64,000 nucleotides of DNA. Origin: Candidatus Nitrosocosmicus agrestis (GTDB taxonomy: Archaea; Thermoproteota; Nitrososphaeria; Nitrososphaerales; Nitrososphaeraceae). Both the position numbers and the translations under genes were made by a program. Shown here in pieces: positions 1 through 64,000 of this stretch (the first letter of the stretch is position 1; every line of letters begins with the position of its first letter). The stretch covers positions 1 through 64,000 of the forward strand of contig NZ_VUYS01000002.1 in assembly GCF_008389435.1 (NCBI RefSeq). Direction: 5' to 3'. The notes beneath the pieces were generated by a model. It saw only the letters and a list, made by a program, of their open reading frames with translations, was not told the DNA's origin and ran no database searches.

Positions 1-75
1 TAAGGATAGGCCTGAAAAGTACAAATGCAACCCATAGTAAACATACTTTGAAGGTGTTTTATTTCTGGTAAACAT
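1..75 (-). CDS. IS6-like DDE transposase, N-terminal start only (cut by left edge)
   Basis: The minus strand is open from an ATG at 75 to the left edge (25 codons). The peptide contains SKYVYYGLHLYFSGLSL, which resembles the start of archaeal IS6/IS240-type transposases, where a short basic leader is followed by a Y-x-x-G-L-x-L-Y-F-x-G-L-S-L motif before the zinc-binding and DDE regions. Only this edge is visible, so the catalytic residues cannot be checked and no terminal inverted repeat was recognised in the flank at 76-649. It could also be a relic. Confidence 0.5.
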   Translation of the reverse strand, partial: MFTRNKTPSKYVYYGLHLYFSGLSL

Positions 76-649
76 AAAGGAGATAAAGCATCTTCAATCT
101 ATAAGAATTCCTTAAATGAACAGAGCCGATTATTCATATAAAAAAGTTATATAATGCAATTTTTATTTGAATTACAAAAAAAATCATAAATATTCAAATA
201 TATTTTGCAATTTATAAGAATATTACGTTATATTTCAGACATATATCGAATGAGTGATCATACTCCATATTCTTAGACCTTTTGAGATTCAATTTATGGC
301 AACTTTTAAAATAAGAACAAGATCATAATTGGAAATAATAAATTAATGGTTATTTGACATTGAACGCCTTTTCAGACAGATTGCTAAAGTAAACAAATAG
401 TTAAATCTTAGGTTTAGTAATCCAATACACCTTATCTGGGAAGGTCCACAGTCAGCCAGATATATATTACTAAAACCATATTATCAGATAAACTCTTGTA
501 GGTATATTTTGTTGTCACATTATTTTCGTTTAATTAGTATCGGGTTAGACGGTTCTAATAATGATATCGTTCTGTAAATGAACCTAATTAGAATAGGGTT
601 ACTCACTTCATATATCTTTGTACCAGTGGAGGTATCTACTTCGAGCTGA
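76..649. other. intergenic, no gene seen
   Basis: AT-rich spacer between the transposase start and the antiporter gene, both on the minus strand. No convincing reading frame, repeat copy or hairpin was recognised. The last 60 bases lie directly behind the antiporter stop codon. Confidence 0.5.
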
Positions 650-1867
650 TTATTTAACTATATCCGAAGTAGATTTGTTTTTATAGGTCTTTTTCAACCA
701 GATTGGTGTAATTATCGTAGTAACAGCTACCATCAATATTATTGAAGTATATACGTCTGTAGATAAAACTCCAGATGAAACGCCGACACCAGCAACAATT
801 AATCCGACTTCCCCTCTAGATATCATTCCTACTCCTACCCTCATTGATTTTGTTTTATCCTTAAGAAATAACAGGGACGGTAATCCACATCCTACAAGTT
901 TTGAAAGGACTGCTATTGTAATAATTATTCCGGCTATAATTAATACTTCAATATTAATACCTCTAAGATCAACTTGAGCTCCTATAATCGCAAAAAACAA
1001 AGGTGCAAAAATAAACTGTAACTTATGCGCATATTCTTCAACTTGTTTGATTAACTTCGTACTAGCAACAGCCATTCCAGCAGCAAATGCACCAACAATC
1101 GGCGATAGGCCAACATAAGCTGCAAGACCAGCAATACCAAAGAAGATAGCTGTAGTTATTCCTTCAATACTTCCTTTTGATCTCCATAATCTTTCTCTGT
1201 GCAATATCCTTGGGATTATAAGGACAGCGCTAATCAGTAAAACGGCAAATAAACCAAGGATTTTTAGTATTAGAAACGCGATATCCATTATTTGTGGTAT
1301 ACCATCACCCGATTGCACCATTGTCACGACTACAGATAATATTGCTATAGCTAAAATATCATCTACTATCGCTGCTCCTAAGATCAGCCTAGCTTCTTTA
1401 GACTGCATTTTTCCTAATTCAGTCAAGACTTGAATAGAGATTGCTATACTTGTAGCTGTTAATGCAGTAGCTATAAGCAATATTTCAAATGTATTTAGCC
1501 CATAGAATGAAAGAACAATAAAGCCTACAAAGAATGGAACAATCACCCCTAATGCTCCAACCGTAAATGATGCTACGCCACCTCTAAGAAATTCTCTAGG
1601 TGTAATTTCGAGTCCTGCAATGAATAAGATAATGATTGCAGCTAATTCTCCAATGTGTTTTACAGTTTCATCAAGAACGACAAGAGGTTGACCATCAAAT
1701 AACGGAATACCCCCCAATGCATATGGGCCAACAATAATTCCAGCCAATAGCTCGCCTAAAACAACTGGTTGTTTGATCCGCTGAAATATTTCTGCAAATA
1801 TTTTTGCAGTAAAAAGAAGAATAGAAAGCGATATTATGATATGAATAAAAACCGATTCAGCTGCCAT
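650..1867 (-). CDS. Kef/NhaA-superfamily cation:proton antiporter (CPA2 type)
   Basis: A 405-residue integral membrane protein with about 12 hydrophobic segments across its whole length. Family marks are GELLAGIIVGP near residues 38-48, FIAGLEI near 82-88, the TATS motif near 137-140 and the paired acidic residues VDD at 168-170, where CPA2 exchangers bind the ion. It lacks the C-terminal TrkA-N/RCK domain of KefB/KefC, so it is the short membrane-only form. The likely role is exchange of K+ or Na+ for protons in the cytoplasmic membrane, for pH or salt homeostasis. It stands alone. The ATG start is followed at once by hydrophobic sequence, as expected. Ion specificity cannot be read from sequence. 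Confidence 0.88.
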   Translation of the reverse strand: MAAESVFIHIIISLSILLFTAKIFAEIFQRIKQPVVLGELLAGIIVGPYALGGIPLFDGQPLVVLDETVKHIGELAAIIILFIAGLEITPREFLRGGVASFTVGALGVIVPFFVGFIVLSFYGLNTFEILLIATALTATSIAISIQVLTELGKMQSKEARLILGAAIVDDILAIAILSVVVTMVQSGDGIPQIMDIAFLILKILGLFAVLLISAVLIIPRILHRERLWRSKGSIEGITTAIFFGIAGLAAYVGLSPIVGAFAAGMAVASTKLIKQVEEYAHKLQFIFAPLFFAIIGAQVDLRGINIEVLIIAGIIITIAVLSKLVGCGLPSLLFLKDKTKSMRVGVGMISRGEVGLIVAGVGVSSGVLSTDVYTSIILMVAVTTIITPIWLKKTYKNKSTSDIVK

Positions 1868-1959
1868 GTTGTAGACCTTTTTTTATGACATTGTTTTTAA
1901 TGTAATAGTATAACACCATAAATAACATCATTAGTATCAATTTTTTTCCTTAATTTAAA

Positions 1960-2370
1960 TTAGAATAGACTTTTAGGTATCTCATCTAATTCATAATAAT
2001 ATCCTAAAATATTATCCACAGTATCCTCTAGTTGTATGTTACTGTTTATTAAAACATAAATTGTTTTGTCTTTTTCCAATATTTTTAGTATTCTCATCTT
2101 TTCATATTCTATTACAATCCATTTTAAGTCACCTAAAATGATATCAAAATCCTTTTCTGTTTTGTTTTCCTTTTCATCAGAGGTCACCTGTGTTAAGTTT
2201 AAAATGCGAATTAGAGACTCAATATAGCTTTTATCGATATTAGCGTTTTTGGCAACATATAATTCCTTCATATCGGATGATACAATTGAAAAAACAGCCA
2301 AAATATCGTCGTTCACTTCTACAAGATGTTTTAGATTATCATATTTTTCATAGCTTGAACTGTCTTTCAC
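1960..2370 (-). CDS. hypothetical protein, possibly roadblock/LC7-like
   Basis: A 136-residue soluble, acidic protein with alternating beta strands and helices, no signal peptide and no cysteine. The pattern IVSSDMKELYVAK ... WIVIEYEKMRILKI ... KTIYVLINSN resembles small archaeal roadblock-like or profilin-like folds, but no diagnostic motif is present, so the family is not claimed. It lies 92 bases upstream of the antiporter on the same strand and could be co-transcribed with it. Confidence 0.6.
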   Translation of the reverse strand: MKDSSSYEKYDNLKHLVEVNDDILAVFSIVSSDMKELYVAKNANIDKSYIESLIRILNLTQVTSDEKENKTEKDFDIILGDLKWIVIEYEKMRILKILEKDKTIYVLINSNIQLEDTVDNILGYYYELDEIPKSLF

Positions 2371-2484
2371 TATCTTTATTATGATATAGAGAAATATATC
2401 ATATTAATTATTTAGGTTTAACAGGTCGATTCCATATTTGAATCAAATTTTTTGTATTATGAGAACTAATATCACTTCGCTTTT

Positions 2485-2510
2485 GGCAGTATGTGAAACA
2501 AATTTGACTC
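2485..2510 (+). repeat. dispersed repeat, module C (gap 2371-2957)
   Basis: Contains ATGTGAAACAAATTTGAC, the core of the window-wide repeat, on the + strand. The rest of the gap between the 136-residue gene and the collagen-like gene shows no other gene. Confidence 0.8.
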
Positions 2511-2957
2511 ATTTTATCACCATCTCACAATCATCTAGACACTTCATTCACGCCAGGATGGGCTAAAGGTTTGGAATTTGTGATGGTCAGTCATAGACAC
2601 ACATAACCATCGATTAACTTAGGTAATAAAGTATCGCACAGATTGTTTGTAAAATGTGTCAGTATATTTGATGTTATTTAGTTGGCATTTACCATAAAAA
2701 TTAGCAAAGTAACCACAAAACTAAAATAATGATGATGAAATTATGAAGGAGAATACATATGTATGTTATCTAGATTAGGTTCTTGAATGAACGAAATAAT
2801 AAACGAAATATCATAGCTAGAAGTTTTCACTGTTTCAGGTTATACACTAATTTATACAAGAAATACAGCTGTTAAGAATTCAAATAACTTTTACAAATTT
2901 AATTTGATACTACAAATTCTACAGAATATATAAAAATTATTTGAAATGTAACTGTTT

Positions 2958-3800
2958 GTGAAAAATAAAGGTATTAGCTCCGTAACCATTGTATTATTAG
3001 CATTGGGTGTTCTAATAATTCCTGAAACTGAATTAATGACAAAATTAAACAGTTTTACGTTTGCTCAATCAAACGGCGATAACGACAATGTCATAGGTCA
3101 GGATGGCGATGGTAATGACGCCTCTCAGAGTGATGAGAGTAGTCAAGAAAGTAGTCAAGGGACACAATGTGTGTCTGGAGACGATAATCTTGCAAGCTGT
3201 AACAATTTATCTTCAAATAGTATAGGACTTGGAAAACAAGGTGAAAGGGGACCTCCAGGACCCGCTGGACCTGAAGGACCACAGGGTGAGACTGGCCTAC
3301 CTGGGCCAAAAGGAGATAAGGGCGATACAGGTGATACTGGACCAATGGGACCTGAAGGACCACCAGGACCACAGGGACTGCAAGGAGAGCCCGGTCCTCA
3401 GGGACCTCCAGGTGAAACAGGTATGCAAGGACCTGAAGGTGATACTGGACCACAGGGACCCATAGGTATGACTGGACCTGAAGGACCACCAGGACCCGCT
3501 GGACCTGAAGGACCACCAGGACCCGCATTTGAGCCTCGTATGTATATTGTTCAAAGCGAGATAGAAACTAATCCAGATGGATCAAATTTTGTCATTATTG
3601 AAGTCAGCTGTGAACCTGGAGACATGTTAACTGGTGGATCATCAAGGGCAGACGGCTTTAGTCCAGCATTCAGATTAGTTGCTGACAATGTGATACCTAT
3701 AGATGAGGACACTATCCAAGTTACTGTTGTTGGAGATACCACTAATCCGCAAACCGTGAGAGCACAAGCGTTCGCATATTGTATGGACCTAACTCCATAA
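2958..3800 (+). CDS. secreted collagen-like (Gly-X-Y) repeat protein
   Basis: A 280-residue protein starting at GTG. It has a hydrophobic signal segment at residues 9-22, a low-complexity Asp/Ser/Gln stretch with two cysteines (71 and 81), then 32 uninterrupted Gly-X-Y triplets at residues 95-190, rich in GPP, GPQ and GPE. It ends with a globular domain of about 90 residues that has two cysteines. Prokaryotic collagen-like proteins form triple-helical stalks that present the terminal domain at the cell surface. The C-terminal domain (beta-rich, [15 protein letters not shown]...) resembles the tails of other archaeal and bacterial collagen-like proteins and may act as a trimerisation cap. That role is inference. 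A T-rich stretch (3803-3817) follows the stop and could terminate transcription. Confidence 0.85.
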
Positions 3801-3989
3801 TTTTTAACTCTTTTTAGAAAAGTTATTTCGGTTAGTTTGACTATCCTCTTTGCAATAGTTCTTTGTAATTAAAGCAATAAAACGGACCTCCTATTTTTTA
3901 CCACTAATTTACTAATACTATACAGCATCGACAAAAATATATATACATAGTGCAAGTGAATAGACAAAAAAACACCAACATATCAATGA

Positions 3990-4346
3990 ACTCAAACGAG
4001 TGGACCTTCTATATCCGTAAATGATCCTTCAGCAGTTAACCCAACCTTTACTACACCAGATATAGAACCTCAGGAATCTATAATGATTGAGATCGTAGTA
4101 ACAAATGAGCAAGGTATTGAAAGCGAACCTGATAGTGTTACTATAACTGTAAATCCTGCCAATACTCCATCTAAGCCACTACCCCTACTATTTGAAAGAA
4201 TATTGGGATTTGGTGGCAACACAAATATCCAAGCTCAAGAAAATAGAGAAAATAACTTGGATGGACATTTGGAAATGATCAAATGTATTCAGACTTCGAC
4301 TCTTCAACATCAGTCCACAGAGCAGGATAACAGCGTAGAGTTTTAA
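3990..4346 (+). pseudogene. relic of a PKD-domain surface protein (3' part of one domain)
   Basis: The frame opens directly after a TGA at 3987 with TQTSGPSISVNDPSAVNP, the well-known start of archaeal PKD/K319 Ig-like domains (normally W-x-Q-x-S-G-P). It continues through TFTTPDI and VTNEQGIESEPDSVTITV, the last strands of that domain. The upstream part of the protein and the start codon are missing. An internal ATG at 4083 would give only 87 residues. The tail after residue 30 is unlike known domains. It is read as a truncated remnant of a larger secreted protein. Confidence 0.7.
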
Positions 4347-4462
4347 AGACAGGAATGGGTTACGAACAATATAAGTTGACAAATACCCAATATTGTGGAT
4401 ATAATCAACTTTATTTTATTTTCAAATACATTTAATGATTATTCTTATAAAGCTACTATTTA

Positions 4463-4533
4463 TTAGTAGCTGGTTCGGCGGGATTAAATCCTTTATGATA
4501 CAGGGTTCGGCAGCATGTGAAACAAATTTGACC
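4463..4533 (+). repeat. dispersed repeat, full A+C copy (gap 4347-5010)
   Basis: A nearly complete copy: TTAGTAGCTGGTTCGGCGG, then a GGGATTAAG-like part, then GGGTTCGGCAGCATGTGAAA and CAAATTTGACC. It lies 117 bases behind the PKD relic. No gene is seen in the rest of the gap up to the secreted protein at 5011. Confidence 0.85.
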
Positions 4534-5010
4534 TTAATTTTTAACCGCTGGATCATACTAAGTAATGGTTGTCTACTTTGAATCACGCGTATCAAATTCA
4601 CATAAATGTTCTCATATTATTAAGGTCATGTTAACTTGAGCAATGTGCAACTAGAACAAATATCAAATTCTTGATTTAGCTCATCTAACCTTAATAAAAT
4701 GTATTTTATTCTAGACACAGACAGATTCTAGAGTTTTTAAAATAATAAGAACATCGGAACTCGATTAAAAAACTACCTAAGGTAACAGGGTTGATGATTT
4801 ACCGTGTAATTGATCCCTTATTTTCAATTAAATTGTTGAAATGGTTAACTTAATTTTTCTAAAAAATTTATGATCAGGAATAGATCATAAATAGGCAGTT
4901 AAACTCAAAATATCTTTCAAATATAATATTTTCCTTTCCTCTAGTTTACTCCGTTTATATTTTTGTTTTAGCAACTATTAGGCGATTATATTACTTTAAG
5001 AGGTGCGGTC

Positions 5011-5517
5011 CTAATAGTTTGGTGTAGGACCTAAAGAGTTTGTTTCGTTAGTTATGCATCTACTTAGCAAGTCTTGTTGTATTTTGGTAAACCCTGGTTT
5101 GGAGGTTGCCAAAAGACTATTAACCTCGTCCAATACCATCTGCCTGTCATGAGCTGTATTGTTTCCATTTATTAGCACATACCATATCCCAGTCATATCA
5201 GTTACTGGGCTGCTATCTCCGACTACATTATTATTTATTAACGTCAGCGTGTCGTCAGTTGGTATTAATGAGACAAAGTCCCTGGTGCTTTCGGTCCAAT
5301 TCCGAATACCGTTAGGGGCTACTTCCGTTTCGCCGACTTCCTTGAAACATTCCGAAATTGGGTCAATTCGCTCTCGGTCTCTCTCTTGTGCTACAGCAGA
5401 TGACTCGGATAGCAAAGTCACCTCTATAAGCCCGGCTAAGATAAAGGTCATTACTGAAAACAAAGTTACAACTGCGATTTTTTTGGAAGTGTTTGTCTTC
5501 AACTTGCTAATCCTCAT
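5011..5517 (-). CDS. secreted hypothetical protein, partner of multicopper oxidase
   Basis: A 168-residue protein with a basic N-terminus and one hydrophobic segment at residues 14-36, probably a signal peptide. It is followed by a soluble domain with two cysteines (in ISECFKE and LLSRCITNE) that could pair outside the cell. It starts 10 bases after the end of the multicopper oxidase gene on the same strand, with GGTGAT just before the ATG as a ribosome binding site. The two are therefore almost certainly one transcript. No family was recognised. The linkage suggests a role in assembly or electron transfer for the oxidase, which is inference. Confidence 0.75.
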   Translation of the reverse strand: MRISKLKTNTSKKIAVVTLFSVMTFILAGLIEVTLLSESSAVAQERDRERIDPISECFKEVGETEVAPNGIRNWTESTRDFVSLIPTDDTLTLINNNVVGDSSPVTDMTGIWYVLINGNNTAHDRQMVLDEVNSLLATSKPGFTKIQQDLLSRCITNETNSLGPTPNY

Positions 5518-5527
5518 CTTTCATCAC

Positions 5528-7057
5528 CTATTTGACCATTTCCACAATACCCATCATCCCGTAGTCACCATGAAACATCAGATGGCAGTGATACACAGTC
5601 TTTCCCACAAAATCATTAAAAGGTATCCTAATAACCACTTCACCGCCAGTTGGAATAATGACGGTGTCTTGTAATCCCCGAGCTTCATATGGTTTTCCAT
5701 TTACTGAAATTACTTGAAAATCATTCACATGAATATGAAATGGATGAATATTTGTGGTATTTACTCCGTCAAGGTTTACTAACTTCCACTCCTCCACAGT
5801 TCCGACCTTTACTGTTTGATCTACCCTGTTATGATCAAACGTTGCGTTATTAATCTTGTATGTCCATTTGATGTCGTCTGACGAGAAATTAAGGACTCGA
5901 CTATTAGTAATGTTTGCAAGATTCAGGTCATCCTTAGCCCTTAAACTCGTTGGAATGATAGTTGAATTCTCTGCATCCTTCTGATTGCCTTGTATATTTA
6001 TGGTTGCAATGATATTATGGTTCCAAGTGCCGTACGGTTCACCAAATGTGTTATTAAGTGGAATAGACCCGTTACCTGTCGCAGTCACTAGCACATCAAA
6101 CCGCTTTCCAGAAGGAAGAAAAAGAGTATCATTTTTCCATACCTCCCAAACAGGACTTCCATCTTCTGCTATAACATAAAACGTATTACCCGGGAGTTCG
6201 ACCGCGAGTTCATTCTCAGGACCTATGTTTGCAAGACGCCATAACTGAGTCTCTCCCGACGAAATATTAAAGACAGGATTGATTTCTCCATTAACGGTAT
6301 TTCTTTCAGTGCCTGTATTTGTATTGCTTATACTGTGGTGTGTAGTAATGAATGCTTGGTCGAATGGAATATCTCTCATGGCAAAGGTTTGTTTTGTGAT
6401 ATTCTGTAATGGCTCTGGTAATAACTTTTCTAACCCTTCAACAATGAACATGCCAGACAGACCTGCCGAGACTTGTCCATATGAAAGTTGATGAAAATGT
6501 GAATGATACCAATTCGATCCTGGAAGGTGATCCTTTGGAATATTGAGAACATAAAGTTGTGTCTTACCAGGTTCAACATTAAGGAATATGTTATCCGATG
6601 CACTTCCATCAGAATTATTTGTAGGAGACACATGCAATCCATGAAAATGAAGGTTGGTGGACTCATTAAGATTATTTATCAACTCAATTTCAACTCTATC
6701 TCCTGGATAAACATGCAAGCTAGGTCCAGGAATAGAACCATTATAAGCCATAGAAACAATTGACTTGTTGTCAAGGTTTCCTATCAGATAGTCAACTGAA
6801 ATGGCAGTTTTCAAAACTCCGTCTTTGCTGTATACATCTTGAGGCTTTGAATAGTTCATACCGTCCAGAGATGAAGGTTGGTCCCGAAGCAAAGGTTGTG
6901 CAAGTGCTTCGATTTGTGGATTCAAGAATCCATTCCATAGAGAGTTGAAGGTTGAGCTTTGAGGTGCGATTGGAATCATCGCGATCATACAAAGTGAAAA
7001 GAAAGTGAAAATGAAGATTATGTCTCCGTTATTTAATGGTTCTATTTTGTGGATCAC
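5528..7057 (-). CDS. secreted multicopper oxidase
   Basis: A 509-residue copper enzyme with an N-terminal hydrophobic export segment (residues 13-30). All copper-ligand motifs are visible: HFHGLH at 137-142, WYHSHFHQ at 183-190, HPFHIH at 438-443 and HCHLMFHGDYGMM at 490-502. The last provides the type 1 copper Cys491, a His and the axial Met. The enzyme should couple one-electron oxidation of a substrate to four-electron reduction of oxygen to water, outside the membrane. The substrate is unknown. In ammonia oxidisers such enzymes are discussed as copper oxidases, nitrite-reductase-like enzymes or laccases. A second, diverged copy is at 49306. The small secreted protein downstream is in the same operon. 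Confidence 0.92.
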   Translation of the reverse strand: MIHKIEPLNNGDIIFIFTFFSLCMIAMIPIAPQSSTFNSLWNGFLNPQIEALAQPLLRDQPSSLDGMNYSKPQDVYSKDGVLKTAISVDYLIGNLDNKSIVSMAYNGSIPGPSLHVYPGDRVEIELINNLNESTNLHFHGLHVSPTNNSDGSASDNIFLNVEPGKTQLYVLNIPKDHLPGSNWYHSHFHQLSYGQVSAGLSGMFIVEGLEKLLPEPLQNITKQTFAMRDIPFDQAFITTHHSISNTNTGTERNTVNGEINPVFNISSGETQLWRLANIGPENELAVELPGNTFYVIAEDGSPVWEVWKNDTLFLPSGKRFDVLVTATGNGSIPLNNTFGEPYGTWNHNIIATINIQGNQKDAENSTIIPTSLRAKDDLNLANITNSRVLNFSSDDIKWTYKINNATFDHNRVDQTVKVGTVEEWKLVNLDGVNTTNIHPFHIHVNDFQVISVNGKPYEARGLQDTVIIPTGGEVVIRIPFNDFVGKTVYHCHLMFHGDYGMMGIVEMVK

Positions 7058-7490
7058 AGGATGTATACCCCAATTGATTGACCATTTCTAACAATTCCCC
7101 TTAGTTTAAATTCTACATTACAGTCTCTGTAGTTGTAAAAAACTATTATAGTGCTAAAGTACATGAGTAACGCAACCTTATAGTAATTGCTATTTAAGGT
7201 TTATGTTACTAAAGTGGGTAATATAATAATCTTTTAGCATATCTAATTGTGTAGAATATTTTGTTAATAGTCGATTTAAGAAATATTTCGAATTGGAGAC
7301 ATAATTGTTAGAATTATTAGTTTGAAAAACCAAATAATAATCCCACCCCAACGTTTCAGGCAATCAAGGTCTCAATGTATCAGAAGATCATAACATAACA
7401 ACATCGTTTTAGAGTCGATGAAATATTCAGATATTTTTCTTAATATAAATGCATCAACAATTAATTACTATACTGCTCAAATATCGCTCC

Positions 7491-7533
7491 TGTGGGATTA
7501 AGTCCCGTAAGGGTATGAGGGTTAGACCTTGAC
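7491..7533 (+). repeat. dispersed repeat, degenerate module A (gap 7058-7755)
   Basis: Reads TGTGGGATTAAGTCCCGTAA then GGGTATGAGGGTT, a worn copy of the GGGATTAAGTTCC module. The 700-base gap upstream of the oxidase contains nothing else recognisable apart from its promoter region just after 7057. Confidence 0.55.
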
Positions 7534-7755
7534 ATCAAAATCAACCCTTTATAGAATACTAATCGAAAGCAAAATCGGCCTGACAAGACGATTAGTAATT
7601 TTGACTAGAAACGCTTATCACTATTAATCTCTAGTTGCTTCTTTTAGCAAAACTTAAATCAACACATTAACTTCTTTTAATTATAGTTCTATTTAGATTA
7701 ACAAACAATTTTTAAACATCATGTTTTTCTATTATTTGGCAAATAATCGAAGGTA

Positions 7756-8022
7756 ATGGCATGTAAAAACATTTGTAAACACTATAAAGCCATTGATAAA
7801 AATTCAAAAAGCGCAAGGTATGCGAATGGACAAAAACGATGTCCAACATGTGAGATATTCTTGATTTGCGATTATAATAATTGTCCATGCTGTAAAAGAA
7901 AATTAAGACTGAAACCTAAAAATGCAAGACTGAAACGACAATATAATAACATTCTAAAGTCGAAAATAGCAAATTTATCTCCTTTGTCTTTATTTAACCA
8001 AATTCAAATAGCAACTGATTGA
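7756..8022 (+). CDS. small cysteine-rich zinc-binding protein
   Basis: An 88-residue basic protein with cysteines arranged C-x3-C-x25-C-x2-C-x6-C-x5-C-x2-C: MACKNICKHYKA, then KRCPTCEIFLICDYNNCPCCKRKLR. It matches a small family frequent in Nitrososphaeria (MACKGIC..., RYASGQKRC-x2-C, CPCC) of unknown function. The two CxxC pairs probably bind one zinc. A frameshifted paralog is at 37640. The gene stands alone. Confidence 0.8.
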   Translation: MACKNICKHYKAIDKNSKSARYANGQKRCPTCEIFLICDYNNCPCCKRKLRLKPKNARLKRQYNNILKSKIANLSPLSLFNQIQIATD

Positions 8023-8560
8023 AATCACCTTACAAGGGACGCCTAACTCTTTTGCCCTTTTGATACACTGGGATAATGACTTCGAGTTTTGTTTTCCTTG
8101 TCAATTATACACAATTTCAATCTTCATATTATATATGTTTGCATAAATTGGATGCACAATATTATTTATAAAATTCTTATGGATTATAAAAATTATATTC
8201 CTATTAGTGGTCTTATAAAATATTTACATAGATGTTCATGGCACATTAGAATAAACGTGTTACAAATCTCCTTTGTGGCCATCAAAATCTAAATAGTATA
8301 AGAAAAAGTTTTTTTTGGCAGACATGATTGACTACTCGATTAAGCACAATATTTTCTCATAGATTAATACTTACCCTCGTCCGATGTTTTGGAATAAATG
8401 ACAAACTACTTGGAGTGGATGTATATTCTGTGTAACTGAATATGTTCATTTTTTAACTCACCTTTACTTAATTGGTTATGTTAGTATTTTGTCATTCTCT
8501 TTCCGCATCTATATAATTACAACGTCATATTTCTTTGCTAAATGCCATAAATACAAATAA
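8023..8560. other. intergenic, no supported gene
   Basis: AT-rich. A 67-codon open frame at 8089-8292 has the composition of random AT-rich sequence and no start context, so it is not called. Confidence 0.4.
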
Positions 8561-8792
8561 TTAGAATATCTCAGATATTATTTGATAGAAGAAATCGGTC
8601 GTGTTAGATGAGTTGATTGTTGAATCATGAATTAAAAAATGGGTCTGTGGGTTCGTCATAAATCTATCAAATTTATCTAGCACCCATTGTAGAGCCTGGA
8701 TTCCTCCTTGCATTTCCTCTATCACATGAACCGTTTTCTTATGAAATCCTTCAAGTTCATAGTTTGGCTTGAATTTCTCTTTCGCTTTTCAC
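8561..8792 (-). pseudogene. start-less frame, likely sensor-protein C-terminal relic
   Basis: The minus strand is open for about 75 codons and ends at 8561. The peptide includes VHVIEEMQGGIQALQWVLDK and FDRFMTNPQTHFLIHD, which looks like real protein rather than noise. The frame is closed upstream by a TGA and has no start codon. No family is assigned. Its position beside a receiver-domain relic and a MEDS-domain remnant suggests it belonged to a signalling cluster. Confidence 0.4.
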
Positions 8793-9051
8793 AGCTTAAT
8801 CTAGTATTGGTGATAACTAAGAATCATCAGAATGCGCAATTATTGTACAATTATTATTATCATTAAATTTAATTAGATACATTCTTAATCAAATAGCGTC
8901 AAAATCATAAATTATTTAAAACTGGACAATTAAAAGGACCTGCTTATGAGACCAAAAATTTTGCATAAGTAGATTATTTCTTGGTAGATTAGATATTCTT
9001 GGTTTAGCAATCAACAATCATAAATAAGAAGATTATGGCAATTGTGATCTA

Positions 9052-9448
9052 TGGTTTCGTCATTGGCTTCTGGTCTCGCCGTAATGATAGTAGATGATGA
9101 AGAGGATGAAGAGGAAACTAGGTAAACTGTTTGAGGATTTTATTAAAGCAATAGGTATGATTCCATTCTTTTTCTAACCCTCTGCAAGCCTTGGAACACT
9201 GAAAATAACCATAAAAAATTTTTGCTGCTAATTACCGATATGAGCATGCCCAAATGTGTGAAATAGAATTAGCAAAAAAAGATCAAAGGATTTACTAAAA
9301 GGTCAAGATATTTTCTAAGACTGCATTTGACATTAGAGATTTGCAAAATAAACCTGATTTTCAAGCTGTAAATGTTGATAGGTTACTTCAAAAGCCTATC
9401 TCATTTTCTGAGTTACGCAAAATGATAAACATTGTATTAGAAAATTAA
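9052..9448 (+). pseudogene. relic of a response regulator receiver (CheY-like) gene
   Basis: Reading across several frames gives MIVDDEEDE..., a FEDFIKAIGY-like helix, LLITDMSMPK, then KIFSKTAFD and LLQKPISFSELRKMI up to a TAA at 9446. These are the acidic pocket (DDEED), the phospho-acceptor Asp (TDMSMP) and the conserved Lys-Pro (QKPIS) of a receiver domain. At least three indels or stops disrupt the frame, so it cannot encode a working protein. Confidence 0.7.
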
Positions 9449-9512
9449 TAATCATAACAATCAGCACTACTTTTGCAAACAAAGAAATTGAAACTTTTAT
9501 AATCCAATTGTT

Positions 9513-9788
9513 TTAGATTTCAACTGCAATACCATGATGTTTTATTATTTCTTCTTTTTGATCCATAGATAATCTATCATAATCATTGAGATGATAAAGG
9601 CATATTCCTTTAAGATTGATATTAAATTGGCGTGGTAAGGAAGCCTCATAATCTAAAAGACTTTGAATTTGATTTTTAAAAAGAAAAGCACCAGAATCGC
9701 CTAGAGAGGAAATTCCTTTCTTTTTTAATGTTCCTTCTGCATAATATACCAAATCCTCATTAGCCTTCAATAAAGACATAACATTCAA
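9513..9788 (-). CDS. DcmR/MEDS-type sensory domain protein, truncated
   Basis: A 91-residue protein with GAFLFKNQIQSLLDYEASLP and KGICLYHLNDYDRLS, ending in IIKHHGIAVEI. This is the C-terminal half of the MEDS (DcmR sensory) domain common in archaeal and methylotroph sensors, which is normally 150-200 residues. The N-terminal half is missing. Either a shorter form survives or this is the remnant of a sensor that belonged with the response-regulator relic next to it. Confidence 0.6.
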   Translation of the reverse strand: MNVMSLLKANEDLVYYAEGTLKKKGISSLGDSGAFLFKNQIQSLLDYEASLPRQFNINLKGICLYHLNDYDRLSMDQKEEIIKHHGIAVEI

Positions 9789-9868
9789 TCCTCAATCGTT
9801 TTATCAAAATATTTTTCTAATGAATCTACAATTATCAATGACTTGGCATAAATCAAAGAGGAATGGAA

Positions 9869-10927
9869 TTAATCCCTTATGTATAGAAAATCTTTTGTAG
9901 AGTTATATTTTAAATCTGACATTGTTTTTATCTTAAAGTGATTGTCATAAAGATACTTTATCTCTTTTTCCAAAAGATTAGAACTAATTGTTAGTTTGCC
10001 CTCTGATTCGTCAGCAACATTATGATATACAATGATTGGAATCGCTAAAACAGAAAGAGGACTACTATTTTGGTCACTGTTATCTTTAGGCGTATTATAC
10101 TGGATTTGACTGTTGACAAATTCAATAAAGTTGTCATACAATTCCTGATCGTTGTTGCCTCTATCATTTTGATGGGCCCATCTTAGAAGAGAATATCTTG
10201 AAACTTGATTTAATTCTCCATTTTCATTGAAAGTTCTGCAGTTTTTCTGATCTGATTTATTGGGCCACTCATCGCAATGTAAAAACATCAAAGTACTCCC
10301 TCCGCTTCTTCCTAGATCATAGTATTTTGAAATGGTGTTGATAACAAATTCGTTATAAGTCCCGCTACTAAAAGGATAAGCAAATGTCGTAGCGTTAATC
10401 CCCTGATCTATCAAGCATTTCTTTGATTCTCCGATTTCGTATTCAATTTCAGTATATGATAAGCCTTCTAGATCCTCATGGTTCATAGTATGAGAACCTA
10501 TATCGATTCCATCATTTTTCAATTCTCTTATTTCGTTCCAATTCATGCGAGCATTGTCTTCTTTGTCCTCATCCACATTTTCCCCTGCTTCCACATAGTT
10601 ACAAACATTGTAGAATGTAGCCTTGAAATTGTATTTGTCTAGAATGGGTTTGACTATTTTATAATGATTTTTCCAACCATCGTCAAAGTTCAATATTGCA
10701 AATTTATCTTGTTGTGGTTTGCTCAAAGAACTATTGTTAATTTCAGGATTATGTTGTGAGTTGTTTTGGTCGCCTCCTCCTCCTCCTTCTTCTTCTTCTA
10801 TATTGCTAACTGCTGATGACGATTGGGAATTAAAACTAGCAATAATCATACAGCATGAAATTATGATTATTAAATTTAGAATATTCATTTTTTGAAATCC
10901 CTTTTGATTGAAATACAAATACAACAC
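9869..10927 (-). CDS. secreted polysaccharide deacetylase (NodB-type)
   Basis: A 352-residue protein with a signal segment (about residues 15-32; the ATG at residue 14 may be the true start), then a linker of Glu, Gly, Asn and Ser. The NodB domain follows. It has NFDDGW (80-85, catalytic base and metal Asp), SHTMNH (146-151, two metal-binding His) and AYPFSSGTYN (184-193). The enzyme should remove acetyl groups from N-acetylated sugars of surface polysaccharide outside the cell. The C-terminal third, ending in PIIVYHNVADESEGKLT and KTMSDLKYNST, carries the second half of the barrel. It stands alone. Confidence 0.87.
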   Translation of the reverse strand: MLYLYFNQKGFQKMNILNLIIIISCCMIIASFNSQSSSAVSNIEEEEGGGGGDQNNSQHNPEINNSSLSKPQQDKFAILNFDDGWKNHYKIVKPILDKYNFKATFYNVCNYVEAGENVDEDKEDNARMNWNEIRELKNDGIDIGSHTMNHEDLEGLSYTEIEYEIGESKKCLIDQGINATTFAYPFSSGTYNEFVINTISKYYDLGRSGGSTLMFLHCDEWPNKSDQKNCRTFNENGELNQVSRYSLLRWAHQNDRGNNDQELYDNFIEFVNSQIQYNTPKDNSDQNSSPLSVLAIPIIVYHNVADESEGKLTISSNLLEKEIKYLYDNHFKIKTMSDLKYNSTKDFLYIRD

Positions 10928-10990
10928 ACTTATCTCAAGTAATAATTAGATTATTAAAAAAGACTTTTGGATAAACTAAAAGGATCGAAA

Positions 10991-11052
10991 ATATGTGAAA
11001 CAAATTTGGTCCGAAATTTGAATTCACTTTATTTACAATAAGAATAGATGTG
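10991..11052 (+). repeat. dispersed repeat, module C with extended tail
   Basis: ATGTGAAACAAATTTGGTCC is followed by GAAATTTGAATTCACTTTAT and TTACAATAAGAATAGATGTG. The same extended tail is found at 14229-14290, showing that the two copies share a common ancestor longer than the core. It lies 64 bases upstream of the deacetylase start, in the opposite orientation. Confidence 0.85.
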
Positions 11053-11221
11053 AGATGTTTATTTTAGTTCAATTATTCTTATATGGTTGAAATTAATAGT
11101 TTCGGGTTCGATTGAGATTTAAAATTAAAATCTTTCGCCAATATTATTCAAACCAATAATGATTCAGATAAATCCAAAATCTCTAGGTATAAGTTTAAGT
11201 CGAATAAGAATTAATGCAACA

Positions 11222-11419
11222 TCAGGTAAAGTACATTTTAGTTTTTATTAGAGAATGAGTGTACGTAACAAAATTATTATTTGTTGATAAATCCACATTA
11301 TTTAGGTTAGAAATTGATTTATGCAGATTCTTTTTTCTTAGAAAAGATAAAAGACAGAGAGGGGAGTCTAAAATATAATGAGGTGTTAAAAAATGGAGCG
11401 CTTGTATGGTAAGGCTCAT
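11222..11419 (-). CDS. tiny ORF coupled to the upstream 98-residue gene (weak)
   Basis: A 65-residue frame whose ATG overlaps the stop of the preceding gene (TAATG). The overlap is the only argument for it. The sequence has no recognisable domain and a random-looking composition. It may be the last, decayed member of the small overlapping gene cluster. Confidence 0.25.
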   Translation of the reverse strand: MSLTIQALHFLTPHYILDSPLCLLSFLRKKNLHKSISNLNNVDLSTNNNFVTYTHSLIKTKMYFT

Positions 11420-11715
11420 TATGTTGTCGGGTTTTTATACGTGGGCTTTTCGTATATCCAAAAGTGTAAACCATTGTTAGGATGATATGTTTCTAGTGGG
11501 TTAGGTTTTGAATTCTCTACCAATATGTAGAATCTATTTCTATCAAACAATTTTTTGATTTGTTTCTTTTGAACCTTTGATATACTACCAGTGTAAAACT
11601 CTAACCCGTCTCCCTTATTCCAGTAAAAGTGTAAATTATATACGTTCTTCTCACCCCCAAGTATTTTAAAAATTTTTCTGGTTAGCTCTATTTGTTGGTT
11701 TTTGGTTATGGTCAT
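11419..11715 (-). CDS. hypothetical protein in overlapping small-gene cluster
   Basis: A 98-residue basic protein with alternating strand and helix (ELTRKIFKILGG, LHFYWNKGDGLEFYTG, KKQIKKLFDRNRFYILVEN, LHFWIYEKP). No family was recognised. Its ATG overlaps the TGA of a 26-codon ORF (ATGA), which in turn overlaps a 52-codon ORF. Such translational coupling of tiny genes is typical of archaeal viruses and integrated elements. Confidence 0.6.
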   Translation of the reverse strand: MTITKNQQIELTRKIFKILGGEKNVYNLHFYWNKGDGLEFYTGSISKVQKKQIKKLFDRNRFYILVENSKPNPLETYHPNNGLHFWIYEKPTYKNPTT

Positions 11716-11792
11716 CTTTCTAGTATCATAGCAATTTGTCTAGCTTGTAATTCAAGTTTCTCGGGTTGTTTGTTGGGGTCGAGGTCGCTCAT
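11712..11792 (-). CDS. 26-residue ORF, translationally coupled
   Basis: Encodes MSDLDPNKQPEKLELQ followed by ARQIAMILER. The ATG overlaps the preceding TGA and its own TGA overlaps the next ATG (ATGA on both sides). It looks like a short amphipathic helix. It is supported only by the double overlap and by its non-random composition. Confidence 0.4.
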   Translation of the reverse strand: MSDLDPNKQPEKLELQARQIAMILER

Positions 11793-11947
11793 GATGATGA
11801 TGATGATGATACTATCCCAACTACTTTAATCATTACCTCTACTATGTGTTTACGTACTTTTTTCCTATATTTGAAATCTTCACAAGAGTACACGCCTGTT
11901 TGAGTGCCTAGCATTGTAACTGCATGTATTTTGTTTTTTCTTGGCAT
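11789..11947 (-). CDS. 52-residue ORF ending in a serine run
   Basis: Encodes MPRKNKIHAVTMLGTQTG then VYSCEDFKYRKKVRKHIVEV, with a C-terminal run of six Ser (TCA repeats) directly before the stop. The product is small and basic. The start lies 4 bases after the stop of an upstream frame (11952-12188). No family was recognised. Confidence 0.45.
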   Translation of the reverse strand: MPRKNKIHAVTMLGTQTGVYSCEDFKYRKKVRKHIVEVMIKVVGIVSSSSSS

Positions 11948-11951
11948 GCTC

Positions 11952-12188
11952 TTAACCTCTTTGGTTTAGGTCTACTCGGGTTATGAAGTCGGATTGTAGG
12001 TATGGGTACACATTCTGTTGTAATCTCAAAATGTTTTAAGCACAGCCTCTTTTGAGTAGCCCAAGAATGTTAAGACATGTTGTTGGTGCTACAAGATAAT
12101 TGAATTTGTTTCCTAGTTTAAACACCTCATGAGTATCTTTTAGGCTATGGGTTAAGATGTAGATGTGAGCATATGTATATGCAAAATC
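11952..12188 (-). pseudogene. start-less, stop-interrupted frame upstream of the small-gene cluster
   Basis: Open after a TAG at 12189. It reads HSLKDTHEVFKLGNKFNYLV, then APTTCLNILGLLKRGCA, a TAA at 12036, and then NILRLQQNVYPYLQSDFITR VDLNQRG to a TAA 4 bases before the next start. The peptide looks protein-like, but there is no start codon and one in-frame stop. It is probably the decayed first gene of the cluster. Confidence 0.4.
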
Positions 12189-12281
12189 CTACCTCCTATC
12201 CTATTACTAATTCATCTGACAAGACTTTATAGAACAAATAAATCAGAAATTCGCTATAAACTAACGGCGACCCAAATTAAT

Positions 12282-12289
12282 TTTAAATA
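12282..12289 (+). promoter_or_regulatory. archaeal TATA box
   Basis: TTTAAATA. Transcription would be expected to begin about 25 bases downstream (around 12312), inside the region where the PsbP-like frame opens. This bears on its start codon. Confidence 0.5.
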
Positions 12290-12301
12290 GTGTGACAATA
12301 A

Positions 12302-12922
12302 TGTGATATCATAATCAACACGATTAGTCAATTAAAAGAATCAAGTATTTTCATTCTATCAGCACTATTAATTACCTCGCTCATTGAAACGTCAAATGTA
12401 GAATCTCAGGAGACAGAATTACAAACATTTAACAATGCAGAATTTAAAGTAAACTATCCTTCGAGCTGGGAAATTGCTCCAACAAATTCAACCTTTCCTT
12501 ATTATGGATCTGATACTTTAGTTGTTTTCAAGCCGATTGGTGAAACAAACCCTCTAAATATTACCTATCTTAATATTTCTCCCCTTCAAGTAGGTACATC
12601 ATTAGACAATACATCCCTAGCAGCATCACGTGATAGTTTAGACAAAATTGTTTCGGAGCAGATTACATTTTTACAAGATCCAGAGTCATTTTATGGTAAC
12701 CTAGATGTTGAAATACTCACAAACAATGCAACAACGGTAGATGGTTTACCTGCAAAAGAATTAACCTATCTTATTCATGGATTAGGAACATTTGATTCTG
12801 AAACAACTGTGATTTATGGAGATAAACAATATCTATTACATTTCACTACACCCATTTCAAATGTTTCAGAAACATTACCTACAGGTCAACAAATAATTAA
12901 GAGCTTTAAGTTTAACTCATAA
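12302..12922 (+). CDS. PsbP-like secreted protein without a canonical start codon
   Basis: The frame is open from 12302 to a TAA at 12920-12922. It encodes a hydrophobic export segment (SIFILSALLITSLIETS) and then a PsbP/SWEI-type domain: FKVNYPSSWEIAPTNS, VVFKPIGE, a central helix and VDGLPAKELTYLI, ending in GQQIIKSFKFNS. Similar small extracytoplasmic proteins are common in Nitrososphaeria. There is no ATG, GTG or TTG before the signal segment. The nearest ATG (12301) is in another frame and reads ATG-TGA. Given the TATA box, a leaderless start at ATA 12311 or ATT 12323 is possible; otherwise the gene has lost its start. Function is unknown. Confidence 0.7.
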   Translation, partial: CDIIINTISQLKESSIFILSALLITSLIETSNVESQETELQTFNNAEFKVNYPSSWEIAPTNSTFPYYGSDTLVVFKPIGETNPLNITYLNISPLQVGTSLDNTSLAASRDSLDKIVSEQITFLQDPESFYGNLDVEILTNNATTVDGLPAKELTYLIHGLGTFDSETTVIYGDKQYLLHFTTPISNVSETLPTGQQIIKSFKFNS

Positions 12923-13025
12923 TTTTTCTACTTTAATACAAAATAAAAGATTGTGTCAAGATATCTTAATAATAAATATTCAAATATTTTTCAATGATTG
13001 AAACTTTCATCTTCAACTTATCAGA

Positions 13026-13967
13026 ATGAGGCCGATCATTATATTCGATCTTTTAGCATCCAGTGTTTGTAAAATTATTAATAATGATTTAGGCAAGAAT
13101 TATAGTGTAAAAACATTGGAACATAATAAAATAGGTTCTTGGGATGCATATACCTATGACGAAGTATCGCGGTTAGTTCAATATAAATGGGGTCAACAGT
13201 TAATTAGTGGTCGAATATGGCATGGAAATGAAATTGTGATAGACGCCGGTTGTGGATCAGGCTTGCTTACTAAAGAATTAGCCAAAAAAGTCTCAAAAGG
13301 AAAAGTTTATGCTGTTGATATTGATTCTAATATGATTAAACAAGCAAAAACCAATCTCCAAGCCTTTGATAACGTTGAAATAATACAATCTAGTTTTACT
13401 GAAATAGCGATTCCAGAAAAGGTTGATGTCATTTTTTCTAATTCTGCACTGCATTGGATAACGGATCATAGAAAAGCCTTTCAAAGTTTTTGGGAAAACC
13501 TAAGACCAACGAGTACCAACAGTAATAATGACAACAATAGTCAATTATTAATCCAATGTGGTGGTTATGGAAATCTACAACAGATAATCCATTTAGTGGA
13601 ACAAATTACACAACTTGGTCAATTTAAAAGGTACTTTGCCGACTGGAAACAGCCATGGTATTTTCCAATGATTGATGAGACGAATAAATTACTTAGAGAA
13701 ATAGGTTACACAAATATAAGGACAAATACTAATAGCGATTGTGTTTTTCTTCCAAATCGCCAGATATATTCTAAATTCGTAAAAACAGTCGTACTCAAAT
13801 CTTACCTAGATCGTCTATCTGAAAAAAATGGAGAGGACTTTGATAAGCTGAAGGATCTATTCTTGGAATTATTTTTAGATGAAGTTGAAAAATGTAATAA
13901 TAAATCAAATAATCGTTGGTTCTTAGATTTTATAAGACTAAATATTATTGCCTACAGAATTTTATAA
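13026..13967 (+). CDS. class I SAM-dependent methyltransferase (trans-aconitate methyltransferase-like)
   Basis: A 313-residue protein. The SAM-binding motif I is VIDAGCGSG (71-79), motif II is YAVDIDSNM, and NSALHWITDHRKAF is the typical acceptor-region motif of the Tam/UbiE-like group. The phrase WDAYTYDEVSRLVQYKWGQQ just before motif I is usually close to the N-terminus in this family, so the first 35 residues may not be translated. The likely activity is methyl transfer from SAM to a small carboxylate or lipid. The substrate is not known. It stands alone in a gene-poor stretch. Confidence 0.82.
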   Translation: MRPIIIFDLLASSVCKIINNDLGKNYSVKTLEHNKIGSWDAYTYDEVSRLVQYKWGQQLISGRIWHGNEIVIDAGCGSGLLTKELAKKVSKGKVYAVDIDSNMIKQAKTNLQAFDNVEIIQSSFTEIAIPEKVDVIFSNSALHWITDHRKAFQSFWENLRPTSTNSNNDNNSQLLIQCGGYGNLQQIIHLVEQITQLGQFKRYFADWKQPWYFPMIDETNKLLREIGYTNIRTNTNSDCVFLPNRQIYSKFVKTVVLKSYLDRLSEKNGEDFDKLKDLFLELFLDEVEKCNNKSNNRWFLDFIRLNIIAYRIL

Positions 13968-14148
13968 GAATGCCTATTTCGTATCAAAGATATGCACCTG
14001 TATCTCCAGATGCCTGCCGTAGCTTTAAGTTGAGATATTCATTGGCATGTTTGTGTTAAAAAATAATGCTTCAGGGTATTGATGAGGCAAAATATATCAT
14101 ACCAACAAATCTATCATATTGTTACCATAAATTAGTTATTTTGGTCCG

Positions 14149-14290
14149 GTTGTAACTAGACCCTTCTCTTCTCTATACTCATCGGTTATTCTGCGGGATT
14201 AATTTCCGTATGGTATAAGGGTTCTGCGGTATGTGGAACAAATTTGGTTCGAAATTTGAATTCACTTTATTTACAATAAGAATAGATGTG
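14149..14290 (+). repeat. dispersed repeat, longest copy (gap 13968-14498)
   Basis: Begins with GGTTGTAACTAGACCCTTCT, an upstream extension shared with the copy at 61208. It continues with GCGGGATTAATTTCCGTATG, GGGTTCTGCGGTATGTGGAA and the extended tail shared with 10991. It therefore joins segments seen separately in two other copies. It lies on the + strand. Confidence 0.85.
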
Positions 14291-14330
14291 GTGATTATTC
14301 TAAATTAATTATTCTTTTGGTTACTATCAA

Positions 14331-14371
14331 TTAGTAGCTGGTTCAGTGGAAATCATGGGCAATTCCACATG
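14331..14371 (+). repeat. dispersed repeat, module A+B
   Basis: TTAGTAGCTGGTTCAGTGGA is followed by AATCATGGGCAATTCCACAT, 40 bases after the previous copy. The second half is the hairpin-forming B module. Confidence 0.75.
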
Positions 14372-14498
14372 AATCCGATGTCAAAAACAATAGATGATGT
14401 TATAATAACTCTCCTTTAAAAAAGTTCAAACAATCTTAATATCTAAATCGATCGTGGTACTAGTACATAGTAAAATTAATATATTTCGATTAGAGTAA

Positions 14499-15140
14499 AT
14501 GAATATGACTTCTACTTTAAATCAAATCCCAGCTTGGACATTTAAAGCAGATTATGTTGAAACCTGTAATTGTAATTATGGATGTCCATGTAATTTCGAC
14601 GGGTTTCCGTCCAACGGATTCTGTAGAACTCTTGTATTATTTCACATTCGCTCAGGAAACTATGGTGATACCAGTCTTGATGGAATTGATGTAATTTCCG
14701 CCATCTCATGGCCAAAAGCAATCCATGAAGGAAACGGTACTGCTCAATTATTTATATCAAAAAATAATACTAACAACGAACGAAGAAATGCCATAATATC
14801 TATTTTTTCAGGTCAGGCTAAAGGCGAAGGTCCCTTCGCATTATTTGCAGGAACAATAAAGTTTTTCCTAGAACCACAGTTTGTAGATATGTTAGTCAAG
14901 ATAGACGGTAAGAAAAGTAGTTTTTCTGTTCCTGGCATCATAGATGTGCAGTCAGAAAGCTTTGTTAATCCAGTCACTGGTGAAGAACAAGATACAAGAA
15001 TACAATTGCCTAAAGGGTTTGTCTGGAAACTTGCAGAAATGGCAAAAACCAAAGGAATGAAAATTACTACACCTCAACTCAATTATGACCATTCGGGTAA
15101 GAATGCGCTTTACTCAGTCATAGAATACAATGGACCTTAA
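14499..15140 (+). CDS. DUF1326 domain protein (first copy)
   Basis: A 213-residue soluble protein. The DUF1326 signature is at the N-terminus: WTFKADYVETCNCNYGCPCN with Cys23, 25, 29 and 31, plus Cys42. The rest is a beta-rich domain with the family's GDTSLDGIDV and GQAKGEGPFALFAG segments. The clustered cysteines suggest metal binding. The biochemical function of the family is not established. It is the first gene of a DUF1326 - DUF2182 - DUF1326 cluster. DUF1326 and DUF2182 occur together in many genomes, so a joint metal-related role is inferred. Confidence 0.88.
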   Translation: MNMTSTLNQIPAWTFKADYVETCNCNYGCPCNFDGFPSNGFCRTLVLFHIRSGNYGDTSLDGIDVISAISWPKAIHEGNGTAQLFISKNNTNNERRNAIISIFSGQAKGEGPFALFAGTIKFFLEPQFVDMLVKIDGKKSSFSVPGIIDVQSESFVNPVTGEEQDTRIQLPKGFVWKLAEMAKTKGMKITTPQLNYDHSGKNALYSVIEYNGP

Positions 15141-15196
15141 AGCAGTCCTATTTTACCCTACAAATCCGAAATCCTTATTCTAAGAGTGTTACACCT

Positions 15197-16267
15197 TTGG
15201 ACAAATCTCAAAAAATAATATTCACCTCTCTCATTTCTATATCTGCCATTACATGGCTTTTTTCCATCAAACAGCCAGACATGATGGAGACTATGATGAC
15301 TCTAAACCCAATAGCAGTTTCTATATTTACAATAAGTTGGACTATCGGGATGGCAGCCATGATGTTTCCAGCTATAATTCCAATGGTGTTACTATATAAT
15401 CGCGTAATTTCTAACGATCACAATAATAAGAATAATAAAAATAAAAATAAAAATGACAATTTGTCGATGGTTAGTAAATTCAATCAGCATACAGATATTC
15501 CAGAAAGAAAGGAAAACGGACAAAATGTCAGATCATTTGCACATCTTTCTAATATGGCTATTAAGACATCAGGATTTGTAGGAACATACCTGTTGGTCTG
15601 GGCATCAACGGGTGTTATGTTGCTTGTGTTTTGGTCTATAATTATGAATAATCTGTTAGTAGGATATAGTGTACATGATTTTGCGATTGTGTCGGGATTT
15701 TTGCTCATTGTATCTGGAATTTACCAATTTAGCCCATTGAAGAAGAGATGTTTAGGTTATTGCGAATCACCTTTGTCATTTTTTATGAAAAGATGGAAAG
15801 GAAAACAGTTGAAAGATGGGTTAATGATGGGTCTGTACCACGGGATATACTGTCTTGGATGTTGCTGGCCTTATTTTTTACTTATGGTCTCATTAGGATG
15901 GATGAACTTACTATGGATGGGATTGTTTGCATTAATAATTTTTGCAGAGAAAGTCTGGTCCAGAGGAATTTGGATCGCAAGGGTAACTGGCATTGTGTTT
16001 GTAATAATAGGCATGTTATCAATAACAGGAATGCTATCAATCGCAACAGAAGACGGTGGAATGCACAATTCACAGAATAAAATGAATACAATGATAATGG
16101 AAGGTTCAAATCAAGATAATGATGATAATGGTATGAAAATGGAAGATAATATGGATATGGATATGGATATGGATATGGATATGGATATGGATATGGATAT
16201 GGATATGGATATGGATATGGATATGGATATGGATATGGATATAAGAAATCAGATAAAAAAGGGTTGA
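15197..16267 (+). CDS. DUF2182 membrane protein with (Met-Asp)15 tail
   Basis: A 356-residue integral membrane protein, TTG start, about 6-7 membrane segments. Family motifs are GMAAMMFPAIIPM, YQFSPLKKRCLGYCESP and GLYHGIYCLGCCWPYF, with four conserved-type cysteines near the second half. DUF2182 is annotated as a predicted metal-binding membrane protein. The C-terminus is unusual: a Met/His/Asp-rich stretch (GGMHNSQNKMNTMIMEG, GMKMEDN) leads into 15 exact Met-Asp dipeptides encoded by ATGGAT repeats (16151-16240). Methionine-rich tails often bind copper, but that is inference here. It lies 57 bases after the first DUF1326 gene and probably shares its transcript. Confidence 0.88.
   Translation: MDKSQKIIFTSLISISAITWLFSIKQPDMMETMMTLNPIAVSIFTISWTIGMAAMMFPAIIPMVLLYNRVISNDHNNKNNKNKNKNDNLSMVSKFNQHTDIPERKENGQNVRSFAHLSNMAIKTSGFVGTYLLVWASTGVMLLVFWSIIMNNLLVGYSVHDFAIVSGFLLIVSGIYQFSPLKKRCLGYCESPLSFFMKRWKGKQLKDGLMMGLYHGIYCLGCCWPYFLLMVSLGWMNLLWMGLFALIIFAEKVWSRGIWIARVTGIVFVIIGMLSITGMLSIATEDGGMHNSQNKMNTMIMEGSNQDNDDNGMKMEDNMDMDMDMDMDMDMDMDMDMDMDMDMDMDMDIRNQIKKG
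16151..16240 (+). repeat. 15 x ATGGAT in-frame hexanucleotide repeat
   Basis: Ninety bases of perfect ATGGAT units inside the DUF2182 gene, coding (Met-Asp)15. A perfect tract is prone to slippage. Gain or loss of units stays in frame and changes only tail length. Confidence 0.98.
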
Positions 16268-16357
16268 ATTGTAATTATTTTCACTATATTACACATAAAT
16301 TATAAAATTTCCTATAAGATTAGATAATTTTATATTTTAGTATATTTAACTAATTTT

Positions 16358-16996
16358 ATGTCGGATAGCATTCCCTCTTGGAAGGCTTCTGGAGATTGGT
16401 TTGATGTTTGTAAATGTAAAATTCCATGTCCTTGCGAATTTGCTCAAGAACCCACCTTTGGAGATTGCGAGGGGGTATTAGCATATCATATTAACAAAGG
16501 ATATTATGGTGATATATCATTGGATGGTTTGAATGCACTAGGTGTAGGAGCCTTTGAAGGAAATATTTGGGCAGGTAACACAAAGGTGAATCTAGGTTTA
16601 TTTTTTGACGAACGCGCGGACCAAAAACAGAGAGATGCTCTTCAGATGATTTTTAGCGGAAGGGCTGGCGGATTTATGGCAGAATTTGCCAAGTTGATAG
16701 GAGAGATCAAGGGAATTGATTTTGCTCCCATAAAATTTGAAATTTCTGAGGATTTGAGCCAATGGAGTGCAGAGATTCCGGGAAAGGTTCTTGCAAAAGC
16801 AGTAGCATTAGGAGGTCCAATGACTCCGCCAGGAAAAAGGGTTCAAACTATTAATCCACCTGGAAGTGAGGTTGGTCCAGCTGCTGTTGCTACATGGGGA
16901 ACATCTATAGAAGATGAAGTAGATACGATGAGTTTTAAGTGGAAAAGAACAGGTAGATCTAGTAAGCACATCCCCTTTGACTGGGCAGGTCCATAG
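16358..16996 (+). CDS. DUF1326 domain protein (second copy)
   Basis: A 212-residue soluble protein. The cysteine cluster DVCKCKIPCPCEF has Cys18, 20, 24 and 26, with GDC at 36-38. It has GYYGDISLDGLNALGVGAFEG and FSGRAGGFMAEFAKLIGEIK as in the family. It differs strongly from the copy at 14499, so the pair is not a recent duplication. A TATA-like TTTATAT at 16329-16335 lies about 25 bases before the ATG, so it can be transcribed on its own. Its 3' end is duplicated in relic form at 23400 and 51296. Function is presumed metal-related. Confidence 0.88.
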   Translation: MSDSIPSWKASGDWFDVCKCKIPCPCEFAQEPTFGDCEGVLAYHINKGYYGDISLDGLNALGVGAFEGNIWAGNTKVNLGLFFDERADQKQRDALQMIFSGRAGGFMAEFAKLIGEIKGIDFAPIKFEISEDLSQWSAEIPGKVLAKAVALGGPMTPPGKRVQTINPPGSEVGPAAVATWGTSIEDEVDTMSFKWKRTGRSSKHIPFDWAGP

Positions 16997-17079
16997 TTAG
17001 AGAAATAGTCAAACAAAAAAAAAATTTACAGCCTTATTATAAACTATTTCTTACTATTATATAATTTCGTTACTAGATA

Positions 17080-17153
17080 TTAGTAGCTGGTTCGTTGGGA
17101 TTAAGTTCCGTATAGTATAAAGGTTCTGCGGTATGTGGAACAAATTTGACTCG
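17080..17153 (+). repeat. dispersed repeat, full A+C copy (gap 16997-17567)
   Basis: TTAGTAGCTGGTTCGTTGGG, ATTAAGTTCCGTATAGTATA and TATGTGGAACAAATTTGACT in order, 83 bases behind the second DUF1326 gene. The spacer sequence TTTCTTACTATTATATA before it is also found behind the DUF1326 relics at 23750 and 51425. No gene is seen in the rest of the gap. Confidence 0.9.
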
Positions 17154-17567
17154 ATTTTCAACCCATATCAATATGAAAAGAACACTCACATGGAAATCAT
17201 TATCATTTGAAACCCTGCTGACAACACCGAAATGACTTTTTTATGTATCTGTTGAATTAACATTTCACATGTTTACTCGAATCGATGATTGAATAAAATG
17301 ATTTGATTATTACTTTTACTATATGTTATATAGAGTATGGTATCAATCTTTCCCCTAAGAGATATTGGATAAGATACACCCCATGATTGAATATGCGAGT
17401 TTGCAAAATTTGACATTTTTCAATTTTAATTCATATACAGGAAAACTAAATTCATACATATTTCCATCTTAATAAAAAATAAAAATATCTCAAAAAAATT
17501 CTACTTTTCGTATAATCGCGAATGAAGTATTAAAAAAAATATTATAAAGGATTAAAATTTATTAATC

Positions 17568-18164
17568 CTATTGCTGAGTCAACGAGGTAACAATACCATA
17601 TAAAGGCACTGAGAACTGCCCATTAGTTGCTTGTTGACTCAGAGTCAAACTAACTATATTACCATTTAATAGGTACAATGCTACAGGCACATTTTCAAAT
17701 GCAGTTTCACCATTGATTTCCAGATTTGCAGTACCAGCAAATGATGTACTATTACCATCTAATGCGATAGAATCAGAAGACGACCCTAATGGTTTTGCAT
17801 CAGTAAATCCTGTTATTGAAGCGGTTCCATTTGGTTTTCCAGCTAATGAATATGCAACTGCATTCCATGTAAAGTTCTGCAAGTTACCATCTGAGACTGT
17901 AAAGCTCCAATTACCACCAATTACTGATCCGATAGAAGGACCAACTGATGATTCATTTTGTGAAACTGGAACTTGGGTTATACTTGGCGGGAGGGTTAAT
18001 ATTTGCCCAGTGTATCCTGCTGCTGAAAAGCTATTTGTTCCTTGGCTTGTTTGAGCTGATACTAACTGTAACTGACTACTTGTAGCCACAATGGAAGAAC
18101 CAACTAAAAGTAAAGGCACTAATAGCAAAATGGCAGAATTGAGTAATTTTATGGATTTTTCCAT
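17568..18164 (-). CDS. secreted hypothetical protein
   Basis: A 198-residue protein with a clear signal peptide (residues 1-36, ending ...SSQLQLVSAQ). A Ser/Thr/Asn/Gly-rich, beta-predicted domain without cysteines follows (GGNWSFTVSDGNLQNFTWNA, GTASITGF, ANLEINGETAFENVPVALYL). The pattern resembles small extracytoplasmic proteins found in many copies in Nitrososphaeria. No enzymatic motif is present. Function is unknown. Confidence 0.78.
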   Translation of the reverse strand: MEKSIKLLNSAILLLVPLLLVGSSIVATSSQLQLVSAQTSQGTNSFSAAGYTGQILTLPPSITQVPVSQNESSVGPSIGSVIGGNWSFTVSDGNLQNFTWNAVAYSLAGKPNGTASITGFTDAKPLGSSSDSIALDGNSTSFAGTANLEINGETAFENVPVALYLLNGNIVSLTLSQQATNGQFSVPLYGIVTSLTQQ

Positions 18165-18703
18165 AAGAATTTAAATACATAAAAGTTTATAATATTAAAC
18201 AAATAGGATTTCAATATATTTTTTCATATTTAATAAGATAGTGAATCATATTTGTAATTATGTGATTGAATCTATTAAAATTGATTGTAAGATTTAACCA
18301 AGGTTTTAGATTGAATATGATAAAATTATGAATAACTAAAATAAGAAACTTGGATAGGTAATACCCTATCTGACATTTCATTTATCAACAAGATGAAAAA
18401 TAAGAATGAAGATGTAAAAACTGCCTTTGTAACTCGCCACCTCATATTCAGGTTGCTTGATAATCGAGACCGAGTATACTTTATTGATACTACTCAATAT
18501 TGACTCCCTCATTTAGAATGATGAGACGAGTCGTTTGAAAGCATAGGTATGTAATTACTACTCTATTTGCTTTCTTAATTTCGTATGCCGTGTCAAACAT
18601 CACATTCGCAGTTATAGTAGTCCCCTTAGCATCTTTGCCATAAGTGGTAAGCTTCAAAAGATCATTTAGAATTTTCAGTTTTTAATTATCATGTATACTA
18701 TAC

Positions 18704-18740
18704 GAGTTCGGTGGTAATCATGAAAATATCCACATAGGTT
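18704..18740 (+). repeat. dispersed repeat, module B (gap 18165-19279)
   Basis: GAGTTCGGTGGTAATCATGA is followed by AAATATCCACATAGGTTT. The remainder of the 1.1-kb gap contains no gene that can be supported; a 66-codon minus frame at 19067-19267 is too weak to call. Confidence 0.7.
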
Positions 18741-19279
18741 TAATAAAATAATTTTTTATTTTGATATCATAATCAGTTTGTAATCTATTTGTAATAAGAA
18801 GTAACAAACTTTTAATGCGTGCTCAATGGGATACGATTGGATACGATTTAAGGTTGAACCTAGTCTACCTTAACCTAAAACCACTCATGACAGAATGTAT
18901 TTTCCATCCTAAAGAACAAACAACGTATTTGATTAAGTTTACGTATTAATCTGATGCTTCAATTCAATCTTTTTCTCTCGATCGTTACAAGTTCTAAATA
19001 TTAAAAAACTCTATATATAGTGAATTCTGATTCCTAATTTTTCTTTTTGGAAAAGACATTCAAGTTTTACCATTCCAAATGTTTAATTAAAAACCTTTGG
19101 ATTTTCTCTATAATTACCCCATTATATGCGGTACCAAAAGGAACGGCGACATTTGTTGCATAAGTCATGAGATAGTATATAATCTGTAATATATCAAGTC
19201 TTAGGACAAGGATGTTTATCTCAGAAAAGATAACTATCTTCAAAAACATGCTTAAATATCGGCACAATATATAACTGTC

Positions 19280-19516
19280 ATGCCAAAATTTCTAGATGCT
19301 CATAAAATGGGACAGGTTAGTGAAGATTTGCTCAAACAAGCACAAAATCAACCAAAAGACGAGTTTGGAATAGTACATGAGAACATTCTGTATAATAAAG
19401 AAGAAGATAAGTTGTTTTGTTTGTTGGATGCTCCAGACAAGGAATCTGTAAGAAAACATCATGAGAAACTTGGTATTACTTGTGATTGGATAACCGAAGT
19501 AAAAACTACATCTTAA
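19280..19516 (+). CDS. DUF4242 family protein
   Basis: A 78-residue ferredoxin-like protein of the DUF4242 / SCO4226-type family: PKFLDAHKMGQVSEDLLKQA, then ENILYNKEEDKLFCLLDAPD and VRKHHEKLGITCDWITEV. Members pair beta-alpha-beta units, and one structurally studied bacterial member binds nickel. The role here is unknown. A paralog at 46883 shares more than half its residues. Its ATG lies where the paralog has ATC. Confidence 0.8.
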   Translation: MPKFLDAHKMGQVSEDLLKQAQNQPKDEFGIVHENILYNKEEDKLFCLLDAPDKESVRKHHEKLGITCDWITEVKTTS

Positions 19517-20060
19517 AGATCATAACCACATAAAAGCCATATTGGAATGGATAGTTTTACTAATATGGCGCTAACCTGAATCCAAGTCAATATTATTACC
19601 ATTTTTAGTAACATTTAGTTTGGGCGTATGGGGACTAATAACAAATTGGACTTTAAATGGCCCAATCCTAACGCAAAGTTAGTATGGATACAAACAAAAT
19701 ATGATTGATAGATCGATAACTGTAAGAAAGAATGTCCACTTTCTATAAAAATTATATATCCTCATAAAACACGACATTTTAGAAGTTTGGATCATAGGTG
19801 CATTTCTATATCCACAAATGATTCACAAATCTTTCTATCTTATGCACCAGTTAATATCTGGTATTCATCAGTGACTTTCGAATCTTCCAAGCATGGATAA
19901 GTTCTTGAATGGATATTTTAATATAAACTCAATGCAGAAATTGCTCCAGGAATTAACTATTTTAGCAGTCTAGACCCGTTATTGATAGACATTTTCCGAT
20001 AATTCTTGGTTTTGTCTAATAACATCAAAAATTTTTATATCAATCGACATATTTGAAAAT
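19517..20060. other. intergenic, no gene seen
   Basis: No convincing frame or repeat copy. AT-rich throughout. The last 60 bases should hold the promoter of the gene at 20061. Confidence 0.4.
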
Positions 20061-20366
20061 ATGATCGGGTCCGCAATAACAGTAGATAGCACAAGTGAAT
20101 TACGTGTTATAAGTAGAAAAATAATTCAAGATTCGTTGAAATTATATGCGACAGCTATTGTAAAAGGTCATATCTCCATAAGAGATGGTGGTGAAGGTAA
20201 TTTTGTGTGGAATATTTCTACAAGAGATAATAATGGAACGGTCATTGAACCCGCGGATCGATCTGTTGTAATTGGTGGGATTCCTAAAGAACTGGATGTG
20301 AATCAATTTAGTGTTAGTTCGATGGAAGCCGTGGGTATGTTCGTGACGAAACCGGAGTATCAATAA
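20061..20366 (+). CDS. hypothetical protein, operon with serine-hydrolase-like gene
   Basis: A 101-residue protein without signal peptide or cysteine, beta-rich in its second half (HISIRDGGEGNFVWNISTRD, SVVIGGIPKELDVNQFSVS). Its TAA is directly followed by the ATG of the next gene (TAAATG), so translation is probably coupled. No family was recognised. Its base composition is native (AT-rich), unlike the body of its downstream neighbour. Confidence 0.6.
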   Translation: MIGSAITVDSTSELRVISRKIIQDSLKLYATAIVKGHISIRDGGEGNFVWNISTRDNNGTVIEPADRSVVIGGIPKELDVNQFSVSSMEAVGMFVTKPEYQ

Positions 20367-21596
20367 ATGAAACCCTTTTGCTTAGGCTTTGTGCTGGCAG
20401 CATTCATACTCGTTCCAACTACAGCAATGGGACAAGTTGTGAATATGACTGCAGTAAACAATACGCTTGCGAATTCTACTATGGGTACCAATACAACGAC
20501 GACCAACTCGAAGTGCCCGTCGAACCAGATCGACATAGGCAGCACGTGCACGAGCAAGGCCGAGGTGTCGAAGCAGATCATCTCGATCACGCAGGGCGTC
20601 ATGCAGAAGGAGAACGCCAAGGGGGTGCTTCTGCGCGTTGACGTCGACAACGACACCATCGTCAATGCGGGTCTTGGAGTTTCCCAGGAGGGAGTGCCGG
20701 CGACGCCCGACATGAAGTTCCGTCCCGGCGCCATGGCGATCCCCATGCTCACGACTCTGGTGCTGCAGCTGCAGGAGCAGGGCATGCTCAGCCTCGACGA
20801 TAACCTGTCGAACTGGTTCCCGCAGTACCCGAACGCCGACAATGTGACGCTGCGGATGCTCTCGAGCGTCACCTCCGGCTACCCCGACTACATCCAGGAG
20901 AACCCGCCCTTCCAGGCGGCGCTGCTCGCAGAGCCGTTCCGCCACTGGACGGACGACGAGTTGCTGCAGTATGCGTTCGCACAGCCGATCGTCTGCGACC
21001 CGGGCGCGTGCTTCCACTACGCGCACACCAACTTCATCATCCTCGGTGACGTTGTCGAGAAGATCACCGGTAAGTCGATCACCGAGCTCTTGCAGCAGAA
21101 GTTCCTCGGTCCGCTCGGGCTCACCGAAACGAATATCACGAAGCTCCCGGCCATCCCTTCACCCGCACTCCACGCGTACACGTCGGAGCGCGGTGTCTAC
21201 GAGGAGTCGACGGGATGGAGTCCGTCGTGGGGCCTCGGCGACGGACTCATCATGACGTCGACGCTGCGCGATATGACCACACTCATCAAGGCGGTCGGCA
21301 CTGGCGAGCTGCTCTCTAAGGAGTCAGCAAGCGAGCAGCTCGAGGATCTGTCAAAGGGCCTGCCGGGTGCGCCTGGGCAGATCGGCTACGGACTTGGGAT
21401 CGCCGTCGTCAATGGGTGGGTGTTGCAGAACCCAATCTTCAACGGGTACGAAGGGATTGCCGCGTACCTGCCGTCGCAGCAGATCTCGATCGTGATCGAC
21501 AACACGCACGGCCCGAACGCCACGGAGGGCACGAGCATCGCCACCGACATCTTCAAGGCACTCGCTGCATACCTAGTCCCCACATCGCTACCATAA
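20367..21596 (+). CDS. serine beta-lactamase-like protein, GC-rich and lacking catalytic residues
   Basis: A 409-residue secreted protein of the class C beta-lactamase / D-alanyl-D-alanine carboxypeptidase fold. A signal peptide (residues 1-22) and an Asn/Thr linker are followed by the fold: LVLQLQEQGMLSLDDNLSNW, TSGYPDY, NFIILGDVVEKITG, FLGPLGLTET, GLGDGLIMTSTLRDM, GYGLGIAV. The expected active-site tetrad Ser-x-x-Lys is replaced by AMAIPM (FRPGAMAIPM). The Tyr-x-Asn motif reads YAH, and the Lys/His-x-Gly motif reads NGY. It should therefore be a pseudoenzyme, perhaps a binding protein. The first 45 or so codons are AT-rich, while 20510-21580 is strongly GC-rich with G/C third positions, pointing to transfer from a high-GC donor. 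Confidence 0.85.
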   Translation: MKPFCLGFVLAAFILVPTTAMGQVVNMTAVNNTLANSTMGTNTTTTNSKCPSNQIDIGSTCTSKAEVSKQIISITQGVMQKENAKGVLLRVDVDNDTIVNAGLGVSQEGVPATPDMKFRPGAMAIPMLTTLVLQLQEQGMLSLDDNLSNWFPQYPNADNVTLRMLSSVTSGYPDYIQENPPFQAALLAEPFRHWTDDELLQYAFAQPIVCDPGACFHYAHTNFIILGDVVEKITGKSITELLQQKFLGPLGLTETNITKLPAIPSPALHAYTSERGVYEESTGWSPSWGLGDGLIMTSTLRDMTTLIKAVGTGELLSKESASEQLEDLSKGLPGAPGQIGYGLGIAVVNGWVLQNPIFNGYEGIAAYLPSQQISIVIDNTHGPNATEGTSIATDIFKALAAYLVPTSLP

Positions 21597-21598
21597 AT

Positions 21599-21634
21599 AG
21601 CAGCTGGTTAGGTGGTATGTGAAACAAAGTTGAC
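21599..21634 (+). repeat. dispersed repeat, A/C fusion copy (gap 21597-22129)
   Basis: AGCAGCTGGTTAGGTGGTAT then GTGAAACAAAGTTGAC, starting 3 bases after the stop of the GC-rich gene. This places the foreign segment directly against a repeat boundary. No other gene is seen in the gap. Confidence 0.85.
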
Positions 21635-22129
21635 GCATTTTTGTCACCCAGGTCTATTATAACAGGGATGCAAAAGGATGAAAATTATGAGAGATTCATT
21701 TAGATGCAGGATTCGTTCAGATTTTAATGACATGTCTTGGGGCTATTCATTCAGTTATTGAAAACTATATCATATTAAAACATCTTCTATAGTTTAGAAC
21801 CGAAGTGAAGAGTGTGGATATTATACCATTTTATTGTAAAAACATATTTTGAATATTCTTTGTTTCCTTCAATAACTGGGTCTCTGCAATATGATTTCAT
21901 ACACATCAGATTTCATGATGTCATTAAAGAGTATTAAGACCGACTGAATCTTATAACTACCTAGTTTATTAAAAATAATTCATATTATCATAAAAATTAT
22001 GTTACACGCTAAGTTATCATTACTTGGTATATCGATTGTATGACGTTAATGGAGAACATATATCTTACTTTGACCATAGCAATAAATAAATACCAGATAA
22101 CTCGTCCTGAGTCATATTTGATATTTAAA

Positions 22130-23368
22130 ATGCGTAATGATAGTTTTCGACCAAATATATTAATCATGATTATTTCGATACTACTTTTTGCTAACTCTTT
22201 TAGTGTGGCGATGGCCAAATCAATATCTAACGAGACTAACGGTTCAAAGTTATTGGACGTTAGTAAAACCGATACAATAAAAGTTACGAATGTCGATGAT
22301 AAACTCGAACCTGCTATTAAAGAGTTCATTATTAATAAGGTATTAAACAAGTCAAAAAGCTCAATGGTGATAGGATTTATCGATCCTAATGGGACAAAAG
22401 TTTATAGTTTCGGTAATATCTCTGACACTAATAATGCACCTGTAGATGGAAATACTATTTACGATATTGATTCGCTCACAAAGACATTTACTACATTAGC
22501 GTTGGCAAACATGGTCAAAGATGGAATAGTGAATCTTGACGACCCGATAGAAAAATTCCTACCTACGAATGTATCTGCTCCTCAATTCAATGGATTTGAT
22601 ATTACGTTGGCCGATTTAGCTACACATACATCAGGCCTTCCTTATATGCCTTCAAACATATGGGTGAATGAAACTGCTGGAGAAATTAATTCTGCTTATA
22701 GTATCTCCGATCTATATGAAGGGTTGTCAAATACCACACTTCTTTCAAAACCAGGTACAAAATTTCTGTATTCTGATTTCGGAATGGGATTACTGGGACA
22801 GATTCTAATTCATATAGAAGGTGAAGGGACTACATATGAACAGCTTGTTAAAAATAGGATCTTGAATGTTTTGGGAATGAACGATACCAAAATTAGTCTA
22901 TCAGAAGACGAATTATTGAATAGACTCCCAGATGGTCATCTCAATGGTTCCACGGTTTTAACTCCAAAGATTCCCGATTCTATAGCAGCTGCAGGAGCCT
23001 TTCATTCGACTACTAACGATATGCTGAAATATCTTGCAGCAAACATGGGTCTTTTACACACTAGCCTAGACGATTCCATACATCTACAGCACCTTATTCG
23101 TCACTCTGTGCAAATGCAAAATCCCTTGAATTATTACGAATATGTAGCCTTGGGATGGGGGATACTTTCAAATTTGAGTATTGAACTTCTTAACCACCAG
23201 GGATCATTCTTAGGATGGAATTCCTTCATCGGGTTTATTCCATCGGAACAGAAGGGAATAGTAATTCTTTGCAGTTGCGATAAATCTGATGTAAATACAA
23301 AAAGTCTAGGAATAGTATTGCTGGGTTTGTCGGAGCCTAGTTTATTGACGAGTCCAAAAAACAAGTAA
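22130..23368 (+). CDS. secreted serine hydrolase (class C beta-lactamase / transpeptidase fold)
   Basis: A protein of 412 residues from the ATG at 22130, chosen because a signal peptide (MRNDSFRPNILIMIISILLF) begins there. The frame extends upstream to an ATG at 22040. The active-site motifs are intact: SLTK in IDSLTKTFTTLAL, YSD in KFLYSDFGMGLLG (Tyr-x-Asn position) and HQG in LNHQGSFLGW. HTSGLPY and DAAGAF-like SIAAAGAFHSTTNDM also fit. It probably hydrolyses a peptide, ester or amide bond at the cell surface. Archaea lack murein, so the substrate is unknown. It has normal AT-rich composition, unlike the related upstream gene. Confidence 0.87.
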   Translation: MRNDSFRPNILIMIISILLFANSFSVAMAKSISNETNGSKLLDVSKTDTIKVTNVDDKLEPAIKEFIINKVLNKSKSSMVIGFIDPNGTKVYSFGNISDTNNAPVDGNTIYDIDSLTKTFTTLALANMVKDGIVNLDDPIEKFLPTNVSAPQFNGFDITLADLATHTSGLPYMPSNIWVNETAGEINSAYSISDLYEGLSNTTLLSKPGTKFLYSDFGMGLLGQILIHIEGEGTTYEQLVKNRILNVLGMNDTKISLSEDELLNRLPDGHLNGSTVLTPKIPDSIAAAGAFHSTTNDMLKYLAANMGLLHTSLDDSIHLQHLIRHSVQMQNPLNYYEYVALGWGILSNLSIELLNHQGSFLGWNSFIGFIPSEQKGIVILCSCDKSDVNTKSLGIVLLGLSEPSLLTSPKNK

Positions 23369-23399
23369 TAATACCCATTCAAATTTAGTTCCAGTTCAG

Positions 23400-23715
23400 G
23401 TTAATTAAAGATATATTACAAGGTATCAAAGGAATTGCTTTTGCCCCACAAGATTTGAGGTTTGTAAGGATTTATCTTATTGGAGTGCAGAGATACCAAG
23501 AAAAGTTTTCGCAAATGCAGTAGCATTAGAAGGTCCAATGACCCACTAGGAAAAAGGGTTCAAACTATTAATCCACCTGGAAGTGAGGTTGGTCCGAGCA
23601 TTATCACAACATGTGGGAAGCAGCGATAAAAGACGAAGTAGATGCAATGAGTTTTAAGTGGACTAGAGAGAACAGTTCGAGTAAGCACATATCCTTTAAC
23701 TGGGTAGGCCCATAG
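23400..23715 (+). pseudogene. DUF1326 relic, 3' half
   Basis: Matches the 3' half of the gene at 16358 at DNA level: GGTATCAAAGGAATTGCTTT, GGAGTGCAGAGATACCAAGA, GGAAAAAGGGTTCAAACTAT, ending GGGTAGGCCCATAG. Several small deletions break the frame and the 5' half is absent. The downstream spacer and the dispersed repeat are also shared with 16997-17153. Confidence 0.85.
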
Positions 23716-23791
23716 TCAGACGAATATATAAATTAAAACTTTAATTTCATGTAAGTTATTTCTTACTATTATATACTATAGGTACCAAATA

Positions 23792-23840
23792 TTAGTAGCT
23801 GGTTCGGTGACAATCATGAGGATATCCACATGGGTTTGAT
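23792..23840 (+). repeat. dispersed repeat, module A+B
   Basis: TTAGTAGCTGGTTCGGTGAC is followed by AATCATGAGGATATCCACAT. CATG-A-GGATATCC-A-CATG is a near-perfect palindrome. It sits 76 bases behind the DUF1326 relic. Confidence 0.85.
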
Positions 23841-23938
23841 AATCAATCTTTGGTAAGAAGATTCTAAAAAGCATCTTGTTTTGATAGTCCTAATATGGTC
23901 AGGCTTTATGTAATTCACTATGCGAAACCAAGTCCGGA

Positions 23939-23966
23939 CCCGGTGCTATGTGAAACAAATTTGACC
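23939..23966 (+). repeat. dispersed repeat, module C (gap 23716-24369)
   Basis: CCCGGTGCTATGTGAAACAA then ATTTGACC. This and the copy 100 bases upstream are the only recognisable content of the gap. Confidence 0.8.
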
Positions 23967-24369
23967 TATTTTAACACTCAAAGTTAGTAATTCAATATCT
24001 AATTCGCTAGTATAGGTTTTACATAATAAAATAAAAAAGGTAGTGTAGTGCAGATGGTCTCATTTAGTAGAAAATCCCCTCTTAGGCTCCACATGGCAAA
24101 TATTCCTAGTCCATTCCTATTATCTACACAAGATTGATAAACTTCTACTGATCTTTTTAGAAATTCTAGGTTTCCAGTTGCGTTAGCATCTAAGGTATCA
24201 AAGAATGCGAAGAACCATTTAGTTAATTTATAGACATTGAAGAAAATCTATCAAAAAATGTAACGACGATAACTATTAGTTTGAGTTAAATTTCACCCTG
24301 ATATTCACTCTTTGCAACTTTGATCTTACATCCAAATAAGGATTAGATATGGTTCCAAAATTTGTAGCA

Positions 24370-25191
24370 TGAAATCAGATATCTTAAAAAAAGACGCCAT
24401 TGCAAAAAAAAATAAGGGAACTTGGACCAATGAACCGGGATGAAAAGATAGTAGCTCTGGTGTTCTTTATGACCTCTACCCCATGGATAACAGATAGGGT
24501 ATTTTGTAAGGATATCGTCCCTAAAGTAGATGACTCTACGATAGCAATAGCCTCAGAAATTTACTTTTTATGATTCCATCGTAACAAAAAGGTCATCGAG
24601 TAGAAAAAAATAACGTTCAAAGAGGTCTTGACATTGCTAAACTTATTGATAAAGGTCAAGACAATATACAACATAATAAGAACTCAAAACAGGAGTTCAA
24701 CTGTCACGACATTACTAGACTGGAATACAGCAGTGACAATACCTTGGGGTGTTTTGATATTGATAGGGGGAAGGTTAGCTCTTGCATATGGATTTACATC
24801 TACGAGGCTTGATGATTGAATCGTTTCTCAACTCAAGCTTCTTAAGAATACGTCTTATACAATTATCATCTTTGCTTTTGTGATATGGGCAATTTTACCA
24901 ACAGAAATGATAAACAATACGGCCTCAGCAGCATTGTTGTTATCTACTTCTACTTCTTTCAATATCTCCATTGGGCTAAGTCTTATCTTGTTTATAGCTC
25001 TTGTTGCTGCAGCTTCAAGCTATGGGTTTATCATGCCTGCAGGCAATCCTCCAAATGCAATTGTCTATTCAAGTAGACACGTAACTTCAAGAGAAATGGC
25101 AAAAGCTGGAATATCTTTAGATATTATTTCTATGGTCATGATAACAATATTATCTATCATTCTTGTTCCCATCGTATGTGGAATCAATTAG
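24370..25191 (+). pseudogene. relic of a DASS (SLC13) anion/dicarboxylate transporter
   Basis: Reading across frames gives RELGPMNRDEKIVALVFFMT, PKVDDSTIAIASEIYF, LDWNTAVTIPWGVLILIGG, LALAYGFTSTRLDDWI, then an open stretch from 24880 with SNTAS-like INNTASAALLL, GFIMPAGNPPNAIV and AKAGISLDIISMV. These are the hallmark motifs of divalent anion:Na+ symporters, including the two SNT/NPP substrate loops. Only the last third of the transporter is present. At least three frameshifts or stops occur, so it is not functional. Confidence 0.85.
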
Positions 25192-25329
25192 GGCTTTTGG
25201 TATAGGTATAGGCAAAGTCAAAGAATAAAAAAAGTCTTCGTTAATTGTATTAGTACATTAGGTCCAATATCGAGATAATATGAGATAATAGTATTATTCA
25301 CATTCAACCTAATTTTAGTATATTCGCAT

Positions 25330-25785
25330 TTACCTTACTAATAGAACAGAACATTTTGCATTTATCATCACACCCTGAGCCACACTTCCAACCAACATTC
25401 TATCGAGCCTTGACTTTCCTGTGCTACCTACAACAATCAAGTCGACCCTTTCTTCGTCGGCAACATCGATTATTTCTTTAACAACTGATGATGTAGTCTC
25501 TCTTACCAAAGTCTTAAATTGAATATTTTGTTCATTAGCCTGTATAACAATATCCTTTAACCACTCTTGCATCTGCTCAACATCATAAACTTGCAGTTCT
25601 TCCCATGCATATTGAGGTAGGCGTCTCAAATAATTTGGAATAAATGAAATATAAATTGCCACAACCTTTGCTTCATATTTTTTTGCCATCTCTAAAACCC
25701 TTCTAGCGGCCTTAATTGAAGCCTCAGATCCATCTATACAAACCATTATTTTAGAGAGTTCTTCAGCCACAAGATAAGATCGCAA
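25330..25785 (-). CDS. universal stress protein (UspA family), single domain
   Basis: A 151-residue soluble protein. It begins with the strand IMVCIDGSEASIKAARRVL and ends with the ATP-binding loop VVGSTGKSRLDRMLVGSVAQGV (G-x2-G-x9-G-S/T) and the strand CSVLLVR. The ATP-binding type usually acts as a stress-responsive nucleotide switch. The first eight residues before SKIMVC vary in the family, so the start is approximate. A double-domain member is at 26929, divergent from it, with the phaE/phaC relic between. Confidence 0.9.
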   Translation of the reverse strand: MRSYLVAEELSKIMVCIDGSEASIKAARRVLEMAKKYEAKVVAIYISFIPNYLRRLPQYAWEELQVYDVEQMQEWLKDIVIQANEQNIQFKTLVRETTSSVVKEIIDVADEERVDLIVVGSTGKSRLDRMLVGSVAQGVMINAKCSVLLVR

Positions 25786-25999
25786 TCATACAGTAATAAA
25801 TTCATCTAATTGCATTATGATACAATGTATCTTGCCCAAAAATAATCCTTACAGTTGAGATTACCTATGTTGCGGCATGAATCAATTACACATATACTTT
25901 ACGACTCTCTTAACATACTCTTCAAAATAGAATACGAATATAAACACTAATACTAAATCAAACAAGAGTACTGACGTTGCAACCATAAAAACTGATATC

Positions 26000-26205
26000 T
26001 CTACTAATACTGATAATTATCATAATAAATTTGGACTATTGGAAGCCTATGTTGATACTTTTGTTTCTTCAATCGAGTTTTTTCAAGATTAAATAGTGCA
26101 TTTATAGACGCTCTATCCGTACCATCTACGGATGCCAGAAAGGAGATAAAGGAAATCAAAAAGCAGGTTATGGATAATGACAGAAACTTGTTGTTCCTTA
26201 ACTAT
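26000..26205 (+). pseudogene. phaE relic (PHA synthase subunit E, C-terminal part)
   Basis: Frames read TFVSSIESFF and then LNSAFIDALSVPSTDARKE with IKEIKKQVMD. A Val-Pro-Ser/Thr anchor followed by an ELKK-type helix is the normal C-terminus of PhaE, the small subunit of class III polyhydroxyalkanoate synthase. A frameshift lies between the pieces. The assignment depends on the phaC relic directly downstream. Confidence 0.5.
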
Positions 26206-26219
26206 TAAAAACAACAAGA

Positions 26220-26840
26220 TTTTTACAAGACTGAAAAAATAATACTTTCTAAAATACATGAGAAATTTGATACTATCTTTAGGGAAAAAACTTTTGTAAT
26301 TTCTCTCTCAGAATTTATTGAAGTATATTCTAACCTTGTAAAGGTCATAGGTACAGGACTATTGTATCAACAAATATCTAGTGTAAATGTTTATTGGGAT
26401 AATATGTTTATCGAGCCTATAAGAGATACAGTATACATGACTCATCACAAAATCCATTCTAAAAATAAATATCCTTTGTTTCATTATGATTTGCCTCCCA
26501 ATGTCGATTATGATGGTCTAGGAAGATATGAGGAAGAGATGGATAAGCAAAAAAATCAGATCCGAATCTAACTACACATGACAAACATACTGTTAGATCT
26601 GATCCTACACCACTTTTGATTATCAATGCTTTTGTCAATAGAAATTATATATTAGACCTGCCTGCTTCCAGAATTCAGCACAGTTAGAAATTTTCAAAAA
26701 CAAGACTTTGATGATTATATGACAGATTGTGGAATACCTAGTGCAGTTGACAAAGAAATCATAGCTGCAAAAAAAAAGCCCATGGAAGCGCACCAATTTT
26801 CTCTGCCTTTACTGGCAGAATCATTCGTTGTTTTTTATTA
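26220..26840 (+). pseudogene. phaC relic (class III PHA synthase, N-terminal part)
   Basis: Frames read FIEVYSNLVKVIGTGLLYQQ, YWDNMFIEPIRDTVYMTHHK, YPLFHYDLPPN, and then TPLLIINAFVNRNYILDL and FDDYMTDCGIPSAVDKEI. The last two match the conserved TPLLIVYALINRPYILDL and FDVYLxDWGxP segments of PhaC. Stops and frameshifts split them, and the sequence ends before the catalytic Cys (lipase-like box). A 69-codon open piece (26362-26571) belongs to this relic. Confidence 0.75.
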
Positions 26841-26893
26841 GTCAAATAATGAATTATAAATTATTACTATCCCATAAATTCGGTGAATGTAAA

Positions 26894-26901
26894 TTTAAAT
26901 A
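26894..26901 (+). promoter_or_regulatory. archaeal TATA box
   Basis: TTTAAATA, 28 bases before the TTG start of the double universal stress protein, consistent with a leaderless transcript. Confidence 0.65.
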
Positions 26902-26928
26902 TTATTAACACATGATTTTAGACTATAA

Positions 26929-27900
26929 TTGAGTAAATCACATTTTTCTCACCTTTTGGTCCCACACGATGGAACAGAAATATCTGATATTGCATTAGAT
27001 GAGGCTATTAGATTTGCAAAGATGTTTGATTCTAAATTAACTTTGTTGTTTGTGGTAGAAGAGCAAATTGTTCCACCCAGTTTACTTCTTTCGTTCATAA
27101 AGAGCGGTTCTGACGTAGAACAGTCAAAGAAAAATATCATTAGTCTTCTTAAAACTGGAGCTGAAGCCCTCCTAAAGGATAGATCAGAAAAATTGGTTTC
27201 AGAAAATATCTCTTTTGATGTACAAATTGGTATAGGTTCTCCAAGTAAGGAAATACTTGAATTTGCAAAAAAGACGAATATAGACGCAATTATCATGGGA
27301 AGAAAACAAATCTCTGGATTTGGTTCTCTAAAAGCTATAGGTAGTGTAGCTAGAAAAGTTTCGGAGTTGTCACAAGTGCCTGTAATGTTGGTGCATCAGG
27401 ACACAATTAAGGAAAACAATCCGCCATATTCTAACATATTAGTTCCGTATGATGGTTCTGAATACTCCGATAGAGCACTAGAATATGCTGTTAGAATAGC
27501 AGAAACATCTGGTTCAACTATTTGGCTCTTTAATATAATAGAAGAAATATTGCTTCCTCCTACGATGCAGACCTTAAAATTCAGATCTGAGATTACAGGC
27601 GAAGAGGTTTCACGGGACGTATATCTAAAGGAACTACATCAGATGCTCAAAAACGAAATGCGATTAACTTTGGAGACAATAAAGGCAAAATACAAGGATA
27701 AACCAAATATAGCTATAAATGTGGAAGTAGTTATAGGATATCCTCCTGGAAGTATCATTAGGAAAATAGAGGATGACAAGTTTGCACTAGTGGTAATGGG
27801 TACAGTAGGATTGAGAGGTCTTTCCAAACTACATGTTATTGGTAGTGTAGCTAGAAAGGTTTCTGAAAATTGCGCATGTAATATATTATTAGTACATTAA
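26929..27900 (+). CDS. tandem universal stress protein (two UspA domains)
   Basis: A 323-residue protein, TTG start supported by the TATA box. Domain 1 (about 4-155) starts HLLVPHDGTEISDIALDEA and ends IIMGRKQISGFGSLKAIGSV ARKV...VPVMLVH. Domain 2 (about 165-323) starts ILVPYDGSEYSDRALEYAV and ends VVMGTVGLRGLSKLHVIGSV with CNILLVH. Both keep the G-x2-G-x9-G-S nucleotide loop, though the first has a changed front part (GRKQISGFG). It is probably a stress-related ATP-binding protein. The two-domain form can fold as an internal dimer. Confidence 0.9.
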   Translation: MSKSHFSHLLVPHDGTEISDIALDEAIRFAKMFDSKLTLLFVVEEQIVPPSLLLSFIKSGSDVEQSKKNIISLLKTGAEALLKDRSEKLVSENISFDVQIGIGSPSKEILEFAKKTNIDAIIMGRKQISGFGSLKAIGSVARKVSELSQVPVMLVHQDTIKENNPPYSNILVPYDGSEYSDRALEYAVRIAETSGSTIWLFNIIEEILLPPTMQTLKFRSEITGEEVSRDVYLKELHQMLKNEMRLTLETIKAKYKDKPNIAINVEVVIGYPPGSIIRKIEDDKFALVVMGTVGLRGLSKLHVIGSVARKVSENCACNILLVH

Positions 27901-29017
27901 CATCGTGTATATAATTCCATTCGTATGCATATTTATTTAAATGAATAATCAATTTTATGAATACAGAATTTTGTTCAAATTATTTTGCATTTTGTATAAT
28001 CCTTATCTCCTTTATTGTATCCTAGATAAAAATTCCGAGGTTTTGAAATACTTAGTATATGGAGTGAATGTCAAATTGCATATAACTAACGCCTATAAAT
28101 TATCTGGTCCCAATGCGACATGAATCGAATTACGAAATTTTTATCTGGTTCTAATTGAGCAGAATGTTCTAGACACCATATTATATCTCGAATTCTATTT
28201 CTAAAGTTATTTTTTATTTTTGCAAAAGCTTGAACCTGATTGTTTGAAATTTTTATAAGTAGAATGATAAAGTAATAGTATATTCCAGTGAGTTTAGACT
28301 TTGCTTTGCAATTAGGTAACAAATGTTCACTCGGAGTAATACTATAGAATATGGGAACATCTTTTTGGATGTTGGGCGATAATGAAAACACAGAAATTGT
28401 TTAATGCAGGCTAAGGAAATTAAAAATATACAATTTAGCAGAATACGCTCTAACAATCCGGTTAATTTCAAGTATTATAGAGAATATGAGTAAAGCCCAA
28501 TTTTAATGAGCTTTAAAATATTATTAAAAATAACATGTATCGGGTAGCATGAAATCTTACATATAGAAATGGCTTATGTAATTTAAGAATAATTCTTCTA
28601 TAGAGTTATTGATGAAGAATATGAAATTGAAAAGTTGAAGAACGATACTATTGATTTATTGAAAAGTTATTTATATTATAGAAAATGATGGTTAGGATCA
28701 TATTTTATGTTTACCTTCTAGCCCTTATCATTTAAATGTGTCAAAACAACAAGGAACGCTTTAAGATTTAAAGCACTTTTTAATTTGTCATATCAAATTG
28801 TAATATAGGTAGTTTAACAATAGAAAAAACGGAAGATAAGAATGGGAAAGCAATTCCACCTTTGTGCCCTGAGGCGGTCGATTATTCTATAGATTGTGCT
28901 ATACTCTGAGACGTTCTTAAAAGAAAGCAGAAACTAGGTCTTTACCACATCTAGCCTTAATTCTTCTTGATTCGGTTCATAATGGTGGTTTTAGTAATTG
29001 AATTCTATTCGCTTAGT
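27901..29017. other. gene-poor stretch, no supported gene
   Basis: Contains only short frames of random-looking AT-rich composition (27941-28123 plus, 28086-28391 minus). A short phrase near 28810-28912 (GSLTIEKTEDKNGKAIPPLC) may be protein-derived but has no start. No dispersed repeat copy was found here, which is unusual for a gap this long in this window. Confidence 0.4.
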
Positions 29018-29701
29018 TTAATTTGATTTCTTTTCTTTAATATTAAATACCTCTATTTTTCCATAAGAGTAAATATCATGTGTAATCGCATCAAAATTAT
29101 ATTTATTTCCTACAAGATCGATAATTTCCTTTGAAACAATTATTTGATTTGTTTCTGCTATTCCTTCGAGTCTATTTGCAAAATTAACGTTAGACCCAAC
29201 AAGAGTTATCTGGTTCCTACTTTTTGTCTCTAGTAGGCCAAACAAAACATTTCCAATATGAATTCCACAGATCAGGGTAACATCATCTAGATTTATGGAT
29301 TTGGTAACAAGTTTATCCGACCAACTTTCTTTAATTTCTTTAAATTTTTCTCTCAAATCAAGTGCGGCGTTAATCGCTTGTGAGGCAATTTCCTCCTTTT
29401 CATTAGATGAATAACCAAAATATGCCATAACACCGTCTCCTATGAATTTGTCAATTATTCCTTCATATTTATGAATAATATCATTTGCTTCTTGAAAATA
29501 TAATTCTAAAAGTTCAGTTATTGCAAATGGTTCATCAATTAGGTTGTTACACAAGTCAGTAAATCCACTTAAATCCCAGAATGCAATTGCAAGATATTTA
29601 TTTTTTAATTTTCGCTGCTGTGGGTCCATCAAGATATTGAGAATTTTTGAATCAAAATGTTTCGTTAGGTCGTATTTGTCTATCTCAATATCTTTGCCCA
29701 T
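29018..29701 (-). CDS. class III adenylate/guanylate cyclase domain protein
   Basis: A 227-residue soluble protein made of one cyclase homology domain. Metal-binding aspartates are in AFWDLSGFT (Asp43) and DKFIGDGVMAYFG (Asp89). The transition-state pair is in VGSNVNFANRLEGIA (Asn173 and Arg177). ITLVGS precedes it as in the family. It should make cAMP or cGMP from ATP or GTP. The substrate-specifying residues cannot be assigned safely. There is no attached sensor or membrane segment, so regulation must come from partners. No signalling gene is adjacent. Confidence 0.87.
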   Translation of the reverse strand: MGKDIEIDKYDLTKHFDSKILNILMDPQQRKLKNKYLAIAFWDLSGFTDLCNNLIDEPFAITELLELYFQEANDIIHKYEGIIDKFIGDGVMAYFGYSSNEKEEIASQAINAALDLREKFKEIKESWSDKLVTKSINLDDVTLICGIHIGNVLFGLLETKSRNQITLVGSNVNFANRLEGIAETNQIIVSKEIIDLVGNKYNFDAITHDIYSYGKIEVFNIKEKKSN

Positions 29702-30219
29702 TTCTTCCTAAATATTCTCTCACGAGAATCTAAATGTTTGTGCATTATTCCAGGGCATTTCTTATAATTTAGCGAAATTCCCATTATCGTCTTATTCCAA
29801 AACTCGTATTAGTATTTCAAAAAATTATGAAATCGATATTTCAAGTATACGATATAATTTATATCCATTAAGAAAGGTAACCTTGCAACTAGCAGCAATA
29901 TCTTTGTTTGATTCGAATCAAAATAATTTGATAAAATATTGTTTTGTATAATTTTGATGTAAAAAAGGGGAAAAATCAAATGAAACAAGATAAATCATAA
30001 ATTGGGTTATTTGAAAAGACAAAGAAGATTCTCCACCAACAAAAATAACTATCGCTAGTTTGAGGGGACATTTTGGAGTATTCAAACATTCTTAATATAT
30101 CATGTTTATAATTAAATTACTACCAATAATAGTTTTTATTACATTTCTTTGGGATCTAATTCTAAAATTTTACAAATTTTTCTTTTTTTTAGATTCCCTA
30201 AAAGAACTAAATTGACGCG

Positions 30220-30251
30220 GGTTCGGTGGTATGTGAAACAAATTTGACTTG
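30220..30251 (+). repeat. dispersed repeat, module C (gap 29702-30739)
   Basis: GGGTTCGGTGGTATGTGAAA then CAAATTTGACTTG, a very clean copy. The rest of the 1-kb gap shows no gene. Confidence 0.9.
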
Positions 30252-30739
30252 ATTTTCCATCTTGGCATATTGACAATGATATTAAAAACTTTAAATCAAA
30301 ATACAATGTATTTTTTGTCTCTTTACTTGATTACATGATAATTGTTGAATACTGTTCTGAAATAATGTAATCACACATGGTTCCGGCATATCAGGTTTAC
30401 TCGTTAGAACTTCAGGTATGTCAATAAGATGAGCGAATTATATACGAGATATTAGATTGATCTCAAAAATCCTTCAAATAATAATAATCAGTTTATCAGG
30501 ATTCATATTTATAAAATGAGTAAAACCATCCATATCTAAAACCAAAACATCTGACATCATAAATTACATTATATAAAGTCATATCGACACTAATTAGAAA
30601 TTTTCTATATGATCCATTAGTAATGTATTATGCCATTTTGCCAAACTATATGAGGATCTAAATTAATTGTTCTAATCCATGACAACTAAACACGGAAAAT
30701 TAGAATATCGAGTTTCCTAAACTTTAAAAAAAATATTAA

Positions 30740-31780
30740 TTATTTAGTGGTTGAATCGAATGTAAAGGTTGTACAAGTAGAAGGTTGTAGGAATCTATCT
30801 GGGAATTCTTGAATAATTCTGTTTGTTGCCTTCCAACCAGTACAATGACAAGGAACCAAATAATTTGCATTCATGGTTTTTAACTCTCTTATGGTAGGCT
30901 CTATCGCATCTTCGTAAATTCCTCCACCTGTTAGGTGAAAACCGCCTACAACTGCAAAAACCCTGTTAATACCCGTAAGTGATTTCGCATAGTTAATTGT
31001 GTTAATGATACCAGCATGTGCACAACCACTTATAATTATCAAACCTTTATCTTTGATATTAGCAATAATGGCTTGATCATCATTTACTAATGGATCATGA
31101 ACGAGACAACCATTCGCAGGGTCTTCTTTATATTGCAATGGAAATCCCTTTTCGTAGGTAGTATGTCGTGGAATCTGACCAGTAATGACTAAAGTTGGTA
31201 TTGAATTTTCAGTCTCGCGATTTAATGTGTCTTTGTAATCCTCTATATCATCCTTAGACAAAAGACTAGGACCTTTCTTGCAGATTATATTTAATTTTTG
31301 TCGCTCTAGTTCATCAATATTTAGGAAGGGTAATCTTGCCTTATCCTTTCCATTAGGAAATACTATCCATCTTTTTAGAAAAGCATCAGGATGACAAATC
31401 ATTCTCATGGGTTTATCTATTCTTCCAAGTATGTGTGAGAGTCCAGTAAAGTGATCAAAATGTCCATGACTAAGCACTATTGAATGTATAGAGTTAAAAT
31501 CTATACCCAAAATATCCGAATTATGGATGACGCCATTTTCACTGGTCCCGCAATCAAAAAGAACTATATTTTCATTATCAATGGCATTATCCTTATCATG
31601 ACACACGGCTCTTATAAATGCAGAAAATCCATGTTCTGCAATAGGTGGTGGTGGAGGAAGAAATTGCTCGTTTTTTACCAAGGCTGGGCGAGCAGAAGGG
31701 CATACAGAAGGTAACAATCGGTCAGTATAATTATCTGTTAATAAAGTAATTGATAAACTATCTATTTCAGGTAATACCAT
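30740..31780 (-). CDS. metallo-beta-lactamase-fold hydrolase
   Basis: A 346-residue soluble protein. Metal-binding motif SHGHFDH is at 104-110. GCAHAGIINTINYA and VVGGFHLTGGG follow, with PCHCTGWKA near the C-terminus supplying a late His. This layout matches the MBL subgroup related to the archaeal dihydropterin ribofuranosylaminobenzene 5'-phosphate synthase-like proteins. Those proteins use GGFHL and a CHCTG ending. It is likely a two-metal phosphodiesterase, lactonase or pterin-pathway-related enzyme. The substrate is not known. The first 50 residues carry a Pro-rich insert (LPPPPPIAEHG). It stands alone. Confidence 0.85.
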   Translation of the reverse strand: MVLPEIDSLSITLLTDNYTDRLLPSVCPSARPALVKNEQFLPPPPPIAEHGFSAFIRAVCHDKDNAIDNENIVLFDCGTSENGVIHNSDILGIDFNSIHSIVLSHGHFDHFTGLSHILGRIDKPMRMICHPDAFLKRWIVFPNGKDKARLPFLNIDELERQKLNIICKKGPSLLSKDDIEDYKDTLNRETENSIPTLVITGQIPRHTTYEKGFPLQYKEDPANGCLVHDPLVNDDQAIIANIKDKGLIIISGCAHAGIINTINYAKSLTGINRVFAVVGGFHLTGGGIYEDAIEPTIRELKTMNANYLVPCHCTGWKATNRIIQEFPDRFLQPSTCTTFTFDSTTK

Positions 31781-31991
31781 ATATTTAGATCCAGCAGGAT
31801 AAAAAAAAGTCTTTTCTTTACATCAGATGAATAATTAGAATCTTGTTCTGACCAATGGTTAGATTAATGATTAGGGTATTGAAGTGATTAAATTAGGAAA
31901 TATTGGGTAGAATTTCAAATAATAGGAAAAATATTTGGACAATATTGATAAGACGACTTCATCAATTTCGTCTTCCATCGTATATCCTTCA

Positions 31992-32040
31992 GTTACTATA
32001 TATTGGTATCTGGTACGGTGATATGTGAAACAAATTTGAA
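31992..32040 (+). repeat. dispersed repeat, A+C copy (gap 31781-32281)
   Basis: TTACTATATATTGGTATCTGG, TACGGTGATATGTGAAACAA and ATTTGAA. It lies in the spacer between the phasin-like gene (3' side) and the MBL gene (5' side), both on the minus strand. Confidence 0.85.
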
Positions 32041-32081
32041 TCATTCTTGTGATTCCATTCTTTCATACCAAATATACCAAA

Positions 32082-32110
32082 AGGTGGAAATCGTGTGGAT
32101 TTTCACGAGT
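32082..32110 (+). repeat. dispersed repeat, module B hairpin
   Basis: GGTGGAAATCGTGTGGATTT TCACGAG can form a hairpin between GTGGAAATC and GATTTTCAC. The same module is at 46565-46590. It sits 40 bases behind the preceding A+C copy. Confidence 0.7.
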
Positions 32111-32281
32111 CAAACTACGAAATGGATTACTTCTATAAATTGCTAATCTTGACAAAATAAGTTAGAGAAATATATTTAATTTTAATCTTGTGTGAATAAA
32201 CTAATAATTCTTTGAGTTTACCATCCAAAGGGAAAAACCAATAGACGAATCTATTTGTTTTTTGATTTTACTTTATCTTTG

Positions 32282-32914
32282 CTAATAAGTGGTCGAATCC
32301 TTACTTGTTGAAGTGGAACTAGCAGATGAATTCAGGTTTGAATTGGCTGCTACACCATTAACGTTTGTCTCTACTTGTCTTAAGTTTTGTTCAAATACTC
32401 TTGCTGCGTTTACACCTGTGTTTGATATGTATCCTGAAAGATCTTGTGCTTGTTGTAGTGCTGGCTTCCAGGCGTCAAGGGTTGAAAAGATAACGTTGTT
32501 TGAAAGTCTCATAGCCGATACAGTGTTATCTGCAATTGTACTTACAAATGTTGTATATGCTTTGACTGCAGCATCAGGACTAAAGAAGCTAATGGCATAT
32601 CCATTAAAGGCCTCGTTGTATGGCCTCCATGCTGATTGGAGTGAATTAATAACTTGTTTTTGAGATTCCAGATATTGACCTGAAATCTCCCTTGCGGTTT
32701 GCAGTGATTGTTCTTGATAACTATTTACTACACTATTGATTCGTGGAATTTGATTTCTTGATTCATCTATTGATCTATTGATATTATCTTTGGTTTCGTC
32801 AAATGATTTGTTAATTGATTCTTTATAATCACTATTATGATTTAAGCTAATACTGTCTTTTTGTTCATGGGTATTAGTTGAATAATTAGAGTTTGTTTGT
32901 TTGTTTTTTGACAC
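32282..32914 (-). CDS. phasin-like protein
   Basis: A 210-residue, mostly helical protein with a polar, low-complexity N-terminus (Asn, Ser, Asp-rich) and C-terminus (Ser/Thr). A central segment of amphipathic helices (QTAREISGQYLESQKQVINS, AVKAYTTFVSTIADNTVSAM, LDAWKPALQQAQDLSGYI) resembles phasins. Phasins coat polyhydroxyalkanoate granules and occur in Nitrososphaeria that store PHA. GTG start. A TATA box on this strand at 32935-32942 lies 28 bases upstream, consistent with a leaderless transcript. The identification is by helical pattern only. The phaE/phaC relic 6 kb away makes a PHA context plausible but does not prove it. Confidence 0.65.
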   Translation of the reverse strand: MSKNKQTNSNYSTNTHEQKDSISLNHNSDYKESINKSFDETKDNINRSIDESRNQIPRINSVVNSYQEQSLQTAREISGQYLESQKQVINSLQSAWRPYNEAFNGYAISFFSPDAAVKAYTTFVSTIADNTVSAMRLSNNVIFSTLDAWKPALQQAQDLSGYISNTGVNAARVFEQNLRQVETNVNGVAANSNLNSSASSTSTSKDSTTY

Positions 32915-32934
32915 AACATCTGTTAGTTTACATA

Positions 32935-32942
32935 CTATATAA
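32935..32942 (-). promoter_or_regulatory. archaeal TATA box for phasin-like gene
   Basis: TTATATAG on the minus strand, 28 bases before the GTG start. Confidence 0.6.
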
Positions 32943-33102
32943 GTGTGGGTATCAAACGGTTTTTAATACCAAACAATGACAATAATTTACATTTGGTATG
33001 ATAGCACGATTCTTGGTAAAAGTTGATGAAACTAATTATTATCAAAGGTTATTTGATTTTTTATTCGAGTAGGATCAAATGCAGTATGAGTAAGTTCAGT
33101 AT

Positions 33103-33130
33103 ACTATGCAGGTTCGGTAGAAAGAGTCAC
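33103..33130 (+). repeat. dispersed repeat fragment (gap 32943-33720)
   Basis: ACTATGCAGGTTCGGTAGAA AGAGTCAC retains only the GGTTCGGT(A/G)G junction seen in other copies. No gene is seen in the rest of the gap, which includes the promoter of the regulator at 33721. Confidence 0.5.
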
Positions 33131-33720
33131 AGATCAGAGGAATTCAAATTACTTTATTATTTTTACATTGTTTGAATCATAAAAATTTAAATCGAGTTGC
33201 AATACTAAATTCCATTATAGATTAATAGTAATATAATTGCCTGTCAATTTCCCGATTTATGAAATTGTTACCGCTAAAATGATTTTAACACGATAACTGA
33301 GCTATTTGCAAAGTTAGTTGAACGAAAGTTTAGTAAAAGTCAGAATCGTGGTCAGTAGTAATTATTTGCAGTGCTAGAATACAGGATATTCTATCTGATT
33401 CAAGATAAAGTAATACTTAAAATGATAGTGCGCATAAACATACATAAATTTATTCAATAATTTACACTGCATAATAGATTGATTTACTTAAAATTATTGA
33501 AATATAGTAAGATACCGGTACATTCATTTGATTTCATTCCTGCCTTATGTGATAAAATAAAATTTATAGTAGTTTATTTTTCATGGATCCAAATTTATCA
33601 CTAGTCCATCTACCAAATCTCAAGATGAAATTTTGTTGACTATGCAGAAATGCATTGTACTTTAATAATTCACCTCAGGATTTTTAAATCAAATGATTAG
33701 ATCAAAATAGTCATCAACAT

Positions 33721-34338
33721 ATGCCGAAAAGATCACATAAAATCGCCACCAACAATACTACTCAAAATTCTCCTCGCAACAAAGTCAGCAAAAGCGAGAG
33801 AGTAAGAGAGAAAAAACTAGAATTTGATAAATCAGAAGAACCAGTTATTTTTTTGGATAAAATAAATATTGAAATCTTGAAAAACATTATAAGGAATCCT
33901 GAGGTTAAATCATTAGAAATATCAAAAAAAATAGGTATTCCACTATCCACTATTCAAAGAAGAAGGAGAAGGAGAAGTAAGATAGAGGCTTCAGTCATAT
34001 TGAAAAAAAGTTTTGTAATTGATTTTCATCGAGTAGGATTGCGGGTTGCAGATCTCTTGATAAAGATTTAAAAAGGAGATATCGAGACCATTGTAAGCGA
34101 AATAGTCAAGCAACATTCCAAAAGTATTCTTGAAATTACAGTGCGTTTGGGCCAGCCAGATATTAATTTGGTGATTAGACTTGCATACAAGGACAATGAC
34201 AAAATATATGAAATTATGCGCATATTCAATACAATTGAACACCTGGAATCTATACAATAGTCTGAAATACTTAAAGAAGTAACAACAGATAGAGAAGGGT
34301 TAGCAGAAAATCTGTTTTCTCGAGTCAGGACCATTTGA
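33721..34338 (+). pseudogene. Lrp/AsnC-like HTH regulator interrupted by two in-frame stops
   Basis: A 205-codon frame with TAA at 34069-34071 and TAG at 34258-34260 and no frameshift. Part 1 holds the winged-helix motif INIEILKNIIRNPEVKSLEI SKKIGIPLSTIQRRRRRR. Part 2 continues IETIVSEIVKQHSKSILEIT, LVIRLAYKDNDKIYEIMRIF, and part 3 is SEILKEVTTDREG. In related archaeal regulators the second stop position is a Trp (HVEWSE-like), one base from TAG. Translation stops after 116 residues, leaving the DNA-binding half. It is either a pseudogene or a truncated regulator. Confidence 0.75.
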
Positions 34339-34796
34339 CTACAGAATTTCTTCCGTTTCCTAAGATGAGCTAACTCCATTTAATTTACCATAGTATTATA
34401 ATCTAAACCTCCTATCGGTTTTAAACAAACCGCAAAAAGGATAATATCGCCATTCCGTTCACGCTACTGTTAATTACTATAAAACATGGCAATTTGTTTA
34501 TACAGAGAAGAATTAATACAATTTTGACTACATTGAGGGATCATTTTCGTATTCGATATGATATTTGATTGAAATATCACAATTCGTGGCAAATCAATTT
34601 ATAATTATGTTAAGGGTACAATTAGGAGTGTCTCTAACCCACCATAATAGCCTACTACCTATTTTAATTCCCATGAGAAAATTAATTTTACTTGATGAAG
34701 GAATCACTCACAATTATGGTTTCTACAATGTTTAGTTCGATTAGAAAACGGTATTCGTTATAACATAGTTAATAGGAATAAAGTATTTATATAAAT
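34339..34796. other. intergenic, no gene seen
   Basis: AT-rich spacer with promoter-like AT runs before 34797. A 103-codon minus frame at 34068-34379 is a shadow of the interrupted regulator. Confidence 0.4.
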
Positions 34797-35261
34797 ATGT
34801 CAATCGTAAAAAACAATAAAGCCCCTTCTTCCAATTTATCAACAAATTTTAGTTTTCCAATAATAAATAATATAGAAACGTCGGATGTTAAGAATCAAAC
34901 AGGGTCAAATGATAATAAAATTACGACGTTGCGAGGTGAGAAAATTAGTGGGAATGACCGTTCTAAGGTATTAGATAATTTATTGAATTATATCCATAAG
35001 ATTCGAAAATCTAACATTTCCGAACAATATGATGGATGGCAGGGAAGGATTGTAAGAGATATCGAAAAAACATATGGAAAGGATTCAATCGAGCTAAAAC
35101 AGGTAAAAGATGCATTGAAACTTAATTTTCTAACAACTAGTGGACAGTCTGAGGATCAGAGACGGATCTACTTTGATAACCTGTATGAAAGGAGATTTAA
35201 CAGAATAGAAAAACTGATTAACGAATTCAAGGTGGATCTAATTAATCATGGAAGTAAGTAG
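34797..35261 (+). CDS. hypothetical protein
   Basis: A 154-residue protein. The first 55 residues are polar and probably disordered. The rest is helical and charged (DRSKVLDNLLNYIHKIRKSN, VRDIEKTYGKDSIELKQVKD, YFDNLYERRFNRIEKLINEF). There is no signal peptide, cysteine or known motif. It lies convergent to a 53-residue acidic gene. Function is unknown. Confidence 0.6.
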   Translation: MSIVKNNKAPSSNLSTNFSFPIINNIETSDVKNQTGSNDNKITTLRGEKISGNDRSKVLDNLLNYIHKIRKSNISEQYDGWQGRIVRDIEKTYGKDSIELKQVKDALKLNFLTTSGQSEDQRRIYFDNLYERRFNRIEKLINEFKVDLINHGSK

Positions 35262-35344
35262 AACTATTATCTTTTCAAAAATATTAATTTAATTTTCCCA
35301 TACCTTTATTTTCAACTATCTCATTACTACAACTAGTATCATAT

Positions 35345-35374
35345 TGGGTGGAAAGGGAAACAAATTTTACTGAC
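35345..35374 (+). repeat. dispersed repeat fragment, module C
   Basis: GGGTGGAAAGGGAAACAAAT TTTACTGAC, a worn copy. It lies in the 117-base space between the convergent genes at 34797 and 35379. Confidence 0.55.
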
Positions 35375-35378
35375 TACT

Positions 35379-35540
35379 TCATCCGCCTCCACCATCCTTG
35401 CCACCTCCAGAATTCTCCACTTCCAACTCTTTCAATTCATCCTCTACCTCGGAATCTGATTCAGTTACCGGTTTTAACATCTCTTTCTTTAATTTGTCAT
35501 TTTGTGTTGAACCACTTTCAGAAATATTTTCATTACTCAT
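35379..35540 (-). CDS. small acidic protein with Gly-rich tail (53 residues)
   Basis: Encodes MSNENISESGSTQNDKLKKE, MLKPVTESDSEVEDELKELE and VENSGGGKDGGGG. The composition (Glu, Ser, Lys, Gly) is not that of random AT-rich sequence, and the ATG follows an AT-rich promoter-like stretch. It is probably intrinsically disordered. No family was recognised. Confidence 0.55.
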   Translation of the reverse strand: MSNENISESGSTQNDKLKKEMLKPVTESDSEVEDELKELEVENSGGGKDGGGG

Positions 35541-35650
35541 ATATTTTGATTAGACACAAATGTTGATAAACCTATCATTTTTGATTTTAACATTCCCTTC
35601 AAAACGCCCAATATAATGGAACTTATCATCACGGCTTATCCTGAAGAAAC

Positions 35651-35851
35651 CTAAAATGATAAAATAATTTCGTAACTTAAAAGTGCAGGCAGCAGACTCA
35701 TCCACTCTTTTGGCAACTCAGATGATACATCAGCTGGAGAAATACGGGGAATAGTAATCTCAAATACCAATTTGGTCATTACTATAGCAAATACTCTATC
35801 CGGGAATCTTTTCAAACGAGCTTTGCTAAACCGTACTCCAGATTCTGACAA
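35651..35851 (-). pseudogene. fragment of a TMEM175/DUF1211-type potassium channel
   Basis: A 66-residue piece, MSESGVRFSKARLKRFPDRV then FAIVMTKLVFEITIP, matches the first helix of TMEM175-like channels. Their signature there is R-x3-FSDGVFAIxxTLLxLEI. Here FSDG is FPDR, and the protein ends after about one and a half helices instead of six. It is a decayed remnant. Confidence 0.75.
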
Positions 35852-36162
35852 CTACCATTTCTAAACATATAATTAGTATATGAAGGTGAACTGCAATCGA
35901 AAAGATTTTGAGCAATTTGCAATGAAGAAAAAGTGAGCATAACAAGTAATATGGTATCCAACATAGCAGTAACAATCAAATTGAAAATATTTTACTTCAT
36001 TTCTAGTCCAATAGTTAGAAAAGAATTGACAACAGTGAAATCCTACCTCCGCGGTGGTATTCGATAATATTAAATAAAGTTAAAATGCTTTTGGATTATG
36101 GTACCTAATATAATTATCGACTTATGACAGTATTAGATTTACCTAATCATTAATAATGTATC

Positions 36163-36315
36163 ATGTACATCGATAGTGTGAGTGAATTAAATAGCCTTCA
36201 AATAATTGTATGCAAGAATTGCATTCATACCAAGACTGAGCACAGAAATGAACCACATGGTCCAAAATTTTATGATCATCGGTGTCTTGTTTGTAAATGT
36301 CGACAATTTACCTAA
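36163..36315 (+). CDS. 50-residue zinc-ribbon-like protein
   Basis: Encodes MYIDSVSELNSLQIIVCKNC, IHTKTEHRNEPHGPKFYDHR and CLVCKCRQFT. The C-x2-C ... C-x2-C-x-C arrangement with His residues between suggests a zinc site. The preceding 300 bases contain no gene. Upstream context is weak, so it may be a relic of a larger protein. Confidence 0.5.
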   Translation: MYIDSVSELNSLQIIVCKNCIHTKTEHRNEPHGPKFYDHRCLVCKCRQFT

Positions 36316-36905
36316 ATGAATACATAGTCGATAAGTATGTCACATTTCGGATCGGTAATTCTAAAATTGGAACCTGCTTAGACGGCCTTTCCCTGAAACA
36401 CGTTTAAAAAGCCAAATCAGTTTGTATACCATTATAACAACGAACAATTAGATAGATGTAATTGATACCACCATAGATTTCAAAAATCCATTATGGCAAA
36501 ATGGCGTACTTTTGATATATCTTATAATGAGCGTTGTTGTGATGACATGAACCGAATGGTAGTAGAAGATATTGAGAGATCGAAAAATACAGGTTATGGT
36601 TGAAAATTTCAACATAACAGGACTAGTGGCCCAAATCCTAGAACCTATAAAGCATGTATATAGACTACAAAAATATAACGAATTGTCTCTCCTACGGAAA
36701 ACAAATTCAAGTTAGATGATTTGACTATCTTGCTATATCTTTGAAATGAAGATAAGAATTCATTAAGCATGAAAACATCTAACCTTCTGTGCTATATTGA
36801 TAGATAAGGAAGATCATAAATTTCTGAAGATCAGATAAAGAAAAAAAGATCAAGTGATAAAACAACTCATATTTAAGAAAATTTTATAATTGTTTATTAC
36901 CAAGA
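36316..36905. other. intergenic, one very short frame only
   Basis: Holds a 36-codon frame at 36493-36603 (MAKWRTFDISYNERCCDDMN...) that could be a gene remnant but has no support beyond composition. Nothing else was recognised. Confidence 0.35.
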
Positions 36906-37118
36906 ATGGATATATTACTACTAATACATATGAATTGTCCACATTGTAATAGTGAATTTGAGCTCACCTTTCAACGTATAACAGGCTTTACTAAAGGTAT
37001 TAAATCAGCTTATGAAATTTACTATCAAACTTGTCCTCATTGCGACAAACCTATTGTAGGTATGTACGAACATCCTATGCCCGGCTATGAATTTGATTTT
37101 GAAAAAAGAAAGAAATAA
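36906..37118 (+). CDS. small CxxC zinc-binding protein
   Basis: A 70-residue protein with MNCPHCNSEFELTF and YYQTCPHCDKPIVGMYEHP, two CPHC knuckles 33 residues apart, forming a likely zinc ribbon. The ATG at residue 9 (36930) directly before NCPHC may be the true start. Similar proteins are frequent in Nitrososphaeria. The role is unknown. Confidence 0.7.
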   Translation: MDILLLIHMNCPHCNSEFELTFQRITGFTKGIKSAYEIYYQTCPHCDKPIVGMYEHPMPGYEFDFEKRKK

Positions 37119-37379
37119 TCTTATTAAATCATCACTCAAAAATGCAGTACACCAAAAATATAGAGACAAATGGTTTAATCAATGTAAAATGATCTTTACC
37201 TATTATATTTAATATATCATTACTATTGTCTAATCTATCCTTTTCCTCCTATTTTGACATGCTTTGTTACCAGCTGTTCTTTTATAATATTACCACTGAA
37301 TGTAAATACCTATGATATTCTTGTAATAAAAATAAGAATTCATAGACGAGGAATTCCCAGCACGGTCCTCTCTTCAAGA

Positions 37380-37453
37380 AGAAGTAAGGGACTTACTATA
37401 GCAATTGATTGAAAGGTTCTAAGACTGTTATTTAATCAATTTCCCTTACTTCT
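37380..37453. other. long inverted repeat / possible RNA hairpin
   Basis: AGAAGTAAGGGA (37380-37391) pairs with TCCCTTACTTCT (37442-37453). Inside, AATTGATT (37403-37410) pairs with AATCAATT (37434-37441). The two stems are contiguous on the 3' side and separated by an 11-base bulge on the 5' side. It lies in a gene-free stretch (37119-37639). Confidence 0.8.
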
Positions 37454-37639
37454 CAATTTCCGTTAATCGTCTCTATTATTCTTTATTGTTTATATAGGAG
37501 TAGCAAATTGATTCAAATCTGGAGAATAGTAATTTATGAATATCCCATTAGTTAGATGTCGAGAAATTAACGAAGTGGCTTGTCTATTGCAACGTTTTTA
37601 TCGCTTCTGAAACTACAATGAAAGTAAGTTCTAATAGAA

Positions 37640-37860
37640 ATGAGCTGTAATGGTATTTGTGGAAGATATAAAGCAAAAAGGGATCACAATATTCGCTCTA
37701 GGTATATGGAAGGGCAGAAGAGATGTACAACTTTGACATTTTCATCAGGCGGAACGAAAAAGTGTACTGCCCATATTGTAAATTCAAATTAAGGACAAGA
37801 TCATTCCGTGGTTGGTAAATGAAAAAAAGATATAGAGAATTAGCAATAAAAAGGTATTAA
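37640..37860 (+). pseudogene. frameshifted paralog of the Cys-rich protein at 7756
   Basis: Starts MSCNGICGRYKAKRDHNIRS then RYMEGQKRCTT. One frame later it reads FDIFIRRNEKVYCPYCKFKL RTRS, matching the RYxxGQKRC ... CPxC order of the intact gene at 7756. A deletion after the third cysteine region shifts the frame, so the CxxC pairs are split between frames. Confidence 0.75.
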
Positions 37861-38316
37861 ATGAGTTTTATCACGCATTTGTTATTCTATTCTTTATATT
37901 GAGATCAACAAATCTCAGTGACTAATGTGTTTATTCATCAAATCAATGCATCTTTCGCTTATAGAGAGAACGGTTAATTCGATCGAAAATATTATTCATA
38001 TCATAGTTGGAGATTAGCCATTTATTTTCTTATATGGCAAGAATTAAGCATAGTGTCCTTTGTTATGCTATGGAATATTATGTTTTTTTTACAACAAATA
38101 TTCAGCTTGTCAGATTTTCAGCAACCTTTCCATCTTGAGTGTCAACTCTATATCGTGACACGGAACCAATGTAATCTATGTAATTATTTTTTTAGGTGGC
38201 ATAAGGAATGGGGTGTCAACATTATTGCAGATAGATCCAGATAAATCCTTAGAGATTGTCAGAATATTAGAGGATAGATTTCCTACATTTTATCTTAAAA
38301 GTACTCAGATGGGATT

Positions 38317-38556
38317 GTGGAAAGAAAAATATGTAAATACAATTTGAGAATTTTGGGACAATCGAGGATAATAATAGCGACAAAAGAAACAGAATTTGGA
38401 TCTGATTCCAATGCTAGGTATTACAAGAATTCCAAATTATTTTTGCAGGAATTGTTGTCAAGTAAAGAGTTATTGGAGATCCAATTTGAGGATAAGGAAG
38501 GGATAGATTTTTCTAAATGTGATGGCAGACACATGGAATCTGAACCAAGAAATTAG
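38317..38556 (+). CDS. hypothetical ORF, weak
   Basis: A 79-residue charged frame with a GTG start: ARYYKNSKLFLQELLSSKEL, LEIQFEDKEGIDFSKCDG. Upstream, a different frame reads DPDKSLEIVRILEDRFPTFY LKSTQMG, which also looks protein-like and ends near 38345. Together they may be two pieces of one broken gene. No family was recognised. Confidence 0.35.
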   Translation: MERKICKYNLRILGQSRIIIATKETEFGSDSNARYYKNSKLFLQELLSSKELLEIQFEDKEGIDFSKCDGRHMESEPRN

Positions 38557-38655
38557 CCAAAAATCACATTTACAATACTTAAAATTCTAATTATTAAAGC
38601 TTTGTAGATGCGGAAAAGCACATTATACTCATTAACAATAATAATCTTTTTGTTA

Positions 38656-39621
38656 TTAGTTCTTTAGTCCTTGTGCTACTAGTATGGAATAGCATCCTAC
38701 ACCACATTTTTCACATATTGGCTTTAGTGCCTTAGAATCAGAACTCCCTATGCAACAAGGATGTTTTGTCTTTCCTTTATGATCTACAGAGAGAATGGCC
38801 CAAGACGGGCAGTCAACTGGAGTAGTGCTGACACCGCCCCATGTTCCTTTCATTAGTTGAAGTTGTTTTTCGGTATTCATTATGAATTCAGGATATTTTT
38901 TGTGTAATTGGATTATTGTATCAATTACTTTATTCCTAATCTCACCAAAGGGAAGCCATAGAGGATCATTATCAGCAAATGGAGTATGGAACTGGAATCC
39001 AATCTTATTTATAGTCCCTTTCCATTCTGCTATCAAATCCTCTATAGTTTTGTAGTTTAGGGAATTAATAGTCATTGTGATCCATATATCTTTCCACGCA
39101 GGTTTGCCATTTCTTGACGGTCCTTTTATATAGTCAAGGATATTCTTCTTTGTTTTTTCATAGGATCCTTTTCCCCTTATGCTATCGTGTATTTGTTCAG
39201 TACCGTCTAAAGAGACCCAGTAAAAATAGAGTTTATCAAAACGTGGGAGCGGATAAGTACCATTTGTGACTACACAAACACGTCTAGGCATTTCATCACA
39301 GAATGTTTTGATAACATCTTGTCTCATTAATGGTTCTCCTCCTACTAAAGTTACCACATAGACATTATGCTTCTTGAATGTTTCATTAATTAACTTCCTC
39401 CAATCTTCCACGCTTAGTTCGTTTTTTTCATTTCTTCGTGTTTTCCACCAATAACAATGAGAGCAATGAAGGTTACATACATTAATAATATCTGCAGAAC
39501 CGTAAATGAAAGGCTTTGATTTTAAAAGTTTTATTGCCATGTATTTAGAGAGCATATTAAAATGAGCCGGAAAATCTCTAATTATATCAGTTATACCCAT
39601 TCCATAGATGAGATCTACCAA
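38656..39621 (-). CDS. radical SAM protein with cysteine-rich C-terminus
   Basis: A 321-residue soluble protein. The 4Fe-4S binding motif C-x3-C-x2-C is in NVCNLHCSHCYWW (Cys49, 53, 56), followed by LVGGEPLMRQDVI (GGEP motif) and a radical SAM barrel (VSLDGTEQIHDSIRGKG). The C-terminal part, DCPSWAILSVDHKGKTKHPC CIGSSDSK and ICEKCGVGCYS, contains five or six cysteines, like a SPASM-type or auxiliary cluster domain. It probably activates SAM to modify a peptide, lipid or small molecule. The substrate is unknown. No precursor peptide or partner enzyme is adjacent. Confidence 0.9.
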   Translation of the reverse strand: MVDLIYGMGITDIIRDFPAHFNMLSKYMAIKLLKSKPFIYGSADIINVCNLHCSHCYWWKTRRNEKNELSVEDWRKLINETFKKHNVYVVTLVGGEPLMRQDVIKTFCDEMPRRVCVVTNGTYPLPRFDKLYFYWVSLDGTEQIHDSIRGKGSYEKTKKNILDYIKGPSRNGKPAWKDIWITMTINSLNYKTIEDLIAEWKGTINKIGFQFHTPFADNDPLWLPFGEIRNKVIDTIIQLHKKYPEFIMNTEKQLQLMKGTWGGVSTTPVDCPSWAILSVDHKGKTKHPCCIGSSDSKALKPICEKCGVGCYSILVAQGLKN

Positions 39622-39834
39622 TAACTATCAAATATCATTAGATTCTATATTATATTAAGGATAGTCCATTATTTAGAGAACTACTTTAAAATCAAATAAA
39701 TAACATGTTTCTTTTATAAATTATCTACTTTAGGGACATTGTCTATAATTATTATTGCAGAATAATTGTAATATATTCTGAATTAGATGTTAAATTACGT
39801 AACAAACTAGGCAATATTATATGAATATGGATAT

Positions 39835-40008
39835 TCAAGACAAGTCTATGTAATTCTCTTGCAAATACTGATTTGAGTGACCTCTGGAGCAAACATGCAT
39901 TAAATTTGGCTCATCGGCGGATTGGGCCTTAAATTTATCAACGTCCGCTACGTATACAGCACTAAAAATAATACCGCAAGTTTTACATTTTAACATGAGC
40001 ATAGGCAT
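39835..40008 (-). CDS. 57-residue zinc-ribbon protein
   Basis: Encodes MPMLMLKCKTCGIIFSAVYV then ADVDKFKAQSADEPNLMHVC and SRGHSNQYLQENYIDLS. C-x2-C near the start and C-x3-H (CSRGH) later form a plausible Cys3His zinc site. It has a clean ATG. Similar tiny zinc ribbons are common in Nitrososphaeria. Confidence 0.65.
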   Translation of the reverse strand: MPMLMLKCKTCGIIFSAVYVADVDKFKAQSADEPNLMHVCSRGHSNQYLQENYIDLS

Positions 40009-40338
40009 ACTATTTCATTACTTCCATATACTTATTACGTCAAAGTTGCTATTAACTTTACAAAAATATAGACAAAAACTATTCAATATTTTGTGAATAT
40101 ATTACATCAATCAAAACCGAAGTAGTTTAATCAATTATATCGATGATATCCATTATTGAAATATTACTCCATAGTGAAATGACATATTGTCTATGTGCAG
40201 ACAATCAAAGGAATCCGGTTGTAATTAGTGTTGAATTGAAGAACAACACGGACTTTAAGCGAGATACGCAATGATTTCCTTATTAGGTACAAAATGTATA
40301 TATTATATGTGCAAAACAAAAAATACGCTTATGGTTTA

Positions 40339-40446
40339 ATGATGTCAATACCTTTACTTTACAAAGTTATTGCGTCTCATAAAATAGAAGGCGAATCTAA
40401 AATTGTTTTTTGTGATAATAAACCTTCTGATGTTATTGTGAAGTAA
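40339..40446 (+). CDS. 35-residue ORF at head of a small-ORF cluster (weak)
   Basis: Encodes MMSIPLLYKVIASHKIEGES KIVFCDNKPSDVIVK and ends 15 bases before the next start. It is called only because it is followed closely by three more + strand frames. Confidence 0.35.
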   Translation: MMSIPLLYKVIASHKIEGESKIVFCDNKPSDVIVK

Positions 40447-40461
40447 TTTAGGTAATGATTT

Positions 40462-40806
40462 ATGATTTCATTATTTGACAATGGTAAATTAATAAAGTAT
40501 TATCTAAACAGAAATGATATTTTAATATCCTCCAATCCAGGTTTTGAAATAGATTTATCTGGGGGCAGAACTCATCAAACCGCTTTAGATATATTTCCTA
40601 ATTCCTTGTTTAATAAAAAAGTCAGGCTATCTGACGAGAGTTTTGTGGGATTTGCGATGGAAACGACTGATAAAAAGATAATAGTTTTTGGGGATTACGA
40701 ACAACGATATGATATTCCAAAATCAAAAGCAGATGAAGATGATAACAGCATTTCATTAGACATGGAGTGGAATGAATTTGCCACATATAGGGTAAATGAC
40801 GTCTAA
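40462..40806 (+). CDS. hypothetical protein, PRC-barrel-like pattern
   Basis: A 114-residue beta-rich soluble protein. The segment FNKKVRLSDESFVGFAMETT DKKIIVFG, ending in RYDIPKSKA, resembles a PRC-barrel strand order (GKKVx-x-Sx-G-x-VGx-V... IPxS). This is weak. The first half is unassigned. GGTAATGATTT before the ATG may serve as a ribosome binding site. Confidence 0.5.
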   Translation: MISLFDNGKLIKYYLNRNDILISSNPGFEIDLSGGRTHQTALDIFPNSLFNKKVRLSDESFVGFAMETTDKKIIVFGDYEQRYDIPKSKADEDDNSISLDMEWNEFATYRVNDV

Positions 40807-40819
40807 AGGTTGGAATTAA

Positions 40820-41104
40820 ATAAAATCACAGATAAAGGTATCATTTGATGATTCTAACTATCGATTTACGATATATAAAATAAAGGTATGGCTTGATGAA
40901 GCCCATGATTTGTCTTATAGAGAAGAAGATAAACTTCATCCGGATCGGTATTATAAACTTTGGATATTCTTTAATGATGACAAAACGATCTCAATATCTT
41001 AAGATTATTTGAAGAACGCTAATATTCAAAACTGTTGGCAAACTGGGTGGCATTGGAGGCTTGACAATATAGATAATGAAGCATCAAGTAAAAAAAGTAA
41101 TTAA
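40820..41104 (+). pseudogene. start-less frame with one in-frame TAA
   Basis: Reads SQIKVSFDDSNYRFTIYKIK VWLDEAHDLSYREEDKLHPD RYYKLWIFFNDDKTISIS, a TAA at 41000, and DYLKNANIQNCWQTGWHWRL DNIDNE to a stop that overlaps the next ATG. The sequence looks like real protein but has no ATG/GTG/TTG at its head. It is either a decayed gene or one with unusual decoding. Confidence 0.45.
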
Positions 41105-41337
41105 TGAAGCAACAATTTAGGGAATCCTTGAGTGATAATTATAAAAAGAAGGATTTCAAAGTTACAGCAGAATTTAATGGAAAATATTTTAACAATATTT
41201 CCGTTGGTAAATACTTGCAGTTGGAAAATTTGACCGAAAATTACTTTATTGAATGCCCGATAGTTCTCTCACTTGCATGGGAATTTATAATGAATAACTT
41301 TGAACCTATCAACAGCCAACAACATACAGTTATGTAG
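41104..41337 (+). CDS. hypothetical protein (77 residues)
   Basis: Its ATG overlaps the stop of the interrupted frame before it (TAATG). The product is charged with a short hydrophobic stretch: FKVTAEFNGKYFNNISVGKY and IECPIVLSLAWEFIMNNF. No family was recognised. Confidence 0.45.
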   Translation: MKQQFRESLSDNYKKKDFKVTAEFNGKYFNNISVGKYLQLENLTENYFIECPIVLSLAWEFIMNNFEPINSQQHTVM

Positions 41338-41380
41338 GGCACTATAAGAATTTCACATGATCTGTCCTCCTTCTTTACTT

Positions 41381-41656
41381 TTATTTGTAAAAAGAATTGC
41401 TAAACCAAAAGCGTGAAAAATCTTGGTATAAATCTTTATGAGGTATTAGAAAATCACCAGATATAATAGTAGTAATCAGTTCTTTATTATTCACGAGTAG
41501 TTTGAACATGTCAAGTTCAGTTACGATACCTGCAAGTGTAATTCCATCCAAGATAATTACTCTTCTAATCTTGCTTTCATGCATGAGTTTGATGGCGTCT
41601 AAAACGGATGCATCATGTGATAAGGTTGTCAGTGGATAGCTCATTAGTTTTCTCAC
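41381..41656 (-). CDS. CBS-domain protein, truncated
   Basis: A 91-residue protein holding one CBS motif: LTTLSHDASVLDAIKLMHES KIRRVIILDG then LAGIVTELDMFKLL. CBS domains work in pairs that bind adenosine nucleotides. Only one is present here. The frame is open for 23 codons upstream (QAELKGALFSLSDLKVLV) but with no start codon, so the GTG at 41656 is used by default. It is probably a remnant of a two-CBS protein. Confidence 0.65.
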   Translation of the reverse strand: MRKLMSYPLTTLSHDASVLDAIKLMHESKIRRVIILDGITLAGIVTELDMFKLLVNNKELITTIISGDFLIPHKDLYQDFSRFWFSNSFYK

Positions 41657-41861
41657 AAGAACTTTCAGATCCGATAATGAAAAAAGGGCACCTTTTAGTT
41701 CAGCCTGCTATTAAGAAACAATGATATTTTATGATATATCAACTAGGCGGTTTAAATTCTTAATTTATCCACTCAATTATAGGTAGTATAATATTTTTTT
41801 TAACTACCATTCACTTTGCATTAATTTGACATGATAAACATATCGCATGTCGTCACTAAAA

Positions 41862-41938
41862 TTAGTAGCGTCTTTGTCAGGATTAAGTTCCGTATGGTAT
41901 GTGGGTTCATAAAAATCATGAGGATATCCACATGGGTC
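41862..41938 (+). repeat. dispersed repeat, A+B copy (gap 41657-42165)
   Basis: TTAGTAGCGTCTTTGTCAGG, ATTAAGTTCCGTATGGTATG, then AAATCATGAGGATATCCACA TGGG. It contains both the GATTAAGTTCC module and the B palindrome. No gene is seen in the rest of the gap. Confidence 0.9.
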
Positions 41939-42165
41939 AATATTTATCAATTAACTTGAATCATCTTCGAATTCTAATTACTATAAAGTTCATACATAAT
42001 CCAAACAGACCCTGTGTTAGGTCTATACCACACTAGAAAATTCATTTCTACTATGTGGTAATAGTCAAATTCAAAATCCCTATCTATCTGTGTATTATCA
42101 ACTATAACTAGCTGAAAGCTCTATATTATTGTTCATAGTAACGATTAAAGTCATTTATCATCGAT

Positions 42166-42423
42166 ATGCGTCATGACTTACTTAATAGAGACAAAATATA
42201 TACATATAATGTGATAAGCGAAGAAAATACTCAACCTAAAACTAGGTCTTTATATTCTTATAAAAAATTCTCGTCAATGAGGCCATTCGTGGAAGAAAAC
42301 GGAAATATAAAACCCTGTGTAATTTGCGGTAACAAGGCTACTCAAGAAGCGGTTTTCACTGTAGATGGAGCTACCATTATAGAAAAATACTGTGATTCAT
42401 GTTCAAAAAATAATTTCTCATAA
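42166..42423 (+). CDS. small CxxC zinc-binding protein (85 residues)
   Basis: KPCVICGNKATQEAVFTVDG ATIIEKYCDSCSKNNFS places two CxxC pairs 23 residues apart around a beta hairpin, a treble-clef or ribbon zinc site. The first 45 residues are polar. Function is unknown. Confidence 0.7.
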   Translation: MRHDLLNRDKIYTYNVISEENTQPKTRSLYSYKKFSSMRPFVEENGNIKPCVICGNKATQEAVFTVDGATIIEKYCDSCSKNNFS

Positions 42424-42690
42424 TAGATTTCTAAAGATCTTTATCTGACTGTTACTTTCAAAATAGACAATGGTGATTATTTCTGCAGTCTCGATTGTGA
42501 GGATGAAAACGAAATAGATTTTTTTAAAAGATGAGAATTAAGAATTATTACCCTATGGTTATATCTCTATTTTGTTATCAAAATAATCCTCTAACGTCGC
42601 TGATATGGATTACAACTTGTGTGAATCATATCAGAATATTTTGAAAATACTTGAAATTGTGTGACATCCCTATCTTTTTCGTCAAAGGTT

Positions 42691-42960
42691 TTATTTTAAA
42701 TCATATCCAATTTTTCGAGCAAAATCAACTATTTGAATTCTTCGAGTATGTTTACATCCTTCTGCCATCCTTTCTTTATTATATAAAAATGATTTGCAAC
42801 TGCAAACCCATATCTTATTTAGTCTAAAAACCTGATACTTTTCTCCAGTTTTAAATGAAGTTACAAGATACTCATCTTCATCCACATTATATTCAATAGA
42901 CTTGGTAATACGAATTGGGCTCGCATTACGCGGGTGTGATAGGGACATTAAGAGTATCAA
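42691..42960 (-). CDS. SWIM zinc-finger protein
   Basis: An 89-residue protein. The motif VCSCKSFLYNKERMAEGCKH is the SWIM signature C-x-C-x(n)-C-x-H. Upstream, YLVTSFKTGEKYQVFRLNKI W is the usual beta sheet of the domain. SWIM domains bind DNA or protein; free-standing small versions are common in Nitrososphaeria. The fifth residue is also Met and may be the start. Confidence 0.75.
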   Translation of the reverse strand: MILLMSLSHPRNASPIRITKSIEYNVDEDEYLVTSFKTGEKYQVFRLNKIWVCSCKSFLYNKERMAEGCKHTRRIQIVDFARKIGYDLK

Positions 42961-43483
42961 TATAGATTAGCGATTCAAACTTATTAAGCGACGCTAAAAG
43001 TATTATATAATCTTAATACTAAAAAAGATATTTCTTTTCTATCACCCAACAGCGAGTCAATAGTTTTTTAGTTTTCTAAATTCTAATCAACTATTGGTTA
43101 GCAAGAATGAAGACGGTGAAGAGAGTGAAGACTTCAGAACGCGCGAGGCCAAGTTTGCCTGTAAGGTTTTATTTCCTTTTATTTTCTATTCTGCTTCATT
43201 GTACTAAGGTAATAATAGTATACTAAGGTAACAAATTGAGTATAACTAATGGAGTGGTTGGTAACGATTAATGGATACTCATCTATCTACGGTATGTTCT
43301 ATCAAGATTGTCAGCATCAGGAACTAAACAATCATCTCAATGACATTCAGGACATTTAACATCGACACTTATCTCATAATCAATAATGTGAATAAAAGTA
43401 ATACATCTAAAACAGAATATAAAAATTAGCATTATCTAAATCACATAGAATATCTAACATAATCTTAGTTAATTCAGGTTACC
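42961..43483. other. intergenic, no gene seen
   Basis: Upstream of the SWIM gene and behind the 126-residue gene. Only very short frames. No repeat copy. Confidence 0.4.
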
Positions 43484-43864
43484 TTATTTTTCCTCATCCT
43501 TATCCTCTTCTTTTTTTCTAAACGTAAACCACTTATCCTTATCTGCTATATCGTCTTTAACGAGACTTTTTCCTATACCGGATTTTAAACCAGTAATCCC
43601 TGGATTGGAATCTTTAAAAGCGTCAGCTATTCCCATTGCTGTTCCAACTTCTCCGTGATGAAAACGCCTATTTTTTACATATACCTTACCAGGTTTTTTC
43701 TGTGAATTCCATTTCGATGTAATTACGTCTCCTATGGATTCACCCAACTTGAGCCATTCATCATATTTAATCGATGAGGATTCGGTAGGAGGGGTTTTTG
43801 ATTTTTTGTCTATTTTGTTTAGTTCTATTGATTCATCGATTTTGTTTTCCTCTGGATTATTCAC
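43484..43864 (-). CDS. hypothetical protein (126 residues)
   Basis: A highly charged soluble protein. The N-terminal 35 residues are polar. The conserved-looking core is YDEWLKLGESIGDVITSKWN and YVKNRRFHHGEVGTAMGIAD AFKDS. No cysteine, signal peptide or known motif. It begins 4 bases after the end of the 81-residue gene, in the same operon. Confidence 0.6.
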   Translation of the reverse strand: MNNPEENKIDESIELNKIDKKSKTPPTESSSIKYDEWLKLGESIGDVITSKWNSQKKPGKVYVKNRRFHHGEVGTAMGIADAFKDSNPGITGLKSGIGKSLVKDDIADKDKWFTFRKKEEDKDEEK

Positions 43865-43868
43865 GGAA

Positions 43869-44114
43869 TTACGCCTTTATGTTGTTGAGTGTTTCAGTTT
43901 CGTCCTTTGTTACCTTGATCAATAATTTGTGACTGTCATTATTTTCCTCCAAGAAATACCCGGGTATAGAAAAAACATCTTTGACAACCATACGCGCTTT
44001 TGTAATTACATTGTCTTCCTTTATTTCTTGGACATCATCTATATCAGTGTCGTTAAACCTCTTTGTCTCATTCTTAACTACATTTTCCCAATGTATGTTC
44101 TGGCTATGAGCCAT
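43869..44114 (-). CDS. hypothetical protein, PRC-barrel-like
   Basis: An 81-residue protein starting MAHSQNIHWENVVKNETKRF NDTDIDDVQEIKED, continuing with a small beta barrel pattern (VITKARMVVKDVFSIPGYFL EENNDSHKLLIKVT). This is the layout of DUF2171/PRC-barrel-like proteins repeated in many Nitrososphaeria genomes. The function of these is not known. It is the first gene of a two-gene operon. Confidence 0.6.
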   Translation of the reverse strand: MAHSQNIHWENVVKNETKRFNDTDIDDVQEIKEDNVITKARMVVKDVFSIPGYFLEENNDSHKLLIKVTKDETETLNNIKA

Positions 44115-44253
44115 ATCTCTATTTATTTAACACCCAATAAAAATAGAGTATCTTTTTGAATCTTTGATAAATATCTTCTCAAAGAATGATTAATTTTAGT
44201 TTAAAATGACCATAATAGTTATAACATAATTCAATCTGATTGAAATAAACTTT

Positions 44254-44703
44254 CTATAGTCTCGGATCAAAAGTCCCTAAAAAATTCTTTCTAACTTTAG
44301 GTTTTCTCTCATCTTGTTGATTTTCCCTCCAATATGAGTAATAGTGGGGCCTATGGGAACACGATTTACATTTTCCAGGCGGACATTTACCGCATCGGAT
44401 AAACTCTTCTCTGACTGTATAATTATGGGGTAATCCAATAGTTCGAGTTATATTGACATCAAGTTCTCTGCCCTGATAACTAGGTATACAAAGATTAGAC
44501 TCCATCTTATTGTATAATCCAGAATTCTCATCAAATTGTTCATCTGTAATATGAAATACATCTCGTTTCTCCGGAAAATGATTGGAGATAAGTCGGAAAC
44601 TAACAATTGCCTTTCGACATTTGTAGTCCAAATTTGATATGTTAGTGTATATATCATTGCGGGTTCGGCGATATGTGAAACAAATTTGACTCGATTTACT
44701 CAC
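44254..44703 (-). CDS. DUF6788-like zinc-binding protein
   Basis: A 149-residue frame. The C-terminal 60 residues, REEFIRCGKCPPGKCKSCSH RPHYYSYWREN then VRKNFLGTFD, match the C-x2-C...C-x2-C-H-G-P-Y-Y-x-x-Y-W pattern of DUF6788-type proteins. Those often accompany mobile elements. The first 15 residues lie inside a dispersed repeat copy on the opposite strand, so the true start is probably an internal ATG such as the one in YNKMESN. Confidence 0.6.
   Translation of the reverse strand: MSKSSQICFTYRRTRNDIYTNISNLDYKCRKAIVSFRLISNHFPEKRDVFHITDEQFDENSGLYNKMESNLCIPSYQGRELDVNITRTIGLPHNYTVREEFIRCGKCPPGKCKSCSHRPHYYSYWRENQQDERKPKVRKNFLGTFDPRL
44661..44694 (+). repeat. dispersed repeat, module C, overlapping a gene start
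   Basis: GGGTTCGGCGATATGTGAAA then CAAATTTGACTCG, a clean copy. It overlaps the beginning of the longest open frame of the minus-strand gene ending at 44254. Confidence 0.9.
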
Positions 44704-44755
44704 TTACGATACTTTAAATCTCATCATTCTTTTTAACCAAATAAAGATTCATCTA

Positions 44756-46400
44756 TTAGCCTTCATTATTGTCACCTTCTCCATCACTGTTATCGCTGTT
44801 TTCACCACCGCCACCACCATCATCTCCGCCATTATCTTCATCTCCAGCACCACCACCATCGTTGTCTTCTCCATTGCCATTTTGACTATTATCATTGTTA
44901 CCACTGTCACTATCACTATCTGCCCCATCATTGTTTGTTTGCTCACTTGTATCAGCGTTTTCAGTTTGACCATCTCCCTCTGATATTGCTTGTCCAGTAT
45001 CTGAAATAGTATTATCTTCAATATCGCAGACGTCGCCAAGACCGTCGCCATCAGAATCTGATTGATCTGAATTGGATAATGACGGACAGTTATCCTCACT
45101 ATCTATGACCCCATCAGAGTCTGAATCTGCAGATTGTTCTTGTGGAGTTAGAAGAGTTGCTGAGGGTATTTCTGTTGTAGTACTTGGAGATGATGGTGGT
45201 AGTGCTGTACATGCTGGATCATTAGGATTTGTTTTGCAAGGATTAACATAGAAATAGTCACCCCAGAGAACATTGGTGTTATCTGTCGATGTTGGCGGTG
45301 TAGTCTCTGTGGTCGGGGGTGTAGTAGTAGAAGAAGAAGTTGTTCCTCCAGCTACAGGACCATTTGGTGTAAGGTCACATTCGTCGCCTATGCCATCAGA
45401 ATCACTATCTTTTTGGTCGGGGTTAGGTTGGAAGCAGTTGTCTTTAGAGTCATCTACACCATCGGCGTCTTTGTCTACGGTTTCTGTTGAAGTTGTTGAA
45501 GTTGTTGATCCTGTTGTCGATGATGAATGATGATGGTGGTGGTGGTGTGGTACTATCAGAAGTAGAATCAACAATTTCACATGCGTCGCCTATGCCATCG
45601 CCATCAGAATCTTTTTGGTCGGGGTTCACAGTGGAAGGAAAGTTGTCCTCATTGTCAAGTTTTCCGTCTTTATCGGAATCAGTTAATCCTGGTCCAGCAA
45701 ACTGGCTACCAACCACCGTATCGCATGCATCGCCTCTCTTATCATTATCAGAATCTTTTTGGTCGGGGTTAGGTTGAAATTCGCAATTGTCCTTCGAATC
45801 TACTATACCGTCTTTATCAAAGTCAGTATTGTCCTTCTCGCAAGCGTCGCCTATGCCATCGCCGTCAGAGTCTTTTTGGTCTCCATTAGAAACAAATTTG
45901 CAGTTGTCGACATTATTACTTATTCCATCGCCATCTACGTCTACTGACTGACAAGCATCTCCTATACCATCCTTGTTGGTATCTTGTTGATTCGGATTTG
46001 ATGTTTTTGGACAATTATCAATGTCATCGGCAATACCATCTTTGTCGTTGTCTGGTTTGAGAAGTTTAGCATTAGGGTTGGGGTTGTGGTTATTTCCTCC
46101 AGCGGGTCCATTGCCGGCAGGGTTATTTCCTGTTCCTCCTCCAGCGGGTCCATTGCCGGCAGGGTTTTGAGTTGGCGGATTATTGGATTTAGAAGGAGAA
46201 TTATTCGGATTGTTTACCGTGACTGAAACTGAAGGCGAGGATGAAGAAGATGAAGTCGACGATTGGGGCGGTATTGATACCGATACTGTTTTTACATTGT
46301 CACTGTCAATATTCTCAAAGCCATTTCAACCTGAGGGAAAAGTAACCTCAAGTCCGGTTAAAGTCGCCTTTTATCATTACAACAACATCGGCAGAGGTAA
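44756..46400 (-). pseudogene. thrombospondin type 3 repeat surface protein, broken
   Basis: The minus strand codes a long Asp-rich protein. It starts without ATG as ATLTGLEVTFPSG, meets a TGA at 46326-46328, then continues open for about 265 codons with Ser/Asn/Gly-rich linkers ([10 protein letters not shown] repeats). At least six calcium-binding TSP3 units follow ([32 protein letters not shown]). Near 45534-45553, in a CCA/CAC tract, the frame shifts into a 274-codon frame. That frame carries [19 protein letters not shown] and further TSP3 units and an Asp/Asn/Gly-rich tail. Intact relatives are large secreted Ca2+-binding proteins. Two lesions plus a missing start argue for a pseudogene. 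Confidence 0.8.
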
Positions 46401-46548
46401 TTAGTAGAATGTCTTACCAAAATGTAAAATATCTGCAACCATCTAGAATGATCAAAATTAACATAACTAATGAATCTCAGAGAGTCAATTTTCTGAATGA
46501 ATTTTGATTAAAATTTGCGTTCCTAAGTTAATTATACTGTTACTATAA

Positions 46549-46590
46549 TTAGTATCTAGTTCGGTGGAAATCGAGTGGATTTTCACAGGG
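46549..46590 (+). repeat. dispersed repeat, A+B copy (gap 46405-46882)
   Basis: TTAGTATCTAGTTCGGTGGA then AATCGAGTGGATTTTCACAG. GTGGAAATC and GATTTTCAC can pair. Nothing else is seen in the gap. Confidence 0.85.
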
Positions 46591-46855
46591 TCTAGGATTC
46601 AGATCAACGTTAGCTATGACCAGATGGAGACAAACAGCCTTACCTGTATTTGTGAAATATTTAGATATTGGCTTTCTGGATAAGCTGTCCTAGGATATCA
46701 AAAGTAAAGGATATCTACACATATGATAAAAGTAAATAAAACTATTTTCATCAATTATGCAAAAAGTCCGTTATTCTTCTTTAGGTTTTAACAGGTTTGA
46801 ATAACTTATTGTAATTGCTAAATAGATATCAATACCAGAATTTTTACTTCATCAT

Positions 46856-47176
46856 ATCCCAAAATTTATAGATACACATATAATGGGATCATTAGATGGG
46901 GAGAAGCTTAAACATGTTCAAAACTCACCTAGAGATGAATTTGGGGTAACCCATGAGAATCTTATCTACAATAAAGAAGACAAATTATTCTGTTTACTTG
47001 ATGTACCAGATAAAGAAGCCGTAGAGAAGCATCATCATAAACTTGGAATAAGTTGCGATTGGATTATGGAAGTAGGAACTACAAAAGAGAAAATAAATCC
47101 TCAATCATATGGCTGTGATTTCTTGTCTTGTTTTCCTCCTGCCGCAAAGCCCAACAGATTGGTCAATAAGAAATAG
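46856..47176 (+). CDS. DUF4242 family protein with ATC at the expected start
   Basis: A paralog of the gene at 19280. The frame aligns from IPKFIDTHIMGSLDGEKLKH, where the paralog has MPKFLDAHKMGQ. The base triplet at 46856 is ATC in place of ATG. The first usable ATG is at 46883, which would remove the first beta strand. The core (ENLIYNKEDKLFCLLDVPDK, KHHHKLGISCDWIMEV) is well conserved. The C-terminal extension ends in CDFLSCFPPAAKP, with two extra cysteines. It may still be made from ATC or ATG 46883, or be inactive. Confidence 0.7.
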   Translation: MPKFIDTHIMGSLDGEKLKHVQNSPRDEFGVTHENLIYNKEDKLFCLLDVPDKEAVEKHHHKLGISCDWIMEVGTTKEKINPQSYGCDFLSCFPPAAKPNRLVNKK

Positions 47177-47683
47177 TCAGAGATATGAGGAGTCCTTGTA
47201 AGAATGTATGATTAAAAACTAAAACCAATTTCAAAATCAAATAATTTGTTGTCTTTTTTTATGATATTTTGATATCCGTTCAATTACTCAAGATGTCTAT
47301 TATTTTCAAATTATCATCATTATTTTGACATATTGAGTATACTATTGGAGATAACCATATTCAAAAAAATACATCAGATAATATTAGATCTCTTACGGAA
47401 TTAACTAATATCGAAATTTCATAAAATATCCATTTTTATTTGTAATATTTGTAATGCTAAAAGTTAATTTCAAGTCAATAACTATCAATGTGTCATGTAA
47501 ATTCCAATCGATGCTAATTACTCAATAGATCTACTATAATGCTTTACGAGATGCTTATTCATCATAACTGCAAGACGCGAAAGGAAGAACCCATAAAATC
47601 AATTAAACATATGATAGAAACTGTTGACGCATTTTTGAAAAAAGTTTGATGAACACAGTGTCAAAATGATCAATGACCCAGGC
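47177..47683. other. intergenic, no gene seen
   Basis: Space between convergent genes. No repeat copy or convincing frame was recognised. Confidence 0.45.
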
Positions 47684-48991
47684 TCAGTTCATTGAAATTC
47701 GATAAATTTTTCCTTCTCCATTCCTGGATTCATCAAACGTTAGAACATATAGGTTACCGTCTGGTCCTGTCTCTAAATCAGTAATACCTTTAAATCCACT
47801 ACCCCACACCAGTTCATCTTTTTCTTTATTGTTTGCCACTAGATCGGTTTTGATATCTGAGTTATTGAACTCTAAACCAGTTCTACTACCATTTACTTTA
47901 AAATAATATACATTGCCATTGTTTATGTCACCTACAAATACATTATTTTCATATGTATCTCCAAAGTTTTTAGAATCAAAAAATTCTATATCTGTAACAC
48001 CCAGAGAAGGTTTCCAACTGAAAACCGGGTCTGCATATTTCGAACCGGCAAGTTTGACCAAATCACCATCTGCGATATCGCTTTGTGAGATTGGCCCCAT
48101 TAATTTTTTCCAGCCGCTATTGAACCCAGGTTGCACTAGGTTTATTTCATCAAAATCCTTATCCCCGTTTTCTGTATCCCACAAGTTATTGGTCACTGGG
48201 TCTATTGCTAATCCAAAGCTGTTTCTTATCCCATATCCATAGTATTTCTCAACCTGACTTGCAGGAAAAGCATCTTTGATGCTTGCAAAAGGGTTATCGG
48301 GTGGGGCCGAACCATCCGTTGAATTGATTCTTATGATAACAGAGCTGTCTGTAAGATCCTTATTGTTGTTATTATTATTTTTTGTATTTTGGAGTAAACC
48401 TACGTTGTTAAGGTCTCCGATCACTGCATATAGCTTACCTTCTTTTTTATCCAGTGTTAGTTTACCTCCGGGATGATTTGGTCCGGGTGTTGCAGGTAAA
48501 TTCAAAATGTTAAGTGGATTTAGAAGGTTTTTGCCATCCCAATCATACTTGTTAACTTTGTTCAAGATCGGGTTATCATTTTTACCGGCTGCTGCTGCAG
48601 TAAAGTAGAGAAAGACTTGTTTATTACCGCCGGTATAACCTAGGTTATTAACTGCAATGCCGAGCAATCCTCTACAGCAGGTCAAGGTTGTAGAATCAAC
48701 ATCTAGTTCTAAAACAGGTTGTTCTTTTAAGTAACCACTAGAGACCAATCTTACATCTCCACTATTTTTTTCCAACACTAGTATATTTTGAGAATCAACA
48801 AAAGCCATACTAGTTGGTGATGAGAGTCCCTCTGCAATCAGTTCGATCTTTAATGAATGATCTACAATGGAAGGTTCAGCAAAAATAAACGGAATAAAAG
48901 AGGTCAAGAATCCACCACAAAGCAAAGCAATTATGATGAATCGAATTTCATGCAATATCAACAGCATCAAAAGATTATTCACAAATATCAT
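47684..48991 (-). CDS. PQQ-dependent sugar dehydrogenase-like protein (sorbosone/aldose dehydrogenase family)
   Basis: A 435-residue protein with a hydrophobic N-terminal export segment (about residues 8-36). The six-bladed propeller of the soluble glucose/sorbosone dehydrogenase family follows: GLSSPTSMAFVDSQNILVLE, CCRGLLGIAVNN, HPGGKLTLDKKEGKLYAVIG D, YGYGIRNSFGLAIDPVTNNL WDTENGDKDFDEIN, SLGVTDIEFF, FKGITDLETGPDGNLYVLTF. The catalytic His and the calcium-binding acidic residues are in the usual blades. It should oxidise aldoses at the cell surface, passing electrons to an acceptor. Whether an ammonia oxidiser supplies PQQ is an open point. It lies upstream of a multicopper oxidase on the same strand but 300 bases away. 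Confidence 0.85.
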   Translation of the reverse strand: MIFVNNLLMLLILHEIRFIIIALLCGGFLTSFIPFIFAEPSIVDHSLKIELIAEGLSSPTSMAFVDSQNILVLEKNSGDVRLVSSGYLKEQPVLELDVDSTTLTCCRGLLGIAVNNLGYTGGNKQVFLYFTAAAAGKNDNPILNKVNKYDWDGKNLLNPLNILNLPATPGPNHPGGKLTLDKKEGKLYAVIGDLNNVGLLQNTKNNNNNNKDLTDSSVIIRINSTDGSAPPDNPFASIKDAFPASQVEKYYGYGIRNSFGLAIDPVTNNLWDTENGDKDFDEINLVQPGFNSGWKKLMGPISQSDIADGDLVKLAGSKYADPVFSWKPSLGVTDIEFFDSKNFGDTYENNVFVGDINNGNVYYFKVNGSRTGLEFNNSDIKTDLVANNKEKDELVWGSGFKGITDLETGPDGNLYVLTFDESRNGEGKIYRISMN

Positions 48992-49305
48992 AATAAGAAT
49001 TGTTTAGACATTCTATGTGGTATGCTCATTTAAATGAAATTCATATTCAACTCATCAGATCCTTGGTTAATTAGTATGGAGTAACAACACATATTTTGCT
49101 TATTTTGTGAGTCAAACTCGGTATAAGAGAATCAGAAAGCAGTAAACTAAAATATCAAAGATCATTTAACAAAAAGTTGTTATCAGATCACAGAGATTAT
49201 TCATGTTAGTTCAGATAATATTTCTTCGGCGATAAAGGAAAAAAAGTAATAGTCAAAAATAATGATTCTTGTTAAATACCATTAACACAATTTCGAACTG
49301 CTCAA
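48992..49305. other. intergenic, promoter region only
   Basis: Between the multicopper oxidase end and the sugar dehydrogenase start, both minus strand. No frame or repeat. Confidence 0.45.
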
Positions 49306-50778
49306 TTAATCCTGTGGTGTGAATGGGTCGACCACCTCAATTACACCCATCATACCAGTGTCTTCATGTGGGAGAATGTGGCAGTGAAAGAAAAATTTTC
49401 CAACAAAATCTGTAAATGGAATACGAATCACAACTTCACCACCTTGTGGAATGACTACCATGTCCTGCAAACTATGTGCATTATAAGGTTGACCGTTTAC
49501 TGACATTACCTGAAAGTCATTGATATGGATGTGAAATGTATGATCTTCGTCATCGGTATTTTTGAGGGTCCACTCCTCTACATCACCTAGCTTGACGGTG
49601 TAGTCGACTCGATTATGATCAAAGACTTTACCATTTATCTGGTTAGTTCCCACGTCACCAAATCGGTTAGCAGTATTGTTGTTTGGTGAGCCATCAAAGA
49701 CTAGTGTACGATTAGCCGTGATCTGTGCGCCTTCAAGATCGTGTCTTAGTGCTAAACTCGAAGGAGCGACTTCGGGCGTCTCTGACCCTTCTTTGTCATG
49801 CACATTTACCGTAGCCAGATTTACCTCTGAGGTCGGAGAAAATCCAGAGCGGTTATATGGGAGTGACAGTAGAGGATAAGTTCCATTCTCTCCTCCAGTA
49901 ACCAACACATCAAATCTCTTGCCAGCAGGAAGTAAGAGGCTTTTTGCTTTCCAAACTTCCCAGACCGGGTTACCATCTTCTGCTATCACCTCGAAGATGT
50001 GACCGGGTAGTGTTATATTGTAATACGTAGCAGGATCAATATTTGCAAGTTTCCAAAGTTGAGTCTCCCCTGATGAAATATCTATAATAGGATTAATCTG
50101 ACCATTAACAGTAAGGTAATCTGCCCACTTATATATTGGATTCATTGAAGTTCCGTTCAGATTCCATGGAAAAGCCTTCAAAGCCACAGTTTGCTCAGTT
50201 ATATTGTGTAAGGAAGTAGGTAACAAGTCTTTCAAACCTTCGATTTCGATCAGACCTGACATCCCGCTGCCTACTTGAGTTGTAGCGAGACCATGGATGT
50301 GTGGATGGTACCAGAAAGTTCCTGATGGATGATCGATAGGTATATCTAGCACGTACCTCCCGGTTTGTCCAGTTTCAACTACACGAAAGACGTTGTCGGA
50401 GCTACCCATCGGCGACACATGGAAACCGTGATAATGTATGTTAGTTTCATCTATCTTGTTAACAAGATTTACCACCAGTCGTTCTCCGGGTTTAATGTGT
50501 AACGTTGGTGCCATGAGTGATCCGTTATACACCAACGCTGTGATTGGTTGGTTTCCAATCGTACCTTGCTTCGCTTCAACAATTAGGGAAGTATCCAATA
50601 TCCCTTCCTTATTACTATATACATCGACAGGCTTTGAGAAATTTATCCCATTAAATGAAGACTCTTGCTTACCATGAGCAACTTGACTAGCAATAATTGT
50701 AAATGTCAACAAAAACACAAACATAACAACAAAAAGATACATGGAGTGATAGTGTATTAGATTGCCACCAAATTTCAT
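49306..50778 (-). CDS. secreted multicopper oxidase (second copy)
   Basis: A 490-residue protein with an N-terminal hydrophobic export segment (residues 13-31). Copper motifs are HYHGFH (115-120), WYHPHIH (156-162), HTFHIH near residue 415 and HCHILPHEDTGMM (465-477). It has the same domain order as the oxidase at 5528, and both share NGKPY/NGQPY and QGGEVVIRIPF-type segments before the last copper motif, so they are paralogs. The expected reaction is oxidation of a reduced substrate or copper(I) with oxygen as acceptor, outside the membrane. Unlike the first copy it has no small secreted partner gene. Confidence 0.92.
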   Translation of the reverse strand: MKFGGNLIHYHSMYLFVVMFVFLLTFTIIASQVAHGKQESSFNGINFSKPVDVYSNKEGILDTSLIVEAKQGTIGNQPITALVYNGSLMAPTLHIKPGERLVVNLVNKIDETNIHYHGFHVSPMGSSDNVFRVVETGQTGRYVLDIPIDHPSGTFWYHPHIHGLATTQVGSGMSGLIEIEGLKDLLPTSLHNITEQTVALKAFPWNLNGTSMNPIYKWADYLTVNGQINPIIDISSGETQLWKLANIDPATYYNITLPGHIFEVIAEDGNPVWEVWKAKSLLLPAGKRFDVLVTGGENGTYPLLSLPYNRSGFSPTSEVNLATVNVHDKEGSETPEVAPSSLALRHDLEGAQITANRTLVFDGSPNNNTANRFGDVGTNQINGKVFDHNRVDYTVKLGDVEEWTLKNTDDEDHTFHIHINDFQVMSVNGQPYNAHSLQDMVVIPQGGEVVIRIPFTDFVGKFFFHCHILPHEDTGMMGVIEVVDPFTPQD

Positions 50779-51295
50779 AAGTTTAGCTATTGTTGAATTT
50801 AGACATATTTGAACATTCGGAAGATTTGATGGTGCTGTTAACTTAAGCGTTAATTATATCCCTGTTATGTTGATACATAATAGATTCACCCAATTCTTTA
50901 TGTGCATTAGTTTGCAGTTCTTTATTTTACATGGAAGGGTAGGCATCGATATCTTCCGTTCTACCTTTGATATATTGTATCTTTTTTTACAATCAATCTT
51001 TTTTATTGTTTGCCAAAAAAAGGGATTGATTGCAATGTTCCATTTTTAGAAATTCGCAGTCTTGTGATTGATACTATGCACCACCGCCATCGGTGGATAC
51101 AACATGCTTCTCATAGTCTCTAACAACGCATAACGGAATCCACTCAGCATTAAAAATGTTTCTTTCCTTGGAGATTTCTGACCACCGTCCTCATAGGTAT
51201 AATAACCTGAATAGAGTACAATTTCCAAACAAATAATCCATAGGATAGATAGTTGGTTTAGATGGTGGTGTTGTGGCATGAGGAACATCTGTAAA
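50779..51295. other. intergenic with a possible minus-strand relic
   Basis: From 51046 to 51290 the minus strand reads TTPPSKPTIYPMDYLFGNCT, then after a stop GRWSEISKERNIFNAEWIPL CVVRDYEKHVVSTDGGGA. This is protein-like but unassigned and interrupted. The rest is the upstream region of the multicopper oxidase. Confidence 0.35.
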
Positions 51296-51378
51296 AGATA
51301 AAGCAAATACAATGAGTTTTAAGTGGACTAGAGAGGACAGATCTAGTAAGCATATATCCTTTAACTGGGTAGGCCCAT
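51296..51378 (+). pseudogene. DUF1326 relic, last 25 codons
   Basis: AATGAGTTTTAAGTGGACTA GAGAGGACAGATCTAGTAAG, then CCTTTAACTGGGTAGGCCCA TG matches the end of the gene at 16358 and even more closely the relic at 23400. The stop codon region has lost two bases. The shared sequence continues for about 120 bases beyond the gene end into the dispersed repeat. Confidence 0.85.
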
Positions 51379-51454
51379 GTCAGACGAATATATAAATTAA
51401 AACTTTAATTTCATGAAAGTTATTTCTTACAATTATATATTATAATTACCAAAT

Positions 51455-51498
51455 GTTAGTAGCGTGTTCGGTGGAAATCATGTGAAAAGTTACACGAG
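51455..51498 (+). repeat. dispersed repeat, A+B copy behind DUF1326 relic
   Basis: TTAGTAGCGTGTTCGGTGGA then AATCATGTGAAAAGTTACAC. It is placed as in the two other DUF1326 loci. Confidence 0.85.
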
Positions 51499-51703
51499 TG
51501 CATAAAATAAAATAATAACCTATTTTCAAATTTAAAGCAAGATGTAATTGCATTTAGATTTGAGTCATTTTCTGAAACATTTTACATAAACCATATCGAT
51601 ACTTAAACTTTCACATATATATTTCCACATTATGCATAGACCAAAGGAATTTTGCAAAAGATAATTCACATAACATAAGCTGTTTGCGAAGGATATGGTA
51701 TAA

Positions 51704-52295
51704 TCATGACAGAAATTTGGAATTGGAATTCAATTTTAGTTTGTAATCAATATCCCCCATTATCCATTCTTTATAATATTTGATAGCAGTAAACATGTAT
51801 ATCTCTGCCCTCGTAACGTTTTTGAATGATATAACTCTCTTATGCATTAAATCAATTGCAAATACATCATTGCCATATACAGATAGAAGGATAATATCAT
51901 CATGACTAATAATAGGAGATCGCAAAAATGAATAGTCAGAAAACTCGCTATAAAGCAATTCTAGAATTTTAGTAGAAGTAGGTTTCGTATTCTTTTTTTG
52001 TTCTCCTATCCCTATTTCATCATCCTCTTGGCCAAGATAAATTAACAACCCAAATGCAACAAATCCCTTCATAGATTTAGGATCACAGATTACAGAAAAT
52101 CTTATCATTCCATCATCTTTTAATTTACTGAGAGTTCTGTTAACAGTCTTTGTGGAAACAGATATGATATTACTTATATCTGCAAGTCTAAGCTGTAGAT
52201 TTGAAATTAGGTATCTTAATACTTTTAAATCTGTTGATGTTAGGTAAGGCTTCTGTGGATCCTTTAGATCATATATTTTTGATTCAACACTTTTG
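51704..52295 (-). CDS. second half of a two-HTH AsnC-like regulator (after an A7 frameshift)
   Basis: The frame is open from just after the stop of the upstream piece (52296) and has no start codon of its own. It reads SVESKIYDLKDPQKPYLTST DLKVLRYLISNLQLRLADIS NIISVSTKTVNRTLSKLKDD GMIRFSV, a second winged helix, and continues into an effector-like domain (MKGFVAFGLLIYLGQED, DIILLSVYGNDVFAIDLMH). The ATG at 52108 would give a product lacking the HTH. Joined to 52296-52754 by removing one A, it makes a single regulator of about 350 residues with two HTH units, a layout seen in Nitrososphaeria. Confidence 0.7.
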
Positions 52296-52754
52296 TTATT
52301 TTTTTATCCGAATTACCTTTTCTATAAAGTCTATGGTAAATAATGAATTCACAATCTGGTCATCCAGCACATTTTCTTTGGCCCCGTTTACTTCTCTAAT
52401 AGATACACAAAATATAGAAACCCCTCCTAATATCTCAATTTCAGCGAGAATATCACCAATCTGAACAATCTTATCAATGACTATTTTTCTGGTACTACGG
52501 TCATTGTTGCTTTTAATACTGTTATTGTGATTTGGATATTCATCTTCTCGACTTTGCTTCGTTATTATATAACAAATTCTATAACCTATCATTGTAAAAT
52601 TGATGTCGGCTATAAACTCCTGGATTACACCCTCAGATACCATTTTTTTGATTCGTGTTTTTACACTATTTCTCGTTAAGTTAACAGTAGAACCAATTCT
52701 TTCATAAGATAAACGGCAATCTGTTGCCAATAAGCCTATTATTTTTAAATCCAT
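52296..52754 (-). CDS. Lrp/AsnC-like HTH regulator, first half of a split gene
   Basis: A 152-residue piece. The N-terminal winged helix is LKIIGLLATDCRLSYERIGS TVNLTRNSVKTRIKKMVSEG VIQEF. A ligand-sensing-like domain with a Ser/Asn-rich insert follows, ending in IDFIEKVIRIKK at a TAA created within an A7 tract (52299-52305 on the + strand as T7). Loss of one A would carry the frame through into the second HTH half. As it stands the product is a short AsnC-like protein. It should bind DNA. Targets may include the neighbouring oxidoreductase gene, which diverges from it (inference). Confidence 0.8.
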   Translation of the reverse strand: MDLKIIGLLATDCRLSYERIGSTVNLTRNSVKTRIKKMVSEGVIQEFIADINFTMIGYRICYIITKQSREDEYPNHNNSIKSNNDRSTRKIVIDKIVQIGDILAEIEILGGVSIFCVSIREVNGAKENVLDDQIVNSLFTIDFIEKVIRIKK

Positions 52755-52930
52755 TTTATCTAATCTATACTCATGGTTAATTCTTTTAGCAATAACACTA
52801 CATTACATATTACATACTCAAGTCAGTGTCCGAATATGGCAGTGGCTCTCCCACCAAGTCTAATTAACTTCATTGTATAACACATACATGAGCAATAATA
52901 ACAATACAAAAAAAAAGGACAATTATTTTA

Positions 52931-53821
52931 GTGACTGGTGCAACTGGAACTGTTGGCAGCGAAGTGGTAAAGCAGTTTATTTCAAGAGAATCACTGGAAT
53001 ATTCAAATCACCACATCAGGGCAGCTGTTCATTCAAGAAATAAATCTGGTAATATTGAATTTAGAAATGGGATGGTCGAGATAACTAATATGGATTATAC
53101 TAAGAAGGAAACTATATCAAATGCATTAGATAAGGTAGACAAATTGTTCTTGCAAACGTTACTTATTCCTAACATGACTGACCTGACCTCTGATTTAATA
53201 AAAGAAGCAAAGAGAAATGACATAAAACATATAGTAAAATTATCGACCATGGGTGCTGAATCTGATCCCGAATCTACGATCTTACGATTACATAAAGAAG
53301 AGGAAAAAATAATTGAAGAATCAGGAATCCCCTATACTTTTTTGCGTCCTAATGCATTCATGCAGAATTTCATAACCCAGTTTGGTCATACAATAAGAAC
53401 TCAAGGCTCATTCTATGCTCCTGCAGCCGATTCAAAGTTAGGTTTTGTAGACGCTCGAGATGTCGCGACCATCGCAGTAAAGACCCTTATGAGTTACAGT
53501 GGGACAATAGGATCGCAGCACGTAAATAAAGCATACGAGATAACCGGTGGCGACATGTTATCATATAGTCAAGCGGCAGAAATACTTTCTATGGAGGCAG
53601 GGAAAAGGATATCCTACAAAAATGTATCGGAAGAAGATGCAAGAAAAGGGATGAGACTAATGAAGATAGACGACTGGTTTGTTAATATTGTATTAGAACT
53701 ATTCAGAAAAATTAGAGGAGGCTATGGATCACAGATTACAGCAACCGTAGAACAGATTATAGGAAGGAAGCCCATTTCATTTGGTCAATTCGCCAAGTAT
53801 TATTCGAAATTTTTTAGTTAA
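52931..53821 (+). CDS. NmrA-like NAD(P)-binding oxidoreductase (atypical SDR)
   Basis: A 296-residue Rossmann-fold protein from the GTG at 52931. The dinucleotide motif is TGATGTVG at the very N-terminus, then IKHIVKLSTMGAE, YTFLRPNAFMQNF (typical of NmrA/NAD(P)H-binding proteins) and KAYEITGGDMLSYSQAAEIL. The family normally has a beta strand before TGATG. Here the bases just upstream encode KRTIILV in frame, while the natural ATG at 52888 (MSNNNNTK) is one base out of frame across an A9 tract. It is likely a redox sensor or reductase. It is divergently placed from the split regulator. Confidence 0.82.
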   Translation: MTGATGTVGSEVVKQFISRESLEYSNHHIRAAVHSRNKSGNIEFRNGMVEITNMDYTKKETISNALDKVDKLFLQTLLIPNMTDLTSDLIKEAKRNDIKHIVKLSTMGAESDPESTILRLHKEEEKIIEESGIPYTFLRPNAFMQNFITQFGHTIRTQGSFYAPAADSKLGFVDARDVATIAVKTLMSYSGTIGSQHVNKAYEITGGDMLSYSQAAEILSMEAGKRISYKNVSEEDARKGMRLMKIDDWFVNIVLELFRKIRGGYGSQITATVEQIIGRKPISFGQFAKYYSKFFS

Positions 53822-53979
53822 GTATTCCAAAGAAGCGTAACAAAAACTGGTGGTTATAATGCAGCTGGTCTGTAACCTATCAATTATTTTCATAGCAATA
53901 AAACTGATTCATTGTATTCAATCTGACACATATATTGTTCTCCTCTTTCTGCAACCCAGATAAAATTGTTACCATATAT

Positions 53980-54030
53980 AAGTAGCTGATTCGGTGGGAT
54001 TAAGTTCCGTATGGTATAAGGGTTCGGTAG
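53980..54030 (+). repeat. dispersed repeat, module A copy (gap 53822-54119)
   Basis: AGTAGCTGATTCGGTGGGAT, TAAGTTCCGTATGGTATAAG and GGTTCGGTAG. It lies between convergent genes. Nothing else is seen in the gap. Confidence 0.9.
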
Positions 54031-54119
54031 ATTACAGATACGTTAGAAGATTCAAGTTAACAATAAACTTTATTTTCAGAGTATAGACTTCCAAATATTT
54101 AAAGTATAAAAAAAGGAGC

Positions 54120-55088
54120 TCAGTTTGGAGCTACTATTTCGACAGCTTGTTCTTGACTTGCGGATCCGTCTCCTTCTTTTACTTCATCAGCCCTAAAATA
54201 GTATCCAAGTTCACCACCGCCGTAGGTTATACCAGAGTTCTCTTTGATATTTGCATTTTCGTTCTTCTTTTGATTACTATTATTTGCACGGGACAGATCC
54301 CAATTACCTTTATCAATGAATCTAAATATAGGCTGCCATTTGTTTGGAGCTACAGTAATGTCTTTTGGTGGGATATCCAATATTGAAAAGTCTGCATCAA
54401 ATTCTACAACGGTATGACCTTCACTGTTTACCCAGTGATTTATCCTATAACCCACTGTTTTATTATTGAGCGGTGGCAGATTACCAGTAAATAATTTTTC
54501 CACCTTATTTGTAATTCTTGGTGTAGTTGGATGATTGATCTCTTTAACTGCATGAATTTTTGTCTCGTCACCATCTATTTCAAACCCGCATCCATAACAT
54601 CTTCCTCCCATACTGTGATCATCACCATGCCCCCCAGACATGACTTTGTACAAGATTTGATCTTTTCGCCTTAATTTCATGCGTACATATCCAGCTATCT
54701 GTCCGTTTGTAGCACTAAAGGCATCCTTAGGTTTTGAGTATAATGAATTTCTCGGCTTATTATCGTCACCATGTTCTGAATATTTTGGACCTGAAAATTT
54801 TGTTGCCTCCTGACCTCCTTGTTTTTTAGTATATTTTAGCGCAATTGATGAACGTGAGACATCCGGAGGATGGACTGTTAAATCCCATTCAAGCCAAGTC
54901 TTGTATTGTAAGGCATCTTCTTTTGAATCAAACATATCAGCAATATTTGTTTCTCCGTCGGTAATTTTCCACTTGTCAGAGGGATTATTCATTCGCATGA
55001 TAACCCAAGCATCAGGTTCCATTCGAGGATCCTTATCTCTTTGATCGCGACCACTTGCGGGTTTTACTGGTTCTGTTAGTATTTCCAT
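54120..55088 (-). CDS. lectin-like hypothetical protein (relative of 59198)
   Basis: A 322-residue soluble protein without a signal peptide. Residues about 25-75 form a short module, WKITDGETNIADMFDSKEDA LQYKTWLE. The module has the pattern W-K-(I/V)-T ... F-(D/Q)-(S/T)-K/Q-x-D-A shared with the protein at 59198. A beta-sandwich-like domain follows with a Cys/His/Gly-rich segment (SGGHGDDHSMGGRCYGCGFE) and NHP. The match in order (GG-H-x-D ... C-x2-GC ... HP-x-T) between the two proteins suggests common descent. The domain may bind sugar or metal, but no known family was recognised. Confidence 0.7.
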   Translation of the reverse strand: MEILTEPVKPASGRDQRDKDPRMEPDAWVIMRMNNPSDKWKITDGETNIADMFDSKEDALQYKTWLEWDLTVHPPDVSRSSIALKYTKKQGGQEATKFSGPKYSEHGDDNKPRNSLYSKPKDAFSATNGQIAGYVRMKLRRKDQILYKVMSGGHGDDHSMGGRCYGCGFEIDGDETKIHAVKEINHPTTPRITNKVEKLFTGNLPPLNNKTVGYRINHWVNSEGHTVVEFDADFSILDIPPKDITVAPNKWQPIFRFIDKGNWDLSRANNSNQKKNENANIKENSGITYGGGELGYYFRADEVKEGDGSASQEQAVEIVAPN

Positions 55089-55256
55089 ACATCTATTGTA
55101 ATAGTCTGTTATTTATATATATTGTTAATAAAACCCAATACCTTGTATTTGTAAGATGTAAATTGCATGTTAAAAAGGCAAATGGCCACAGTCTCCATAT
55201 TTGAATTTCATCGATCTGAAACTAACAAAATCGGTTTTATTATCCATATCAAAACA

Positions 55257-55264
55257 TTTAAATA
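55257..55264 (+). promoter_or_regulatory. archaeal TATA box
   Basis: TTTAAATA, 29 bases before the ATG at 55286. It supports that ATG as the start of a leaderless gene rather than the TTG at 55271. Confidence 0.65.
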
Positions 55265-55285
55265 AATATATTGTATTGTTATAAT

Positions 55286-56173
55286 ATGCAAATAAATGCC
55301 AATATCAAACAATTAGACTCCAAGGAATATAAATTGATACTAGATTCCACCAGGTTCCCTGTAAGTGAATCGCATAATGAGGTTATAGCGAAGGTTATAG
55401 AAAAAGCTACCAATGATTTGAAGCTTAAATTTATACCAAGTTATGGAAAACCAAAGGAAAGGACTGTGTGGTACTTAGATACAGTAGAACATGACTTTTA
55501 CAAGAACAATAGTTTCACAGTAAGAGTCAAGAAAAAGAAAAAAGATAACGGAAAATTTGAGCATGATGTAACATTTAAGATAAGGACATTAGATAAAGAC
55601 AAAACATTAAGTTATAATCTGCAACCCAACTCACCTCAGGAGGAGTTCAAAATAGAAGAGAAAAATATATTTGAAGAGGATATTATTTCTGAATATGGAA
55701 GTCAGTTTTCTCTTTCTACTGAACTAGAATTTAAGGAAGATAAATATCTGGCCAGATTCAAAGATGCAATCTGTGAGGATGTACTATCCATATTTCCTAG
55801 CATAAAACTGGATGTTTTAGGAGATAAAACTCTCACTAATGTAAATGGATTAAAAGTACAAGAAATTACATATGAATTAGGGGAAATATTATTTGAAGAC
55901 AACATACAAGCTAAGATGGAACTCAGTATATGGTATTTAGAAAGTGATCTAAAAAAAATTGCAGAAATGAAACCAATAATAGAGGAATTTGATATAGAAG
56001 TCTCTTTGAAAAACTCTGATATAAACAATAATAATACAGAAAATCCATTTAGTGGGCCATCAATCGAAGTAATTGAAGATCTTTATAAAAAAATCCAATG
56101 TGAATCTATTGTTAACCTCAATGGAACCACAAAAACTAAGTTTATTTACAACTATGATAAACAGGAGACCTAA
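55286..56173 (+). CDS. CYTH-like (triphosphate tunnel) domain protein
   Basis: A 295-residue protein from ATG 55286. The region ERTVWYLDTVEHDFYKNNSF TVRVKKKKKDNGKFEHDVTF KIRT follows the CYTH pattern (Y-x-D-T-x-x-x-x-L, R-x-R, D-V-T-x-K). Later strands (SLSTELEFKE, QEITYELGEILFEDNIQAKM ELSIWY) complete a possible eight-stranded tunnel. The N-terminal E-x-E-x-K motif of classical CYTH enzymes is replaced by KEYKLILDSTRF, so catalysis (triphosphate hydrolysis or cyclase activity) is uncertain. It is divergent from the lectin-like gene at 54120. Confidence 0.65.
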   Translation: MQINANIKQLDSKEYKLILDSTRFPVSESHNEVIAKVIEKATNDLKLKFIPSYGKPKERTVWYLDTVEHDFYKNNSFTVRVKKKKKDNGKFEHDVTFKIRTLDKDKTLSYNLQPNSPQEEFKIEEKNIFEEDIISEYGSQFSLSTELEFKEDKYLARFKDAICEDVLSIFPSIKLDVLGDKTLTNVNGLKVQEITYELGEILFEDNIQAKMELSIWYLESDLKKIAEMKPIIEEFDIEVSLKNSDINNNNTENPFSGPSIEVIEDLYKKIQCESIVNLNGTTKTKFIYNYDKQET

Positions 56174-56351
56174 TCTCAAAATTTTTATGATTACAATATG
56201 CTTAATATGCAAGATGTTTGAAATTAGACAAGCAACCTATTTAATTACTATAAAATAGGAAAGTTTGAATCTAGTTTACAGGTTAAATGAATGAGTCTTT
56301 TTGCAATCTGGCAGAACGTTCAACTATCTTTTATGTAAATACATTGTATAG

Positions 56352-56394
56352 ACGGTATTCTGTGAAACAAAGTTTCGCACGGTATAAGGATTCG
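56352..56394 (+). repeat. dispersed repeat, rearranged copy (gap 56174-56847)
   Basis: ACGGTATTCTGTGAAACAAA then GTTTCGCACGGTATAAGGAT TCG. Modules are in an unusual order (C before A). No gene is seen in the rest of the gap. Confidence 0.6.
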
Positions 56395-56847
56395 AATATG
56401 ATGTCATTTCCACAATTGATTAAACCTTGTTAATATATATCATTTGGAACATTTTCAACATAAAACGATTATCCTTGTTCAAATAGAATTTATTGAATTT
56501 GTAATTCTGAAACCCATTTTAAAATATATGTTAGATAATTTGCAAGCCTAACTGATTAAATTGCATTATTTTATCTCCCTTGAACTTAAGATATGTGATG
56601 ATAATGAAGAAATAAAACTATAGTGTAAGCTACCCCAATCTAAGAGATTTTCAGTAGGATAAAATATAAGTCAGAGGTTATGATGAAATATACAAACCAA
56701 TATTATATAGTGACAAAGTCAAAAATTTAAATCAATGAATAAATTATGTTCCAATTATTGGAATTTAGGAAATGGAGTATCCATAATTATCGCCCTGTTT
56801 CCCTACTTGTAAATAAAAACGACTCATTAATTCACCCCCCTTGGCCT

Positions 56848-58419
56848 TTAAGGACTTTTTTTTGATTTTTTTCTTCCATCAGGCTCTGGTTTTACTTCCC
56901 CATCAGGCTCTGGTTTTACTTCCCCATCAGGCTCTGGTTTTACTTCCCCATCAGGCTCTGGTTTTACTTCCCCATCAGGCTCTGGTTTTACTTCCCCATC
57001 AGGCTCTGGTTTTACTTCCCCATCAGGCTCTGGTTTTACTTCCCCATCAGGCTCTGGTTTTACTTCCCCATCAGGCTCTGGTTTTACTTCCCCATCAGGC
57101 TCTGGTTTTACTTCCCCATCAGGCTCTGGTTTTACTTCCCCATCAGGCTCTGGTTTTATACCTAACCTAGAATTTGCAAATTTAATCAATGCACGTATTA
57201 CCTCATCCGTTATTAATCCAACCGCTAAACTGATTACCGATATAGTATACACGGCATTATAGTTACCAAGTCCGATTATAGTAACCAGAAAATACATCGC
57301 GACTGCTAAGACAGGGGCCAAAAACAGCAATGATAAATCTTCTAACGACTGATAAAAGGACTGGACGTGAGATTTCTTGTGGAAGGTGATTTTGTTTAGT
57401 CGGGTTTTAATAGTTTCAGTTTTTCCATTTTCAAATTCATCTCTTATCTTTTTGATCCTATTTGATGTTTCATACAAAAATCTTAGATATCCACCGATCA
57501 TGCCAAATATGATCACATACAAAGGAATCTGAATACCAGTAGCATAACCCGAACGAAAATCACCACCTATGTTAAACATCCATTCACCACCATCGTGTTT
57601 AACAGATCCTCCTGGAATTCCTTTCTGAACCAATCCTACCGGAGCACCAGAACCAAAAGGTTGATCTACGAATGCAAATCCAAAAAGTATAGGCATAACC
57701 ATTCCAGTTATGAATACAAATCTAAGTACTTCTGTTGCAATAGTACTAGATAATAGAGTAATGGAAAGAATAAGTCCAATGAATGACAGAAATGCAATAA
57801 GCATTATGTAGAAAGGTCTAGTTTCGAAGAATTCCGTAATATTAACGGTTGTCTCCGACTTTATTAGAGGTGAAGTGTTATCTATGTTCGTTCCTACAAG
57901 GGTCCCCTGAATTCGATAATCTCCCCTCTTTTCAAATATAGCTCCAAAGTTGTCATCATAAATTCCTGAAGTATGGAAAGATTTATCAATGATCACATTT
58001 TTTTCACCATAAATTTCAGATACTTTAATGTTAACAAACGCGTCAGCAGGACACCCTTGTTTATCAAATACGAATGTAAATATTCTTACGAATTGCCCTG
58101 GCGTATACCGTGTTTTTTCCGTGTCTATTGTCAGGGTTTCTGGTATGGCTGTGGTATTTGCAAACTTCTTGATGCTGCAGGAATTTGATATTTCGCTAAA
58201 TCCCACACTCGACTCATCGTTTTTAGGCACCTTGGTACCATCGAGAGTATTTTGTGGAGAACCTTCCGATGTTTTATTGGGTGAAGATGAATCTGAAACA
58301 TTTGACTCATCTGTGTCCGAATTGCTGTATGAATAATAGTTTTCCTGAGAAAATACCAGGCCAGTGTTACCAATGACAAATGATGTTAACATAATGATAC
58401 TGGTGGAAAAATAACACAA
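56848..58419 (-). CDS. membrane protein with Ig-like ectodomain and 12 KPEPDGEV repeats
   Basis: A 523-residue protein. Signal segment at residues 6-24, a Ser/Asp-rich linker, and an Ig-like extracellular domain (TLTIDTEKTRYTPGQFVRIF TFVFDK ... VNIKVSEIYGEKNVIIDKSF) as used for macroglobulin-like adhesion domains. About five membrane helices lie between residues 205 and 420. A cytoplasmic-looking basic loop (RIKKIRDEFENGKTETIKTR) sits between helices. After the last helix the tail consists of 12 copies of an 8-residue unit K-P-E-P-D-G-E-V and ends RKKSKKSP. The tail is extended and acidic. No enzyme motif is present; a wall-anchoring or sensing role is inference. Confidence 0.82.
   Translation of the reverse strand: MCYFSTSIIMLTSFVIGNTGLVFSQENYYSYSNSDTDESNVSDSSSPNKTSEGSPQNTLDGTKVPKNDESSVGFSEISNSCSIKKFANTTAIPETLTIDTEKTRYTPGQFVRIFTFVFDKQGCPADAFVNIKVSEIYGEKNVIIDKSFHTSGIYDDNFGAIFEKRGDYRIQGTLVGTNIDNTSPLIKSETTVNITEFFETRPFYIMLIAFLSFIGLILSITLLSSTIATEVLRFVFITGMVMPILFGFAFVDQPFGSGAPVGLVQKGIPGGSVKHDGGEWMFNIGGDFRSGYATGIQIPLYVIIFGMIGGYLRFLYETSNRIKKIRDEFENGKTETIKTRLNKITFHKKSHVQSFYQSLEDLSLLFLAPVLAVAMYFLVTIIGLGNYNAVYTISVISLAVGLITDEVIRALIKFANSRLGIKPEPDGEVKPEPDGEVKPEPDGEVKPEPDGEVKPEPDGEVKPEPDGEVKPEPDGEVKPEPDGEVKPEPDGEVKPEPDGEVKPEPDGEVKPEPDGRKKSKKSP
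56877..57164 (-). repeat. 12 x 24-bp tandem repeat inside the membrane protein gene
   Basis: The 24-base unit CATCAGGCTCTGGTTTTACT TCCC (+ strand) occurs 12 times with virtually no sequence difference, coding KPEPDGEV on the minus strand. Near-identity of all units at DNA level points to recent expansion or ongoing homogenisation. Confidence 0.97.
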
Positions 58420-59165
58420 AAAAAAACAACTCTTGTTTTTGTATGCTTTTGTAATTTATTGGTAAATATTTAAATTTTTCTGCATAGATTCGAATTACGA
58501 TTGCAGGATTTGTTCTGAATAGACTAGCATTTTACAACACAAATACATGAATAATTTTTGATCTCGCATATACGGACAATACTATTATTGTGTGTTCTAG
58601 TCGGTAAATTTTTTACAAATTCTAGAAGTTCGAGTATAATTTTATGAAATTATTTTAGTTGAATGTTTATTTCAACTACCAACAAAAAATTTTTTAGTTA
58701 CAATTATTATTGGGCTATCAGGACAGTATCAAACATTTTTTACTATCGGATGTTAAGAATCAGTCTTGGAAAAGAGCAGACGAACATCTAAAATATCGAT
58801 AGTTAAAAGGATGTCCTTACGCATATTCTAGAAATATTACATGAGTAAAGCATGCTTATTCTGTAACCCTGTCTCCAACACTAAAAGATATGGGAAAACT
58901 CCTTATTTTATAGTAGAAATTTCAAAACTTTCCTGAATTAAGTTTGTGAAACTAGGGCCTTAGACGTCCACCACTTTACTATAATCGGTAACATTTAATT
59001 TATAAAAGATTCTCAATATATACGCATAGGATGGAATCCGTTGACACTTATTCTCCATAACTAACAGAGTTATAAACTATTAATAAATAATAAAGTGGTT
59101 TCATATACATACTATCTCAATATTCATCAATATTGCCATATAAACCCCAAATCATACAGAAACGT
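58420..59165. other. intergenic, no gene seen
   Basis: Divergent promoter region between the membrane protein (minus) and the lectin-like protein (plus). No convincing frame or repeat copy was found. Confidence 0.45.
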
Positions 59166-59173
59166 TTTATAAT
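59166..59173 (+). promoter_or_regulatory. archaeal TATA box
   Basis: TTTATAAT, about 30 bases before the ATG at 59198. Confidence 0.55.
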
Positions 59174-59197
59174 AAGTAAGTCTAAATAAGAAATACA

Positions 59198-60100
59198 ATG
59201 TCAATAAATGAACATGTTAAACCAAACGGTTGGGGCGCTAACCTTGATCCAAATAATTGGAAAGTTACCAATATGCAAGACGATCCAAACTTATTCAAAG
59301 TTGTAGACAAAAATGAGGTAAATGTAGCTCATAAATTCCAAACTCAGGCTGATGCAGAACAATTTATAGAATTTCACAAGTCCAAACAACTTGAGTGTGG
59401 GAATGGAAAAGTGTGGAATTACCTTAAGAATCAATGTGAAGTTACTGGAAATGATGGAGATAATGGAATTAAGACTATTTATAAGATGACTGGAAAAAAA
59501 GCTGAAGGCATAAACCACGTTCAGAATATTCATTGCAGTGGTCATGCTGCAGCTTCCAGACGGGGGGATTTTGATCATGTAGGCTTTATTAATCAAGAAG
59601 CAACTGTAGTAGTTCAATTTACTACGGATTGTAAATGTGGCGATGAGCTTACGATAAAACACTGGGGTGGAAAACACAGTGATAACGATAACAGTTGTTT
59701 TGAGATAGGTTGTGTAAACCAGAGTGGAAAAGTTGGTCGTATGGGCGAGGGATTTCATCCGTACACCAGTAGCCCAAAGCCCACTAAAGTATTTGCTAAT
59801 ATCGGTAGTGTAAAAGGTGCAAAGATTGGAGTCAAGAGTATAGTCTGGAAAACAAATGATGGTGGACACCATGAGATGTGGATAGATAAAACGGCTACTG
59901 GTAACAATTGGGAAAAAGTAGCAGAGTGGAATTTCACATCATGGGGATCCAAAGGAAGTGATGGAATGTGGCATGATGATCATGGAAAGAATACAACTCA
60001 AATACCATCGAACCATACAATTGAATTCAGATGTGATTGTGACGGTGCAAAGTTCAGTGATATGAGTGTAGTCGAAATTGTACCAGGTGTTAAGGCCTAA
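59198..60100 (+). CDS. lectin-like hypothetical protein (relative of 54120)
   Basis: A 300-residue soluble protein without a signal peptide. N-terminal module WKVTNMQDDPNLFKVVDKNE VNVAHKFQTQADAEQFIEFH, then CGNGKVWNYLKNQCEV (Cys pair). A beta-rich domain of about 200 residues follows, with HCSGHAAASRRGDFDHVGF, DCKCGDELTIKHWGGKHSDN DNSCFEIGCVNQ, GHHEMWIDK and EFRCDCDGAKFSDMSVVEI. The beta-strand pattern and concluding I-E-F-R-C-D segment resemble jelly-roll sugar-binding or lyase-like domains. Ten or so cysteines without export signal are unusual. Function is not known. Confidence 0.7.
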   Translation: MSINEHVKPNGWGANLDPNNWKVTNMQDDPNLFKVVDKNEVNVAHKFQTQADAEQFIEFHKSKQLECGNGKVWNYLKNQCEVTGNDGDNGIKTIYKMTGKKAEGINHVQNIHCSGHAAASRRGDFDHVGFINQEATVVVQFTTDCKCGDELTIKHWGGKHSDNDNSCFEIGCVNQSGKVGRMGEGFHPYTSSPKPTKVFANIGSVKGAKIGVKSIVWKTNDGGHHEMWIDKTATGNNWEKVAEWNFTSWGSKGSDGMWHDDHGKNTTQIPSNHTIEFRCDCDGAKFSDMSVVEIVPGVKA

Positions 60101-60107
60101 ATAAAAA

Positions 60108-60386
60108 TCAGGGGGTACCTACGTCCATAGATGACTCACATGGACCGTTGGGTCCTAAAGCCAACCCCATTTCTGGGCAGGTTGCCCTCCATCCATCTAT
60201 ATATCCTTGTCCGAAGCTTTCTGAAGCATTATAATTTGAAAGCTTTATCTGATGAAATACCATTGCATGGGCATCTTTTACGCCTTCATCATAGCCTTTT
60301 TTGTAATCTGAGCTATTTTGTGCCATTGCGTTTTGTATCCCCATTATCACAAATATTATAAATATGCCGATAATAATCGCGCTCAT
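60108..60386 (-). CDS. secreted hypothetical protein (92 residues)
   Basis: A signal peptide (MSAIIIGIFIIFVIMGIQNA MAQ) is followed by a small domain, SSDYKKGYDEGVKDAHAMVF HQ, with GQGYIDGWRATCPEM and two cysteines. The GYxxGxxDA and GYxxGW patterns recur in small exported archaeal proteins. Its ATG overlaps the TGA of the preceding ORF (ATGA), so it is probably translated from a two-gene mRNA. Convergent with the lectin-like gene, ends 8 bases apart. Confidence 0.7.
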   Translation of the reverse strand: MSAIIIGIFIIFVIMGIQNAMAQNSSDYKKGYDEGVKDAHAMVFHQIKLSNYNASESFGQGYIDGWRATCPEMGLALGPNGPCESSMDVGTP

Positions 60387-60580
60387 TTTCTATTCCTCCA
60401 CGAGGTTGAACTATTTCCCGTATAACAGTACAACAAAGTAAAGTTATCGTCACTCGACGTATCTGGATTAACAGGACAAGACCCTGCATCTTTACGCAAT
60501 ACATAGTCAGATATAGGAAACACGATTCCCTCACATGGATCAAGTATACAATAGGATCGATTTTGTGTAGCTGTAAACAT
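60383..60580 (-). CDS. small Cys-containing ORF coupled to the next gene
   Basis: A 65-residue frame, MFTATQNRSYCILDPCEGIV then SCPVNPDTSSDDNFTLLYCY TGN, with four cysteines and an ATGA overlap with the 92-residue secreted gene. There is no signal peptide from this start. A longer competing frame on the same strand (60313-60606) lacks such features. Confidence 0.45.
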   Translation of the reverse strand: MFTATQNRSYCILDPCEGIVFPISDYVLRKDAGSCPVNPDTSSDDNFTLLYCYTGNSSTSWRNRK

Positions 60581-60606
60581 TCTATTAATACAATTATGAT
60601 GACCAA

Positions 60607-61207
60607 ATATGTATAGTTATATCAACGTACTATAACCACGATTGATACTTAAATTTTGAACTCATCATTGTTGATTCTTTGAGTTTTGTCATCATCAGAA
60701 TTAATTTGATATAGTTTACTCAGCTTTCTTCACCTATCTTCTTTAATTATCTCAGTATGTTCTAATACCAAAGGATTGAATTGATAATATCACAGAATTC
60801 GAAACAAAATTTAATATTAAATATTAAAGGTAAAAGGTAAGTTTAATCCAAGAACTGCATTATTAAATTATGAAAGAGAGGTAAGAGTCACAATATATTA
60901 TACAAATTAATTATTTTGAATTGAAAGGTTTGGAAAAATTCCCTACTAGTCTGATATGTTAGATATTCACAGACTAATATTGAACATCAACCGAAAAAAT
61001 TGATAACTAATGATAAAGGGTTCACAGTTGAGTCTTCTACAGATGGCTCAGGTCTCTTCATAAAGGGTGATAATGAGATATCTAACATGTCATAATTAGG
61101 TATTCTAAGCAGTAGGACTCCAACGTACTTTTTTCTATTCAAGACAATAATTTTGACTAGTATGCTAAATTAATTAACTGTAATGTAGTTACTATTAATT
61201 TATTATT
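60607..61207. other. intergenic, no gene seen
   Basis: AT-rich. No supported frame. Confidence 0.4.
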
Positions 61208-61298
61208 AGGGTTAGATTGTATCCAGATCCTCTCTTCTTTATGCTCATCGATTATTCTGTGGGATTAAGTTCCCTATACTATGCGGGTTCGGTGGGAT
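61208..61298 (+). repeat. dispersed repeat with long upstream extension (gap 61208-61587)
   Basis: GGGTTAGATTGTATCCAGAT, CCTCTCTTCTTTATGCTCAT, CGATTATTCTGTGGGATTAA and GTTCCCTATACTATGCGGGT then TCGGTGGGATG. The first 50 bases match the extension of the copy at 14149. No gene is seen between it and 61588. Confidence 0.85.
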
Positions 61299-61587
61299 GA
61301 GTAGTAAATTTCACACAAGTTCAGAATGATAATTGAAAAACTTTCAATATTCAATGTATTTATTTTATCTTAATAAATTAAAGTGAAACGGCGAATTACA
61401 AAAAATTATTACCAACCTTGAATTTAATTATCTAAAATTCTCTTTTAATGACTATTAATAGTTAATTCTAGCCATAACAATGTTAAGTTGGTGGTATGAT
61501 AACCATGAATTAAAAACCAAGATATTATTTATCGGAAGTGATTTTCTAACTGCATTAGTCTTATAAGTTGTCTGACTTCACAATATT

Positions 61588-63732
61588 TTAAATTCTTTCA
61601 CTACTTCTGCTAATTAATTCGACTGGAGTTTTTAATCTGGCAATATCTCTTCCAAATATAGTATCAGTAGTCCAATCAACAATGACGCGGAACTTGTGAG
61701 CTCTTGACGGAATTTTGTTAAGATAAAAAGTTCGCCAAATAAACCAAGCCACAATTCCTAAAATTTTAATACCAAAAATTACACCAACACCTTTTCTTTT
61801 TCCTACTGTAGCCATCGTACCTCTAGTTTTATAATCAAATCTCTCTAGCAATGTATACTTTTGAGTCAATTCATATTTAACTAAAGAAGCAATGTTTTTG
61901 CCTGCTATTTCACCTTGTCTTATTGCGTGTTGAGCTGTAGGCGGGCAAGGTAAACCAGTTTGAGGATCGATTATTGAAGCACAATCACCTACTGCAAAAA
62001 CATTCTCAGATGAACCCACTTGTAAAAACTCATTGGTTAACAGTCGACCTTTCCTATCTTTCCCTAATGTAACAGATTCCAAAACATTTTCAGTGGTAAC
62101 ACCAGCCGTCCATATTACAGTATAAGTCGAGATATTGTCTTGATCACCTAAATAAACATACAGGGAGGTTTCATCAATACTATCATTTTCTTTAGAGATA
62201 GAATAATATGTTGCAAGGGGGCTTCTATCAATAGTATTATGTACAAATAGACTTTCATTAGTTTTAACAATGGAACCTCTTTGAATATTGTGAACCCTAT
62301 TCGATAATAAGACATTGACTCCATTTTTTCGTAACTCCTTTAATGCGAAAGCCCCAAGTCGTTCATCCATTTCAGGAATAATCTTTGGTCCAGAATTAAC
62401 AAGAACAATTTCGATCTCAGAAATATCTATGCTATGATAGAATTCTTTGATACATCCTCTTACAAATTCGTTGATTTCTCCAGCTGTTTCAACTCCAGAA
62501 AAACCTCCACCAACTATAACATACCTTAGCAGATTCCTCTTTCGTCTATACTCAGTCGGATTGTTATTGTCAAGTATATCAGCTTGCTCTAAAGTACTTA
62601 TTATATGGCTTCGAATTAGATTTGCATCTTCTAGGCTCTTCATGCTAAATGTAACTTGTTTTAATTTTTCATTACCATGATAGTTAGTTTTACCCCCTAA
62701 GCCAAACAAGAGATAATCATAACAAATCTTAAAATGATTAAAAGGATCAACATCTTGCTCAGATGAATTATTCCCATTTCTATTCTGCATGGTACGACCA
62801 CCAATGACCCTGTTTTTTAGATAAATGATCTTTTTTACGGTATCTATATTTTCAACCTCGGCTTCTATAAAGCGAGCCCGTTTACAAAAAGATCTGATAG
62901 GAACTGCGATATGTGAAGTTTCAATCATACCAGAAACCACTTCATGAAGCATAGGAGTAAATAAAAAGAAATTATCTTTATTGACGATGGTAATATCGAC
63001 TTGTATTTCATTTTCAAAATCTCGTTGCAATTTTTTTAATGCTTCAATGCCTCCAAAACCTCCACCTAGTATTACAATCCTTATTTGAGGAATTTTTTCA
63101 CTATGGATTTGACTTAGATGTTTATTCATTAGATCAATTCTTGAAAAAGATATATTACATCTTGGACACCTAAACCGTTTTCCTAGTTTGATAGTCAAAT
63201 AAGAAGAAACAAGTCCAAGAGAAATTCCAAAAATAAGGTTTCTAATGAAACTTTGAACTAATGCAATTACCAAGTTCTTGTGGATATTTTCTAACACTTG
63301 TTGCTCGGTTAATCCAGGATTCATAGAAACTAATGTTTTAGAAGTTTCAGGATCAAGTATAAACTGTTGGACTGGTATAGCCCAGAACAGGAAAACAACC
63401 GTAGCTGTGAATAAACCATATAGTAACCCATTTACTGGTTTACTGATTTCTAACAATCCTGTTTTGTAAAGGAAAACTCCTAATACAATTCCAATAGATA
63501 ATGCAGTTACAAAATGAATTAGAATACCTGCCAAAACAGTATACTGAGAATATACACCTACCACATGTCCAAAAATTATCCAAACAGTGTGATAATTACC
63601 TTGTGAGATTATACCATAAATTGTGTCAGGTAGCATCATTAGCACACCACCCACCATTGCACCCACTATAACAAAGAATACCTCCCTGCGAAATGAAAAA
63701 TCAATGCGGACTTTTTCTATAGGCTTTGTCAT
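61588..63732 (-). CDS. NDH-2-type NADH dehydrogenase fused to a membrane domain and C2H2 zinc finger
   Basis: A 714-residue fusion. Residues 1-183 hold about five membrane helices (YqhR-like in appearance; family not assigned). Residues 187-212, RFRCPRCNISFSRIDLMNKH LSQIH, form a C2H2 finger (Cys189, Cys192, His205, His210). From 216 the FAD/NAD-binding fold of type II NADH dehydrogenases begins: IRIVILGGGFGGIEALKKL, VIVGGGFSGVETAGEINEF, AVGDCASIIDPQTGLPCPPT AQHAIRQG, ending with a membrane-associating segment (IKILGIVAWFIWRTFYLNKI). It should oxidise NADH and reduce a quinone without proton pumping. Ordinary NDH-2 proteins are 400-460 residues and attach peripherally. The extra N-terminus makes this one integral. 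Confidence 0.88.
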   Translation of the reverse strand: MTKPIEKVRIDFSFRREVFFVIVGAMVGGVLMMLPDTIYGIISQGNYHTVWIIFGHVVGVYSQYTVLAGILIHFVTALSIGIVLGVFLYKTGLLEISKPVNGLLYGLFTATVVFLFWAIPVQQFILDPETSKTLVSMNPGLTEQQVLENIHKNLVIALVQSFIRNLIFGISLGLVSSYLTIKLGKRFRCPRCNISFSRIDLMNKHLSQIHSEKIPQIRIVILGGGFGGIEALKKLQRDFENEIQVDITIVNKDNFFLFTPMLHEVVSGMIETSHIAVPIRSFCKRARFIEAEVENIDTVKKIIYLKNRVIGGRTMQNRNGNNSSEQDVDPFNHFKICYDYLLFGLGGKTNYHGNEKLKQVTFSMKSLEDANLIRSHIISTLEQADILDNNNPTEYRRKRNLLRYVIVGGGFSGVETAGEINEFVRGCIKEFYHSIDISEIEIVLVNSGPKIIPEMDERLGAFALKELRKNGVNVLLSNRVHNIQRGSIVKTNESLFVHNTIDRSPLATYYSISKENDSIDETSLYVYLGDQDNISTYTVIWTAGVTTENVLESVTLGKDRKGRLLTNEFLQVGSSENVFAVGDCASIIDPQTGLPCPPTAQHAIRQGEIAGKNIASLVKYELTQKYTLLERFDYKTRGTMATVGKRKGVGVIFGIKILGIVAWFIWRTFYLNKIPSRAHKFRVIVDWTTDTIFGRDIARLKTPVELISRSSERI

Positions 63733-63752
63733 GGAGAAGTATTAGTAAAAAA

Positions 63753-63760
63753 TTATAAAT
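63753..63760 (-). promoter_or_regulatory. archaeal TATA box for the NDH-2 fusion gene
   Basis: TTTATAAT on the minus strand, about 25 bases before the ATG at 63732. Confidence 0.5.
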
Positions 63761-63868
63761 CATTGCACATGATTCATTTTAAATCACAATTTAAACATAC
63801 ATACAGATCCAAAAGATATCGAGGTCGTCGATGATGAACTATAAAAAGCATTATTAATCTCTTTTATT

Positions 63869-64000
63869 GTGTATGCAGAAAAAATTTCATCCTTTGCTCC
63901 ATTACCCTTAAGAATTATGGCAGGAATTGCCTTTATACTACATGGATTACCAAAGTTTGGAGATTTGTTGGGAACTCAAGGCTTTTTTGCTTCTGTTGGT
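63869..64000 (+). CDS. DoxX-family membrane protein, N-terminus (cut by right edge)
   Basis: Open from a GTG at 63869 to the window end (44 codons): VYAEKISSFAPLPLRIMAGI then AFILHGLPKFGDLLGTQGFF ASVG. The helix followed by H-G-x-x-K-F and a GFF segment is the standard start of DoxX/SURF4-like proteins, small four-helix membrane proteins linked to redox stress or quinone chemistry. It is divergent from the NDH-2 fusion gene, 136 bases apart, and may share its regulation. The end is outside the window. Confidence 0.75.
   Translation, partial: MYAEKISSFAPLPLRIMAGIAFILHGLPKFGDLLGTQGFFASVG

Follow-up and report, generated by a model that had tools for sequence, protein, structure and literature searches.

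An actinobacterial S12-fold domain without catalytic motifs, joined to an archaeal leader in a tRNA-Lys-associated site array of Candidatus Nitrosocosmicus agrestis

The window, the whole stretch of DNA analysed here, comprises 64,000 nucleotides (G000:C28:1-64000) of a genome of Candidatus Nitrosocosmicus agrestis, an ammonia-oxidising archaeon of soil; the genome measures 3.22 Mb in 43 contigs, with Candidatus Nitrosocosmicus genomes as its relatives. Its main feature is an open reading frame that begins in AT-rich DNA, turns GC-rich within the frame and ends at a return to AT-rich sequence (Table 1). A two-breakpoint likelihood fit delimits the GC-rich stretch as 20497-21592 (log-likelihood gain 126.5), with a GC content of 0.341 before, 0.622 inside and 0.308 after the breakpoints. 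The first switch lies inside the reading frame and the second at its last codon, and the frame is open throughout its 409 residues. The two switches, the first of them put near 20510, and the open frame had been noticed in an earlier, sequence-only reading of this DNA. That reading had delimited the feature as 20367-21634; the start stands but the end does not, since the frame stops at 21596 and the stretch up to 21634 includes a repeat.

The AT-rich leader is common to all six Nitrosocosmicus genomes whose leader was aligned, seven genomes carrying the unit when the window is included. The copy of another genus (G001, locus L087) has an unrelated leader and sequence in common with the window only from 20497 on, so the leader junction seen through this copy is the very base of the GC breakpoint, in keeping with the earlier proposal of an AT-rich host leader fused in frame. 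The 3′ ends of the archaeal copies diverge from about 21574. Among these copies, one GC-rich core is joined to two leaders and several 3′ ends. Actinobacterial homology begins at residue 49-50, so what was captured is the mature domain, whose signal peptide was exchanged. With its foreign origin and its junctions shown, the gene is best explained as a capture between domains of life that is exact to the ends of the protein domain. The hydrophobic leader suggests that the mosaic protein is exported. A frame-shifted copy of the gene was observed in L088 (G016, reverse complement of 6373-7662), representing either real decay or an assembly error.

Table 1. Coordinates of features at and around the mosaic gene (window positions; residue numbers refer to the mosaic protein)
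Feature	Position	Strand	Remarks
Block A, second shared unit	11104..13013		Before the gene unit in some genomes, after it in others
Left end of putative mobile unit	18693..18831	+	Joined directly to 19631 in five other genomes; adjoins an att-like site in four of these
Insertion of about 800 bp with small ORF (MPKFLDAHKMGQV...)	18832..19630		Splits the unit in the window genome only
Main part of putative mobile unit	19631..21615	+	5′ AT-rich flank, ORF1, mosaic gene, site
ORF1, upstream passenger	20061..20366	+	101 aa; position conserved in 7 genomes; ends directly before the mosaic-gene ATG
Mosaic S12-fold ORF, predicted secreted	20367..21596	+	409 aa; PF00144 1.5e-43; matches in 9/70 family genomes
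AT-rich archaeal leader	20367..20496	+	Signal-peptide-like stretch and Asn/Thr linker; ends at GC breakpoint; common to aligned Nitrosocosmicus copies
GC-rich captured actinobacterial mature domain	20497..21592	+	Actinobacterial homology from residue 49-50
S-x-x-K position, A122-M-A-I125	20730..20741	+	Lys in 0/29 clade rows, 19/19 canonical relatives
Y-x-N position, Y218-A-H220	21018..21026	+	His in 28/29 clade rows; Asn in 15/19 canonical relatives
H-x-G position, Q354-N-P356	21426..21434	+	Gln in 26/29 and Pro in 29/29 clade rows; His and Gly both in 19/19 canonical relatives
att-like repeat over stop codon	21585..21634	+	Hairpin arms around stop, core GGTTAGGTGG, then TATGTGAAACAAA module; array member
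Neighbouring AT-rich S12 protein	22040..23368	+	Intact S-L-T-K and H-Q-G; contrast, outside the mobile unit

Several other features of the window were observed, namely a tandem repeat of about 72 bp with copies 96-99% identical (56868-57158), a protein with collagen-like Gly-x-Pro repeats and a secretory-like leader (2958-3800), and a membrane-like, multi-pass ORF whose end is a long Met-Asp repeat (15197-16267), flanked by two related ORFs, each of about 213 aa (14499 and 16358). A protein related to the neighbouring S12 protein occurs nearby, in the opposite orientation, in G007.

The mosaic protein matches the PF00144 / MEROPS S12 profile with 149.7 bits against a cut-off of 27. Foldseek gives 1hvb as the best match (E 2.1e-17, prob 1.00, TM 0.66) for a query that is a moderate AlphaFold model, of mean pLDDT 75.5 and low pLDDT in the pocket loops. 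Among solved structures, its closest relatives are R61-type DD-peptidases and D-stereospecific hydrolases rather than the class C beta-lactamases proposed earlier, and the NCBIfam bla_class_C profile yields 40.3 bits against a cut-off of 415, which places the protein outside that class. With the Streptomyces R61 DD-peptidase and the D-stereospecific amidohydrolase (S12, PF00144) it has in common the fold, the overall alignment, the Tyr of Y-x-N and the C-terminal (P/N)GY region, but it differs from them in having no Ser/Lys pair, Y-x-H for Y-x-N and Q-N-P for H-x-G.

Catalytic S12 proteins and DD-peptidases carry S-x-x-K, Y-x-N and H/K-x-G where the window protein has AMAI, YAH and QNP. The first two replacements had been recognised from the sequence, but the third had been sought in NGY (359-361), the counterpart of the (P)GY that comes next in the alignment of active relatives. 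The replaced active site is common to a 36-member, mostly actinobacterial clade, of which 29 rows (1 archaeal, 28 actinobacterial) were counted against 19 canonical relatives (Table 1). Replacements fixed across the clade are K125I, N220H, H354Q, G356P and N380T, residues R275, E279 and W351 are invariant in this clade only, and Tyr218 is kept in 28/29 rows. The Ser position is occupied by S, A, N or Q across the clade and by S or A even within its archaeal part, meaning that the nucleophile is not conserved. Because the motif replacements run throughout the clade, the loss of the catalytic motifs is old, concerted and conserved, which is not the pattern of decay. Active-site loss predates the transfer, which did not cause it, and is fixed in a whole sub-family of actinobacterial proteins. 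Proteins of the same clade, such as those of Patulibacter and of a Streptomyces sp. NBC_01001 plasmid (WP_331747208.1), have the same replaced motifs but differ in their bacterial signal peptides, their GC content (mostly 0.63-0.76) and their bacterial contexts; their record name, “serine hydrolase domain-containing”, implies an activity that the motifs of the clade do not support. Class C-like sequences that lack active-site residues have been noted in a few cases from Streptomyces and mostly ascribed to truncation (PMC6273383).

Purifying selection acts on the captured domain within archaea. Among archaeal copies, dN/dS of the core in pairwise comparison ranges from 0.08 to 0.49 (mostly 0.1-0.3), nonsynonymous changes number 84 of 220 where the mutation spectrum at 4-fold sites predicts 146 (P=1e-17), and no stops occur among the 220 changes (P=1.4e-4), which bears out the earlier supposition that the gene is retained by selection. 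ORF1, carried on the same mobile unit, evolves nearly neutrally (pN/pS 0.88) and so provides an internal near-neutral control for the selection test.

In the absence of a nucleophile/general-base pair, the protein most likely works by binding a ligand, and its origin in a motif-less sub-family together with its retention by selection makes it probable that it binds rather than cuts. A re-invented active site, by which it would still be an enzyme, for example a hydrolase or transferase based on Tyr218/His220, is rather unlikely. The pair is conserved (each residue in 28/29 rows) and could support other chemistry, E279, R275 and Q354 show little or no variation within the clade, and the purifying selection on the domain is strong; against this stand the variable Ser position, even within one archaeal clade, and the lack of Lys or any other general base at position 125. 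No S12 enzyme is known to function in the absence of both a Ser nucleophile and a general base.

Still less probable, indeed hardly tenable, is the notion of a decaying remnant of a foreign enzyme that lost its motifs after transfer. The patchy presence of the gene, found in 8/15 genomes of the genus, the frame-shifted G016 copy and the AT-directed drift at silent sites would all suit such a remnant, but the actinobacterial clade has the same motif replacements, which predate the transfer, and the prevailing dN/dS values and the absence of stops do not resemble decay. Post-transfer decay was rejected on the strength of these actinobacterial relatives and of the purifying selection on the core.

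The origin of the domain was traced by a scan of 84,980 species genomes, in which five archaeal copies were found and all other matches were actinobacterial, with identities of 71% for an Acidimicrobiia metagenome-assembled genome (MAG), 55% for Patulibacter and 33-48% for Solirubrobacterales and others. Further family members came from Thermoleophilia, Acidimicrobiia and Actinomycetota samples, and a search of the organism's own family gave matches in 9/70 genomes. In a maximum-likelihood tree of 58 proteins, the archaeal copies (8/8 of those placed) form one clade with 100/100 support, nested in actinobacteria; its sister is the copy of the G+C-rich Acidimicrobiia MAG, followed by Patulibacter. 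The foreign, high-GC origin proposed earlier thus holds, the closest non-archaeal homologs being actinobacterial and belonging to the clade without the SxxK Lys. The captured domain retains a GC content of 0.62 against 0.33 in its flanks. The closest actinobacterial copy has a GC3 of 0.93 and the archaeal copies one of 0.92-0.78, and at 4-fold sites 54 GC to AT changes stand against 2 in the reverse direction; both trends are what a foreign gene should show while it adjusts to an AT-rich host. At the closest actinobacterial locus, a single one, the gene has a second family member on one side and an M23 peptidoglycan peptidase on the other, and the three share a strand.

Derivation from an actinophage tail protein (phrog_382, Bxb1 gp30 type) is very improbable. 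PHROG 382 is matched with E=6.5e-59, a Bxb1 tail protein appears among the structural matches, and mycobacteriophage minor tail proteins with a D-Ala-D-Ala carboxypeptidase domain have the S12 fold and the actinobacterial sphere in common with the window protein. However, they are only 27-29% identical to it, the three examined keep S-x-x-K, Y-x-N and H-x-G, and no relative of the mosaic protein was found in viral_contigs; a phage origin was rejected on these motifs and on this search. Contamination during assembly or binning, to which a GC of 0.62 in a 0.33 background and a genome fragmented into 43 contigs might point, has a negligible probability and was rejected, as three single-contig genomes (G006, G007 and G008) carry the gene with the identical junction within the same AT-rich unit.

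The mosaic gene forms part of a larger unit with 88-94% nucleotide identity in six other Nitrosocosmicus genomes, in which the flanks differ. The unit is uninterrupted at the insertion point of the window genome in L081, L082, L084, L085 and L088. Synonymous divergence of the core is low (dS 0.095-0.42) compared with rpoB, whose synonymous sites are mostly saturated and whose dN goes up to 0.05, and the trees of the gene and of rpoB (the latter built by FastTree) disagree; together these show that the unit has spread between Nitrosocosmicus species. Vertical inheritance since the genus ancestor, suggested by the similar identity of neighbouring blocks, was rejected, given rpoB synonymous saturation against a core dS of 0.1-0.4.

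The repeat reported as dispersed after the stop codon is real, and proves to belong to a localised, same-orientation family derived from the tRNA-Lys 3′ end. Read as their reverse complement, the 3′-terminal 17 nt of tRNA-Lys(CTT) are identical to its consensus core, GCGGGTTCGGTGGGATT; the copy in the window is degenerate. In a survey of about 1.4 Mb, the sites cluster around the gene in the window genome (G000) and in G006, G007 and G008, are nearly absent from 400 kb sampled elsewhere, and share one orientation in 61/63 cases. An intact tRNA-Lys(CTT) is located beyond the array in 4/4 of these genomes; in G000 the array spans C28 2489-88742 (window part 2489-61281) and the tRNA gene lies at C28:132265-132354. 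Ends of shared segments fall within 60 bp of a site in 31/276 cases against 8.3 expected, a value never reached in 1000 shifts, and orientation is kept in 65/69 segments common to arrays. Segments shuffle between genomes at the tRNA-Lys-derived sites. A tyrosine recombinase adjoins tRNA-Lys in G000 and G007, and none was detected beside this tRNA in G006 or G008; mobility would presumably be driven by this type of enzyme. We read the array as a probable accretion of tRNA-targeted elements or cassettes. Elsewhere in G000, a recombinase of the same sub-family (L212, C12:80547-81997) was observed downstream of a tRNA-Arg(TCG) gene with a 3′ end similar to the site core, which suggests that related integrases may target different tRNAs.

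Two known systems resemble this arrangement. Thaumarchaeal tRNA-targeted integrated elements likewise combine a tyrosine recombinase with attachment at a tRNA 3′ end and re-use of one site (Krupovic et al., 2019; PMC6563490), but here many remnant sites (9-27) lie in one orientation and the units are small and without their own integrase. Archaeal integrons also consist of same-orientation units between recombination sites and capture foreign genes (Ghaly et al., 2022; PMC9668308), whereas the anchor here is a tRNA-Lys gene and the sites resemble tRNA-derived att sites. Nitrosocosmicus is not mentioned in the portions consulted of either paper. An integron is recognised by attC sites, with inverted R and L boxes and a single-strand fold, and by an IntI-specific domain; despite the same-orientation sites, shuffled order and stop-codon adjacency, this assignment was set aside, because the recombinase-adjacent site is the tRNA-Lys gene. 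No description of the pseudoenzyme sub-family or of Nitrosocosmicus site arrays was found in open-licence papers.

Taken together, these observations make it likely that the locus holds the captured domain of an actinobacterial S12 pseudoenzyme, provided with an archaeal leader, carried on an att-flanked mobile unit and acting as a secreted, non-acylating binder. In the proposed mechanism, the mature domain would have been fused to an archaeal export leader and the fusion taken up in a small unit with tRNA-Lys-derived att-like sites at its ends. This unit may be excised as a circle with a tRNA-derived GGGTTCGGTGG junction, and its movement between Nitrosocosmicus species would have been driven by a recombinase. 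Once exported, the protein, of DD-peptidase-like fold and without a nucleophile/general-base pair, would bind its ligand in a remodelled pocket in which Tyr218 was kept and His220, Gln354 and Pro356 were gained. From this we infer non-catalytic binding, and favour as ligand a D-amino-acid or peptidoglycan-like peptide, or a partner hydrolase. Peptidoglycan is not known in Thaumarchaeota, which bears on the nature of the ligand in the new host.

The locus represents a clean bacterium-to-archaeon transfer with readable junctions, ongoing amelioration of base composition and a likely vehicle in the tRNA-Lys-anchored site array. Furthermore, the “serine hydrolase” annotation in many actinobacteria covers a clade without catalytic residues, the function of which can be tested in bacteria. 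More speculatively, and with considerable doubt, the fixed replacements in the actinobacterial sub-family might have turned its DD-peptidase pocket into a receptor or partner-regulator that deals with cell-wall peptides without acylation, perhaps as a partner of the M23 peptidase next to it, and soil archaea might have captured this module at its domain ends and spread it via a tRNA-anchored, cassette-like array in order to sense or bind their bacterial neighbours.
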